This document shows positions 1 to 43,908 of a DNA stretch of 43,908 nucleotides, one piece after another. Made by a program: the position numbers and the translations under genes. The stretch is from an uncultured Alphaproteobacteria bacterium (GTDB taxonomy: Bacteria > Pseudomonadota > Alphaproteobacteria > Rhodobacterales > Rhodobacteraceae). Every line of letters begins with the position of its first letter. Position 1 is the first letter of the stretch. Location: assembly GCA_902560505.1 (NCBI GenBank), contig CACELY010000007.1, positions 1-43,908 on the forward strand. Reading direction: 5' to 3'. A model generated the notes under the pieces. That model was not told the origin of the DNA. It saw only the letters and a list, made by a program, of their open reading frames with translations, and made no database searches.

Positions 1-2
1 AA

Positions 3-1019
3 AATGGTTTACCCGAAGAAGCCAAAAAATATCTTAATGAAATTTTAAAGACAGATCAAAAACACGAAAATGCTCCGAAATATTTAGCTGCCATTGCATT
101 GAAACAGGAAAGATTCAAAGAAGTATGGCATTATTACGAGTATCGATGGAAAACGCCACCACAAAACCAAGTAATATGGCCATTTCCGGACAAGCCATTA
201 TGGCGAGGAGAGAAAGGAAAGCACGTTGCTCTGTGGAGAGAGCAGGGTATTGGAGACGATATTATATTTCTAAGCCTGGTCCCCGAAGCTAAGGAGATGT
301 GTAGTAGTTTATCGGTATATGTTGATCCAAGACTGCAAGATTTATGCAAGCGAGCCATGCCAGAAATAAATTTTGTTAAAGATGTAGAAGAATTAGAGAA
401 TATAGAGTGTGACTATCATTTGCCACTGGGAAGTGTACCGGGATTGATACGTAATGATATTAGTGACTTTGATAGGACAGTTAAAGGATATATGAAGGCA
501 GATCCTCAGCGTCTGGAGTCGATACGCAATGAATTAGAGCTAGAGGATAAGACGGTGATTGGTATTTCGTGGAAGAGTTTCAATTCATTAAATAAGGCAA
601 AGAAAAGTGTTCAGTTGAAAGACATGGAGCGTATATTTTCGGGTTTGGATGTTGTGCTGGTAAATCTTCAGTACGGTGATGTTGAGGATGAGATAAGAGA
701 GTTTAAGGCGGCTACGGGAATAGATGTCGTACAATGTGCTTCCGTCGATAACAGAGAGGATCTTGACGGCCTAGCAGCATTGATAGAGGTGTGTGATTTA
801 GTAGTATCAACTAGTAATGTAACTATTCATTTGGCTGGAGCTTTAGCAAAAGAGACATGGGTTTTGTTACCCTATATCCTAGTAAATTTTTGGTGGCTGT
901 CAGATCGACCAAATAGTATTTGGTATCCTAGTCTATCCTTATACCGTCAAACGAAACCAGATGATTGGGAAACTGTTTATACATCCATTAGAACAGAGTT
1001 AAAGAATAAATTATGCTAA
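3..1019 (+). CDS. TPR protein with C-terminal glycosyltransferase-9-like domain (5' truncated)
   Basis: The frame is open from the left window edge to the TAA at 1019 (338 codons visible), so the start lies outside the window. The first ~50 residues look like the end of a tetratricopeptide repeat array (E-A-x-x-Y-L-N-E-I-L, then A-P-K-Y-L-A-A-I-A-L). The rest resembles the ADP-heptose-transferase-like module often found behind TPRs: a W-R-E-Q-G-I-G-D-D-I motif corresponds to the family's G-E-Q-G-x-G-D, and near the end S-T-S-N-V-T-I-H-L-A-G-A resembles its nucleotide-sugar-binding loop. A role in glycan transfer or protein glycosylation is inferred from this architecture and from the adjoining polysaccharide genes. 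The substrate cannot be read from the sequence. A separate 149-bp gap follows, with no recognisable feature. Confidence 0.7.
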   Translation, partial: NGLPEEAKKYLNEILKTDQKHENAPKYLAAIALKQERFKEVWHYYEYRWKTPPQNQVIWPFPDKPLWRGEKGKHVALWREQGIGDDIIFLSLVPEAKEMCSSLSVYVDPRLQDLCKRAMPEINFVKDVEELENIECDYHLPLGSVPGLIRNDISDFDRTVKGYMKADPQRLESIRNELELEDKTVIGISWKSFNSLNKAKKSVQLKDMERIFSGLDVVLVNLQYGDVEDEIREFKAATGIDVVQCASVDNREDLDGLAALIEVCDLVVSTSNVTIHLAGALAKETWVLLPYILVNFWWLSDRPNSIWYPSLSLYRQTKPDDWETVYTSIRTELKNKLC

Positions 1020-1168
1020 AGTGAGGTGATATAAGACGGATTAATGAAATCAAAGAAATGGTAGTGTTGTGAAACGAAGCTTTATAAATAACGATGCGTA
1101 ATGATCCTATTTGTTATAAATTGCTTTAATGGCGAGAGAAAACTGTTAATAAATTAGAAAATTAAAAT

Positions 1169-2662
1169 TTGATAACGAATTCGATAAAGACAAACTCAAT
1201 TAGACCTGTCATTGATCCGTTGGAGACAGTTCTATTGATTTTTCTTCTTCTGTTTTTCCTTATAATAAGAGTGCTTTTTCTCATCTATGCAGGTCCTCTA
1301 CCTGATGAGGCTTATTATTGGCTATGGTCGAGAAATGTTGCAAGCTCTTATTTTGATCATCCTCCACTTGCGGCTTGGGTACAGGCTTTTATCCTTAATT
1401 TGTCTGGCAATAAATATTTTGCAATAAGGGCACTCCCAATTTTTAGTCTAGGGTTTGTATTAATAATTTTGATAGTATGGCAGCAACATATTTCAAAAAG
1501 GACACAATATAACGAATCTTTAAAAAGTGTAGTCTTATTTTTAGCATTCCCAATATATGCTGTTTTCTTTTGCATATCGTTCCCAGACTTCCTCCTAATT
1601 ACGCTACTATTTGCAAGTTCTTTTTTTCTTTTCTTATATTTTGATACAGACAATAATCATATCAAGAGACTTAGTTATTGGTATTTTGCGGTATTTTTGT
1701 TTTCTTTAGCTTTACTAACGAAATATAATGCCATTCTCTTTGGTACAGGAGTTTTTGCCTATATCCTGTACAAAAAAAATGACATTACTGGCCCATCATA
1801 TGGGCATATTATTGCTTCCATTGTAATAGTATTTATAATGCAGACACCTGTAATATTCTGGAACTTAAGTAATGAATTTGCTTCATTTTCTTTTCATTTA
1901 TATGAGAGGTTAGACAATACCAATGAGTTTCCATTTATATTAAAAAATGCTTTTGGTTTTTTGCTTGGAGTGTTACTTGCTTTTTCTCCAGTCTTTCTTT
2001 TTAACTTAAAGAGCAATATTTTTTATAAAAATTATAGTACCAACAGAAAAAAATTCGTTGCAATGAGCAAATTTGTGCTATTTTCCTCATTAGTGTTCTG
2101 CCTGTTTCTGTGTTCATTCACAAATGTTCTTTACTATTGGCTAACTCCAGCGATGGTATTATTGACACCATTTTTAATCGAAATCATTAGATCAAAAATA
2201 CTGCAATACCTCCATATATTTTATGGAATATTGATTTCAGTAACTTTATTAATAAACGTCAGCTTATATCCAATAAGCGCATTTTTTGGTGATGTAGATC
2301 GAGAAACAGCAATATTATTCGGTTGGGAAAAAATAGTAGAAGTTGTGGCCAACGAAAAAAAAGCAAGTGGTATAGAGAAAGTTGTTTTTTCTGATTACAG
2401 ATTAGGATCTCTATATATCTTTTATTCTGGCGATTTTGAAGTGGATGTTATTATGCAGGAAAGAGGAACACAGTTTGATATCTGGAGAGAAGACGACAAC
2501 TCTTTTGGAAAGAGGACTTTAATTGTTACTGACAACGACTTTCCACTAGGTAAAAAGATTTCATCTAACTTTGAAAAGATTGAGTTTGTCAGAGATATAA
2601 AAATCAGTTTAGGAAGTAAACTTATAAAGAAGTATCAAGTTTTTTTAGGAACCAATACATAG
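1169..2662 (+). CDS. ArnT/PMT-like polytopic membrane glycosyltransferase
   Basis: 497 residues. The first membrane helix is followed by P-D-E-A-Y-Y-W-L-W and Y-F-D-H-P-P-L-A-A-W, the signature of the ArnT/protein-mannosyltransferase (GT-C) fold; the acidic D-E pair is the expected catalytic/metal site in the first extracytoplasmic loop. About ten further hydrophobic segments and a soluble C-terminal tail follow. Such enzymes use a polyprenyl-phosphate sugar as donor on the periplasmic face, which fits the GtrB-like donor synthase encoded at 9327-10418. The given start is a TTG without a clear Shine-Dalgarno site; no ATG lies near, so the first ~15 residues are uncertain. The gene ends exactly where the convergent AroE-like gene ends (2662/2663). 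The acceptor is unknown. Confidence 0.8.
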   Translation: MITNSIKTNSIRPVIDPLETVLLIFLLLFFLIIRVLFLIYAGPLPDEAYYWLWSRNVASSYFDHPPLAAWVQAFILNLSGNKYFAIRALPIFSLGFVLIILIVWQQHISKRTQYNESLKSVVLFLAFPIYAVFFCISFPDFLLITLLFASSFFLFLYFDTDNNHIKRLSYWYFAVFLFSLALLTKYNAILFGTGVFAYILYKKNDITGPSYGHIIASIVIVFIMQTPVIFWNLSNEFASFSFHLYERLDNTNEFPFILKNAFGFLLGVLLAFSPVFLFNLKSNIFYKNYSTNRKKFVAMSKFVLFSSLVFCLFLCSFTNVLYYWLTPAMVLLTPFLIEIIRSKILQYLHIFYGILISVTLLINVSLYPISAFFGDVDRETAILFGWEKIVEVVANEKKASGIEKVVFSDYRLGSLYIFYSGDFEVDVIMQERGTQFDIWREDDNSFGKRTLIVTDNDFPLGKKISSNFEKIEFVRDIKISLGSKLIKKYQVFLGTNT

Positions 2663-3553
2663 TTAATTCATAACCTTATAGATTTCTTCTATTGATAGAT
2701 TAGTCTGATTTGTATAACTGTAGGCAAGAACTGCCTGGATAAGGTTCATTCGTAATCCATTTATTGTTCTCAATCCTATTTCTTCGCTATTCTTCAGTAA
2801 TGTTGTTTTCAGTGGATCATAAATAATGTCATAAACAACCATTTTATCTTTAGCTTTTGCAAGTAAGTTTATTGGTACTGGGGTTACATCAATGCTTTCT
2901 AGGTGACCCACAGAGGTAGTATTGATCAGCAAATCACAATCAGGAAGAAAGATCTCTAAGTCATTAAGTGAATATGAATGCCAAGCACTTTCTTTGGAAT
3001 TTTTTATATTAATGGGACTTCTATTAAAAACATTCACTTTATGTTTTCTTTCAAAGTCTCTTGCAAGAAAAGCTAATATTGCCTTGCCAGCACCACCATA
3101 ACCCAAAAGGCATATATTTAAATTTTGACATTCTGTAAGTTGCTGCCTTATAGGCTCTAAGGCAGCCTCTCCATCTGTATTAGTTCCCGTAAAATCAACA
3201 GTTAAGGGTACAGAGGCTGATCGGTAAAAACAGTTTACGGTACCAATTGCCTTTATTTCCTCATTTACATTGTCTTTTATCAAATCAAACATTTTTTCTT
3301 TATAAGGAACAGCAATAGCTCCCCCTAAACAGTGTTTATCACTCTTTAAGTAGTTGAAAAGTTGATCAAGCTTTTCCTCCTTTACGTCTAATGGTACCAT
3401 TCGGACCTTTTTTTCTTCGTACGTGTAAACTTTGTTCCATAATTCAGGAGACCTAGCACCCACAGAAGGTTTTGTACCCACAATAACACTGTAAAAGTCT
3501 AAGTTTGATTCTTCGACTTCATTTTCTATAATGTTATTTAGATACTTAAACAT
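2663..3553 (-). CDS. AroE-like (shikimate dehydrogenase family) oxidoreductase, divergent substrate pocket
   Basis: 296 residues with the AroE fold. There is an N-terminal substrate domain, a Rossmann domain with G-Y-G-G-A-G-K-A (151-158) and a V-F-N-R-S NADP loop, then I-N-T-T-S-V-G and a C-terminal G-L-R-M-N-L-I-Q. The catalytic pair is present: Lys85 in V-P-Y-K and Asp127 in G-T-N-T-D-G; Asn107 and the late Gln are also kept. By alignment from memory with E. coli AroE, several shikimate-contacting residues are not: S14 reads Ala33, N59 reads Ala79 and T61 reads Ala81. A reductase acting on something other than dehydroshikimate is therefore inferred. It is the last gene of the five-gene operon starting at 7591, and its start overlaps the end of the DAHP-synthase-like gene by 8 bp. 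A housekeeping aroE with an unusual sequence is the alternative. Confidence 0.8.
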   Translation of the reverse strand: MFKYLNNIIENEVEESNLDFYSVIVGTKPSVGARSPELWNKVYTYEEKKVRMVPLDVKEEKLDQLFNYLKSDKHCLGGAIAVPYKEKMFDLIKDNVNEEIKAIGTVNCFYRSASVPLTVDFTGTNTDGEAALEPIRQQLTECQNLNICLLGYGGAGKAILAFLARDFERKHKVNVFNRSPINIKNSKESAWHSYSLNDLEIFLPDCDLLINTTSVGHLESIDVTPVPINLLAKAKDKMVVYDIIYDPLKTTLLKNSEEIGLRTINGLRMNLIQAVLAYSYTNQTNLSIEEIYKVMN

Positions 3554-4439
3554 TTAATATCTGTTTCCCAGTGATCTGCGCTATTTTATCCATTTTGCGT
3601 ATTAAGTGTGAAAAAGTCTTGAAATCGATAGGTTGAAGAGGATCAACTGCTGAGTTTTCAGGATCCGGATGAACCTCTAGCATTATACTGTCCGCACCAG
3701 CTGCTACACTAGCAAGTGCCATCGGTGCAACCCAAGGACGCCAGAACGTAGCATGGGATGGGTCTACAGCTATCGGCAAGTGCGTTATCTCTTTTGCAGC
3801 TGGAACAACTTGTAGGTCTAATAAAAATCTCGATGAATCTCTATGTGTATGAGGAACTGTGACTCCTCGTTCACATAAAATAATTTTTTCATTACCCTCA
3901 TAAAGCGCATATTCAGCGGCGCCGAGCCAATCTCTAAGTGATGCACCAAAGTGTCTCTTTATCATTAAAGGTTTTTTAGTTTTTGCTGCAGCTGAAATCA
4001 ATGGATAATTTTGCATATTTCTTGAGCCAATTTGAAGTATGTCAGCTACTTCGCAAATCAGGTCGAGATACCTTTCTTCCATGACTTCTGTTATAATTCC
4101 GAGACCAGTTTCCTTTTTTGCGATACCAAGCCACCTTATTCCTTCTTCACGGGTTTCAGTATATTTATCGGATCTGTAGGGAAAGCTTAGGGGTTTGAAA
4201 GCTCCACCTCGCAAAAAATGAGCTCCCGCTTTTTTGACATTAATTGCCGTTTCAACAATAAGTTTCTCGCTTTCAACCATATTTGGCCCAGCCATAATGG
4301 GGATTAAATTTTCTCCGAAAGATATACCACCAATATCAAACTTGGAGAAGTGTGTACTATTTTTTTTTGACGCTAAAGGGAACTTCTCCGCCATATCTTC
4401 AGCCGAGACATCTTTTCCAGGGGCCTTATTTTGTATCAT
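3546..4439 (-). CDS. DAHP/KDO8P-synthase-family 3-deoxy-ulosonate synthase homologue
   Basis: 297 residues matching the type I-beta DAHP synthase barrel (AroF of Bacillus/Thermotoga type), which condenses phosphoenolpyruvate with an aldose phosphate. Clear blocks: L-R-G-G-A-F-K-P (77-84), D-I-L-Q-I-G-S-R-N-M-Q-N (133-144), K-R-H-F-G-A-S (161-167), I-L-C-E-R-G (187-192), D-P-S-H (226-229) and L-E-V-H-P-D-P (254-260). Two hallmark sites differ. The metal-ligand Cys of G-P-C-x-x-E-S is Asn53 (G-P-N-M-V-E-S), the state seen in metal-independent KDO8P synthases. The K-P-R-T-S motif for erythrose-4-phosphate reads K-P-L-S-F (83-87). The other metal-site residues (His229, Glu255, Asp266) appear kept. 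The operon partners are CMP-sugar genes, so I infer that it makes a 3-deoxy-2-ulosonic acid for a glycan rather than feeding aromatic synthesis. Overlaps its upstream neighbour by 14 bp. Confidence 0.85.
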   Translation of the reverse strand: MIQNKAPGKDVSAEDMAEKFPLASKKNSTHFSKFDIGGISFGENLIPIMAGPNMVESEKLIVETAINVKKAGAHFLRGGAFKPLSFPYRSDKYTETREEGIRWLGIAKKETGLGIITEVMEERYLDLICEVADILQIGSRNMQNYPLISAAAKTKKPLMIKRHFGASLRDWLGAAEYALYEGNEKIILCERGVTVPHTHRDSSRFLLDLQVVPAAKEITHLPIAVDPSHATFWRPWVAPMALASVAAGADSIMLEVHPDPENSAVDPLQPIDFKTFSHLIRKMDKIAQITGKQILNV

Positions 4440-5517
4440 TCTCTATACCTAGTTTTGAGCTACTCATCTGTTCTGATAAGTATATTTTTCGACCTTTTTC
4501 CTCACTAGCATAAATTGAGTGTATAAGCCTAAGGGTATGGACACATTCTTTTGCTAGAAATGGAACTTTATCCATTTGACCATTACTGAAGTGTTGATGA
4601 ATCTTTTTGAGTTGTCTGTAATGACTTATACCGTAACCATTATCAACCTCCTCGGAATATTGGCTGGCAATATCTTTTTCACTATCAACAGAGTCAGAAA
4701 AACTCCACTGTTGTATCTTATTAAGAGCTACTCCCCCAATTTGCGCAACTCCTTTTGTTCCCGTAATAGTTATTGATGCCTCAAGATCTTTTGGCCTTGC
4801 GGCTGTTGTCAGCTCTAAGGTGGCTAAGCCACCATTCTCTAACTCAATAGCTGCCACTAGTGTATCCTCTGCCTGAAGATCATTTGCTCTTTTTGCTGAT
4901 ATTGCACAAACAGACTTTGCATTTCCGCATATCCAGGTGAGAGCATCGACGTGATGGATAGCTTGCTGATTTGTAACTCCGCCATCCTGTGCCCAAGTTC
5001 CATGCCAACCATCATCATAATATTCTTGAAGCCTACACCATCTCAATCTCACAGATACTGACACCAAATCGCCAAATCTCTTTTGTTCGAAAGCATTTTT
5101 AGCAAGTTTAACTGCTGGGTTTAACCTGTTCTGAAAGATTGAGGAACAAAACTTCCCGGTTGCAGACGAAATGTTAATTAAATCCTCTGCGTGTTCTATT
5201 CTAAGGGATAATGGTTTTTCTACTATTACATTTAAACCATTCAACAAGCATATTTTTGAATGTTCGTAGTGTTGACCACTTTTGGTAAGTATAAGAACCA
5301 CTTCCATATTTTTGTGCTGAATAAACTTTTCAATATTATTGTAAGATCTACAGGAAAATATATTTCCAACACTTGTGCTTTTATTTTTGTCTACATCACA
5401 ACAAGCGATGACTTCGTAAAGGGAGCCAACTCTTTCTGAAATTAATATTTTCTGTATGTAATGGTCGCATACACGGCCGCATCCAAGAATGCCTATTTTT
5501 ATCTTTTCTCTATTCAT
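4426..5517 (-). CDS. Gfo/Idh/MocA-family NAD(P)-dependent oxidoreductase
   Basis: 363 residues. The N-terminal Rossmann domain starts I-G-I-L-G-C-G-R-V-C-D-H-Y (8-20), and the E-K-P motif with the catalytic Lys is at 100-102. A G-G-x-x-x-x-Q-x-x-H-H-x-D segment (179-191) supplies the active-site His residues of sugar dehydrogenases such as the WlbA type. Family members oxidise or reduce a sugar hydroxyl/keto group, often on a nucleotide sugar. Within this operon it probably shapes the sugar or ulosonic acid before or after CMP activation; the exact substrate cannot be read. The start codon overlaps the end of the GT2-cytidylyltransferase gene by 4 bp, which indicates translational coupling, and its 3' end overlaps the DAHP-synthase-like gene by 14 bp. 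Confidence 0.85.
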   Translation of the reverse strand: MNREKIKIGILGCGRVCDHYIQKILISERVGSLYEVIACCDVDKNKSTSVGNIFSCRSYNNIEKFIQHKNMEVVLILTKSGQHYEHSKICLLNGLNVIVEKPLSLRIEHAEDLINISSATGKFCSSIFQNRLNPAVKLAKNAFEQKRFGDLVSVSVRLRWCRLQEYYDDGWHGTWAQDGGVTNQQAIHHVDALTWICGNAKSVCAISAKRANDLQAEDTLVAAIELENGGLATLELTTAARPKDLEASITITGTKGVAQIGGVALNKIQQWSFSDSVDSEKDIASQYSEEVDNGYGISHYRQLKKIHQHFSNGQMDKVPFLAKECVHTLRLIHSIYASEEKGRKIYLSEQMSSSKLGIENDTK

Positions 5518-6860
5518 TCTTTTTCTCGCTTATCAATTTGAAACGAATATGGATATTTTGGAACAGGAGAAAGTCCTACATTATTTGTCAAGATTGTATT
5601 GTTCCTTATGTTATCTACATACGTTACAGCTCCCAAACCAAACAAATTTATATGTATTTTCTCAGGTTTAATGCTTCTTGACATCATTTTGGTATCTCCA
5701 ATTGGATTAATTTTATCCTTACTGTCTAACCAGATACTTCTCTGCTCAATGACTGACGCACACACTGTGTCGTATCCACCGTCAATGATATTATTTATCA
5801 ATTTGGTAAGTAATCCTTTTGGTCGGAAAGGATAATTTTCTTCTGCAACCACTACTAAATCAATGTTCCTAAATTTCTCTATTTTCTCAATAGTATATTT
5901 TAATACATCTGGCAAACTTACATTTTCATCTGAAAGTGCAATTGGCCTTATGAAAGGAGTTAATGCACCATTATCTCTAGCTACCTTTGCCGTATCTTCG
6001 TTATCTGTTGATACATAAATGTCTGAAATGAGCTTACAAGATTTGAGGTACTTTATACTTTCGACCAATAAGTTTTTTCCCTCAAAATTGGTTGGCAATC
6101 CTTTAATGGGAAGTATGCTGATTATATTTAGCTTATCTATTATCAGCTTTGAAAGGGAGGCCGGTGAGCCCTCTAAATTTTCGATAATATTCACAATCTT
6201 TTCGGCTCTATCAACTTTTCCACCATGATTTATGCCATGGTGGTGGTAAACGCAGGCATGAGGAGTGTAAAATATATGATATCCATTCTTTATAACCTCA
6301 GAACCCCATAATCTGTCTTCGATATTAGTTGTGGTTTCATCAAATGGAAATTTCTCCCACATATCTCGTGTTAATGCACTGTTAGCATTGTGAAAAAAGC
6401 TATCCTTTCTCTGAGTTCGTTCATCTAACCCAAAAACGACAGTAAGATCTCTTCTATCTAATGCTGAAGTAGAAGATAAGGGTTCTTGGCGACCGTAAAC
6501 ACCAGCAAGTAAACCAGTGGGATCATTTTCTAGAGGCTCAATTAATTTTTGAAGCCACATATTATTTTTTGGAATACAATGTCCAGATATGATCACGACA
6601 AATTTACCAGATGAAGCCATGATACCTTCGTTTATAGCTTTTCCTGGATAAAATTCAGCTACATTTATAATTTTGTCTGTGTATTTTTTTGCAATTTTTA
6701 CGGAGTTGTCGTCGGAGTTATTATCAACCAATATGATTTCATAGTCTTTTATACTTTGTGTAGCTATAGCGCTCAAACAATGGTCTATCCATCTTTCCTC
6801 ATTCTTTGTTCTTATAATTATTGAAACCAAAGGAGTTGAGGGCTCAGTATTTATATTCAT
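5514..6860 (-). CDS. GT2 glycosyltransferase fused to a CMP-sugar-synthetase-like domain
   Basis: 448 residues with two modules. Residues 1 to ~230 are a GT-A family 2 glycosyltransferase: V-S-I-I-I-R-T-K-N-E-E at 12-22, I-L-V-D-N-N-S-D-D at 43-51, with the usual DxD position reading S-G-H-C (92-95). Residues ~245-448 resemble NeuA/KdsB cytidylyltransferases: the helix I-Y-V-S-T-D-N-E-D-T-A-K-V-A-R-D-N-G-A, then P-F-I-R-P and L-S-D-E-N, as in the S-T-D-D-x-E-I-A and P-F-x-R-P blocks of NeuA. The CTP-binding loop that reads A-R-G-G-S-K-x-x-x-x-K-N in active enzymes is I-K-G-L-P-T-N-F-E-G-K-N here (252-263), so the domain may be inactive or regulatory. An intact NeuA-like enzyme is encoded just upstream (4-bp overlap). 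I infer a transferase that recognises a CMP-activated sugar acid. Confidence 0.8.
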   Translation of the reverse strand: MNINTEPSTPLVSIIIRTKNEERWIDHCLSAIATQSIKDYEIILVDNNSDDNSVKIAKKYTDKIINVAEFYPGKAINEGIMASSGKFVVIISGHCIPKNNMWLQKLIEPLENDPTGLLAGVYGRQEPLSSTSALDRRDLTVVFGLDERTQRKDSFFHNANSALTRDMWEKFPFDETTTNIEDRLWGSEVIKNGYHIFYTPHACVYHHHGINHGGKVDRAEKIVNIIENLEGSPASLSKLIIDKLNIISILPIKGLPTNFEGKNLLVESIKYLKSCKLISDIYVSTDNEDTAKVARDNGALTPFIRPIALSDENVSLPDVLKYTIEKIEKFRNIDLVVVAEENYPFRPKGLLTKLINNIIDGGYDTVCASVIEQRSIWLDSKDKINPIGDTKMMSRSIKPEKIHINLFGLGAVTYVDNIRNNTILTNNVGLSPVPKYPYSFQIDKREKE

Positions 6861-7591
6861 AGGAATAGTTTCACCTTTTCAGGATTATTTTTTTTCAAAT
6901 ATTCAAGCGCTTTTTCCGCTAAGAAAAAATCAAACTCATTATGAATATCTATAGATGTTTCAAAGTTATTATTAATTATTATTTCGACGTTATTCCCTAT
7001 TCTCTTTCCATTACGCCACAAATAAGATCTAGAAGCACTCGTCAGTCCAGTATCTTCTCTATAAATTGGTTCTTTCTCCTGTCTGCTCGAATAAACTTTC
7101 ATTTTTTTTGAAACTCTTTTTAATTTACCATCCTTATTTCTTTGCCAAAAGTTTTTGTGAGTTGGATGAGCAGCAAAAACTGACTCTAGAGCATTATTAT
7201 TCTCTAATTTTTCTATAGCATTAGTAAGCCAACTGGAATCTCTAAAAATGTCTGTGCAGGTTAGGAAAACACATATATCAAAGTGTTGTTTTGTAAGCTT
7301 TTCAAATTTATCTAATGCATCTTTTAAAGTTGCTTCAGTGGTAGTATTATCTTGGGCTAAATTAGGTGATCTTAAAGATGGAACTTGAGCTCCATATAAC
7401 TTTGCTTGTTTAGCAATTTCTTCGCTATCTGTAGTTACTATTACAGAATCTATCCTCTTACAATTCTTAGCCGCTATAATCGGCCAAGCTATCAGTGGTT
7501 TGCCATTAAAAATTCGCAAATTCTTTCCTGGTAATCCCTTAGACCCGCCTCTAGCAGGAATGACACAAATGGTTTTTAACTTACTTCTCAT
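6857..7591 (-). CDS. NeuA-like CMP-sugar (acylneuraminate-type) cytidylyltransferase
   Basis: 244 residues. The CTP-binding loop I-P-A-R-G-G-S-K-G-L-P-G-K-N lies at 11-24, followed by N-G-K-P-L-I-A-W (29-36), V-T-T-D-S-E-E-I-A (52-60) and Y-G-A-Q-V-P (66-71), as in NeuA/PseF/LegF enzymes. These transfer CMP from CTP to the anomeric hydroxyl of a 2-keto-3-deoxy sugar acid. No NeuB-type synthase is beside it; instead the operon carries a DAHP-synthase homologue, so the activated acid is probably not an ordinary sialic acid. The segment that usually reads S-P-L-R is D-I-F-R (114-117), with the Arg kept. It is the first gene of the operon, and no Shine-Dalgarno site precedes its ATG. Confidence 0.85.
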   Translation of the reverse strand: MRSKLKTICVIPARGGSKGLPGKNLRIFNGKPLIAWPIIAAKNCKRIDSVIVTTDSEEIAKQAKLYGAQVPSLRSPNLAQDNTTTEATLKDALDKFEKLTKQHFDICVFLTCTDIFRDSSWLTNAIEKLENNNALESVFAAHPTHKNFWQRNKDGKLKRVSKKMKVYSSRQEKEPIYREDTGLTSASRSYLWRNGKRIGNNVEIIINNNFETSIDIHNEFDFFLAEKALEYLKKNNPEKVKLFL

Positions 7592-7600
7592 GGGTCTATG

Positions 7601-7627
7601 TTTATATCAAGCAGTTGAAAAACTCAA
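7601..7627 (-). promoter_or_regulatory. Candidate promoter of the CMP-sugar operon, possibly giving a leaderless mRNA
   Basis: On the minus strand a TTGAGT (7627-7622) is followed after 15 bp by TATAAA (7606-7601), only 9 nt before the ATG at 7591. If used, transcription would start within a few bases of the start codon, which fits the absence of a ribosome-binding site. The spacer is shorter than the usual 17 bp and AT-rich DNA gives such matches by chance, so this is weak. The rest of the 261-bp gap up to 7852 shows nothing else convincing. Confidence 0.25.
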
Positions 7628-7852
7628 TATCATATGGTTGCTTTTGAAATCTATGTTTTTATTTCGCTTATACAGTTATTGCTTTCAAAAATTTTTATAA
7701 ATTACTATTTTGGAAAAGCTATTTAGATAGTAGTTTTTCTTATCTATCTATGACGATAATGGTATATTATGTTGATAATAATAAGGAGAGACCATATAAC
7801 TTGTATTTATAACAAAATCTTAAATTAACATCTATTCCTAAACCTTAAAAGT

Positions 7853-9319
7853 TTATTGAATTTTTTCTATTGAAATTACACTGATAATTCCATATTGGTA
7901 CATGCCTCTATAAAAAGGTATATTAACTTTTCTAGTAATATTATAGTTGTACGACAAAATTTTCTCTGAAAAATCACTGTGTTTATTACTGTGAATAAGT
8001 TGGACATGAATTAGCGTACTAAATTTTTTTTTCGTCAGATCAATATGTTTAAAATGATTACCATTTGGACCGATTACACCAACGGGGTACTTGAAATAAA
8101 AAGCCGCGGTTAGTTGTCCACTGTCATACCAATTAAGTGTTGCTAAAGACTCCAATTCTTTTTTTTGAAGAGTTTTCGTCAAAACTTCTGCAATGTGTCC
8201 CCAATCCAGTAGCTCCCTAGTATTATCCCATCTAGGTAATTTCTGATCAAAGCTTCTAGTGATGAAACCTGTTTTTGCATGAATTAAAATACTTGAAATC
8301 ATAACGACGATTACAAAAACACTAGCAACTTTCAAAGTTATCAGATGGTATTTGTATGATTTTATCAAGATAAGTCTATTTGATGCAACAGGAATCAATA
8401 ACATCCATCCAACCATAGACCAGTGGGAAAAACTGTTATCAGAAAACAAAATTAAAATGTTAAATATAATTATCGTTGGTAGAGACAGCAAAATAAGAAA
8501 TTTTTCATTTACAGTAATGAATTTTTTATTTTTCATTAAACTTGTAATAATTAAAAAACCAGTAGTTGGTAGCAACAAGAAAAGTTGCGCAAATATAGAG
8601 TTAATAATGTGAATAAGATCAAAGCCGAATGAGCTTCTGTTTCCGTGAAAATTGAAGCTCTCAAAGTTATTCTCCATGTTCCAAAGTAATACCGGTACCA
8701 ATCCAAGAAGAGAAATTAATAGAGAAATATAAAAGTTTTTTGTGAATAGCACACCTCTTCTCCATATAATGAAAGCGATAAATAAAGTTATTCCAAAAAG
8801 ATAAGCTTGGTATTTTGATAAAAAAGCTATTGATAAAAGTAGGCCTAGTGAAATCCATAAATAGACATTATCCTCATCGTTAAAAATTAGTTTTATTGCT
8901 ACGAAAGTTGCGCCAGCGACAGAGAAATTCAAAGACGCGTCGGGTAAAACAAAAAGACCCCCTGAGAAGAAGAAAAAGGGAGAAACAAAATATAGAATAG
9001 CTGAAACGGTTCCAGCCTGCTTTGAATAAATTGTAGAAGCGATCTTATAAAGAAAAAAGCTCGTTAGCAAACCAAAAGCAATAAATGGAATTCTAAAAGT
9101 ATTTAATGAAACAAATTCAAATAAGTGTAAAATATATGATACCCACATCGTTAATGGGGGGTGATCAAAATACGATAGAGATAAGTATCTACTAATGGTT
9201 AACGTATATGCCTCATCGTTGATCAAGGGAACATATTTCATCACTGTAAGTTTTGTAAGGCAAAAAACTATAAACAAAAATATGAGCAAGTGAGTTTGGT
9301 TGTATACTTTGACGTTCAT
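7853..9319 (-). CDS. ArnT/PMT-like polytopic membrane glycosyltransferase (second copy)
   Basis: 488 residues from the ATG at 9319. A frame extension to 9391 exists but would overlap the GtrB-GtrA gene by 65 bp and adds no family residues, so I chose the ATG that leaves a 7-bp gap. The N-terminal helix is followed by I-N-D-E-A-Y-T-L and Y-F-D-H-P-P-L-T-M-W, the same catalytic loop as the protein at 1169-2662. Many hydrophobic helices and a soluble tail follow. GT-C enzymes of this type move a sugar from a polyprenyl-phosphate donor to lipid A, glycan or protein in the periplasm. Placement directly behind the GtrB-GtrA gene suggests that gene provides its donor. The acceptor is unknown. Confidence 0.8.
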   Translation of the reverse strand: MNVKVYNQTHLLIFLFIVFCLTKLTVMKYVPLINDEAYTLTISRYLSLSYFDHPPLTMWVSYILHLFEFVSLNTFRIPFIAFGLLTSFFLYKIASTIYSKQAGTVSAILYFVSPFFFFSGGLFVLPDASLNFSVAGATFVAIKLIFNDEDNVYLWISLGLLLSIAFLSKYQAYLFGITLFIAFIIWRRGVLFTKNFYISLLISLLGLVPVLLWNMENNFESFNFHGNRSSFGFDLIHIINSIFAQLFLLLPTTGFLIITSLMKNKKFITVNEKFLILLSLPTIIIFNILILFSDNSFSHWSMVGWMLLIPVASNRLILIKSYKYHLITLKVASVFVIVVMISSILIHAKTGFITRSFDQKLPRWDNTRELLDWGHIAEVLTKTLQKKELESLATLNWYDSGQLTAAFYFKYPVGVIGPNGNHFKHIDLTKKKFSTLIHVQLIHSNKHSDFSEKILSYNYNITRKVNIPFYRGMYQYGIISVISIEKIQ

Positions 9320-9326
9320 TTTCTTA

Positions 9327-10418
9327 CTAAGACTTCCAGGTAAAAATAGATGTAAGTGTAAAATTCCAAACAGCGCCGATACAAGCACCAATAAAGCTTG
9401 AAATTAGCCAATTATATGAAAAATAAAAAACATAGGTCGCTATAGCGATATTTGTAAATGCTCCCAGAGAACAAATTAGATAAAAGGAAAACAGTCCCCT
9501 TATTAAGTCTAGAGATTTCAATTTTCGTTCCTTAAATGTAATGATGTTATTGAGGAAATAGTTTGAGGTCATGGCGGCAATTATTCCCACTGTTTGAGAA
9601 GTAGGGAACTGATTTGTTAATAGCATTGCGAGACCGGTAATTAACAATTGAACGAATATACCACTAAGGCCAACCATGCAGAAAAGTATAAATTTTATAG
9701 AAACTCTCCCGTTAAGTATCTGAGACAAAACGAGACCAATCAACTCCAAGGCGGTGAGAAAACTCATCTTACTTTCACCTGCAACACGGTTTTTGAAGCT
9801 GTATCCGACTTCCTTAATCTCAATACTCGTTCCAGATGTTGCTAAAAAGTCTGCTAGAACTTTGAAGCCCTGAGTTTGTAACTTATCAGATTTCTTTAAA
9901 AAAGATTCTCTTTTTACCATGAAGAAGCCTGATAAAGGATCAGTAGATTTTATTCTTAGAAGTTTCTTTATCAAAAACGTAGTTACCTTACTTCCTAACT
10001 TTCTTATCTTCGAGAACGCATTAATGGAAATTTCTCCATCTGCGGTAAATCTACTGCCAATTACAATATCTAGTGAAGCATCTTTATAAAACAGATCTAA
10101 CATGTCTCTCAGTTTAGTCTCATCGTGTTGAAGGTCACAGTCCATTACGGCAACCAAGTCAGATCTTGCAGCAAATATACCCTCAATTATCGCGCCTGAG
10201 AGCCCCCTTCTACCTACTCTATGGATAAGATGAATTTTAGATGAATTTTTAATAAAATTTTTTATCTCACAACTAGTTCCATCTGGACTATTGTCATCGA
10301 CAAATACTATTTCATGCTCAACACCCCTTAAACTTTTGCGCAACATTTCTATAATTCTAGAAATATTTTCTTTCTCGTTGTAGGTCGGAATTACAATTGA
10401 AACTGTAGGATTTTTCAA
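9327..10418 (-). CDS. GtrB-like polyprenyl-phosphate hexose synthase fused to GtrA-like membrane domain
   Basis: 363 residues. Residues 1-~235 are a GT2 domain of the dolichyl-phosphate mannose synthase type: V-S-I-V-I-P-T-Y-N-E-K-E-N (6-18), V-F-V-D-D-N-S-P-D-G-T (38-48), and the metal-binding M-D-C-D-L-Q-H-D (92-99). The last ~120 residues form four hydrophobic helices of the GtrA family, beginning I-K-F-I-L-F-C-M-V-G. The likely reaction is transfer of a hexose from a nucleotide sugar to undecaprenyl phosphate, with the GtrA part helping move or present the product across the membrane. The start is TTG at 10418, chosen because a strong AAGGAGG (complement of 10425-10431) sits 6 nt upstream. 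It is probably cotranscribed with the ArnT-like gene that follows 7 bp later. Confidence 0.85.
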   Translation of the reverse strand: MKNPTVSIVIPTYNEKENISRIIEMLRKSLRGVEHEIVFVDDNSPDGTSCEIKNFIKNSSKIHLIHRVGRRGLSGAIIEGIFAARSDLVAVMDCDLQHDETKLRDMLDLFYKDASLDIVIGSRFTADGEISINAFSKIRKLGSKVTTFLIKKLLRIKSTDPLSGFFMVKRESFLKKSDKLQTQGFKVLADFLATSGTSIEIKEVGYSFKNRVAGESKMSFLTALELIGLVLSQILNGRVSIKFILFCMVGLSGIFVQLLITGLAMLLTNQFPTSQTVGIIAAMTSNYFLNNIITFKERKLKSLDLIRGLFSFYLICSLGAFTNIAIATYVFYFSYNWLISSFIGACIGAVWNFTLTSIFTWKS

Positions 10419-10505
10419 ATAGATCCTCCTTTTCCTTAGTATTAAAAACGAAGGTGTTTTTGTAAATAATAAAGTGCTATCATATCACTTTTCAGGAGGC
10501 TAAGC

Positions 10506-11012
10506 ATGTGGGGTGGTGTCTACGCATTGATATTTTCTATTTCAACTATTCTTTCTGCCGAAAATCCAATTGAAAATGGATTTCCCTTGGTTGAGACTAA
10601 GAGCTATGTAAAACACACATTCTCAGCTGTGGAGTTTCAGAACAAATTAGTAGGTCAAGAGATTCAATACTCATTTTATGAAGACAAAAAGTTTGGACCT
10701 CTCCAAAGAGGACAATCGATATCTCTAACCGATCAGGGAGGGCTTTGGGCAGGCTATGGATTTATTAGGAAAATAATGTTAACTGACTCCGTTAATTTAA
10801 ACTTCGATTTTTTTCCTGGGATATATTTAAAAAATAATGAAGAGGACTTAGGCGGATGGCTTATGTTTAGGTCGGGCGTAGAGGTTGAATATTTTATAGA
10901 TACGGATTGGGCAATATCACTAGGCTATGATCACAGATCAAGTGGTGATTTATGGGAATATAATCCTGGTATGGAAACGGTAAAAATTAGTCTTACTAAA
11001 AGCCTTATATAA
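10506..11012 (+). CDS. PagL-like acyloxyacyl hydrolase (lipid A 3-O-deacylase family), small outer-membrane protein
   Basis: 168 residues: a signal peptide (cleavage about residue 18), then alternating polar/hydrophobic strands as in an eight-stranded outer-membrane barrel. Near the C-terminus Y-D-H-R-S-S (141-146) and N-P-G-M-E (153-157) match the H-x-S and N-x-G motifs of the acyloxyacyl hydrolase/PagL family; His143, Ser145 and Glu157 could form the catalytic triad. Such enzymes trim an acyl chain from lipid A. The ATG at 10506 has an AGGAGG 6 nt upstream (10494-10499). The gene diverges from the GtrB-GtrA gene. Sequence identity to characterised PagL would be low, so function is inferred from motifs. 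Confidence 0.6.
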   Translation: MWGGVYALIFSISTILSAENPIENGFPLVETKSYVKHTFSAVEFQNKLVGQEIQYSFYEDKKFGPLQRGQSISLTDQGGLWAGYGFIRKIMLTDSVNLNFDFFPGIYLKNNEEDLGGWLMFRSGVEVEYFIDTDWAISLGYDHRSSGDLWEYNPGMETVKISLTKSLI

Positions 11013-11130
11013 TAATTAGGAAAATAAACATGCTAAAAATTCAAAGATTGTTCAATATTTGAACCTTTTGAATTTAAATTTTTATAAATATTGAGAAAAG
11101 ATCGAAAAAATAATCTAGACAATTTTTCGC

Positions 11131-11162
11131 AAAATAAAAAAAGGGGACTAATAAGCCCCCTT
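11131..11162 (-). terminator. Rho-independent terminator of the YjbE-like gene
   Basis: Read on the minus strand, AAGGGGGCT (11162-11154) pairs with AGTCCCCTT (11149-11141) around a TATT loop, with one G-U pair. It continues into a run of T broken by a single A. It lies about 25 bp past the stop of the YjbE-like gene and is the clearest intrinsic terminator in the window. On the plus strand the tail is poor in T, so it is probably one-directional, although it may weakly stop the PagL-like gene as well. Confidence 0.85.
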
Positions 11163-11185
11163 CTAATTTTAATATTTTTAAATGA

Positions 11186-11446
11186 TTATGTAGTTGTCGT
11201 CGATGTAGAGCTTTCCTGAAGTGCCACTACAACCGCTGCTATTGCTGCGGCTGCCACTGCAACTGTTGTCCCAACTGCTGCTGCTGCGCCTGCTGCTGCA
11301 CCTGATGCTGCTGCGGTAGATCCTGCGGCTCCAGCACTACCCGCGCTTGCAGAAGATCCTGCTCCACTTGCGCTCGACTGAGCAAAAGAGGGCGCTGCCA
11401 AAGACAATACAAATACCATTGTTGTTAATAATTTAAATATACGCAT
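11186..11446 (-). CDS. yjbE: YjbE-like small secreted Ala/Gly/Ser-rich protein
   Basis: 86 residues. A signal peptide (cleavage after A-P-S-F-A-Q, about residue 22) precedes a low-complexity stretch of Ala, Gly and Ser. A hydrophobic Val/Ala segment (~58-76) and a Ser/Thr tail ending in four Thr follow. This is the make-up of E. coli YjbE (short, secreted, Ser/Ala/Gly-rich, poly-Thr end), and the genes upstream are YjbF and YjbH homologues, so I assign it by composition plus context rather than alignment. In E. coli the yjb genes form an exopolysaccharide-related operon. It has a good AGGAGT ribosome-binding site (complement of 11454-11459), a 135-bp leader region and its own terminator, so it may be strongly and separately expressed. 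Its Ala codons make it locally G+C rich. Confidence 0.6.
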   Translation of the reverse strand: MRIFKLLTTMVFVLSLAAPSFAQSSASGAGSSASAGSAGAAGSTAAASGAAAGAAAAVGTTVAVAAAAIAAVVVALQESSTSTTTT

Positions 11447-11542
11447 AAAGTTAACTCCTACGTTTAGCTAGCTGATTCAGTTATACATCAATTAATTTAC
11501 TTTTAAAATAGATTTTTAAAAAAAAAAAATTTTTAATTATTC

Positions 11543-11571
11543 ATGTTGCTTATGTGTTAAATACGCAACAT
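11543..11571 (-). repeat. 7-bp perfect inverted repeat between yjbF and yjbE
   Basis: ATGTTGC (11543-11549) and GCAACAT (11565-11571) are perfect inverted copies separated by 15 bp, immediately after the yjbF stop codon. On the minus strand a long T run (around 11532-11519) follows about 14 nt later. It may be an operator, a weak attenuator or a processing hairpin between yjbF and yjbE. The distance to the T run argues against a standard terminator. Confidence 0.4.
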
Positions 11572-11581
11572 AATAAAAAGC

Positions 11582-12274
11582 TTAAGTTTTTTGGAAGGCA
11601 TACATATTGTACGTTAGAAAATATTGATTTGCAGGGCTTATCCATTGTTTTGAGACGATTACAATGGTGGTGCCTGCAAGCAAATCGAACTCATTTTTAT
11701 AACTATATTGTTCACTTTCACATTCCTCAGTAAACCTATCAATGGTTAGCTCAAGCTCCAAAATTTGAATAGTCTTGGATGGTATTTTTTTTGCTCTACA
11801 GCGGAAATTTAAATCATTGTATTTATTCTCACTATTAAGATATCTATGAACTTTTTTGTATGATAATCTGTTTGACCCAAACAATTCTTTTGGGCTCGTA
11901 TATTTCAAAGAATAAAGATCTTGTGAGTAACCTCGAGTAGCAATTAAAATACCCTGATCGTATGTCAAACTTATGCCATCTGCACTTACCCAAGTCAATT
12001 TTTCTTCGTTATTACCTAATGCAATGAGAGTTGCTTGATTTTTAAAGTCTGTCGAAGATATAAGAATAATAGGTTGATTAAAATTCGAAAGCCAACTGCT
12101 CGTTCTTTCTATTCCCTCGAGAGGTCTAGATGATTTAGTTGGGCCAGTAATACTTTTCTTTGCAAAATCTCTATAGATTCCATAAAACTCTTCCTTCTCT
12201 TTTTTAACTACATCATCCGATGAGCAAGAAATTAAAAAAGCTACAACACATAGAATTAATATCTTTAAATTCAT
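11582..12274 (-). CDS. yjbF: YjbF/GfcB-family polysaccharide-export lipoprotein
   Basis: 230 residues. The lipoprotein signal ends F-L-I-S-C with Cys17 as the lipidated residue. The body carries P-I-I-L-I-S, Q-A-T-L-I-A-L-G-N-N, W-V-S-A-D-G-I-S-L and I-L-I-A-T-R-G-Y-S-Q-D-L, a pattern I recognise from YjbF/GfcB proteins (group 4 capsule/exopolysaccharide operons). An outer-membrane-anchored role in assembly or secretion of a polysaccharide is known for the family only in outline. The start overlaps the end of yjbH by 4 bp, so translation is coupled. No yjbG (GfcC) homologue lies next to it. Confidence 0.8.
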   Translation of the reverse strand: MNLKILILCVVAFLISCSSDDVVKKEKEEFYGIYRDFAKKSITGPTKSSRPLEGIERTSSWLSNFNQPIILISSTDFKNQATLIALGNNEEKLTWVSADGISLTYDQGILIATRGYSQDLYSLKYTSPKELFGSNRLSYKKVHRYLNSENKYNDLNFRCRAKKIPSKTIQILELELTIDRFTEECESEQYSYKNEFDLLAGTTIVIVSKQWISPANQYFLTYNMYAFQKT

Positions 12275-14379
12275 CTAAATACTCTTTTCCAATTATCCTG
12301 AAGATTTTTTGTGTCATATTCGCTTATTGCATTGTATAAGTATTTGTCTTTACTTAAATTAAGTTTTGCCCCTCCATCACCCGTTATAGGTCTAATTGTG
12401 GCACTAGCTACAGCTCTTGATTTTTTCCCAGTAAACCAACTTATCGGTGCTTTAATTATCAAACCTTTTTCAAAAGATCCTTCTCCAAAAGTTGAAAAAG
12501 GTACATCTGTTAAAGTTGCATATGCCCCAAACTCCCAGCCATTATTAAAAGATCTGTTTATTGAAAGTGTTGACCCTAAATCTCCTGCAAGATATTTTCC
12601 AAAATCAAATTTTACAATCCAGTCTCTTGGTAAATCATAGTAAATTGATGCAAGGTAAGTACTGTAATATTCATTTTTTAAATTGAAGTTACCCGATGTT
12701 TCTCTTTTCTGTACGTTGGCAACATCTAGACCAAAAGCAAACGGCTTCTTATTGTTTTTCCAAATTATTTCCGACCTTACACCTGCATGCATTAACTCCA
12801 AAAGACCCACATTAACCACCCCATATAAATTTGGTAAGGGTTTTAAATATTGATCGATAGTTAAAAAATTAATAAATAAATTTGACCCAATGTCTCTGTG
12901 GTAATACATAAAATCAGACCTAACATTAGGAAGACCAGATTTAGGCCCTCGTTTCACTTCATCCATTATTCCTGTAATTGGTTTTCTGAGTGATCCAGAA
13001 ATTGCTGTTAATGGTGTGACTTTATATCTTCCATATAACTCTGCTCCGATATGGTACCTTATGGGAGCATCGGGGTCGAAGAGCATTAGGTCTAGATATG
13101 GGTAAAAAGACCAAGAAAGCCGATTCCCCTCTTTCTGATCATTATCAAAAAACAATTTATTTGAATTATTTATTGTAACCGAGCCAAATAAATTCTCGGG
13201 ACCATTAAATTTTAATTCATTGTCTTCAAAATCTTCTCTATTTATGGTTATTTCAGATACAACTAAATTAGATTTGAAATCAATAATGTTTATTTGAAAC
13301 TCTCTAGTTATGGGAGGAGTAGTAAGTGATAGTATTCTTGCCACTCTGCCGATCATTTGAGAGATGTTAATATATCTTCGATTAATAATTCCAACTTCTA
13401 CATGATTTCCGAATAATTTGAGCGCTTTAAGTTCGATTCCTTCAAGCTTTAACAATCTTTTACTCTCAGCCAAAATGTCCTTTTCTGAATTTGGATCTTG
13501 AGAGCGATACTTTTTTTGTAGGATAGGCATAGGTGCTGGCTCAGTTCCACTTTGATAAGGACTATTCTTAGGATTTATGCCCAAGTTCACTGTAAGTCCT
13601 ACTGTGTCCATGTGCATCAAGGTCGCCATAACGGTTAAGGTTGGGTCAACACTGTATTTAATACCAATATTTATGTCACTCCTCCGATTGAAGCCTTTTG
13701 GTGATGACACCTCTTGATAATATCCGTCCGAAGAAAATTCTGATATTATCTGTAATTTTTTACTTGCTCTATAACTTAAAGAAAGAAAAGGTGAATTATC
13801 ACCTGAAAATATATTGTCAGTTTCCAAGGTTCCGCCATAACCATGATCTCTTCCTCCTCTATTACTTCGACTGAATATATTTGTGAATCCGTTATATCCT
13901 GCAAATCTACCCCAACCTACTCCACCAGATATTTTAAAATCGGGCCCAAAAGACTTTGTCATGACGACATATTCTCCAGAGTATATACCTGTGCCAATAA
14001 AGTCTCTCAACCCTAGAGCAACAGAAGGAAAGATGGGCTTTTCTTTGAACACCAAATAATGAAGGTCAAAACTTCTGTCCCAAGCGTAACCTTTGTACCT
14101 TCCACCTGGGACTCGGGCATACCTAAAAGCCCCGGTAAGATTTTCTAGAATTTGAAAAGATAGATTAACTCTTATAGTCCCACCAAATGCAGATGACGAA
14201 ACTGAAAATTGGCCATCTGGCAAACGAGTTGCTGAGGGTAGATCGATATCACCAGGCATGCCGAAGTTATTCAGTGAGATAGTATCTTCAAATTCGCTTG
14301 CTACAATTTTTTGAGTAAAATTGAGATTTAAAATGAATATAGTGAAGCTCGCAAAAACTAAACACCTTATTAAACCCAT
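12271..14379 (-). CDS. yjbH: YjbH/GfcD-family outer-membrane exopolysaccharide protein
   Basis: 702 residues, close to the usual YjbH length. A signal peptide (cleavage about residue 28) is followed by N-N-F-G-M-P-G-D-I-D-L-P-S-A and D-G-Q-F-S-V, the start block of the family. Long stretches of amphipathic beta strands with aromatic ends follow, as expected for an outer-membrane barrel or pair of barrels. A mixed alpha/beta insert (about residues 300-400) separates the two strand-rich regions. YjbH proteins are tied to exopolysaccharide export. The gene sits 17 bp behind uppS and overlaps yjbF by 4 bp, so it is in one operon with both. Confidence 0.85.
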   Translation of the reverse strand: MGLIRCLVFASFTIFILNLNFTQKIVASEFEDTISLNNFGMPGDIDLPSATRLPDGQFSVSSSAFGGTIRVNLSFQILENLTGAFRYARVPGGRYKGYAWDRSFDLHYLVFKEKPIFPSVALGLRDFIGTGIYSGEYVVMTKSFGPDFKISGGVGWGRFAGYNGFTNIFSRSNRGGRDHGYGGTLETDNIFSGDNSPFLSLSYRASKKLQIISEFSSDGYYQEVSSPKGFNRRSDINIGIKYSVDPTLTVMATLMHMDTVGLTVNLGINPKNSPYQSGTEPAPMPILQKKYRSQDPNSEKDILAESKRLLKLEGIELKALKLFGNHVEVGIINRRYINISQMIGRVARILSLTTPPITREFQINIIDFKSNLVVSEITINREDFEDNELKFNGPENLFGSVTINNSNKLFFDNDQKEGNRLSWSFYPYLDLMLFDPDAPIRYHIGAELYGRYKVTPLTAISGSLRKPITGIMDEVKRGPKSGLPNVRSDFMYYHRDIGSNLFINFLTIDQYLKPLPNLYGVVNVGLLELMHAGVRSEIIWKNNKKPFAFGLDVANVQKRETSGNFNLKNEYYSTYLASIYYDLPRDWIVKFDFGKYLAGDLGSTLSINRSFNNGWEFGAYATLTDVPFSTFGEGSFEKGLIIKAPISWFTGKKSRAVASATIRPITGDGGAKLNLSKDKYLYNAISEYDTKNLQDNWKRVFR

Positions 14380-14396
14380 TCTATTTTATCCAAAAG

Positions 14397-15113
14397 CTAC
14401 ATTCTTCTTTTTAAAGACTCTGTTTTGTCCAAAGAACCAAACTTTCTTGTTCTACTGTGATAATCAGACAAAGCTATTTTTAAATCTTTAATTGAAAAAT
14501 CTGGCCATGGGTTCTCAGAAAAATAAAGTTCGCTGTATGCTGATTGCCATAGTAAAAAATTCGACAAACGTCTCTCGCCGGCTGTTCTAATTATTAAGTC
14601 AGGGTCTGGCAAGTTACGGCTATCTAGATAAAGAGAAAATAGATCTTCGTCAATCTCTGTCTCACTGATTTTTCCCCTGGAAATCAGTGATCCAATCCGT
14701 CTAGCTGCTCTCACTATTTCAGCCCTGCCGCCATAATTTAATGCTAATGTCAGTGACATTCCTTCATTATCTTTAGTTAAATCAACTAAATTCTTTATAT
14801 ATTTTTGAATAATTTTTGGAAACGGACTTATATCACCGACGATGGAAACCTTTACATTTTCTTGGTGCAGCTGTGTAAGTTTTTTATTTAAATAATATTT
14901 AAATAGGCTCATGAGCGCTTTAATTTCGTACACTGGTCTATGCCAGTTTTCAGTAGAGAAAGCGTATAAAGTTACGTGCTTTATATTTAAATTTACACAT
15001 TCTCTTAAAATTATTTCTACATTCTCTGCGCCCTTTTTATGCCCTAAGGCTCTAGGCAGACCCCTAATAGAAGCCCATCTTCCGTTGCCGTCTAAAATAA
15101 AGCCGATATGCAT
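14397..15113 (-). CDS. uppS: Isoprenyl transferase (undecaprenyl diphosphate synthase family)
   Basis: 238 residues. The catalytic loop I-L-D-G-N-G-R-W-A is at 6-14 with Asp8 as the Mg/pyrophosphate residue. H-V-T-L-Y-A-F-S-T-E-N-W, A-L-N-Y-G-G-R-A-E-I-V, P-D-P-D-L-I-I-R-T-A-G-E-R-R-L-S-N-F-L-L and the late W-P-D-F follow. The enzyme adds isopentenyl units to farnesyl diphosphate to make the C55 carrier lipid used by cell-wall and glycan synthesis. The usual alphaproteobacterial location is frr-uppS-cdsA; here it stands between DUF1624 and yjbH, so it may be either the only copy or a second, polysaccharide-linked one. Gaps to its neighbours are 20 and 17 bp. Confidence 0.9.
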   Translation of the reverse strand: MHIGFILDGNGRWASIRGLPRALGHKKGAENVEIILRECVNLNIKHVTLYAFSTENWHRPVYEIKALMSLFKYYLNKKLTQLHQENVKVSIVGDISPFPKIIQKYIKNLVDLTKDNEGMSLTLALNYGGRAEIVRAARRIGSLISRGKISETEIDEDLFSLYLDSRNLPDPDLIIRTAGERRLSNFLLWQSAYSELYFSENPWPDFSIKDLKIALSDYHSRTRKFGSLDKTESLKRRM

Positions 15114-15133
15114 GCCAACCTGCCAAAAATTTT

Positions 15134-15859
15134 TTAAGATGTTAGTTGAATAAATATAAAGAATAAAGAAAAAAGTAATGGTTGGTGCAAAATATAAATA
15201 ACCAGTGATTTTTGGCCAACATACTCAATAATTTTTAAAACTAAACCCAGCTGTGGACCAGGATTAGAAGGATTTTTATATTTTTTATTTGGTATTTTAT
15301 TGATAATCCCTCCGAGCAAAAAACCAAAAAAGTAGAAAGTAATCCAAGGAATTATAGGATAAAAATCATTGGTTAATGGTACCTGTTTATTAAACCCTAG
15401 CCATGAAAAAATAAAAGGTATGTTAAAGGTTATCTCACTTATACTAATCAAGGCTGTACCAAGAAAAATAAAAAATAATTGGCGGTTAGACTTTATCTTA
15501 ATTAGTATTAGACTGATAATGGAACACACTGAGAGAAAGTGTAAAATACCAAAGAAAATAAAACTACTTTTATCTAAAATAAACGTCAGTACTGAGATGG
15601 CAATTGATATTGTCATCAACTTAAATATGCGTTTCACAATTTTAGCTTTACAGCTATTTGACAGGCTTAGTAGTCTGGTCGATATACCGGCTATAGTAAT
15701 AAAGCTTAAGCCTATAAGCTGGGCTAAAAATAACCCCAACCCCTGGGTTACCACTCGAAGATCAATAAACCCAAAATAACCTAAATCCCAATAAAAGTGA
15801 TATATTATCATAGCGAACACACATACGCCTCTCGAAATATCTAGAAGAAAAATTCGCAA
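15134..15859 (-). CDS. DUF1624 / HGSNAT-like membrane protein
   Basis: 241 residues with about seven hydrophobic helices. The N-terminus D-I-S-R-G-V-C-V-F-A-M-I-I-Y-H-F-Y-W-D-L (8-27) carries the R-G, His and W-D-L pattern of the DUF1624 family, related to heparan-alpha-glucosaminide N-acetyltransferase. A late G-Q-K-S-L-V-I-Y-I-L-H-Q-P motif (about 217-229) with another His is also typical. Transmembrane acyl transfer to a glycan is possible but not shown for this subgroup. It is the first gene of the operon leading to uppS-yjbH-yjbF and diverges from the WecA-like gene across 135 bp. Confidence 0.7.
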   Translation of the reverse strand: MRIFLLDISRGVCVFAMIIYHFYWDLGYFGFIDLRVVTQGLGLFLAQLIGLSFITIAGISTRLLSLSNSCKAKIVKRIFKLMTISIAISVLTFILDKSSFIFFGILHFLSVCSIISLILIKIKSNRQLFFIFLGTALISISEITFNIPFIFSWLGFNKQVPLTNDFYPIIPWITFYFFGFLLGGIINKIPNKKYKNPSNPGPQLGLVLKIIEYVGQKSLVIYILHQPLLFSLFFIFIQLTS

Positions 15860-15994
15860 TCTTTATCCTTATATAAAAATGAGCCTATTTGATATCTAAC
15901 CCATGGTGATTCTTAAGTAAACCCAAACAAATACTTGCAAAAAAAAAGAAAAAAATGTCTATTTATTTAGAAGATATGATTTGAGGAGAGAATT

Positions 15995-17068
15995 GTGGAA
16001 CTAACAAGTATCACGCAATTATTATCAGGATACGATAATGCGCTCTTTGCAAGTTTTATCGTATCTATACTAATTATCCTTTCAGGGAAAATACATCTTC
16101 GATATTCTTCTAGAAGCAAAGAACACCTAGAGGTTCAAAAAATTCATGTAGGCTCTATTCCCAGAATAGGTGGTCTAGCGATCTTGGCTGGCTGTGCTTA
16201 TGGCTGGTATGGAATAGAAAATTTTTCGGCCAAGTATCTTGGTTACATAGTTATTTCTGGAATGCCCATATTAATTTTAGGTCTTTTAGATGATTTATAT
16301 TTTCGTGTCAGGCCTATCTACCGACTATTGGGTGCCTCGATTTCCTCCATTATTGCAATTTTTTTATTAGATACTTGGATGACCAGAGTGGATGTGGTAT
16401 TTTTTGATCGGCTATTTTATATCGCACCATTTGCCATTTTTTTTACAGTCTTTGCAACAACTGGGGTAACTCATGCTTTCAATTTGATTGATGGATTGAA
16501 TGGATTGTCCTTGGGAATATCTCTTTCCACGTCATTTTTTTTGACAGTAGTTGCTTGGTTAACATCTGATGCTCTCGTGGTATTACTTTGCTTAATTTTC
16601 TTTTTGAGTACCTTAGGTTTGTTTTTGTTAAACTTTCCATGGGGAAAAATATTTTTGGGAGATGGCGGAGCATATTTCCAAGGACATTGTCTATCATGGA
16701 TTGCTATCCTCTTAATGGTTAGGAATCCAGAGATAACCGCTTGGTGCATACTTTTGATATTTTTTTGGCCAGTTGTTGAGACAATATTTTCAATATATAG
16801 AAGAGTTTATAGAAAGAAGTCAGCTTCATTAGCAGATAGAGAACATTTTCACCAATTAGTTTTTGAAAAAATTAGAAAATGGCGGTTTTTTCAAAATAGC
16901 TCAAACTTTGCAAATTCTTTTTCAACTCTTCTGATCTTACCGCTGTTTATAATACCAAACTTGCTAGCGCTAATTTTTTACAATGACATTGAAAATGCCA
17001 CCATTACTTTTTTCCTTCTTCTTGGTCTATATGTATTTTCATATCAAAGAATGAAGGCTTCATTTTAA
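15995..17068 (+). CDS. WecA/TagO-like polyprenyl-phosphate sugar-1-phosphate transferase
   Basis: 357 residues with about ten membrane helices. Family motifs: I-L-G-L-L-D-D (94-100) for Mg binding, F-N-L-I-D-G-L-N-G-L (162-171), I-F-L-G-D-G-G-A-Y (219-227) and D-R-E-H-F-H-Q (281-287) for the sugar nucleotide. It attaches a sugar phosphate to undecaprenyl phosphate and so starts lipid-linked O-antigen or exopolysaccharide assembly, which ties the carrier made by the neighbouring UppS to the rest of this locus. The H-F-H-Q loop favours an N-acetylhexosamine-type WecA enzyme over MraY, but the donor is not certain. GTG start with GAGGAG at 15983-15988. It ends 4 bp before the convergent mutT. 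Confidence 0.85.
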   Translation: MELTSITQLLSGYDNALFASFIVSILIILSGKIHLRYSSRSKEHLEVQKIHVGSIPRIGGLAILAGCAYGWYGIENFSAKYLGYIVISGMPILILGLLDDLYFRVRPIYRLLGASISSIIAIFLLDTWMTRVDVVFFDRLFYIAPFAIFFTVFATTGVTHAFNLIDGLNGLSLGISLSTSFFLTVVAWLTSDALVVLLCLIFFLSTLGLFLLNFPWGKIFLGDGGAYFQGHCLSWIAILLMVRNPEITAWCILLIFFWPVVETIFSIYRRVYRKKSASLADREHFHQLVFEKIRKWRFFQNSSNFANSFSTLLILPLFIIPNLLALIFYNDIENATITFFLLLGLYVFSYQRMKASF

Positions 17069-17072
17069 ATCT

Positions 17073-17471
17073 CTAAATAAAGTCTCTTAGAATAGCATTC
17101 AGAAAAAGATTCGAGTGAGGCATTTGGTATTGAGCTAAATTAAGAGGCTTGACCCATTCAATTTTTTGATCAATCAAACTTTTTATGGGCCCATCCCATT
17201 TTCTGCATACATAAAGAAAAAGTATCTTTTGATTCATCTCTTGTTCATCCACTGCAAAAGTAAGAGGAGCGATACAACTTTTTGCAATCTCTAAATTTAA
17301 TTCTTCTTTTATTTCTCTTACCAATCCTTGTTCTAAGGTTTCACCATTCTCGACTTTACCTCCTGGGTATTCCCAATAGTCGTTATACTCTTTTCTATTT
17401 TTCCTAAGTGAAATTAAAACCTCGTTTTTCTCATTGATCAAAGCAAGTAAGGCAATTAGGTGTCTTTTCAT
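17073..17471 (-). CDS. mutT: MutT-like Nudix hydrolase (8-oxo-dGTP diphosphatase type)
   Basis: 132 residues. The Nudix box runs from Gly38 (P-G-G-K-V-E-N-G-E) through R-E-I-K-E-E-L-N-L (52-60), giving G-x5-E-x7-R-E-I-x-E-E, with the usual late Gly replaced by Asn59. The length and the N-terminal strand with L-I-S-L-R-K fit MutT, which sanitises 8-oxo-dGTP. Its start overlaps the argJ stop by 4 bp, a common alphaproteobacterial arrangement, so it is cotranslated with argJ. Confidence 0.85.
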   Translation of the reverse strand: MKRHLIALLALINEKNEVLISLRKNRKEYNDYWEYPGGKVENGETLEQGLVREIKEELNLEIAKSCIAPLTFAVDEQEMNQKILFLYVCRKWDGPIKSLIDQKIEWVKPLNLAQYQMPHSNLFLNAILRDFI

Positions 17472-18706
17472 GATCTATAATCCGCATTTATTCTTACGTA
17501 ATCTTCCGTGAGGTCTGAAGTCCAAACGGTGAACTCTCTACTACCTTCTCCTAGATCAATTTTGATGTTTACAGTCTTTCTTTTCAATGCTTGGGACAAT
17601 TTGGTATCATCAAAAGTATTAATTGCTTTACCGTTTTCACATAACAGAAAGTTTTGAATATAAATTTTTATGTTTTCAATTTTTAAATTTATCTTTGTTT
17701 TCCCAATAGCCATTATAAGGCGTCCCCAGTTAGCATCCTCCCCAGCTATCGCAGTTTTAACCAAAAGAGAATTGGCAATTGAAAAACATATTTTTTTAGC
17801 GCTAGTAGCAGTTTTTGCGTTGGTCACTGTAATTTCAATGAATTTCTTTGCTCCCTCTCCATCCAATACGATTTTTTTTGCTAAATCTATCATTGCTTTT
17901 TTTAGTTCTGCGTAGAATGTTTTCAAAGCTTTCACTTTTTGGTCTTTAGTAATCTTTAGAGTTATTTTATTCGTAGTTCCTACATAGACAGTGTCAGAAG
18001 TCGACGTGTCACCGTCAACAGATATTCGATTGAAGCTTTGTCCAACAGCTTTTTGTGTGAAAACTGAAAGTGTCTCTTTATCAATTGCAAAGTCAGTAAA
18101 TAAAAAAGCGAGCATTGTAGCCATGTTCGGGTATATCATGCCAGAGCCTTTAGCGAAGCCAGATATTGTAAACATTTTATTACAAATTTTGAATTTACTT
18201 GTATAAATCTTGGGCTTCAAATCTGTTGTCAAAATTGAATAAGATGCATTATTAAAATTATAATAAGATAAATTTTTTTGAAGGTAACTAAAATGCTGAA
18301 TTATTTTTTTATGAGGAAGTGTTTCTCCAATAACTCCAGTTGAAGCAAAGAAAATATTTTTTCTTTCTGACATAAAAATTTTGGATAAAGCCGTAGCCTT
18401 TTCCTTACAAGCTAACAATCCATCTTCACCAGTGAATGCGTTAGCGTTTCCTGCGTTTATAAGTAAGACGATTTTCTGCTTAAGGTTCTGAGCTTTTTTA
18501 TTATTTTCTTTGGACCAAATAACCGGTGCGGATGGCATCGTTGAAGAAGTGAAACAAGCGCAAATATGGCTTCCAGGATCCAGTACAATTAGCAATAGAT
18601 CATCTCTATTTTTGTATTTTGTTCCAGAGCAACAAGTCGCGAATTTTAAGCCGGCAAGAGCAATATATTTACTACCTTTATCAGATCGTTTATTTGACTT
18701 ATTCAT
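17468..18706 (-). CDS. argJ: Bifunctional ornithine acetyltransferase/N-acetylglutamate synthase
   Basis: 412 residues. The self-cleavage site K-G-S-G-M-I-Y-P-N-M-A-T-M-L (186-199) is intact; Thr197 becomes the nucleophile at the N-terminus of the beta chain. A-S-T-G-V-I-G (121-127) and V-D-G-D-T-S-T-S-D-T, both typical of ArgJ, are present. The enzyme recycles the acetyl group between N-acetylornithine and glutamate in arginine synthesis. Its start overlaps the end of the parvulin gene by 8 bp and its end overlaps mutT by 4 bp. Confidence 0.95.
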   Translation of the reverse strand: MNKSNKRSDKGSKYIALAGLKFATCCSGTKYKNRDDLLLIVLDPGSHICACFTSSTMPSAPVIWSKENNKKAQNLKQKIVLLINAGNANAFTGEDGLLACKEKATALSKIFMSERKNIFFASTGVIGETLPHKKIIQHFSYLQKNLSYYNFNNASYSILTTDLKPKIYTSKFKICNKMFTISGFAKGSGMIYPNMATMLAFLFTDFAIDKETLSVFTQKAVGQSFNRISVDGDTSTSDTVYVGTTNKITLKITKDQKVKALKTFYAELKKAMIDLAKKIVLDGEGAKKFIEITVTNAKTATSAKKICFSIANSLLVKTAIAGEDANWGRLIMAIGKTKINLKIENIKIYIQNFLLCENGKAINTFDDTKLSQALKRKTVNIKIDLGEGSREFTVWTSDLTEDYVRINADYRS

Positions 18707-19565
18707 CCAGAGTTTCTAAAAGTTTGATATTAGCAATTTCGTTAGGGTTGATATTTTTTCCAACAAAATTTATTTCCGAGTTTTCAGTTAACGATTTTAA
18801 ATAGTCATTGATTTTCTTTTGTCTCAGGTTTTGTACTAGTTGAGCCTTTATTTCCTTTAATTTTGGTATCTTTTTTTCTCTTGTTTTATTCAATTTTATT
18901 ACGTGCCAACCGAACTTTGTCTGCACGGGTTGACTTATATCTCCCTCGGACAAGACCATTAATGCAGTTGAAAATTCAGGTACCATACTACTCAAGTCAA
19001 ACCAGTCTAGGTTCCCGCCATTTTTTCCTGTTGGACCAATAGAATGTTCTTTTGCTAAAGCTTCAAAATTTTTCCCATTGCTTATGTCTTTTCGAATAGT
19101 CATCGCTTGACCCTCTTCTTTTACTAGTATGTGCGACGCGTTGTATTCTAGCGATCCTTTGAATTCATCAGTTAGATTTTGATATGCTGATTTAACAAGT
19201 TCATCATTTGGAAAGTTTTTCAGTATTTTTGATACCATTTGAGCTGCTTTAGCACTTCGTTTTTCATGTTCTAGCGCCAATAAAGTCAGATTATTTTCTT
19301 TATCAATTTTTTGTGACAATAATTCTTCATTAACAAGTTGTTGAACTATTTGAGAAAAAATTGTGTCTTTATCAAAATTCATATTTCTTTGTTGAAGCTT
19401 TGAAAAGGCGATGATGGCGCTACCAAATTTTATTGTCTTCCCATTTACCTCTATAAATGGAGTATCCGCTGACAAAGTTTCCTGCGAATAGATCTCTTGT
19501 GATGACTGGATAAAAAAAGTTATTACTATGATGATAGCAAGAAATTGATAATATATTCGTTTCAT
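18699..19565 (-). CDS. Exported parvulin-type peptidyl-prolyl isomerase (PpiC/SurA-like)
   Basis: 288 residues. A hydrophobic signal segment (6-28) leads into a SurA-like helical domain, followed by a rotamase domain (~140-235) with N-A-S-H-I-L-V-K, G-K-N-F-E-A-L-A-K-E-H-S, G-G-N-L-D-W-F and F-G-W-H-V-I-K-L, all PpiC landmarks. It probably helps fold secreted or outer-membrane proteins in the periplasm. It is first in the parvulin-argJ-mutT operon and divergent from secA, so genes for export and periplasmic folding share one intergenic region. Confidence 0.9.
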   Translation of the reverse strand: MKRIYYQFLAIIIVITFFIQSSQEIYSQETLSADTPFIEVNGKTIKFGSAIIAFSKLQQRNMNFDKDTIFSQIVQQLVNEELLSQKIDKENNLTLLALEHEKRSAKAAQMVSKILKNFPNDELVKSAYQNLTDEFKGSLEYNASHILVKEEGQAMTIRKDISNGKNFEALAKEHSIGPTGKNGGNLDWFDLSSMVPEFSTALMVLSEGDISQPVQTKFGWHVIKLNKTREKKIPKLKEIKAQLVQNLRQKKINDYLKSLTENSEINFVGKNINPNEIANIKLLETLDE

Positions 19566-19723
19566 ACTTACTCCTTAAATCTATTCCAGCGACGATCTTT
19601 TTGATACAAAAAATATATAGATTAGTATAGTAATTTTTATTCACTTTATAATTATTCGGTAAATCTAATGCTTTCCAAGCTCGGATTAAAGCTATATAAA
19701 CTTCTTAATATAAATGGAAAAAA

Positions 19724-22366
19724 ATGATTAATATTTCAGTTTTTAAAAAAATATTTGGTAATTCAAATGATAGGCTATTAAAAGCTGCAAAACCAGTCAT
19801 TGAGCAGATTAATTCTCTGTCGAAGGAGATGAAAAACAGCTCTGAACACCTTTTAAGACAAAAAACGTATGAGTTTCGCCAGAGAATAGAGAATGGACAA
19901 GATTTAGACTTAATATTGCCTGAAGCGTTTGCCGTTGTAAGAGAAGTATCAGAAAGAGCAATTGGCTTGCGCCCATTTGATGTGCAATTAATTGGAGGTT
20001 ATTTTCTTCATAAGGGATATATTGCCGAAATGAAAACCGGCGAAGGTAAAACCCTGACTGCCACTCTGCCGTTGTATTTAAATGCTCTTCAAGGTAGAGG
20101 GGCTCATCTCGTGACAGTTAACGATTATTTGGCGAGACGTGATGCTGAATGGATGGGAAAAGTATTCTCTTCTCTTGATATAAGCGTGGGTGTAATAGTT
20201 CCGGACATGGAGGATAGCGAAAAAAAACAAGCCTACACCGCTGATGTTACATATGCCACTAATAATGAACTCGGCTTTGATTATCTACGCGACAATATGA
20301 AGTCTGACTTGTCAGAGATTTGCCAAAGAAATCCCCATTACGCCATCGTAGACGAGGTTGATAGCATTCTAATTGATGAAGCAAGAACACCATTAATTAT
20401 TTCTGGTCCAACAAATGATAAGTCAGAACTTTATACAAAGGTAAATTCTCTTATCCCAAGACTTAATGCAAGTGATTTTGAATTAGATGAAAAAACGAAG
20501 ACAGGAAGTTTAACTGATAGTGGCAATCAATTGATGGAAACATTACTTAAAGAACAAGAACTTCTTGCGGCAACATCCGACCTATATGATCCAGAGAACA
20601 CCGACTTAGTTCATCATGTCAATCAAGCTTTAATTGCTAACAAGCTATTTAGAAAGGAGAGTGACTATATAGTTAGAGGAGGAGAGGTTATTTTAATTGA
20701 TGAATTTACCGGAAGAATGATGGCTGGTAGACGCCTATCCAATGGTTTACATCAAGCAATTGAGGCAAAAGAAAAATTAATTGTAAAGCCTGAAAATACT
20801 ACTCTCGCATCTGTTACTTTTCAAAATTATTTCAGGCTATATGAAAAGCTGGCCGGCATGACTGGTACAGCAATTACGGAGGCTGATGAGTTTGCAGAAA
20901 TATATGGTTTAGGTGTTGTTGAAGTCCCGACTAATATGCCTATTTCCAGATTAGATGAAGATGATCAAGTGTATAGAACTAAGGAAGATAAGTATAAAGC
21001 AGTTATTAATGAGATTAAAAAATCTAATGCTAAAGGACAACCTATACTGGTTGGCACTATATCAATCGATAAATCAGAGGAAATTTCAAAACTCCTTAAA
21101 AAAGAAAACATAAATCATAACGTGCTTAATGCAAGATACCATGAAAAAGAGGCAGAGATAATCTCACTAGCTGGGACTCCTGGAGCAGTGACGATAGCCA
21201 CAAATATGGCTGGTAGAGGTACAGATATACAACTTGGCGGTAATGTTGAAATGCAAATAAAGGGCAAGGTTGGCAATGATGACCCAAATTTTGATCTGAA
21301 GAAGACCAAAATTGAGCAGCAAGTTCTTAAGAACAAGGAGCAAGTAGTAAAGGCAGGAGGTTTGTATGTTTTGGCTACTGAGAGACATGAAAGTAGGAGA
21401 ATAGATAATCAATTAAGGGGGCGGTCTGGTAGACAGGGTGATCCTGGGAAGACCACTTTTTTCCTAAGTCTAGATGACGATTTGTTAAGAATATTTGGGT
21501 CCGATAAACTTGATGGAATGTTGTCCAAACTAGGCTTGAAAGACGGTGAAAGCATTGCACACCCATGGGTGAGTAAGGCGCTCGAACGGGCTCAAGGAAA
21601 AGTTGAAGCTAGGAATTTTGACCTTAGAAAAAACATCCTTAAATATGATGATGTGGTAAATGTTCAACGGAAAGAGGTTTTTTCTCAAAGAAGAAATATA
21701 ATGGAAACAGCTGATGTTTCAGAGATGTTTGAAAACATATACATGGATGTAGTGGAGGATATTATTGTTGAAAGCATCCCAGAGGGATCATTCGTAGATC
21801 AATGGGATGTAAATGGTTTAGAGCAAAAGCTCAAAGAGCAATTTAATCTAACTATTCAATTAGGTAGCTATGTCAAAAAAGACAAAATATTAGAAACAGA
21901 GATAAGAGATATTATCTTAAAGGAAGTTAAAAGTAATTTAGATCATAAAAAAGCTGAGGTTGGTGAACAATCATTTAAAATGATTCAAAAGCAAATCTTA
22001 CTTCAAGTTGTAGATCACTGTTGGTCACGACATCTCTCGACTTTAGATCACTTGAGATCGGTTATAGGTTTTAGGGGATATGCTCAACGAGATCCCTTAA
22101 ACGAATATAAACAAGAAGCGTTTATACTATTTGAGAGTTTATTGGAAAAAATAAAGAGAGAAACAATAAAAGTAGTTTTTTTTGCAAAGTTTGTTTCAGA
22201 AACAAATATAAAATCATTTGATGAAGAGAAAGCTGGTTCAGAGAAAAAAAATAGTGAGTCGATTTCAGAAGAAATCAATTCCTTTCGAAACAAGAAAGTT
22301 AGAAGAAATAGTCCCTGCCCCTGTGGCTCTGGAAAAAAGTTTAAGCACTGTTGCGGTGCAATTTAG
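19724..22366 (+). CDS. secA: Preprotein translocase ATPase SecA
   Basis: 880 residues, full length. Walker A M-K-T-G-E-G-K-T lies at 103-110 and the D-E-V-D Walker B at 210-213. The preprotein cross-linking domain and the second nucleotide-binding domain (A-T-N-M-A-G-R-G-T-D-I and R-G-R-S-G-R-Q-G-D-P) follow, and the C-terminal SecB/zinc motif C-P-C-G-S-G-K-K-F-K-H-C-C-G is intact. It drives protein export through SecYEG. The start at 19724 is supported because the ATG nine bases earlier runs straight into a stop. The last 26 bp overlap the end of the convergent map gene. Confidence 0.98.
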   Translation: MINISVFKKIFGNSNDRLLKAAKPVIEQINSLSKEMKNSSEHLLRQKTYEFRQRIENGQDLDLILPEAFAVVREVSERAIGLRPFDVQLIGGYFLHKGYIAEMKTGEGKTLTATLPLYLNALQGRGAHLVTVNDYLARRDAEWMGKVFSSLDISVGVIVPDMEDSEKKQAYTADVTYATNNELGFDYLRDNMKSDLSEICQRNPHYAIVDEVDSILIDEARTPLIISGPTNDKSELYTKVNSLIPRLNASDFELDEKTKTGSLTDSGNQLMETLLKEQELLAATSDLYDPENTDLVHHVNQALIANKLFRKESDYIVRGGEVILIDEFTGRMMAGRRLSNGLHQAIEAKEKLIVKPENTTLASVTFQNYFRLYEKLAGMTGTAITEADEFAEIYGLGVVEVPTNMPISRLDEDDQVYRTKEDKYKAVINEIKKSNAKGQPILVGTISIDKSEEISKLLKKENINHNVLNARYHEKEAEIISLAGTPGAVTIATNMAGRGTDIQLGGNVEMQIKGKVGNDDPNFDLKKTKIEQQVLKNKEQVVKAGGLYVLATERHESRRIDNQLRGRSGRQGDPGKTTFFLSLDDDLLRIFGSDKLDGMLSKLGLKDGESIAHPWVSKALERAQGKVEARNFDLRKNILKYDDVVNVQRKEVFSQRRNIMETADVSEMFENIYMDVVEDIIVESIPEGSFVDQWDVNGLEQKLKEQFNLTIQLGSYVKKDKILETEIRDIILKEVKSNLDHKKAEVGEQSFKMIQKQILLQVVDHCWSRHLSTLDHLRSVIGFRGYAQRDPLNEYKQEAFILFESLLEKIKRETIKVVFFAKFVSETNIKSFDEEKAGSEKKNSESISEEINSFRNKKVRRNSPCPCGSGKKFKHCCGAI

Positions 22367-23156
22367 CTCCTTGAGGAAAGTATGTGTTGTTGAAGGAATG
22401 AGTTAAGACTTCACATCCTTCCTTACTCACAAATAACGTGTGTTCAAATTGTGCTGACAACGACTTATCCCTTGTAACCGCAGTCCAGTTGTCACTTAGA
22501 ATTTTTGTTTCTGGTCGACCAATATTTACCATTGGTTCAATTGTAAAGCACATGCCACTTTCCAGTCTGGGCCCAGAGCCATGACTGCCATAATGAAGAA
22601 CATTTGGTGCTTGATGAAATTCACTTCCAATTCCGTGCCCGCAGAAATCTCTGACAACAGACATCTTATTTTTTTCTACATACTCTTGTATTACTGCTCC
22701 AATATCCCCAAATGTATTGCCAGGTTTAACGTTCTTTATTGCTAATTGGAGTGCATCATAAGTTATTTCAATTAATCTTTTCGATTTTAAACTAATGTCA
22801 CCTACGGTGAACATTCTGCTAGTGTCTCCATACCAACCTTCAAGAATACAGGTAACATCTATATTTAAAATATCACCATTCTTAAGTTTTTTTCTACCAG
22901 GAATTCCATGGCAAACTACGTGATTGAGCGAAATGCAACAAGATTTTGGATAGCCTCGATAACCTAATGTTGCAGGAACCGAATTATGAGCCACAATAAA
23001 ATCATGACACTTTTTGTCTAATTCTTCAGTTGTTACGCCTGGTTCAATGAATTGACCAATCATATCGAGTGTTTTTGAGGCAAGATTACAAGCTTTTTTG
23101 ATGCCCTTATAAGCATCTTCACTGTATATGTATATTCCGTCTTTATTCTTATTCAT
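22341..23156 (-). CDS. map: Type I methionine aminopeptidase
   Basis: 271 residues. The pita-bread fold metal ligands are all present: Asp100, Asp111, His174, Glu207 and Glu238, with His83 in V-V-C-H-G. It removes the initiator Met from new proteins. The family normally ends soon after the E-H-T-L-F-V block; here about 19 further residues are encoded, and the final stretch is antisense to the zinc motif codons of secA (26-bp tail-to-tail overlap). Divergent from the CinA-like gene across 94 bp. Confidence 0.95.
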   Translation of the reverse strand: MNKNKDGIYIYSEDAYKGIKKACNLASKTLDMIGQFIEPGVTTEELDKKCHDFIVAHNSVPATLGYRGYPKSCCISLNHVVCHGIPGRKKLKNGDILNIDVTCILEGWYGDTSRMFTVGDISLKSKRLIEITYDALQLAIKNVKPGNTFGDIGAVIQEYVEKNKMSVVRDFCGHGIGSEFHQAPNVLHYGSHGSGPRLESGMCFTIEPMVNIGRPETKILSDNWTAVTRDKSLSAQFEHTLFVSKEGCEVLTHSFNNTYFPQGAKLHRNSA

Positions 23157-23250
23157 TTTCTTAGTAATAATTTATATAGTTAATGATTATTATCCAATCT
23201 TTATCCAGTAAAGAGGAAACTTAATTATTCACTACAAATTTGGAACAAAA

Positions 23251-23979
23251 ATGAAAACGGCTTCAATTATAATCATAGGAAATGAAATTCTTTCTGGTAG
23301 AACTAAAGATACAAATTCCAATTATTTAGCAAAAATATTAGTTAAAAAAGGCATTGAATTGCAGGAAGTCAGGGTCATCCCAGATAATCATAATATTATA
23401 AAAAGTGTTATAAATAGCGAATCTTCTCTGAAAGATTATGTCTTCACTAGTGGCGGCATAGGTCCAACCCACGATGACATAACCGCTGAAGCTGTTGCAA
23501 GTGCGTTTGATGTTCCTTTGATTGTTAGGGATGATGCCGTTGAGCTGCTTGCAATGAATTATAAAAATGGGAAAAAAGATCTAAATGCAGCTAGACTTAG
23601 GATGGCGAGAATTCCTGAAGGAGCTAAGCTTATAAAAAATAAAATTTCTGGAGCTCCCGGATTCATAATTAAAAACGTTTTCGTAATGGCTGGAGTCCCA
23701 CAGATCTTTGAATCCATGGTAAAGGAAATAAGTTCAGATTTTGATCAGATTGAACCAATTCTTTCAAAGACTATAAAAATATTTAAGAGGGAAAGTGAAA
23801 TATCAGAAAGACTTTGGCATTATGCAGATAGATACAAAGACATCTCTATTGGGTCGTACCCTTTCAATAATTCAGGAGTATTTGGAGTAGAAATAGTTCT
23901 GAGTCATACTGATATAACTTTACTTAATAAAATTTTTAATGAAATTTTATTAGATTTTAATGAGCCAAATACCAATTGA
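23251..23979 (+). CDS. CinA N-terminal-type molybdopterin-binding-domain protein
   Basis: 242 residues consisting of a MoCF/CinA N-terminal domain: I-I-I-I-G-N-E-I-L-S-G-R-T-K-D-T-N-S-N-Y (6-25), T-S-G-G-I-G-P-T-H-D-D-I-T (66-78), and G-A-P-G-F-I. The nicotinamide-nucleotide amidase domain of full CinA is absent. Proteins of this short form are known beside map in alphaproteobacteria; the domain in CinA has been linked to ADP-ribose pyrophosphatase activity, but the role of the short form is unclear. Its last 23 bp overlap the end of polA. Confidence 0.8.
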   Translation: MKTASIIIIGNEILSGRTKDTNSNYLAKILVKKGIELQEVRVIPDNHNIIKSVINSESSLKDYVFTSGGIGPTHDDITAEAVASAFDVPLIVRDDAVELLAMNYKNGKKDLNAARLRMARIPEGAKLIKNKISGAPGFIIKNVFVMAGVPQIFESMVKEISSDFDQIEPILSKTIKIFKRESEISERLWHYADRYKDISIGSYPFNNSGVFGVEIVLSHTDITLLNKIFNEILLDFNEPNTN

Positions 23980-26722
23980 TTGCATGTCCTCCTTCAACCT
24001 TCAGGGGCACGTCCAAATCTAAATATGGTTGTGTCGCTTGTTCCATAATTTTAGAGGCTCTAATTTGTATTTTATCAATGACGTCTCTATTAGTTTCAAA
24101 TATTAGTTCGTCATGCACTTGCAATAAAAGGTGAGCATCTAGTTCAGCACTCTTCAGAAACTCATGTATTTTAATCATAGCTCTTTTAATTATATCTGAT
24201 GCACTACCTTGGATTGGTGCATTTATGGCAGCTCGCTCAGCAAAGCCACCAATTGGACCCTTGGCACCAATGTTTGGTAAATGTATTTTTCTATTGAACA
24301 AGGTGGTTACAAAGCCAGTTTTCTTTGCGGTTTCTACTGTAGTGTTCATGTAGTCTCTAATTTCAGGAAATTGTCTGAAATAATCATCTATAAATTCTTG
24401 TGCTTCAGTACGAGTAATTTTAAGATTTCTCGATAGGCCAAATGCCGAAATACCATAAATTATACCAAAATTTATCGCCTTAGCTTTTCTTCTGAGAGAT
24501 GCATCCACTTTTTTGAAAGCGACTTTAAATATTTGGGACGCGGTGCTCGCGTGAATATCAATATTGTTTTTAAATGCATCTTTCAGGCCTTTTACGTCAG
24601 CTATGTGAGCCAATAATCTCAGTTCTATTTGGTTATAATCAAGGCTTAATAGCTCAGCTCCTTTTTTGGCTATAAAGGTTTCTCTGATTTTTTTGCCCTC
24701 TGTATCTCTTATAGGTATATTTTGTAGATTTGGGTCAGAGGACGACAGACGACCTGTAGATGTGCCAGCGAGATTAAAGGACGTGTGTACTCTACCTGTG
24801 AAATTATTTATATGTAACATTAGCGAGTCAGAATAAGTGGATTTCAATTTTGACATCTTTCTCCACTCTAGGAGATAAGATGCAATTTCAAAACCTTTTG
24901 CTGACAAGTCTTCCAGTATATCTGCCCCCGTTTGAAAACCACCAGATTTATTTTTTTTCCCACCTGGCAAATTTAACTTGTCAAAGAGAACTTCACCTAA
25001 CTGTTTTGGTGATGCAATATTGAACTCAAATCCCACTATTGAAAATATTTTAGTTTCCAACTCATGCAGTTTTTTTTCAAAAAATTGCGATAATCTTCGC
25101 AACTGCTCCTTATCAACCGTAATTCCTTTTAGCTCTGCATCTATTAAAACCGGGACCATCGGCTTATCAATATTTTGGTAAACACTATAAACTGATTGTT
25201 TGATAAGCTCTTTTTTTAAAATTTTCCATACTCGAAAAGTAATGTCAGCATCCTCAGCGGCATAATCTGCTGCTAAACTTATGGGCACATTCTGAAAGTT
25301 AAGTTCTTTCTTTCCCGATCCTATAAGATCTTTTAGTTTTATTGTTTCATGATTTAGAAGATCCTTGGCTATTGAGTCTAAACTGTGTCTTTGTCGTCCA
25401 CCATTTATACAGTGTGACATTAACATCGTGTCATCAAAAGAATTTATGTAGCATTTATATTTGTACAAAACCTTAATGTCGAATTTTATATTATGACCGA
25501 TTTTTAATATACTTTCGTCAGCCAAAAGTGGCTGAAGTCTTTTTAAGACCAAATCTCTATTTAGTTGTTTCTCTTTTAAGTCTCTATGTTCGGGTTGATT
25601 AGCCTTATGTGCTACTGGTATATAGCACGCTTTACCTGTTCCGATACAAAGGGAAACACCTACAATTTCAGCGGAAAGAGTATCAAGGGAGGTGGTCTCA
25701 GTATCAATTGCAAAAAACTTTTGTTTCAATATTTCTTCGCACCACTTATTAAGATCATCTTCGGTTGATATTATTTCATATTTTTCTGAAGGTAATAGTT
25801 CTCTTTGGTCGTCTATGGATATATTTGATGAATTGAATTCTTCTAATTGGGACGATATTCTTTTTGATAATGTATTTAGTTCCATTAGTTTTGTGAAAAC
25901 TAGCAATTTGTTGAGATTTAGGGTCGCTAGCTCAAGATCTTGAAGGGTTGTGTCAATTTCGACCGTTTTAAGTAAGGTAACGAGCTTTTTTGACAAAATA
26001 ATTTTATCGATGTTGTCAGAAATCAAATTCCTTATTCTATCCTTATCAATTGTTTCATATTTCTTCACTAAGTTTTCTACAGTTTGAAACTCTGAAATCA
26101 AGCTAGAAGCAGTCTTTACGCCGACGCCTGGCACACCCGGAATATTATCGACTTTATCACCAATAAGAGCTTGTACATCTATTACCTTGTCAGGCATAAC
26201 GCCAAACTTTTCTCGTACCCTATCAATATCAATGAAAATATTTCTTATGGGGTCGTACATTTTTATGTCGTCCGAAACAAGTTGCATCAAGTCTTTGTCT
26301 GATGAGAAGATCGTTACGATAGCACCCTCATCAGTTGCGTTCTTAGCCAGTGTTGCAATTATGTCGTCAGCTTCATACCCCTTCTTGTCAATTGCTAAAA
26401 AACCAAATGCTTCGGTAGCATCTCTTATTAACTGAAACTGTGGTACCAAGTCGTCGGGAGGAGGGGGTCTATTTGCTTTGTAATCTGGAAAAATATTGGA
26501 CCTAAATGTTTTGTCTTTATGGTCAAATACGACAGCAATATGAGTAGCTTTAAATTCCTTAAGCTCATTTATTAATTTAAAGAGCATATTGCAATAACCT
26601 GAAACTGCTCCTGTAGGTGTTCCATCAGACTTTGTAAGAGGTGGGAGAGCATGATAAGCTCTAAAGATAAATCCCGAACCATCTACCAAAATAAGATGCT
26701 TCCCAGAGTTAAGATTATTCAC
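23957..26722 (-). CDS. polA: DNA polymerase I
   Basis: 921 residues with all three domains. The 5'-3' exonuclease is ~1-290 (L-V-D-G-S-G-F-I-F-R, Y-E-A-D-D, I-G-D-K-V-D-N-I-P-G-V-P-G-V-G). The proofreading exonuclease is ~325-510 with the DEDD residues present (F-A-I-D-T-E-T-T-S-L, G-H-N-I-K-F-D, Y-A-A-E-D-A-D). The polymerase is ~530-921 (S-S-D-P-N-L-Q-N-I-P, L-L-S-L-D-Y-N-Q-I-E, K-A-I-N-F-G-I-I-Y-G, and V-H-D-E). Intact proofreading is notable because some bacteria have lost it. The 3' end overlaps the CinA-like gene by 23 bp, and the start lies 3 bp after the zf-CHCC gene. Confidence 0.97.
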   Translation of the reverse strand: MNNLNSGKHLILVDGSGFIFRAYHALPPLTKSDGTPTGAVSGYCNMLFKLINELKEFKATHIAVVFDHKDKTFRSNIFPDYKANRPPPPDDLVPQFQLIRDATEAFGFLAIDKKGYEADDIIATLAKNATDEGAIVTIFSSDKDLMQLVSDDIKMYDPIRNIFIDIDRVREKFGVMPDKVIDVQALIGDKVDNIPGVPGVGVKTASSLISEFQTVENLVKKYETIDKDRIRNLISDNIDKIILSKKLVTLLKTVEIDTTLQDLELATLNLNKLLVFTKLMELNTLSKRISSQLEEFNSSNISIDDQRELLPSEKYEIISTEDDLNKWCEEILKQKFFAIDTETTSLDTLSAEIVGVSLCIGTGKACYIPVAHKANQPEHRDLKEKQLNRDLVLKRLQPLLADESILKIGHNIKFDIKVLYKYKCYINSFDDTMLMSHCINGGRQRHSLDSIAKDLLNHETIKLKDLIGSGKKELNFQNVPISLAADYAAEDADITFRVWKILKKELIKQSVYSVYQNIDKPMVPVLIDAELKGITVDKEQLRRLSQFFEKKLHELETKIFSIVGFEFNIASPKQLGEVLFDKLNLPGGKKNKSGGFQTGADILEDLSAKGFEIASYLLEWRKMSKLKSTYSDSLMLHINNFTGRVHTSFNLAGTSTGRLSSSDPNLQNIPIRDTEGKKIRETFIAKKGAELLSLDYNQIELRLLAHIADVKGLKDAFKNNIDIHASTASQIFKVAFKKVDASLRRKAKAINFGIIYGISAFGLSRNLKITRTEAQEFIDDYFRQFPEIRDYMNTTVETAKKTGFVTTLFNRKIHLPNIGAKGPIGGFAERAAINAPIQGSASDIIKRAMIKIHEFLKSAELDAHLLLQVHDELIFETNRDVIDKIQIRASKIMEQATQPYLDLDVPLKVEGGHAINWYLAH

Positions 26723-26725
26723 AAT

Positions 26726-26893
26726 CTAGTCCTTTGGTGGTTGATATGAGAATCTCCTTTCGCAGTAAGGGCAGTCTATAAAATTCTCGGTCTCTTTTAT
26801 TTTTAGCCATACTTTCGGGTGATTGCTTCCTTTGCTATCATCACCATTGCATGATATAACAATCTTGTTTGTAATTATAACTTCTTTCGACAT
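26726..26893 (-). CDS. zf-CHCC zinc-finger small protein
   Basis: 55 residues from the ATG at 26893; a longer frame to 26932 adds only an unrelated hydrophobic leader and is not favoured. Cys15, His25, Cys41 and Cys44 (C-P-Y-C) form the zinc site of the zf-CHCC family, whose mitochondrial relative is the NDUFS6 subunit of complex I. In alphaproteobacteria these short proteins stand as separate genes. A role in complex I assembly is suggested by the relative but not shown here. It precedes polA by 3 bp and is probably cotranscribed with it. Confidence 0.8.
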   Translation of the reverse strand: MSKEVIITNKIVISCNGDDSKGSNHPKVWLKIKETENFIDCPYCERRFSYQPPKD

Positions 26894-26952
26894 TACAAAA
26901 TAAATAACATATTTTATGTCTAATACTACCATAAAATTGAAGAGTAAATATT

Positions 26953-27897
26953 ATGAGAACAGAATTAATAGAGCTTGGTCTGGAGGTTCAAAATTTACAC
27001 AAGGTATATCAAGGTTATGATAAACGTGAGCCAATTGTTGCCCTTAAAAATTTAAGCTTACAAGTAAAAAAAGGAGCCTTCTTTGGCCTTTTAGGACCGA
27101 ATGGCGCGGGCAAGTCAACGCTGATAAATATATTAGCCGGTCTAGTAATTAAGACATCTGGAAAAGTAAAAATAAGAAATATCGATCAGGATATCAATGT
27201 AAGAGAGTTTAAGAGAAGTATTGGGGTAGTTCCACAAGAAACAAACTTTGATCCATTTTTAACACCCTATGAAAGTCTAGATATACAAGCAGGTCTTTAC
27301 GGTGTAAGAAAGTCAGAAAGAAATATTAACCAGTTATTAAAAAGGCTTGGTTTAGAGGGAAAGTCTAACGCTTATATGAGATCCCTTTCTGGTGGAATGA
27401 GGAGGAGATTGCTTATCGGTAAAGCTCTTGTTCATGCGCCAAAGGTAGTAATTTTGGATGAGCCCACAGCCGGGGTAGATATTGAGCTAAGAGAAATGTT
27501 GTGGGATTATATGAAAGATTTAAATGCAAATGGAACAACTATTATCTTGACAACTCATTATCTAGAGGAGGCTCAAGCTCTTTGTGAAAAAATAGCGATC
27601 TTAAATAAGGGCGAATTAATTGCTTGTAATGACACAAGTGATCTGCTTGCTAGAGTAAATCTGAAAGTTATAAATATTAAATACAGCAATTTGAATCTTA
27701 AAAAAATAAACCTTCCTGATAAAGCGAGTTTAAAAGAAAATAAAAATCAAAAATTATCCATATCTTATGACAGAAATGAAATTAAAACAGATCAATTGCT
27801 TGATTGCCTAAGATCTCAAGGAATTGTAATAATTGATCTCTCAACAGAGGAAGCCGATTTAGCTGATGTTTTTAGACTATTAACAAAGAATAGTTAG
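26953..27897 (+). CDS. ABC transporter ATP-binding protein (NodI/YadG-like)
   Basis: 314 residues. Walker A G-P-N-G-A-G-K-S-T at 48-56, signature L-S-G-G-M at 145-149, Walker B V-V-I-L-D-E at 165-170 and the switch His202 are all intact. The order and the ~90-residue C-terminal tail match YadG/NodI/DrrA-type ATPases that pair with an ABC-2 permease. No permease gene follows: the next gene is convergent and starts its stop codon 3 bp away. The partner must lie elsewhere, and the substrate is unknown. Confidence 0.9.
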   Translation: MRTELIELGLEVQNLHKVYQGYDKREPIVALKNLSLQVKKGAFFGLLGPNGAGKSTLINILAGLVIKTSGKVKIRNIDQDINVREFKRSIGVVPQETNFDPFLTPYESLDIQAGLYGVRKSERNINQLLKRLGLEGKSNAYMRSLSGGMRRRLLIGKALVHAPKVVILDEPTAGVDIELREMLWDYMKDLNANGTTIILTTHYLEEAQALCEKIAILNKGELIACNDTSDLLARVNLKVINIKYSNLNLKKINLPDKASLKENKNQKLSISYDRNEIKTDQLLDCLRSQGIVIIDLSTEEADLADVFRLLTKNS

Positions 27898-27900
27898 CCT

Positions 27901-28890
27901 CTAACTTATAACCACGTTCTTCAAACTTTTTTCTACCCTAGGACCGTAAACTTTTAGCACTTCACCGGCAATAACATTGCCAAAAGCAGCACACTTTTCA
28001 AAGGTAAAATGTTTAGAGAGTCCATATAAAAACCCTGCAGCAAAACTATCCCCCGCTCCCGTGGTATCGACTACATCCACTTTGTTTGTTGAAATTTCGC
28101 TTGTAGAAGACCCATGAAATAAATATGCACCTCTTTCTGCACAAGTACAGGCCACGCAACTTATGGAGTCATCAATAAATTCCTTGGCCTTTTTAATATC
28201 ATCAATTTGGTAAAGCGATTTTAATTCATCCTCATTACAGAACACCATGTCTGCAGATACATTCAAGAGATAGATAAAATCAGACCGATGTCGATCAACA
28301 CAAAAACTATCAGACAGTGTAAGCGCAATTTTTGTTTTATTTTTTTTCGCAATTTCAATAGCTTTATAAAAAGCCTTTTTACTTTTTTGCCCATCAAATC
28401 GATATCCTTCAAGATACAACCATTCACTTTGGGCAATAAGCTCTTCGTCTATATCAATATCGGTGAGAAATTCTGTAGCTCCAAGATAAGTATTCATTGT
28501 CCTTTCTTTATCAGGCGTAATTAAAACAATGCATTTACCAGTTGTTTCAGTATAGCCTTTATCCAGAAATTCAGTGTTATAAAATATTGAGTTGGCTAAC
28601 AAATCTTTTTTGAATAACTTACCCTTAGGATCATCTGCAATTTTTCCTATATAACCAGTTTTTAAACCTAGCTTTGCGAGAGTTGAAATTGTATTGGCTG
28701 CAGATCCTCCTGCAGTCTCTTTGATCGGTCGAACTAATTTTAAAATATTATTTGATCTTTCCCTGGAGACTAAGTTCATAACTCCTTTCAAGATTCCTTC
28801 TTGGCTAAGAAACTGGTCTGGTACCTCACACACGAGATCTAGCATTGCGTTTCCTATCGCTGTCACGCTGTATTTTTTAGTTTCTATCAT
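27901..28890 (-). CDS. PfkB-family kinase, adenosine-kinase-like
   Basis: 329 residues. Both PfkB signatures are present: G-G-S-A-A-N-T (61-67) and D-T-T-G-A-G-D-S-F-A-A-G-F (275-287) with catalytic Asp281. The sequence around I-G-N-A-M-L-D-L and the M-N-L-V region resembles adenosine kinase-type members common in alphaproteobacteria, rather than fructokinases. It most likely phosphorylates adenosine or another nucleoside/sugar with ATP. The gene reads toward the atp operon's end, 67 bp after it... its own transcription starts from that short gap or by read-through from the strand-matched genes upstream (atpF side). Confidence 0.8.
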   Translation of the reverse strand: MIETKKYSVTAIGNAMLDLVCEVPDQFLSQEGILKGVMNLVSRERSNNILKLVRPIKETAGGSAANTISTLAKLGLKTGYIGKIADDPKGKLFKKDLLANSIFYNTEFLDKGYTETTGKCIVLITPDKERTMNTYLGATEFLTDIDIDEELIAQSEWLYLEGYRFDGQKSKKAFYKAIEIAKKNKTKIALTLSDSFCVDRHRSDFIYLLNVSADMVFCNEDELKSLYQIDDIKKAKEFIDDSISCVACTCAERGAYLFHGSSTSEISTNKVDVVDTTGAGDSFAAGFLYGLSKHFTFEKCAAFGNVIAGEVLKVYGPRVEKSLKNVVIS

Positions 28891-28957
28891 AAGGATCGTA
28901 ATTTTCTTTTTAAAGGATGGACGACTTAAATAAAATTTAGAGAGTATTCCTAAAACT

Positions 28958-29566
28958 CTAACTGTAAACTTTCTTCAAACCTTTTTCTATTGACTGGATG
29001 GATGAGTCAAATTGGTTATCATAATCACTACTTGATAAGCTTTTGGATAACTTCATTCGCACTTTTTCAATGCTCAAATCTATTGCGCGACTTTCTATCT
29101 CCTCCAGGATTTTTCTTTCACTTGACATTACTTGTCCTTCGGCAGAAATGAGTTTATTTTTCATTAGTTCCTCAATATTTCTTTTTGCCTTTTCTTCGTC
29201 ATCTCCTGCTCGAGATTTAGCACTTTGTACCATTTGTCCAATCGTTTCACTTGTTTTTATATGATCAGCTTCAATCGATGAAAGAATTTTCTTTGCATCT
29301 TCCAATATTTCTCCAGCCTTCTCAATCTCATTCTGAATATCATTAGATCTCTTATCTAAGAAAGCTCCAACAATGGAGGGTACTTTGAAATAGACCAAGA
29401 CGCCCACAAAGATCAAAAAGGAAATTAAAACGACAAAATCTGTATTATCTAAACTAATTAATTTTTTTGAGCCAGCAGCATAACTTACCCCACACGTAAG
29501 GATAAAAGCTGGAAGCGTTATCTGTAAAGCTTTCATGTTTAATCTGAGTTGTCTGAATATTTTCAT
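28958..29566 (-). CDS. atpF: ATP synthase F0 subunit b
   Basis: 202 residues. One hydrophobic N-terminal stretch, then a membrane helix (about 43-62, V-V-L-I-S-F-L-I-F-V-G-V-L-V-Y-F) and a long charged coiled coil, the dimeric stalk that holds F1 to F0. An extra ~40 residues precede the membrane helix and look like a signal-type segment. The ATG at 29566 was chosen because an AGG lies 6 nt upstream, while the internal ATG at 29536 has no ribosome-binding site. Last gene of atpI-B-E-F'-F; the F1 genes are not in the window, as is usual for alphaproteobacteria. Confidence 0.9.
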   Translation of the reverse strand: MKIFRQLRLNMKALQITLPAFILTCGVSYAAGSKKLISLDNTDFVVLISFLIFVGVLVYFKVPSIVGAFLDKRSNDIQNEIEKAGEILEDAKKILSSIEADHIKTSETIGQMVQSAKSRAGDDEEKAKRNIEELMKNKLISAEGQVMSSERKILEEIESRAIDLSIEKVRMKLSKSLSSSDYDNQFDSSIQSIEKGLKKVYS

Positions 29567-29572
29567 TTTAAC

Positions 29573-30043
29573 CTACTTCCCTCTGGAAATCTTACTAATT
29601 ATTACGGAGGCTAATTCTTCTGATATTTTTTCAATTGCAGCCTCAGAGCCATCCCTTAGCTCTTTCAACCTTCCTTCTGCTTCATTTATAAGTTGAGTAG
29701 TAGCGATTTTACTATCTTCTAATGCTAATGCCATTTGTTCTTTAATATTGTTTCCACTAGCATTCATAATTTCATCGCATTGAGATTTAGCTTTTTGAAG
29801 TTCCTCCTCAATCTGTTTTTCTATCTCACTAACTCTTAGCCTAATTTCCTCAGCTTTTGCTATATTTCCATCGATAATTTTTCTTCGATTAGCAAAAATA
29901 TCCTCCATCCGTGGAATAATAAAAAACTTTACAATGGCGAACAAAACAACGCAAAAAACAACTAACCAAAATATTTGGTTAGGAAAGGTGGAGAAATCTA
30001 ATTGAGGCATCCCCACCGCGCTATTATCTGAATTGGAAGCCAT
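29573..30043 (-). CDS. atpF': ATP synthase F0 subunit b'
   Basis: 156 residues. A single membrane helix (about 23-43) with F-P-N-Q-I-F-W-L just before it, then a charged coiled coil. This is the b' form that pairs with b in alphaproteobacteria and photosynthetic bacteria. It stands 17 bp after atpE and 6 bp before atpF in the same operon. Confidence 0.9.
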   Translation of the reverse strand: MASNSDNSAVGMPQLDFSTFPNQIFWLVVFCVVLFAIVKFFIIPRMEDIFANRRKIIDGNIAKAEEIRLRVSEIEKQIEEELQKAKSQCDEIMNASGNNIKEQMALALEDSKIATTQLINEAEGRLKELRDGSEAAIEKISEELASVIISKISRGK

Positions 30044-30060
30044 TTAGAATTAGTATTTAG

Positions 30061-30300
30061 TTACATTGCATACATGAGTAGTAATGCAACTAAAAAGCTA
30101 AAAATTCCTAAAGCTTCTGCAAATGCGATACCGATAAACATTGTAGCAGTCTGACCGGAGGCTGCGCTTGGGTTTCTTAGTGCTCCCGAGAGGAAATTTC
30201 CTACTACGTGTCCAACTCCAATCGCTGCCCCGCCCATTCCTGTACAAGCGAGACCTGCTCCTATAAGCTTTCCCATTTCTACTAAGTTTCCATCAACCAT
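30061..30300 (-). CDS. atpE: ATP synthase F0 subunit c
   Basis: 79 residues forming a two-helix hairpin with the R-N-P polar loop (42-44) and Glu62 in F-A-E-A-L-G as the ion-carrying carboxylate. The Gln and Ser/Thr partners of sodium-type c rings are not evident, so a proton ring is expected. The glycine-rich first helix has the usual G-x-G pattern. Confidence 0.95.
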
Positions 30301-30327
30301 AATATTGCTCCTTTTAAAAAATTATAA

Positions 30328-31071
30328 TTAGTGACCTGGATGCAAAGCATCATTTAAATAAACACAAGTTAATATAGTAAACACATACGCCTGTATTACT
30401 ACAACAAGCATTTCTAGACCGTAAACTGCTGTAATCGCGAATATAGGCGCTATTGCGCCTAGTCCCAAGGCTCCAGCAAAGCCTGCAAATACCTTTATCA
30501 CTGCGTGTCCAGCCATCATGTTGCCGGCTAGTCTGATAGAGTGGCTCACGGGTCTTACAAAATATGATATCACTTCTATTATTAAAAGTATTGGCCTTAA
30601 AGCTAAAGGGGCACTACTTATCCAAAACAGACTTAAAAATCCTATCCCATTTTTCACAAAGCCGATTATTGTAACTGCAATAAATACGGAAAGAGCTAGA
30701 AATCCTGTTACAGCGATATGGCTAGTATAGGTAAAACTGTAAGGTAATAGCCCCAGAACGTTCCCAAACAATATTAGAATAAAAAGTGTAAATATGTAGG
30801 GGAAGTATCTCAGCCCTTCCTGTCCCGCTATATCGATGATCATATCTCTAATGAAGAAATACATTAGCTCGGCAATAGATTGCAGCCGGCCAGGAACCAA
30901 CTGATGCTTCCGTGATCCGTAAATAAACACGAATGAGATCGACACCAGACTTATTAGCATCCATAACGCTTGGTTTGTAAAAGAATACCATTCCAAGCTG
31001 TCTCCTGTAAGAATAGGGTCGATGATGAATTGATCCATCGGGTGAATATTAAAAGCTGACTGTTTTTCCAT
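30328..31071 (-). CDS. atpB: ATP synthase F0 subunit a
   Basis: 247 residues, five to six membrane helices. [12 protein letters not shown] (178-189) carries the essential Arg180 that faces the c ring. The late Q-A-Y-V-F-T-I-L helix is also typical. It forms the proton half-channels. Located 27 bp before atpE and 14 bp after atpI. Confidence 0.95.
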
Positions 31072-31085
31072 CTATCTATGCATCA

Positions 31086-31379
31086 TCAATTGTTTGTTTC
31101 ATTCATCTTTTTTGCTGTTGCTATCATTGTTTTAACTCCAGCCATAAAGCCAAGTAGAGAAAACACTATCAAAAATATGGGTTCACTCCCTACGATGTAA
31201 TCGAGTGCCATTCCCAAGCTCACCCCTAAAACCATTCCTGTGACAAGCTCAATAACCATTCTCCACCCGTCGTTTTGAACTTTCAGCCGTTTGGGCCTAT
31301 TTTCCTCTTTTTTAGACTTAAATTCCTCTATTTTTCTATCCAATTGATCCAAATGCTCTTTTTTGGAGGATTCATTCAT
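31086..31379 (-). CDS. atpI: AtpI-like ATP synthase accessory protein
   Basis: 97 residues from the ATG at 31379. A frame extension to 31463 would overlap the preceding transglycosylase-like gene and has no family match, so it is not used. A charged N-terminal half leads to two membrane helices with V-T-G-M-V-L-G-V-S-L-G-M-A-L-D-Y and a second glycine-containing helix, the AtpI/AtpZ pattern. Members assist c-ring assembly or handle Mg2+. First gene of the F0 operon. Confidence 0.85.
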   Translation of the reverse strand: MNESSKKEHLDQLDRKIEEFKSKKEENRPKRLKVQNDGWRMVIELVTGMVLGVSLGMALDYIVGSEPIFLIVFSLLGFMAGVKTMIATAKKMNETNN

Positions 31380-31453
31380 CGTAAGTTTCTTCGTGTTTTT
31401 TACTAAGTGAACGTTATAAACACATGTAAGTCTAGTCAACCCTAATTTAAGAG

Positions 31454-32029
31454 TTACATACACTTTTTAAGTTGCCTATCGAATTTTTTTTTACTAAGTG
31501 CCGTTTTTTTTGCTACTTCTAATAAAGCTTTTTTAGTTTTGTACGCTCCTGTTTTAAATCCTGCCTGACCTTGGTGATAGGCAAGATATTGAAGATATGC
31601 ATTACTTTTTGATATTCCCAATAATCTATTAGTTTTGTTTATATACCATCCGATAAAGTTTGTTGAGTGTGCGAAATTAGATCTTCTATGGTATTTGTGT
31701 CCTGTGCTTTTTTTATATTCTTTCCACGTTCCATCAAGTGCTTGAGAATATCCGTAGGCTGATGAAATCCTACCTGAGGGAATGACCCCGAGAAAATATT
31801 TCCTTTGAGTGCGAGCAGTCGGTCTGAAATTAGATTCTGTTTTTATGAATGCAAGTTGCATTCCTGGGCTGACCCCCCATTTTCTTTCAGTCCTCTTTAA
31901 TGCAGATCTCCAACTTTTCTTCTGCTTTATTATTGAGCAAGCGTCCCCTTGATTGCTTGGAACATTTATGCAGCCTGATATAACGAGATAATTGAAAGCA
32001 ATAAAAATGAAAAAAGTTTTTTTTAGCAT
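31454..32029 (-). CDS. Lysozyme-like transglycosylase lipoprotein
   Basis: 191 residues. The lipoprotein signal ends V-I-S-G-C with Cys20 lipidated. The domain has I-K-T-E-S-N-F with Glu65 as likely catalytic acid, then A-Y-G-Y-S-Q-A-L-D-G-T-W and a late Y-L-A-Y-H-Q-G-Q-A-G-F, matching the SLT/lysozyme-like fold. It probably cleaves peptidoglycan glycan strands from the outer membrane side. It reads toward atpI with a 74-bp gap. Confidence 0.8.
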   Translation of the reverse strand: MLKKTFFIFIAFNYLVISGCINVPSNQGDACSIIKQKKSWRSALKRTERKWGVSPGMQLAFIKTESNFRPTARTQRKYFLGVIPSGRISSAYGYSQALDGTWKEYKKSTGHKYHRRSNFAHSTNFIGWYINKTNRLLGISKSNAYLQYLAYHQGQAGFKTGAYKTKKALLEVAKKTALSKKKFDRQLKKCM

Positions 32030-32141
32030 AGAAAGTTATTGTATTTGGATTGCTAGTTAATTTATTATGAATTTTATCTCTTGTAACTTTTTTAAATTCG
32101 ATTATTTAAAAGTCAAAGGTTTTGGTCTAAAAGGTAAAAAA

Positions 32142-32468
32142 ATGCTTAATAGAAATGCGAAATTTTCCATAGGCGAGGTTGTAAAACATCGAATACACCC
32201 TTTTAGAGGAGTTATATTTGATGTAGATCCTACTTTTGATAATACGGAAGAATGGTGGAACTCTATCCCAGAAAATCATAGACCTAAAAAGGATCAACCA
32301 TTTTACCATCTTTTGGCTGAAAACGATTCAAGTTATTATATTGCTTACGTGTCGGAACAAAACTTACTATACGATGACAGTGGAGAACCAGTTGGGCACC
32401 CTGAGGTGAAGCAAATATTCGGTAGCTTGTCTGAAGGAAGATATCTTTTATCTGATATAATGCATTGA
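32142..32468 (+). CDS. hspQ: Heat shock protein HspQ (YccV-like hemimethylated-DNA-binding domain)
   Basis: 108 residues from the ATG at 32142, which has AAGGT about 5 nt upstream; a longer frame from 32067 adds residues foreign to the family. The family block F-S-I-G-E-V-V-K-H-R, P-F-R-G-V-I-F-D-V-D-P, P-F-Y-H-L-L-A-E and Y-V-S-E-Q-N-L is all present. HspQ modulates Lon protease specificity and was earlier named for binding hemimethylated oriC DNA. The C-terminus lies 7 bp from the end of the convergent gamma-glutamyltransferase gene. Confidence 0.9.
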   Translation: MLNRNAKFSIGEVVKHRIHPFRGVIFDVDPTFDNTEEWWNSIPENHRPKKDQPFYHLLAENDSSYYIAYVSEQNLLYDDSGEPVGHPEVKQIFGSLSEGRYLLSDIMH

Positions 32469-32475
32469 AAGCTAA

Positions 32476-34062
32476 CTAATATCCTAGCGCACAGCCGTCT
32501 TTTCTGGGGTCCGATGCCCCTATAAGTACACCAGAGGAGTCTAATCGTACCAATTGCGCACCGCCGATGGGGATAGTTGCCTCCTCTATTTTATAACCCA
32601 TTTGGGATAGTTCTTCTCTTGTAGCTTTTGGGTAGCCTCTCTCCAAGTTTAATACACCATCAAAATAAAAGCTTCTCGGAAAGTTTAAGGCCTCCTGAAA
32701 TTCCATGCCATAGTCTTTTATATTACTCAGAATTCTTGCGTGACCATTAGCTTGATATTGACCACCCATAACGCCAAATGGCATAATGCTGCCGTTTTTT
32801 TCTTTTAGAATAGCGGGGATTATTGTGTGTAGAGGCCTTTTGCCACCTAATAATTCATTAGCGTGATTTTTCTTTAAAGTAAAGCCAGCGCCACGATTAT
32901 GAAAAAGTAGTCCATATTTTCTAGAACATAACCCTGATCCAAACGCATGAAAAGTCGAGAAAATGAGAGATATAGCGTTTCCCTCATTATCAGCTGCACA
33001 TATTAAGACAGTATCTTTATTTCGCATAAAAAAGTCATCTTCGAGATTATCGCTTAATAATTCTCCGAAGCAGATCTCTCCCGACAATTTTTTTAAATAC
33101 GTTTCATCTGTAAATATACTTTGTTTAATTTTTGAAAAATTTGGATCTCCAATAAAATTATTTCTCGCAGAATATGCTATTTTAGCTATCTCAGCCTCTA
33201 AGTGAACTCTTTCAAAAGAGTCAGCTTTAAATCGTTCAATATGACATAATTCCATTAACTTTTTCATCATTATAGCGGTTATACCCTGTCCGTTTGGAGG
33301 TAATTCGATTAATGTACTTCCATCTTTTAGATCTGCATATATTGGATCAACATATTGAACACTAACATCTTCGAAATCAGCAAGGGTATGTGCTCCGCCT
33401 AATTCTTGTAAAGAGTTTACAAGGTCAACCGTAATATCCGACTGATAAAAACCTTTTGAGCCCTTAGCCGCTATTTGTCTTAATACTTCTGCCTGCATAG
33501 GTGCCCTAAATAAAGAACCAGCTCTATATGGCCTCCCAGAACTAAGATAAAACTTCTCAGAGGATCCAATAAGCTTAGCTCTGTGTGTCTGCCAGTCAAA
33601 GGAAACACGAGGGCTGACTACCACACCTTCTTCAGCATATTTTATTGGTTGAGTACATAGTTCTTTTAAACCTAAGTTACCAAATTTATTTGCAACCTCT
33701 TCAAATAGAGATACTGCACCTGGAACAGTAACAGAGTGGGCGCTATTTAAGGGAATCTTCTCCATGTTTTCTGACAGCAAAGTGTCACTAGTCAAATTCA
33801 TCGGTGCCCTGCCAGACCCATTTAAACCAATGATGTTTTTAGACTTTTTTGTTTTAATAATTGCAAATGCATCTCCAAATAGACCAGTAGACTGTGGTTC
33901 ACATAAAACCAACATAAGGGCACTAGTAATAGCGGCATCGATCGCGTTTCCTCCTTTACTCATAGCGTCAAGTCCTATTTTTGCAGCTAAGGGGTGAGAA
34001 GTAGCTATCATTCCATTTGATGAAAATACTTCAGAGCGTTCAGGTTTTTGAAAGTCTCGCAT
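32476..34062 (-). CDS. ggt: Gamma-glutamyltransferase-family protein (YwrD-like)
   Basis: 528 residues covering both subunits of an Ntn-hydrolase precursor. The predicted cleavage nucleophile is Thr351 in K-D-T-V-L-I-C-A-A-D-N-E-G-N-A, the D-T-x-Y/V-L variant seen in cytoplasmic GGT-like proteins, as opposed to the T-T-H of secreted enzymes. G-G-N-A-I-D-A-A near residue 37 and G-K-R-P-L-H-T-I-I-P are also typical. No signal peptide is visible, so action in the cytoplasm on gamma-glutamyl compounds or a related amide is likely. It follows DUF2794 by 9 bp. Confidence 0.85.
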   Translation of the reverse strand: MRDFQKPERSEVFSSNGMIATSHPLAAKIGLDAMSKGGNAIDAAITSALMLVLCEPQSTGLFGDAFAIIKTKKSKNIIGLNGSGRAPMNLTSDTLLSENMEKIPLNSAHSVTVPGAVSLFEEVANKFGNLGLKELCTQPIKYAEEGVVVSPRVSFDWQTHRAKLIGSSEKFYLSSGRPYRAGSLFRAPMQAEVLRQIAAKGSKGFYQSDITVDLVNSLQELGGAHTLADFEDVSVQYVDPIYADLKDGSTLIELPPNGQGITAIMMKKLMELCHIERFKADSFERVHLEAEIAKIAYSARNNFIGDPNFSKIKQSIFTDETYLKKLSGEICFGELLSDNLEDDFFMRNKDTVLICAADNEGNAISLIFSTFHAFGSGLCSRKYGLLFHNRGAGFTLKKNHANELLGGKRPLHTIIPAILKEKNGSIMPFGVMGGQYQANGHARILSNIKDYGMEFQEALNFPRSFYFDGVLNLERGYPKATREELSQMGYKIEEATIPIGGAQLVRLDSSGVLIGASDPRKDGCALGY

Positions 34063-34071
34063 TATTTGCTC

Positions 34072-34377
34072 CTAGACTAAATTCAGCTTAAGTTCTTTAT
34101 GTTTTAATACTCTTAGAGTGGATTTTAAATCATTGGAACACTTCAGTATTCTTCCATCCATTGCTACTAAGGAATACAATCTCCCATATTTTGAATTTTT
34201 AGGTGTTTTCTTAATACTGAAAAGGGCCCAATCAGAATTTTTTCTATAGACAGAAAAAACAACAAATTCCTTTAAAAAAGAGATGCTATAATCTTTCCAA
34301 ATTCCCTGAGATACCATTACACCATAAAGTTGTAAGATTTGATTGAGCTCTACTTTTTCAAAACGCGCTTGTTTCAT
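34072..34377 (-). CDS. DUF2794 family protein
   Basis: 101 residues from the ATG at 34377. The longer open frame starts inside the tRNA-Ala gene and is rejected. The pattern [20 protein letters not shown] followed by V-V-F-S-V-Y-R and G-R-I-L-K-C and a terminal L-R-V-L-K-H-K matches DUF2794, an alphaproteobacterial family with no known function. The start codon lies 8 nt after the tRNA CCA end, so its ribosome-binding region is formed by tRNA trailer sequence. Confidence 0.75.
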
Positions 34378-34385
34378 CTGCTTCT

Positions 34386-34461
<76 letters not shown>

Positions 34462-34506
34462 TTTTTCTTTCTGTCAAAGCTTAACACTTAAACAATTAGT
34501 TTAAAA

Positions 34507-34851
34507 TTAGTTTTCTTCACTGTCTGTAGACGCTACATCGGTAATCTCTTCCAATGGAACTGTATCCTGCTCGTCATCCTCTAAAAGCTCATCATCTAAT
34601 TCGGATGAATCTTCCCCCTCATCTAATATGAGATCATCCTCAATAGTCAACAATTCTTCTGAGTCTTCAAACTTTGCATCATTGACATTTTCTTCGCTTT
34701 TTCTCGTTACCTTGGTTTTTTCAGATGAAGATTTATCAAGTATAAGTTCTTTGCCGGTATAAGGGCTTATCACAGGACTATTATTAAGATCATAAAAGCG
34801 TTTACCAGTTTCGGGGCACATTCTTTTTGTTCCCCATTCTTCTTTTGCCAT
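34507..34851 (-). CDS. FYDLN-acid domain protein (TIGR02300)
   Basis: 114 residues. The N-terminal block W-G-T-K-R-M-C-P-E-T-G-K-R-F-Y-D-L-N (6-23) with the following P-Y-T-G-K is the family signature; the C-terminal two-thirds is Asp/Glu rich. It occurs across alphaproteobacteria and its role is not known; the single C-P near the start suggests a half zinc ribbon. It lies 89 bp after lpd's start-side neighbour group and just ahead of tRNA-Ala. Confidence 0.85.
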   Translation of the reverse strand: MAKEEWGTKRMCPETGKRFYDLNNSPVISPYTGKELILDKSSSEKTKVTRKSEENVNDAKFEDSEELLTIEDDLILDEGEDSSELDDELLEDDEQDTVPLEEITDVASTDSEEN

Positions 34852-34940
34852 TACCTTCTCTCCTATCTGTTAATTGCCTCGCATGTTGATAAATGTTTGT
34901 TAAGTGATTTGCAAGAAATTAAATACAGGGTTTTAAAATA

Positions 34941-36329
34941 CTACGAGTGAATTGCACCCAGCCCGCAAGCAAGTGCAGCCTCGCGTACCGCCTCTGAAAA
35001 AGTTGGGTGGGCATGGCATGTCCTTGCTAAATCTTCAGAGCTCGCTCCAAATTCCATCGCCATACATACTTCATGGATAAGATCACCGGCAGCAGGCCCT
35101 ATGATGTGGGCTCCCAGAATTCTATCATTATTTGAGTCGGCTATAATTTTTACAAAACCGTTACTTGAAAAAACTGTCTTTGCGCGACCATTACCCATAA
35201 ATGAAAACTTTCCAACTTTAATTTGTATACCTTCTTCCTTTAACTCATTTTCTGTTTTGCCAACAGCAGCAACCTCTGGATCAGTATAAACAACGCTGGG
35301 TATTACTTGAAAATTCACATGACCAGCTTGTCCCGCAATTATTTCAGCAACGGCTATACCTTCTTCTTCTGCTTTGTGGGCTAACATTGGTCCTGATGTT
35401 ACATCACCTAAAGCAAATATATTTGTTGCAGTTGTTCTCCAATTGTTATCAGTTTCAATTTGCCCTTTAGGGTTCAACTTCACTCCGATGTTTTCGAGTT
35501 TGAGGTTTTTAGTAAAAGGTTTTCTCCCCGTAGCCACTAAAACGACATCCGCAGATAAGTCATTTTGATCATGGGAATCTACTTGCTTAAAAGTAACTTT
35601 CACGCCTTTTTTTTCTTTTGTTATCATAGAAACCGAGCTATTCAAGTGAAACTTTAAACCTTGTTTTTGCAATATAGATTTAAAGTTTTTTGATATATCA
35701 TGGTCCATACCATTTAAAACTTTATCAAAGAATTCAACAACCGTTACTTCAGTTCCAAGACGACTGTATATTGAACCCATTTCCAAACCAATAACACCTG
35801 CACCAACAATTATCATTTTTTCTGGGATTTTCTTTAATTCCAAGGCACCAGTTGAAGACACGATCACTTGTTCGTCAAATTCAATGTTCTTTAGACTAGA
35901 AGCCTCGGAGCCAGTAGCAATAACGAAATAGGTTGCCTCAAAACTTTTATTATCAACAATGATTGTATTTTGATCGATAAAGCTAGCCCAACCATTTATT
36001 AAAGTAACTTTATTTTTTTTAAATAGGTACTCTATCCCCTTAGTATTATCTTTTATCATACTCTCTTTATAGCTGAGCATTTTATCCCAGTTGACAACAG
36101 GTGGATCTACCTCTATTCCCATTTTAGAAAAATTTTCTACTGAGTTGTGATAGTTATGGGAAGCATGTAGTAATGCTTTCGATGGAATACACCCTACGTT
36201 TAAACAAGTACCTCCAAGTGAAGCATTCCCTTCAACACAAGCAACTTTTATTCCAAGCTGCGCGAGTTTTATTGCGCACACATATCCGCCTGGGCCACTG
36301 CCAATAACTATCGCATCGAATTTTTCCAT
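34941..36329 (-). CDS. lpd: Dihydrolipoyl dehydrogenase (E3)
   Basis: 462 residues. FAD loop I-G-S-G-P-G-G-Y (9-16), redox disulfide [13 protein letters not shown] (39-51; Cys42 and Cys47), a second dinucleotide loop V-G-A-G-V-I-G-L-E, and the C-terminal H-A-H-P-T-F-S-E active-site His-Glu pair. It reoxidises dihydrolipoamide of the 2-oxoglutarate (and probably other) dehydrogenase complexes. Last gene of the mdh-sucCDAB-lpd run, 21 bp behind sucB. Confidence 0.95.
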
Positions 36330-36350
36330 TTGAAATCCTTAATTTAAAAT

Positions 36351-37514
36351 TTATAGATCAATCAACAATCGACGTGGATCTTCCAAGTTTTCTTTTACCC
36401 TGACTAGAAATGTAACAGCACCTTTTCCATCCACAATACGATGGTCATAACTCAGGGCAAGATACATCATAGGCAATATCTCAATTTTTCCATCAATAGC
36501 CATCGGTCTTTCTTGAATTTTATGCATTCCGAGTATACCTGACTCAGGTGAATTTAGAATAGGTGAGGACATTAAAGATCCATATATACCGCCGTTAGAT
36601 ATAGTGAAAGTTCCACCAGTCATATCTGCCATAGATAGCTTGCCATCTCTTGCTAGTAAGCCCATCTTATTAATTTCCTTTTCTATATCAGAAAAGCTCA
36701 TGGAATCAGCATTTTTTAAAACTGGTACAACTAAACCATTATCTGTTCCCACCGCTACGCCCATATTGACGTATTGCTTGTATATTATGTAGTCCCCATC
36801 TATTTGGGCATTGACCTCGGGTACTTCTTCTAGAGCTTTACAGCAAGCTTTTACAAAAAATGACATAAACCCTAGTTTAACCCCATGTTTTGACAAGAAT
36901 TGATCTTTAAATTCACTTCTTATTCTTAGAATAGCTGTCATATCTGCTTCATTGTATGTTGTCAGCATCGCAGCAGTATTTTGAGATTCTTTAAGCCTTC
37001 GAGCTATTGTTTGTCGTAATCTCGTCATTTTTACTTTTTCTTCTGTTTCCATTGAAGGCATTAGGCTTTTCTTTGTATTTTGATTGTTTGGCAAGCTCAT
37101 GACGTCCTCTTTCATAATCCGACCGTCTCTGCCAGAGCCTTTCAAGGAGCTCGGATCAATATTTTTTTCCTTCATGATTTTTTCTGCGGAGGGAGCATTG
37201 TTTACACTTTTCGTTTCTTCGGCAATATTCTTTTTGCCAGCTTTATCATTTGACAATTCATTCTTTTTTGCCGCTGCTGCGCCTTCCTCCAATATAGCTA
37301 ATATTGCATCTAACTCTACTGTCTCCCCTTCCTTAACTATAATTTTTGATACAACACCGTCTATAGTACTTGGTACTTCGATAGTGACTTTATCTGTTTC
37401 GAGTTCGCATATCATTTCATCAACTGCAACGTTATCGCCGGCCTTCTTGAACCAGGTGCCAACAGTTGCCTCGGTTACACTTTCACCTAATGTAGGAACT
37501 TTCAACTCTATCAT
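36351..37514 (-). CDS. sucB: Dihydrolipoyl succinyltransferase (E2 of 2-oxoglutarate dehydrogenase)
   Basis: 387 residues. One lipoyl domain with Lys42 in E-T-D-K-V-T-I-E-V; a linker rich in Lys/Asn; the peripheral-subunit-binding domain around [20 protein letters not shown]; and the catalytic domain ending with Y-D-H-R-I-V-D-G (His358, Asp362). It transfers the succinyl group to CoA. Stands between sucA (22 bp) and lpd (21 bp). Confidence 0.95.
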
Positions 37515-37536
37515 TATAACCCCCTTAAGTAACGCC

Positions 37537-40512
37537 TTAAACCTCTAAAGCTTGATCAATCAGTTTTCCCTGCTGTTCAATATGCTGCTTTGCTAAACCG
37601 GTTGCTGGCGAAGCAGCAGACTGTCGCCCAGCATAATCAGCCCTGCGAGAGCTATGGCTTATATGACCTAAAATCATCTCCAGTATTGGTTCTACGAAAA
37701 ACCATCCTCCCTGGTTCCGTGGCTCTTCTTGGCACCAAGTTATTTTAGCGTTTTTAAAACGTGATAACTCCTTAATCATTGATTGTGAGGGAAAAGGATA
37801 CAACTGTTCAAGTCTAAGTAAATACACCTCTTTTAGATTTCTCTTGTTTCTTTCCATAAAGAGCTCGTAGTAAATTTTTCCTGAGCAAATAACTACTTTT
37901 TTAATTCTACTGTCTTCGGTAAGCTTAAAGTCACTCGATGTTTCGGCGTCATCTTTGAGTATTCTGTGGAAACTCGAGCCATTTGTAAAATCTTTCAATG
38001 AACTTACCGCTAGTTTATTTCTCAGTAATGATTTTGGCGTCATTATGACAAGTGGTTTTCGAAAATGCCTATGCATTTGTCGTCTCAATATATGAAAATA
38101 GTTTGCCGGAGTCGAAACATTAGCCACTATCCAATTTTCTTCTGCACATGCCTGAAGAAATCTTTCTAATCTAGCAGAAGAGTGCTCTGGTCCTTGACCT
38201 TCATAACCGTGAGGAAGTAGCATTACAAGCCCAGACATTCTCAACCATTTTTTTTCTCCTGAGGATATAAATTGATCTATCATAATCTGTGCCCCATTAA
38301 CGAAATCTCCAAACTGAGCTTCCCACAGAGTTAAGCAATTCGGTTCCGCAAGAGAGTACCCATACTCATAACCCAAGACAGCGTACTCCGATAACATAGA
38401 GTCAATTACCTCAAATTGAGTTTTTTGACCCATATCCAATTTGCCACCTATTTTAGACACACCAAACTCGATGGAATTTTGTGTTATATTGTAAAGGGGA
38501 TAGAAACGTTCTTCAGTCTCTTGATCTATAATTGCGGAATGCCTCTGGGAAAAAGTACCTCTTTTTGAATCTTGTCCAGATAGCCTAACCGAAAACCCCT
38601 CATTCAACAAAGAGCCAAATGCAAGCGCTTCAGCTGTTGCCCAGTCAATACCTTCTCCTTTGTTTAAGGTATCCTTTTTATTTTCTATCATTCTGGACAC
38701 TGTTTTATGTATATTGAAATTATTTGGGACGGTTGTCAGTACCTTCGATATTTTTTTAAACACGTCCTTCTTTATGGAGGTTTTTCCCCTTTCGTAGTTA
38801 TCCGGTCGCTTAGTAAGCCCAGACCATCTTCCATCAAGCCAGTCAGCCTTATTCGGTTTGTAGTTTTTTCCTGCCTCAAACTCGTCATTCAAAAAGCTTT
38901 GAAAATTTGATTTTAAGTTGTTCAACTCACCATCTCTAAGTATTCCTTCTGCCTCCAGCTTTCTGGAGTATAATTCAAGAGCGGTTGGATGGGTTTTAAT
39001 TTTTTTGTACATTTTAGGTTGAGTAAACATAGGTTCATCACCTTCATTATGCCCAAAACGTCGGTAGCAAAAAATATCAATAACAACGTCTTTCTTAAAT
39101 TTTTGTCTAAATTCTGTGGCCACTTTCGCAGCATGAACTACCGCTTCCGGATCATCGCCATTAACATGGAAAATTGGTGCTTCTACCATAAGCGCAATGT
39201 CTGTTGGGTAAGGTGATGACCTTGAATAGAGGGGTGCGGTCGTGAAACCAATTTGATTATTTACGACGATATGGATAGTGCCTCCTGTGCGATGTCCTTT
39301 TAGACCCGAAAGTCCAAAGCATTCAGCAACGATACCTTGGCCTGCAAAAGCTGCATCACCATGCAGCAAAACAGGGAGAACCTTTTCTCTTTCTTTGTCG
39401 TTTAGCTGCTCTTGCTTTGCCCTTACTTTTCCTAAAACGACGGGGTTAACAGCCTCTAAGTGAGAAGGATTTGCCGTTAGAGATAAATGCACTGTGTTGC
39501 CATCAAACTCTCGGTCAGACGAAGCACCCAAATGATATTTTACATCGCCGGAGCCATCAACATCTTCGGGTTTATAGCTCCCACCTTGGAACTCGTTAAA
39601 AATTGCTTTAAACGGTTTGCTCATCACGTTAGCTAGTATTGATAATCTTCCTCTGTGAGGCATACCTATAACAATTTCCTTAATTCCTAAATTTCCACCT
39701 CTCTTTATTATTTGCTCCATAGCAGGAATTAGAGATTCTCCCCCATCCAATCCAAACCTTTTTGTGCCTGTGTATTTAACGTGTAGAAATTTTTCAAACC
39801 CTTCAGCTTCTATGAGCTTTTTCAATATAGCTTTTCGTCCCTCTTCTGTGAATTGTATTTCTTTGCCCAGCCCTTCAATACGTTCTTTTAGCCATGCTGA
39901 CTGTTCTGGGTTCGAAATATGCATATACTGTAGGGCAAAGGTTCCACAGTAGGTTCTCTCAAGTAGAGACATAATCTCGGTCATTGAAGCAACTTCCAAT
40001 CCTAATACATTATCTATATATATTTCTCTATCCATATCTTTTTCAGAAAAACCATAATTTTTCGGATCCAGTTCTGGATGATATGACAGGCTATTGATTT
40101 CAAGTGGGTCAAGCCTTGCTTTTAAATGACCTCTTATTCTGAAAGCTCTAATAATCATGAGAGCCCTTAAACTATCTATCACTTTTTCTTTTAAGTTATC
40201 TGAGCTTTTGAAGAAATCAGATTTTTCTGAATATGCTAAAATTTTTTCTTCTAATGCTTCTGTAGATTGTGAACTCCAAAAGCTATTATCTTGTATTCCA
40301 AAATCTTGCTGTTGATCTACAGGCCAATCACTTCGGAACCATGATGCTTTTTCAGCTGAGGTATCGCTTGTTTCAAAAAAAGATGACCATGATTGATCTA
40401 CTGATTTAGGGTCGTTGAGGTACATATTTTGTAGATACTCAAGATAGCTAGAGTTTCCTCCGTTAAGAATGTCTTCCGCTTTTTTAGAGTTTTTAGGATC
40501 CATTTTATTCAT
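37537..40512 (-). CDS. sucA: 2-oxoglutarate dehydrogenase E1
   Basis: 991 residues. N-terminal [10 protein letters not shown] region that binds the E2 core, then the thiamine-diphosphate site G-D-A-A-F-A-G-Q-G with N-N-Q-I-G-F-T-T, and the C-terminal transketolase-like domains ending [15 protein letters not shown]. Decarboxylates 2-oxoglutarate and succinylates E2. An ATG four codons into the frame (M4) is an equally possible start. Placed 66 bp behind sucD. Confidence 0.95.
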
Positions 40513-40578
40513 GGTTATTTACTTCTCTATCAATTTTCCAATATTATAGTACTTATGGGCGTTTTCTAGTATATTTGG

Positions 40579-41466
40579 CTAATTTTTTTGAATTGCCTGT
40601 TGTACTGCTTCTCCTAAAGTGGCTGGACTATCTGAAACAATAACCCCAGCTTTTTTCATTGCTTCCATTTTATCTTCAGCGGCACCCATACCTCCCGCTA
40701 CTATAGCTCCTGCATGCCCCATTCTTCTTCCCTTGGGAGCTGTTCTCCCAGCAATGAAACCCGCAATCGGTTTTGATCTTCCCTTTCTGCGCTCTTTTAT
40801 TAAATATTCACAAGTTTCTTCCTCGGCGCTGCCACCGATCTCTCCTATCATTATTATAGATTGTGTTTCATTATCACTTAAAAACTTATCAATCACATCG
40901 ATGAATTCTGTTCCTTTAATAGGGTCACCTCCAATACCAATACAAGACGATTGACCTAATCCAATTTTTGTCGTTTGATCAACAGCTTCATAGGTTAGTG
41001 TTCCAGATCGTGAGACAACGCCTACTGTTCCCTTTTTATGAATATGCCCTGGCATTATCCCAATCTTGCATTGCCCTGGTGTTATCACGCCTGGGCAATT
41101 TGGTCCTATTAGAATTGATTTTGATCGTGATAAAACTGCCTTTACTCTCATCATATCTAAAATTGGTATACCCTCTGTGATGCAAACTATTAAATCGATT
41201 TCGGCATCAACTGCTTCTAATATTGCGTCCGCAGCGAATGGCGGAGGTACATATATTGCGCTTGCGTTGGCCCCGGTAGTTATCTTTGCTTCCTCCACAG
41301 AATTAAAAATGGGAAGTTCTAGGTGAGTTCCTCCACCTTTGCCAGGGGTTACACCCCCTACCATTTTTGTTCCATATTTTATAGCCTGCTCTGTATGGAA
41401 GGAACCTTGACTTCCTGTAAGACCTTGGCAAATAACTTTAGTATCTGAATTTATATAAATACTCAT
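40579..41466 (-). CDS. sucD: Succinyl-CoA synthetase alpha subunit
   Basis: 295 residues. CoA-binding loop [27 protein letters not shown], and the phosphohistidine in M-G-H-A-G-A-I. Forms the alpha half of succinyl-CoA synthetase and carries the phosphorylated His intermediate. It starts 7 bp after sucC. Confidence 0.96.
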
Positions 41467-41473
41467 ATTGAGC

Positions 41474-42676
41474 TCACTTTATCTGCGCAACTATTTTAGC
41501 CGCGGCATCATTTAAATTGTCTGCAGTGATTACGTTCAAGTCACTTTGCTCTATAATCTTTTTTCCTTCATCGACGTTGGTTCCTTCAAGCCTTACTACC
41601 AGAGGAACTTTTAATCCTACTTCTTTAGTAGCTTGAACCACTCCCTCAGCGATCACATCGCAACGCATTATTCCACCAAAGATATTAACTAATATTCCTT
41701 TTACATTCTTATCTGATGTGATTATTTTGAAAGCTTCTGTAACTTTTTCCTTTGTCGCTCCCCCACCGACATCCAGAAAGTTGGCTGGCTCAGAACCATT
41801 CAGTTTGATTATATCCATCGTCGCCATAGCTAATCCGGCACCATTTACCATGCAACCAATCTCTCCATCTAATGATATATAATTAAGATCAAACTTTGAT
41901 GCTTCTAACTCTTTTGGGTCTTCTTCAGTAATGTCCCTTAGAGTTTCTAAATCCGTATTTTTGAAAAGAGCATTGCTATCGAAGCTCATTTTGCAATCGA
42001 GACAAATTAAGGAATTATCTTTGGTCATTATTAAAGGATTAATCTCAATCATATCGCAATTTTTCTCGATAAAAAGGTTGTAGAGGTTGCGTGTCATTTT
42101 AACGCATTGCTTAAAAGCAGCATCCTTTAAACCCAACGCAAAACCTATTTTTCTCCCATGGTGGTCGGAAAATCCTTCGGCGGGATCAACAATAATTGTT
42201 ACAATATCAGTAGGATTTTCCTCTGCTACCTTTTCAATATCCATGCCACCTTTCCTAGAGCATACAAATGACACAGAGCTAAAAGACCGATCAACCAAAA
42301 GCGCCAAGTAAAATTCTTTAACTATACTACATCCTAGTTCGACGTAGACTTTGTTGACGGTCTTACCATTATCCCCGGTTTGTTTTGTAACTAGTGTTTT
42401 ACCCAACATTTTATGCGCTTGTTCAAGGGCATCATTGACATTTTTTGAAATTCTAACACCCCCACCATTACCGGCATCATTTTCTTTAAATTTTCCCTTT
42501 CCGCGCCCACCAGCATGGATCTGTGCTTTTACCGCAAATACAGGTTCTTCATCTGCTTGTTCGGCAAGTGTTTTGAGAGAAGCCAAATTGCTCTGTAAAT
42601 CTAAGACTATTCCAGGCTGAACTGGAATATCGAATTGACTAAGCAATGATTTTCCCTGAAATTCGTGTATATTCAT
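41474..42676 (-). CDS. sucC: Succinyl-CoA synthetase beta subunit
   Basis: 400 residues. An ATP-grasp domain with [17 protein letters not shown], and C-terminal [14 protein letters not shown]. It binds the nucleotide and, with sucD, couples succinyl-CoA cleavage to ATP or GTP formation. It follows mdh by 20 bp. Confidence 0.96.
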
Positions 42677-42696
42677 TTGCCCCCCTTCTTTACAAT

Positions 42697-43753
<1,057 letters not shown>

Positions 43754-43807
43754 AAAGTAAAATAATTTTTTATGAATTTCAAACTTATTTATTGAAATAT
43801 TTGATTA

Positions 43808-43813
43808 TATAAT
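43808..43813 (+). promoter_or_regulatory. Candidate -10 box of the CitE-family gene
   Basis: TATAAT matches the consensus fully and lies 28 nt before the ATG at 43842. No good -35 is present at 16-18 bp (TTATTT at 43785-43790), so activator help would be expected if this is real. It lies between two GAAATATTTG repeats. Confidence 0.35.
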
Positions 43814-43841
43814 TTTGAAATATTTGAGAGGACCTAAAGTT

Positions 43842-43908
43842 ATGTCAGATTTTTATCCACATCGATCCGCCTTGTATATGCCGGGCTCAAATGAGAGAGC
43901 TCTTGAAA
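43842..43908 (+). CDS. CitE/malyl-CoA lyase (HpcH/HpaI aldolase) family protein, 3' end outside the window
   Basis: Only 22 codons are visible: M-S-D-F-Y-P-H-R-S-A-L-Y-M-P-G-S-N-E-R-A (plus two more). The R-S-x-L-Y-M-P-G-S-N block is the start of citrate lyase beta/malyl-CoA lyase-family proteins, where Arg and the following Ser/Leu begin the first barrel strand. A GAGAGGA ribosome-binding site lies at about 43826-43832. Position next to mdh suggests a malyl-CoA or related C4-C2 acyl-CoA lyase, but the visible part cannot tell family members apart. Confidence 0.75.
   Translation, partial: MSDFYPHRSALYMPGSNERALE

Follow-up and report, generated by a model that had tools for sequence, protein, structure and literature searches.

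A cluster of five genes that probably encodes a route dedicated to a 3-deoxy-2-ulosonic acid activated with CMP, and that has probably spread horizontally, was identified in a 43,908-nucleotide stretch of DNA (the window) from an uncultured member of the Rhodobacteraceae. The sugar acid would be built on an acceptor other than erythrose-4-phosphate (E4P), and flagellin is its most likely recipient in this genus. A probability of about 0.68 is assigned to this explanation as a whole, horizontal spread included. In the proposed pathway, PEP is joined by a DAHP-synthase-like enzyme to an aldose that is not E4P, probably in a metal-free manner to judge from the residues of the enzyme, and two dehydrogenases of the Gfo/Idh and AroE-like types would modify the sugar or the aldehyde that precedes it. 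A NeuA-like enzyme, by its family and motif, would then make the CMP-sugar, which a GT2 protein may use or hold, and adjoining FlmG-like TPR glycosyltransferases are predicted to place the sugar onto flagellin. In such a pathway an enzyme recruited from aromatic amino acid synthesis would take the place of the usual sugar-acid synthases, and the product would be a sialic-acid-like surface sugar.

The cluster is composed of five minus-strand open reading frames at positions 2663-7591 with successive overlaps of 4, 4, 14 and 8 bp, as reported in the preliminary description, whose family names also hold (CTP_transf_3, Glycos_transf_2, GFO_IDH_MocA, DAHP_synth_1 and Shikimate_dh_N). The first gene (6857..7591) encodes a NeuA/PseF-like CMP-sugar synthetase of 244 aa (CTP_transf_3, 94.1 bits). 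The genes that follow encode a 448-aa GT2 protein with a CMP-synthetase-like domain (5514..6860; CTP_transf_3 at 20.6, just under the cut-off of 22.6), a 363-aa Gfo/Idh/MocA dehydrogenase (4426..5517), a 297-aa type I-beta DAHP-synthase-like PEP-condensing enzyme (3546..4439) and a 296-aa AroE-like dehydrogenase (2663..3553). The plus strand carries the C-terminal GT-B-like part of a FlmG-like TPR glycosyltransferase (3..1019), which extends past the window edge, and a convergent gene for a PMT_2 GT-C membrane protein (1169..2662) that adjoins the operon in the genus. Upstream of the operon on the same strand are genes encoding another PMT_2 GT-C membrane protein (7853..9391) and a GT2 protein with a GtrA/DPMS membrane domain (9327..10418; Pfam domains, genus regions). 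No kinase, phosphatase or dehydroquinate synthase was named by Pfam among the representatives of neighbour clusters present in at least four loci, a scan that left out two genus-only clusters and in which several representatives had no match.

The synthase passes the family models PF00793 (166.6 bits) and TIGR01361 (275 against a cut-off of 267.75), and it misses the cut-offs of PRK08673 (315.1 against 335), the KdsA equivalog TIGR01362 (88.7 against 314) and PseI (21.1 against 340.25). The NeuB domain PF03102 is reached (26.8 against 22.1), but the SAF domain is absent from the protein. Ordinary type I-beta DAHP synthases share 35-43% identity with the window synthase, which resembles them in keeping the metal His, Glu and Asp positions (His229, Glu255 and Asp266) as well as K82, K161, R162 and R191, which we take to be the PEP site. 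It differs from them at the metal-ligand Cys, which is replaced by Asn (Asn53) in 80/80 homologues; the position holds Cys in 9/10 ordinary type I-beta enzymes, and Cys in 12/13 and Asn in 1/13 KdsA-type controls. The locus scan that gave the homologues used two peptide patterns, one including the Asn, and this residue is also found in 63/63 homologues retrievable by the N-terminal pattern and in both tblastn orthologues. The KPRTS motif, presumably for E4P, is changed to KPL[S/T]F in all 80 homologues (KPLSF in the window synthase), and Leu84 and Phe86 are invariant in them, whereas 10/10 ordinary enzymes have Arg and Ser at these two positions. The synthase is further distinguished by an inserted R89-S90, by E95 and R97 for Gly, and by three extra residues at 194-196, after which comes HTH.

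Replacement of Cys by Asn in KDO8P synthase is a mark of the metal-free form, according to PMC3052366, and the residues of the window synthase suggest that it probably works without metal. The loss of KPRTS in 80/80 homologues argues against E4P, and the acceptor is probably a different one, yet no chain length follows from this loss, so that the C7 product initially suggested is not upheld. The synthase clade is monophyletic (support 0.76) with its hosts intermixed, in a tree from which rows of 240 residues or fewer were dropped and which kept 81/81 synthases, 10/10 ordinary and 12/13 KdsA-type sequences. A survey of 398 genomes of the phylum gave two orthologues at 61 and 72% versus ten ordinary DAHP synthases at 35-40%.

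The other four proteins were compared in alignments made of the open reading frame clusters and the window protein (66 AroE-like, 58 GT2, 60 NeuA-like and 62 Gfo sequences). The AroE-like protein misses the AroE equivalog TIGR00507 (118.5 against 200.2) and keeps the catalytic Lys and Asp (K85 and D127 in 66/66). At its carboxylate site, the positions of which we take to be Ser14, Ser16 and Thr61 of E. coli, the first Ser is Ala in 66/66 (Ala33 in the window), the second is kept in 66/66, and the third is Ala in 41/66 and Thr in 25/66. The PDB matches of this protein include 5-ketofructose reductase (7cok, E 3e-13), an AroE fold acting on a keto-sugar, which is not nearer to it than several shikimate dehydrogenases. 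The Gfo protein has segments conserved across the 62 sequences; its best PDB matches are 3q2i (E 1.9e-56) and 3q2k (E 3.4e-53), presumably WlbA-type UDP-GlcNAcA 3-dehydrogenases, followed by the next at 7.8e-15. Unlike WlbA-type systems, the five-gene core has no aminotransferase partner. The nucleotide loop of the NeuA-like protein (ARGGSKG at residues 13-19 in the window) is conserved as AR.GSK in at least 80% of the 60 sequences, and NeuA-type synthetases are the closest sequences to the protein in the PDB. In the GT2, DxD is absent and S[GA]HC[IVL]P stands in its place, with S, H, C and P invariant in 58/58. The C-terminal domain of its AlphaFold model (pLDDT 89.5) resembles the CMP-NeuAc synthetase 6ifd (TM 0.79 by target) and contains no RGGSK nucleotide loop. 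The earlier label of GT2-cytidylyltransferase holds for the GT2 and the CMP-synthetase fold, but an active second cytidylyltransferase was rejected because the loop is missing, and the domain is probably not active as such.

The synthase and the AroE-like protein might be spare shikimate-pathway isozymes that lie by chance in a glycan region and supply aromatic synthesis with DAHP and shikimate, a view compatible with the score of the synthase against TIGR01361 and with the intact catalytic pair of the AroE-like protein. The preliminary description had reasoned that these would be the housekeeping copies if the genome held no other AroE and DAHP synthase. A second AroE with a far higher score is present in the window's own assembly (100.6 against 41.9 bits), but no other DAHP synthase, including type II, was found in this assembly, which is 71% complete. 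Type II DAHP synthase occurs in 6/11 synthase-bearing genus genomes examined and in 9/14 genus genomes examined overall. Among 15 foreign genomes compared for PF00793 matches, a type I-alpha-like DAHP synthase lies beside the synthase in five, namely Marinomonas, Denitromonas, two Thalassobaculum and Prochlorococcus (268-327 bits, frames of 356-406 aa); the second match is KdsA-like only in 9/15, and one genome (G550) has a single match, the KdsA-type and type I-alpha labels being read from score and length. On these coexisting synthases, together with the second AroE and the loss of KPRTS, a housekeeping role was rejected, and the earlier proposal of a dedicated pathway that makes a CMP-ulosonate and is separate from aromatic synthesis is supported. 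As a CMP-synthetase and a GT2 are also often found alongside, spare isozymes are considered very unlikely. Alternatively, the operon could rely on a different type of synthase for a CMP-sugar that is already known (Kdo, Kdn, legionaminic or pseudaminic acid). The NeuA-like enzyme does resemble PseF (124.9 bits), and Prochlorococcus MIT 9302, which we take to be a cultured strain, carries the synthase and has no KdsA-like PF00793 match. However, the PseF cut-off of 205.7 is not reached, the DAHPS-like synthase also occurs in genomes that have a KdsA-like match, and the five core genes include no dehydratase, aminotransferase, acetyltransferase or NeuC, which makes a known sugar an unlikely product. 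Attachment of a cyclitol or an aminoshikimate-like ring compound instead of an ulosonic acid is barely plausible. DAHPS-like and AroE-like proteins do occur together here and the Gfo/Idh family takes in inositol dehydrogenases, but the cassette, as noted from the outset, contains no ring-forming dehydroquinate synthase (8/14 genus genomes have one elsewhere), and an aminoshikimate or cyclitol route was rejected on this absence; we are also aware of no CMP-synthetase that acts on cyclitols.

The five-gene set recurs in many unrelated, mostly marine bacteria. The scan kept 80 loci from 93 relatives; 63 have the N-terminal pattern (55 with both patterns and 8 with it alone) and 17 have the Asn pattern only. 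Loci in which the synthase has 5 kb or more ahead of it and 3 kb or more behind it were treated as well-flanked (54 used, 26 set aside). The synthase was detected in 16/22 genomes of the genus, and the operon front in two more. All five genes are present in the same order in 12/15 genus regions around the synthase, the remaining three being cut by contig ends. Outside the genus, all five lie on one strand within 7 kb in 33/51 well-flanked loci, a recurrence that the preliminary description had proposed as a check and that rules out chance clustering. The order of the window, taken as relative order with intervening genes allowed and any NeuA-like match counted, is found in 23/51. Hosts in which the order recurs, at times with extra genes interposed, include Roseibium, Marinomonas, Denitromonas, SAR11 and SAR86. 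Host names of MAG loci may be wrong, and Prochlorococcus single-cell contigs may be co-sorted DNA. The synthase stands alone, with none of the other four nearby on its strand, in 3/54 well-flanked loci. The open reading frame caller picks wrong-strand frames in GC-rich loci, and the cluster counts (70, 65, 61, 57 and 54 of 80 loci) are therefore lower bounds. Distances of the GT2, Gfo, synthase and AroE-like proteins correlate with one another (rho 0.47-0.78, n=35, comprising the window and the 34 of 66 foreign loci in which all five gave long matches). NeuA does not follow the other four, as its rho values of 0.22-0.34 all stay under the corresponding permutation maxima (0.28-0.56). A NeuB-type cluster is present in 12/80 loci, so a NeuA matched at a locus may serve another sugar. 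In one genome (G156) parts of the operon are dispersed over about 100 kb; a lone GT2 C-terminal domain there (L161:7422-8108) was dismissed as a weak match (E 0.006, a shared PFRP stretch and no Pfam match).

Flagellin is the most likely target in this genus because the operon has FlmG-like glycosyltransferases next to it, flagellins are numerous (matches in 12/14 genus genomes examined), and the SAR116 genes run into fliD and flagellin. Two SAR116 loci (L136 and L137) contain, in a row on one strand, the genes for Gfo, synthase, AroE-like protein, GT2, NeuA, fliD and flagellin, and a Nisaea nitritireducens locus (L133) contains flagellin, synthase, AroE-like protein, NeuA, Gfo and a TPR glycosyltransferase within 10 kb. 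The left-edge gene has tandem copies in relatives, an array at which contigs of this genus break, and the N-terminal TPR and C-terminal GT-B layout of FlmG is seen in a full-length relative (L063); the term FlmG-like refers to this domain layout. The model of the left-edge part is near GT9/heptosyltransferases, a loose match (TM about 0.5, rmsd 6-8 A). The same pathway could instead deliver the genus sugar to an exopolysaccharide or O-chain, a tentative reading that we regard as rather unlikely. It is favoured by the genes for YjbH, a GT4 enzyme, undecaprenyl diphosphate synthase and PMT/DPMS-type proteins in the window, by a gene for a Kdo transferase close to the operon of one locus (L073) and by glycan-type neighbours at other loci, against which stand the TPR glycosyltransferase array, the many flagellins and the SAR116 and Nisaea loci. 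A flagellin gene lies in the retrieved stretch of only 3/80 loci (L133, L136 and L137), L134 has FliD-like pieces only, and tblastn found no flagellin gene in the window or in 15 fetched genus regions. SAR11 and Prochlorococcus are not known to carry flagella, and another surface glycan would have to be the target there.

In the Kdo pathway (KdsA and KdsB), PEP and an aldose give a 3-deoxy-ulosonate that is then activated with CMP. The proposed pathway resembles it in PEP condensation and CMP activation, and in Asn for Cys as in the metal-free KDO8P synthase (PMC3052366), but its synthase belongs to another clade, in which the KANR motif seen in KdsA-type controls is absent, and the set has no KdsC or KdsD. 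Another close known system is the Caulobacter CMP-pseudaminic acid pathway with FlmG (PMC7591256), which likewise includes a PEP-condensing synthase, a cytidylyltransferase, a TPR and GT-B flagellin glycosyltransferase and several flagellins; here, in contrast, the synthase is of the DAHPS type rather than NeuB, and two dehydrogenases would replace the FlmA, FlmB, FlmH and FlmD steps. No description of the five-gene set appears in the titles and abstract openings of the open-licence paper matches listed, and six sugar terms are absent from the consulted part of a paper on Pelagibacterales O-chain clusters (PMC11898729). There is perhaps an even chance that PEP-dependent ulosonate synthases have a third class, represented by this enzyme with its metal-free DAHPS scaffold, within an undescribed CMP-sugar pathway that has spread among ocean bacteria (SAR11, SAR86, SAR116 and Prochlorococcus) and supplies a new sugar acid to flagella and other surface glycans, with a metal-free, CMP-sugar-using GT2. 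Since the synthase passes the DAHP synthase model TIGR01361, annotation likely masks a route to a surface sugar in bacteria that are common in the ocean. If true, a new ulosonic acid would matter for phage receptors, for the glycosylation of flagella and for the O-chains of SAR11 and Prochlorococcus, about which little is known. An enzyme of the DAHPS type in which Asn naturally stands in for the metal Cys would also allow the change from metal to metal-free catalysis to be studied in a second family besides KDO8P synthase.

The five minus-strand genes at 2663-7591 of the window encode a NeuA-like protein, a GT2 fusion protein, a Gfo/Idh/MocA protein, a DAHP-synthase-like protein (the synthase) and an AroE-like protein, and their ORFs overlap by 4, 4, 14 and 8 bp, respectively. 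Coordinates and overlaps agree with the preliminary description, and domain and family-model matches of the five products bear out the gene families named there. The source assembly is 1.28 Mb (71% complete), and the window is its contig C7. No description of the five-gene set was found among the matches listed from open-licence papers, and we know of no synthase of this class in a CMP-ulosonate role. The operon is rated as a new form of the CMP-ulosonate pathway.

Synthase residues were compared with those of 10 ordinary type I-beta enzymes and 13 KdsA-type sequences. In 80/80 synthase members, Asn53 replaces the metal Cys, Leu84 and Phe86 stand within the position of the KPRTS motif (the erythrose-4-phosphate motif of DAHP synthase), Arg89 lies inside a two-residue insert, Glu95 is present, His197 follows a three-residue insert, and His229 and Asp266 are retained. 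Glu255 is invariant in an alignment of eight sequences. From these residues we infer a synthase that would be metal-free and use an acceptor other than erythrose-4-phosphate. An NCBI model would label it DAHP synthase. In KDO8P synthase, the metal-free form is marked by Asn for Cys (PMC3052366).

The AroE-like family keeps K85, N107, D127, Q273 and S35 and has Ala33 in 66/66 members, with Ala or Thr at position 81; its PDB matches include a sugar-reducing AroE relative, 5-ketofructose reductase. The nearest PDB entries of the Gfo protein are 3q2i and 3q2k, which we take to be WlbA, UDP-GlcNAcA 3-dehydrogenases. The GT2 domain carries S-[GA]-H-C-x-P in place of DxD (58/58), and the predicted structure of the C-terminal domain of the fusion, which is without the RGGSK loop, is CMP-NeuAc synthetase-like (6ifd, TM 0.79 by target, 2.4 A). 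In genome G156, GT2 is a separate gene adjoined by an ORF weakly resembling this C-terminal domain (E 0.006, no Pfam match), NeuA lies 8 kb off, and that contig carries Gfo and the synthase pair at a greater distance.

Among the 22 available genus genomes, the own one counted, 16 encode the synthase (80-100% identity), and the synthase or the operon front was identified in 18, including G016 and G021, where a contig end leaves the front only. GT2 fusion matches in G001, G006, G011 and G018 (69-90% complete) were at most short (30-35%). Twelve of 15 fetched genus regions contain the five genes complete in the same order, the remaining three being truncated by contig ends. The rest of the family gave synthase matches of only ~23-30% identity, which are taken for KdsA, or none. 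A phylum sample of 398 genomes contained two clear orthologues beyond the own genome (72% and 61% identity), both with the AroE-like gene immediately downstream, and ten ordinary type I-beta DAHP synthases at 35-40% to the window synthase.

A scan of GTDB species genomes retained 80 loci out of 93 synthase relatives, in hosts recorded as SAR11, SAR86, SAR116, SAR324, Roseibium, Marinomonas, Denitromonas, Azospirillum, Thalassobaculum, Nisaea, Prochlorococcus and several MAGs. The five genes lie within 7 kb on a single strand in 36 of the 54 well-flanked loci (at least 5 kb before and 3 kb after the synthase), 26 of them in the window's order. Recurrence of the set on one strand, as the preliminary description proposed to check, held within 7 kb at 33 of 51 well-flanked loci outside the genus (same order, 23/51). 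The operon synthases form a single clade (support 0.76). Its topology, with Marinomonas grouping with Denitromonas and SAR86 falling among alphaproteobacteria, suggests horizontal transfer. Between any two of the GT2, Gfo, synthase and AroE-like proteins, pairwise distances correlate (rho 0.47-0.78 over 35 sets, against maxima of 0.33-0.47 in 500 permutations), and the value for Gfo with synthase equals its maximum without exceeding it. NeuA distances gave rho of 0.22-0.34 with the other four, not exceeding permutation maxima of 0.28-0.56 (35 sets).

That the operon instead comprises housekeeping aromatic genes, as would be expected if the genome contained no other DAHP synthase and AroE, is improbable. 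The own genome encodes a second AroE with a far better score than the operon protein, and no type II DAHP synthase was found in the own assembly (71% complete). Nine of the 14 genus genomes examined encode a type II DAHP synthase, six of them together with the operon synthase, and dehydroquinate synthase is located elsewhere in 8/14. A survey of 15 foreign genomes covered PF00793 matches. Five (Marinomonas, Denitromonas, two Thalassobaculum and Prochlorococcus MIT 9302) have an additional match of 268-327 bits in a frame of 356-406 aa, which resembles type I-alpha DAHP synthase; in nine the second match is solely KdsA-like (237-255 bits), and one has a single match. Prochlorococcus MIT 9302 has no KdsA-like PF00793 match, the operon synthase being nonetheless present. 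The housekeeping reading was rejected on the separate AroE in the own genome and the other DAHP synthases in relatives.

Within the CMP-ulosonate reading, the sugar in the genus probably goes to flagellin, exopolysaccharide being the less likely target. The window does encode a GT4 enzyme and, at 12271-15859 near the operon, a YjbH-type exopolysaccharide protein, an undecaprenyl diphosphate synthase and an HGSNAT-like acetyltransferase, but the exopolysaccharide alternative is weighted lower because in the SAR116 loci L136 and L137 the genes for Gfo, synthase, AroE-like protein, GT2 and NeuA-like protein run on one strand into fliD and a flagellin gene. The Nisaea locus contains a flagellin gene, synthase, AroE-like, NeuA-like and Gfo genes and a TPR glycosyltransferase gene inside 10 kb; these three are the loci, out of 80, with a flagellin gene in the stretch analysed. 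No flagellin gene was detected by tblastn in the window or 15 genus regions, and flagellin matches occur in 12/14 genus genomes examined (maximum 18). Counts of 18, 10 and 9 flagellin-domain matches come from G005, G010 and G003, which are small, incomplete genomes. In part of the genus, the operon has a Kdo transferase gene on its upstream side (L073:1362-2654).

The gene at the left edge of the window (3-1019) covers the C-terminal region of a TPR glycosyltransferase, with a predicted GT-B structure that is loosely GT9-like. The protein shares the TPR plus GT-B build of Caulobacter FlmG, which transfers pseudaminic acid onto flagellins (PMC7591256). L050 and L061 have tandem copies, and contigs terminate in or near such copies at L048, L050, L052, L054, L058 and L061. 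Several genus contigs, the window's included, appear to break at this array (L050, L061, L063; window 3-1019).

The NeuA-like protein has a long extension in five loci (L093, 2145-3893; L082, L085, L087 and L092). In L093, the one scanned, the extension is a methyltransferase, which hints at a methylated sugar. A SPASM radical SAM protein forms a cluster in 13 loci (L097:10889-11806) and an enolase-superfamily (MR_MLE) protein one in six (L102:1038-2204), a single member of each being scanned. A carbamoyltransferase gene (L110:10885-12699) lies between the synthase and AroE-like genes.
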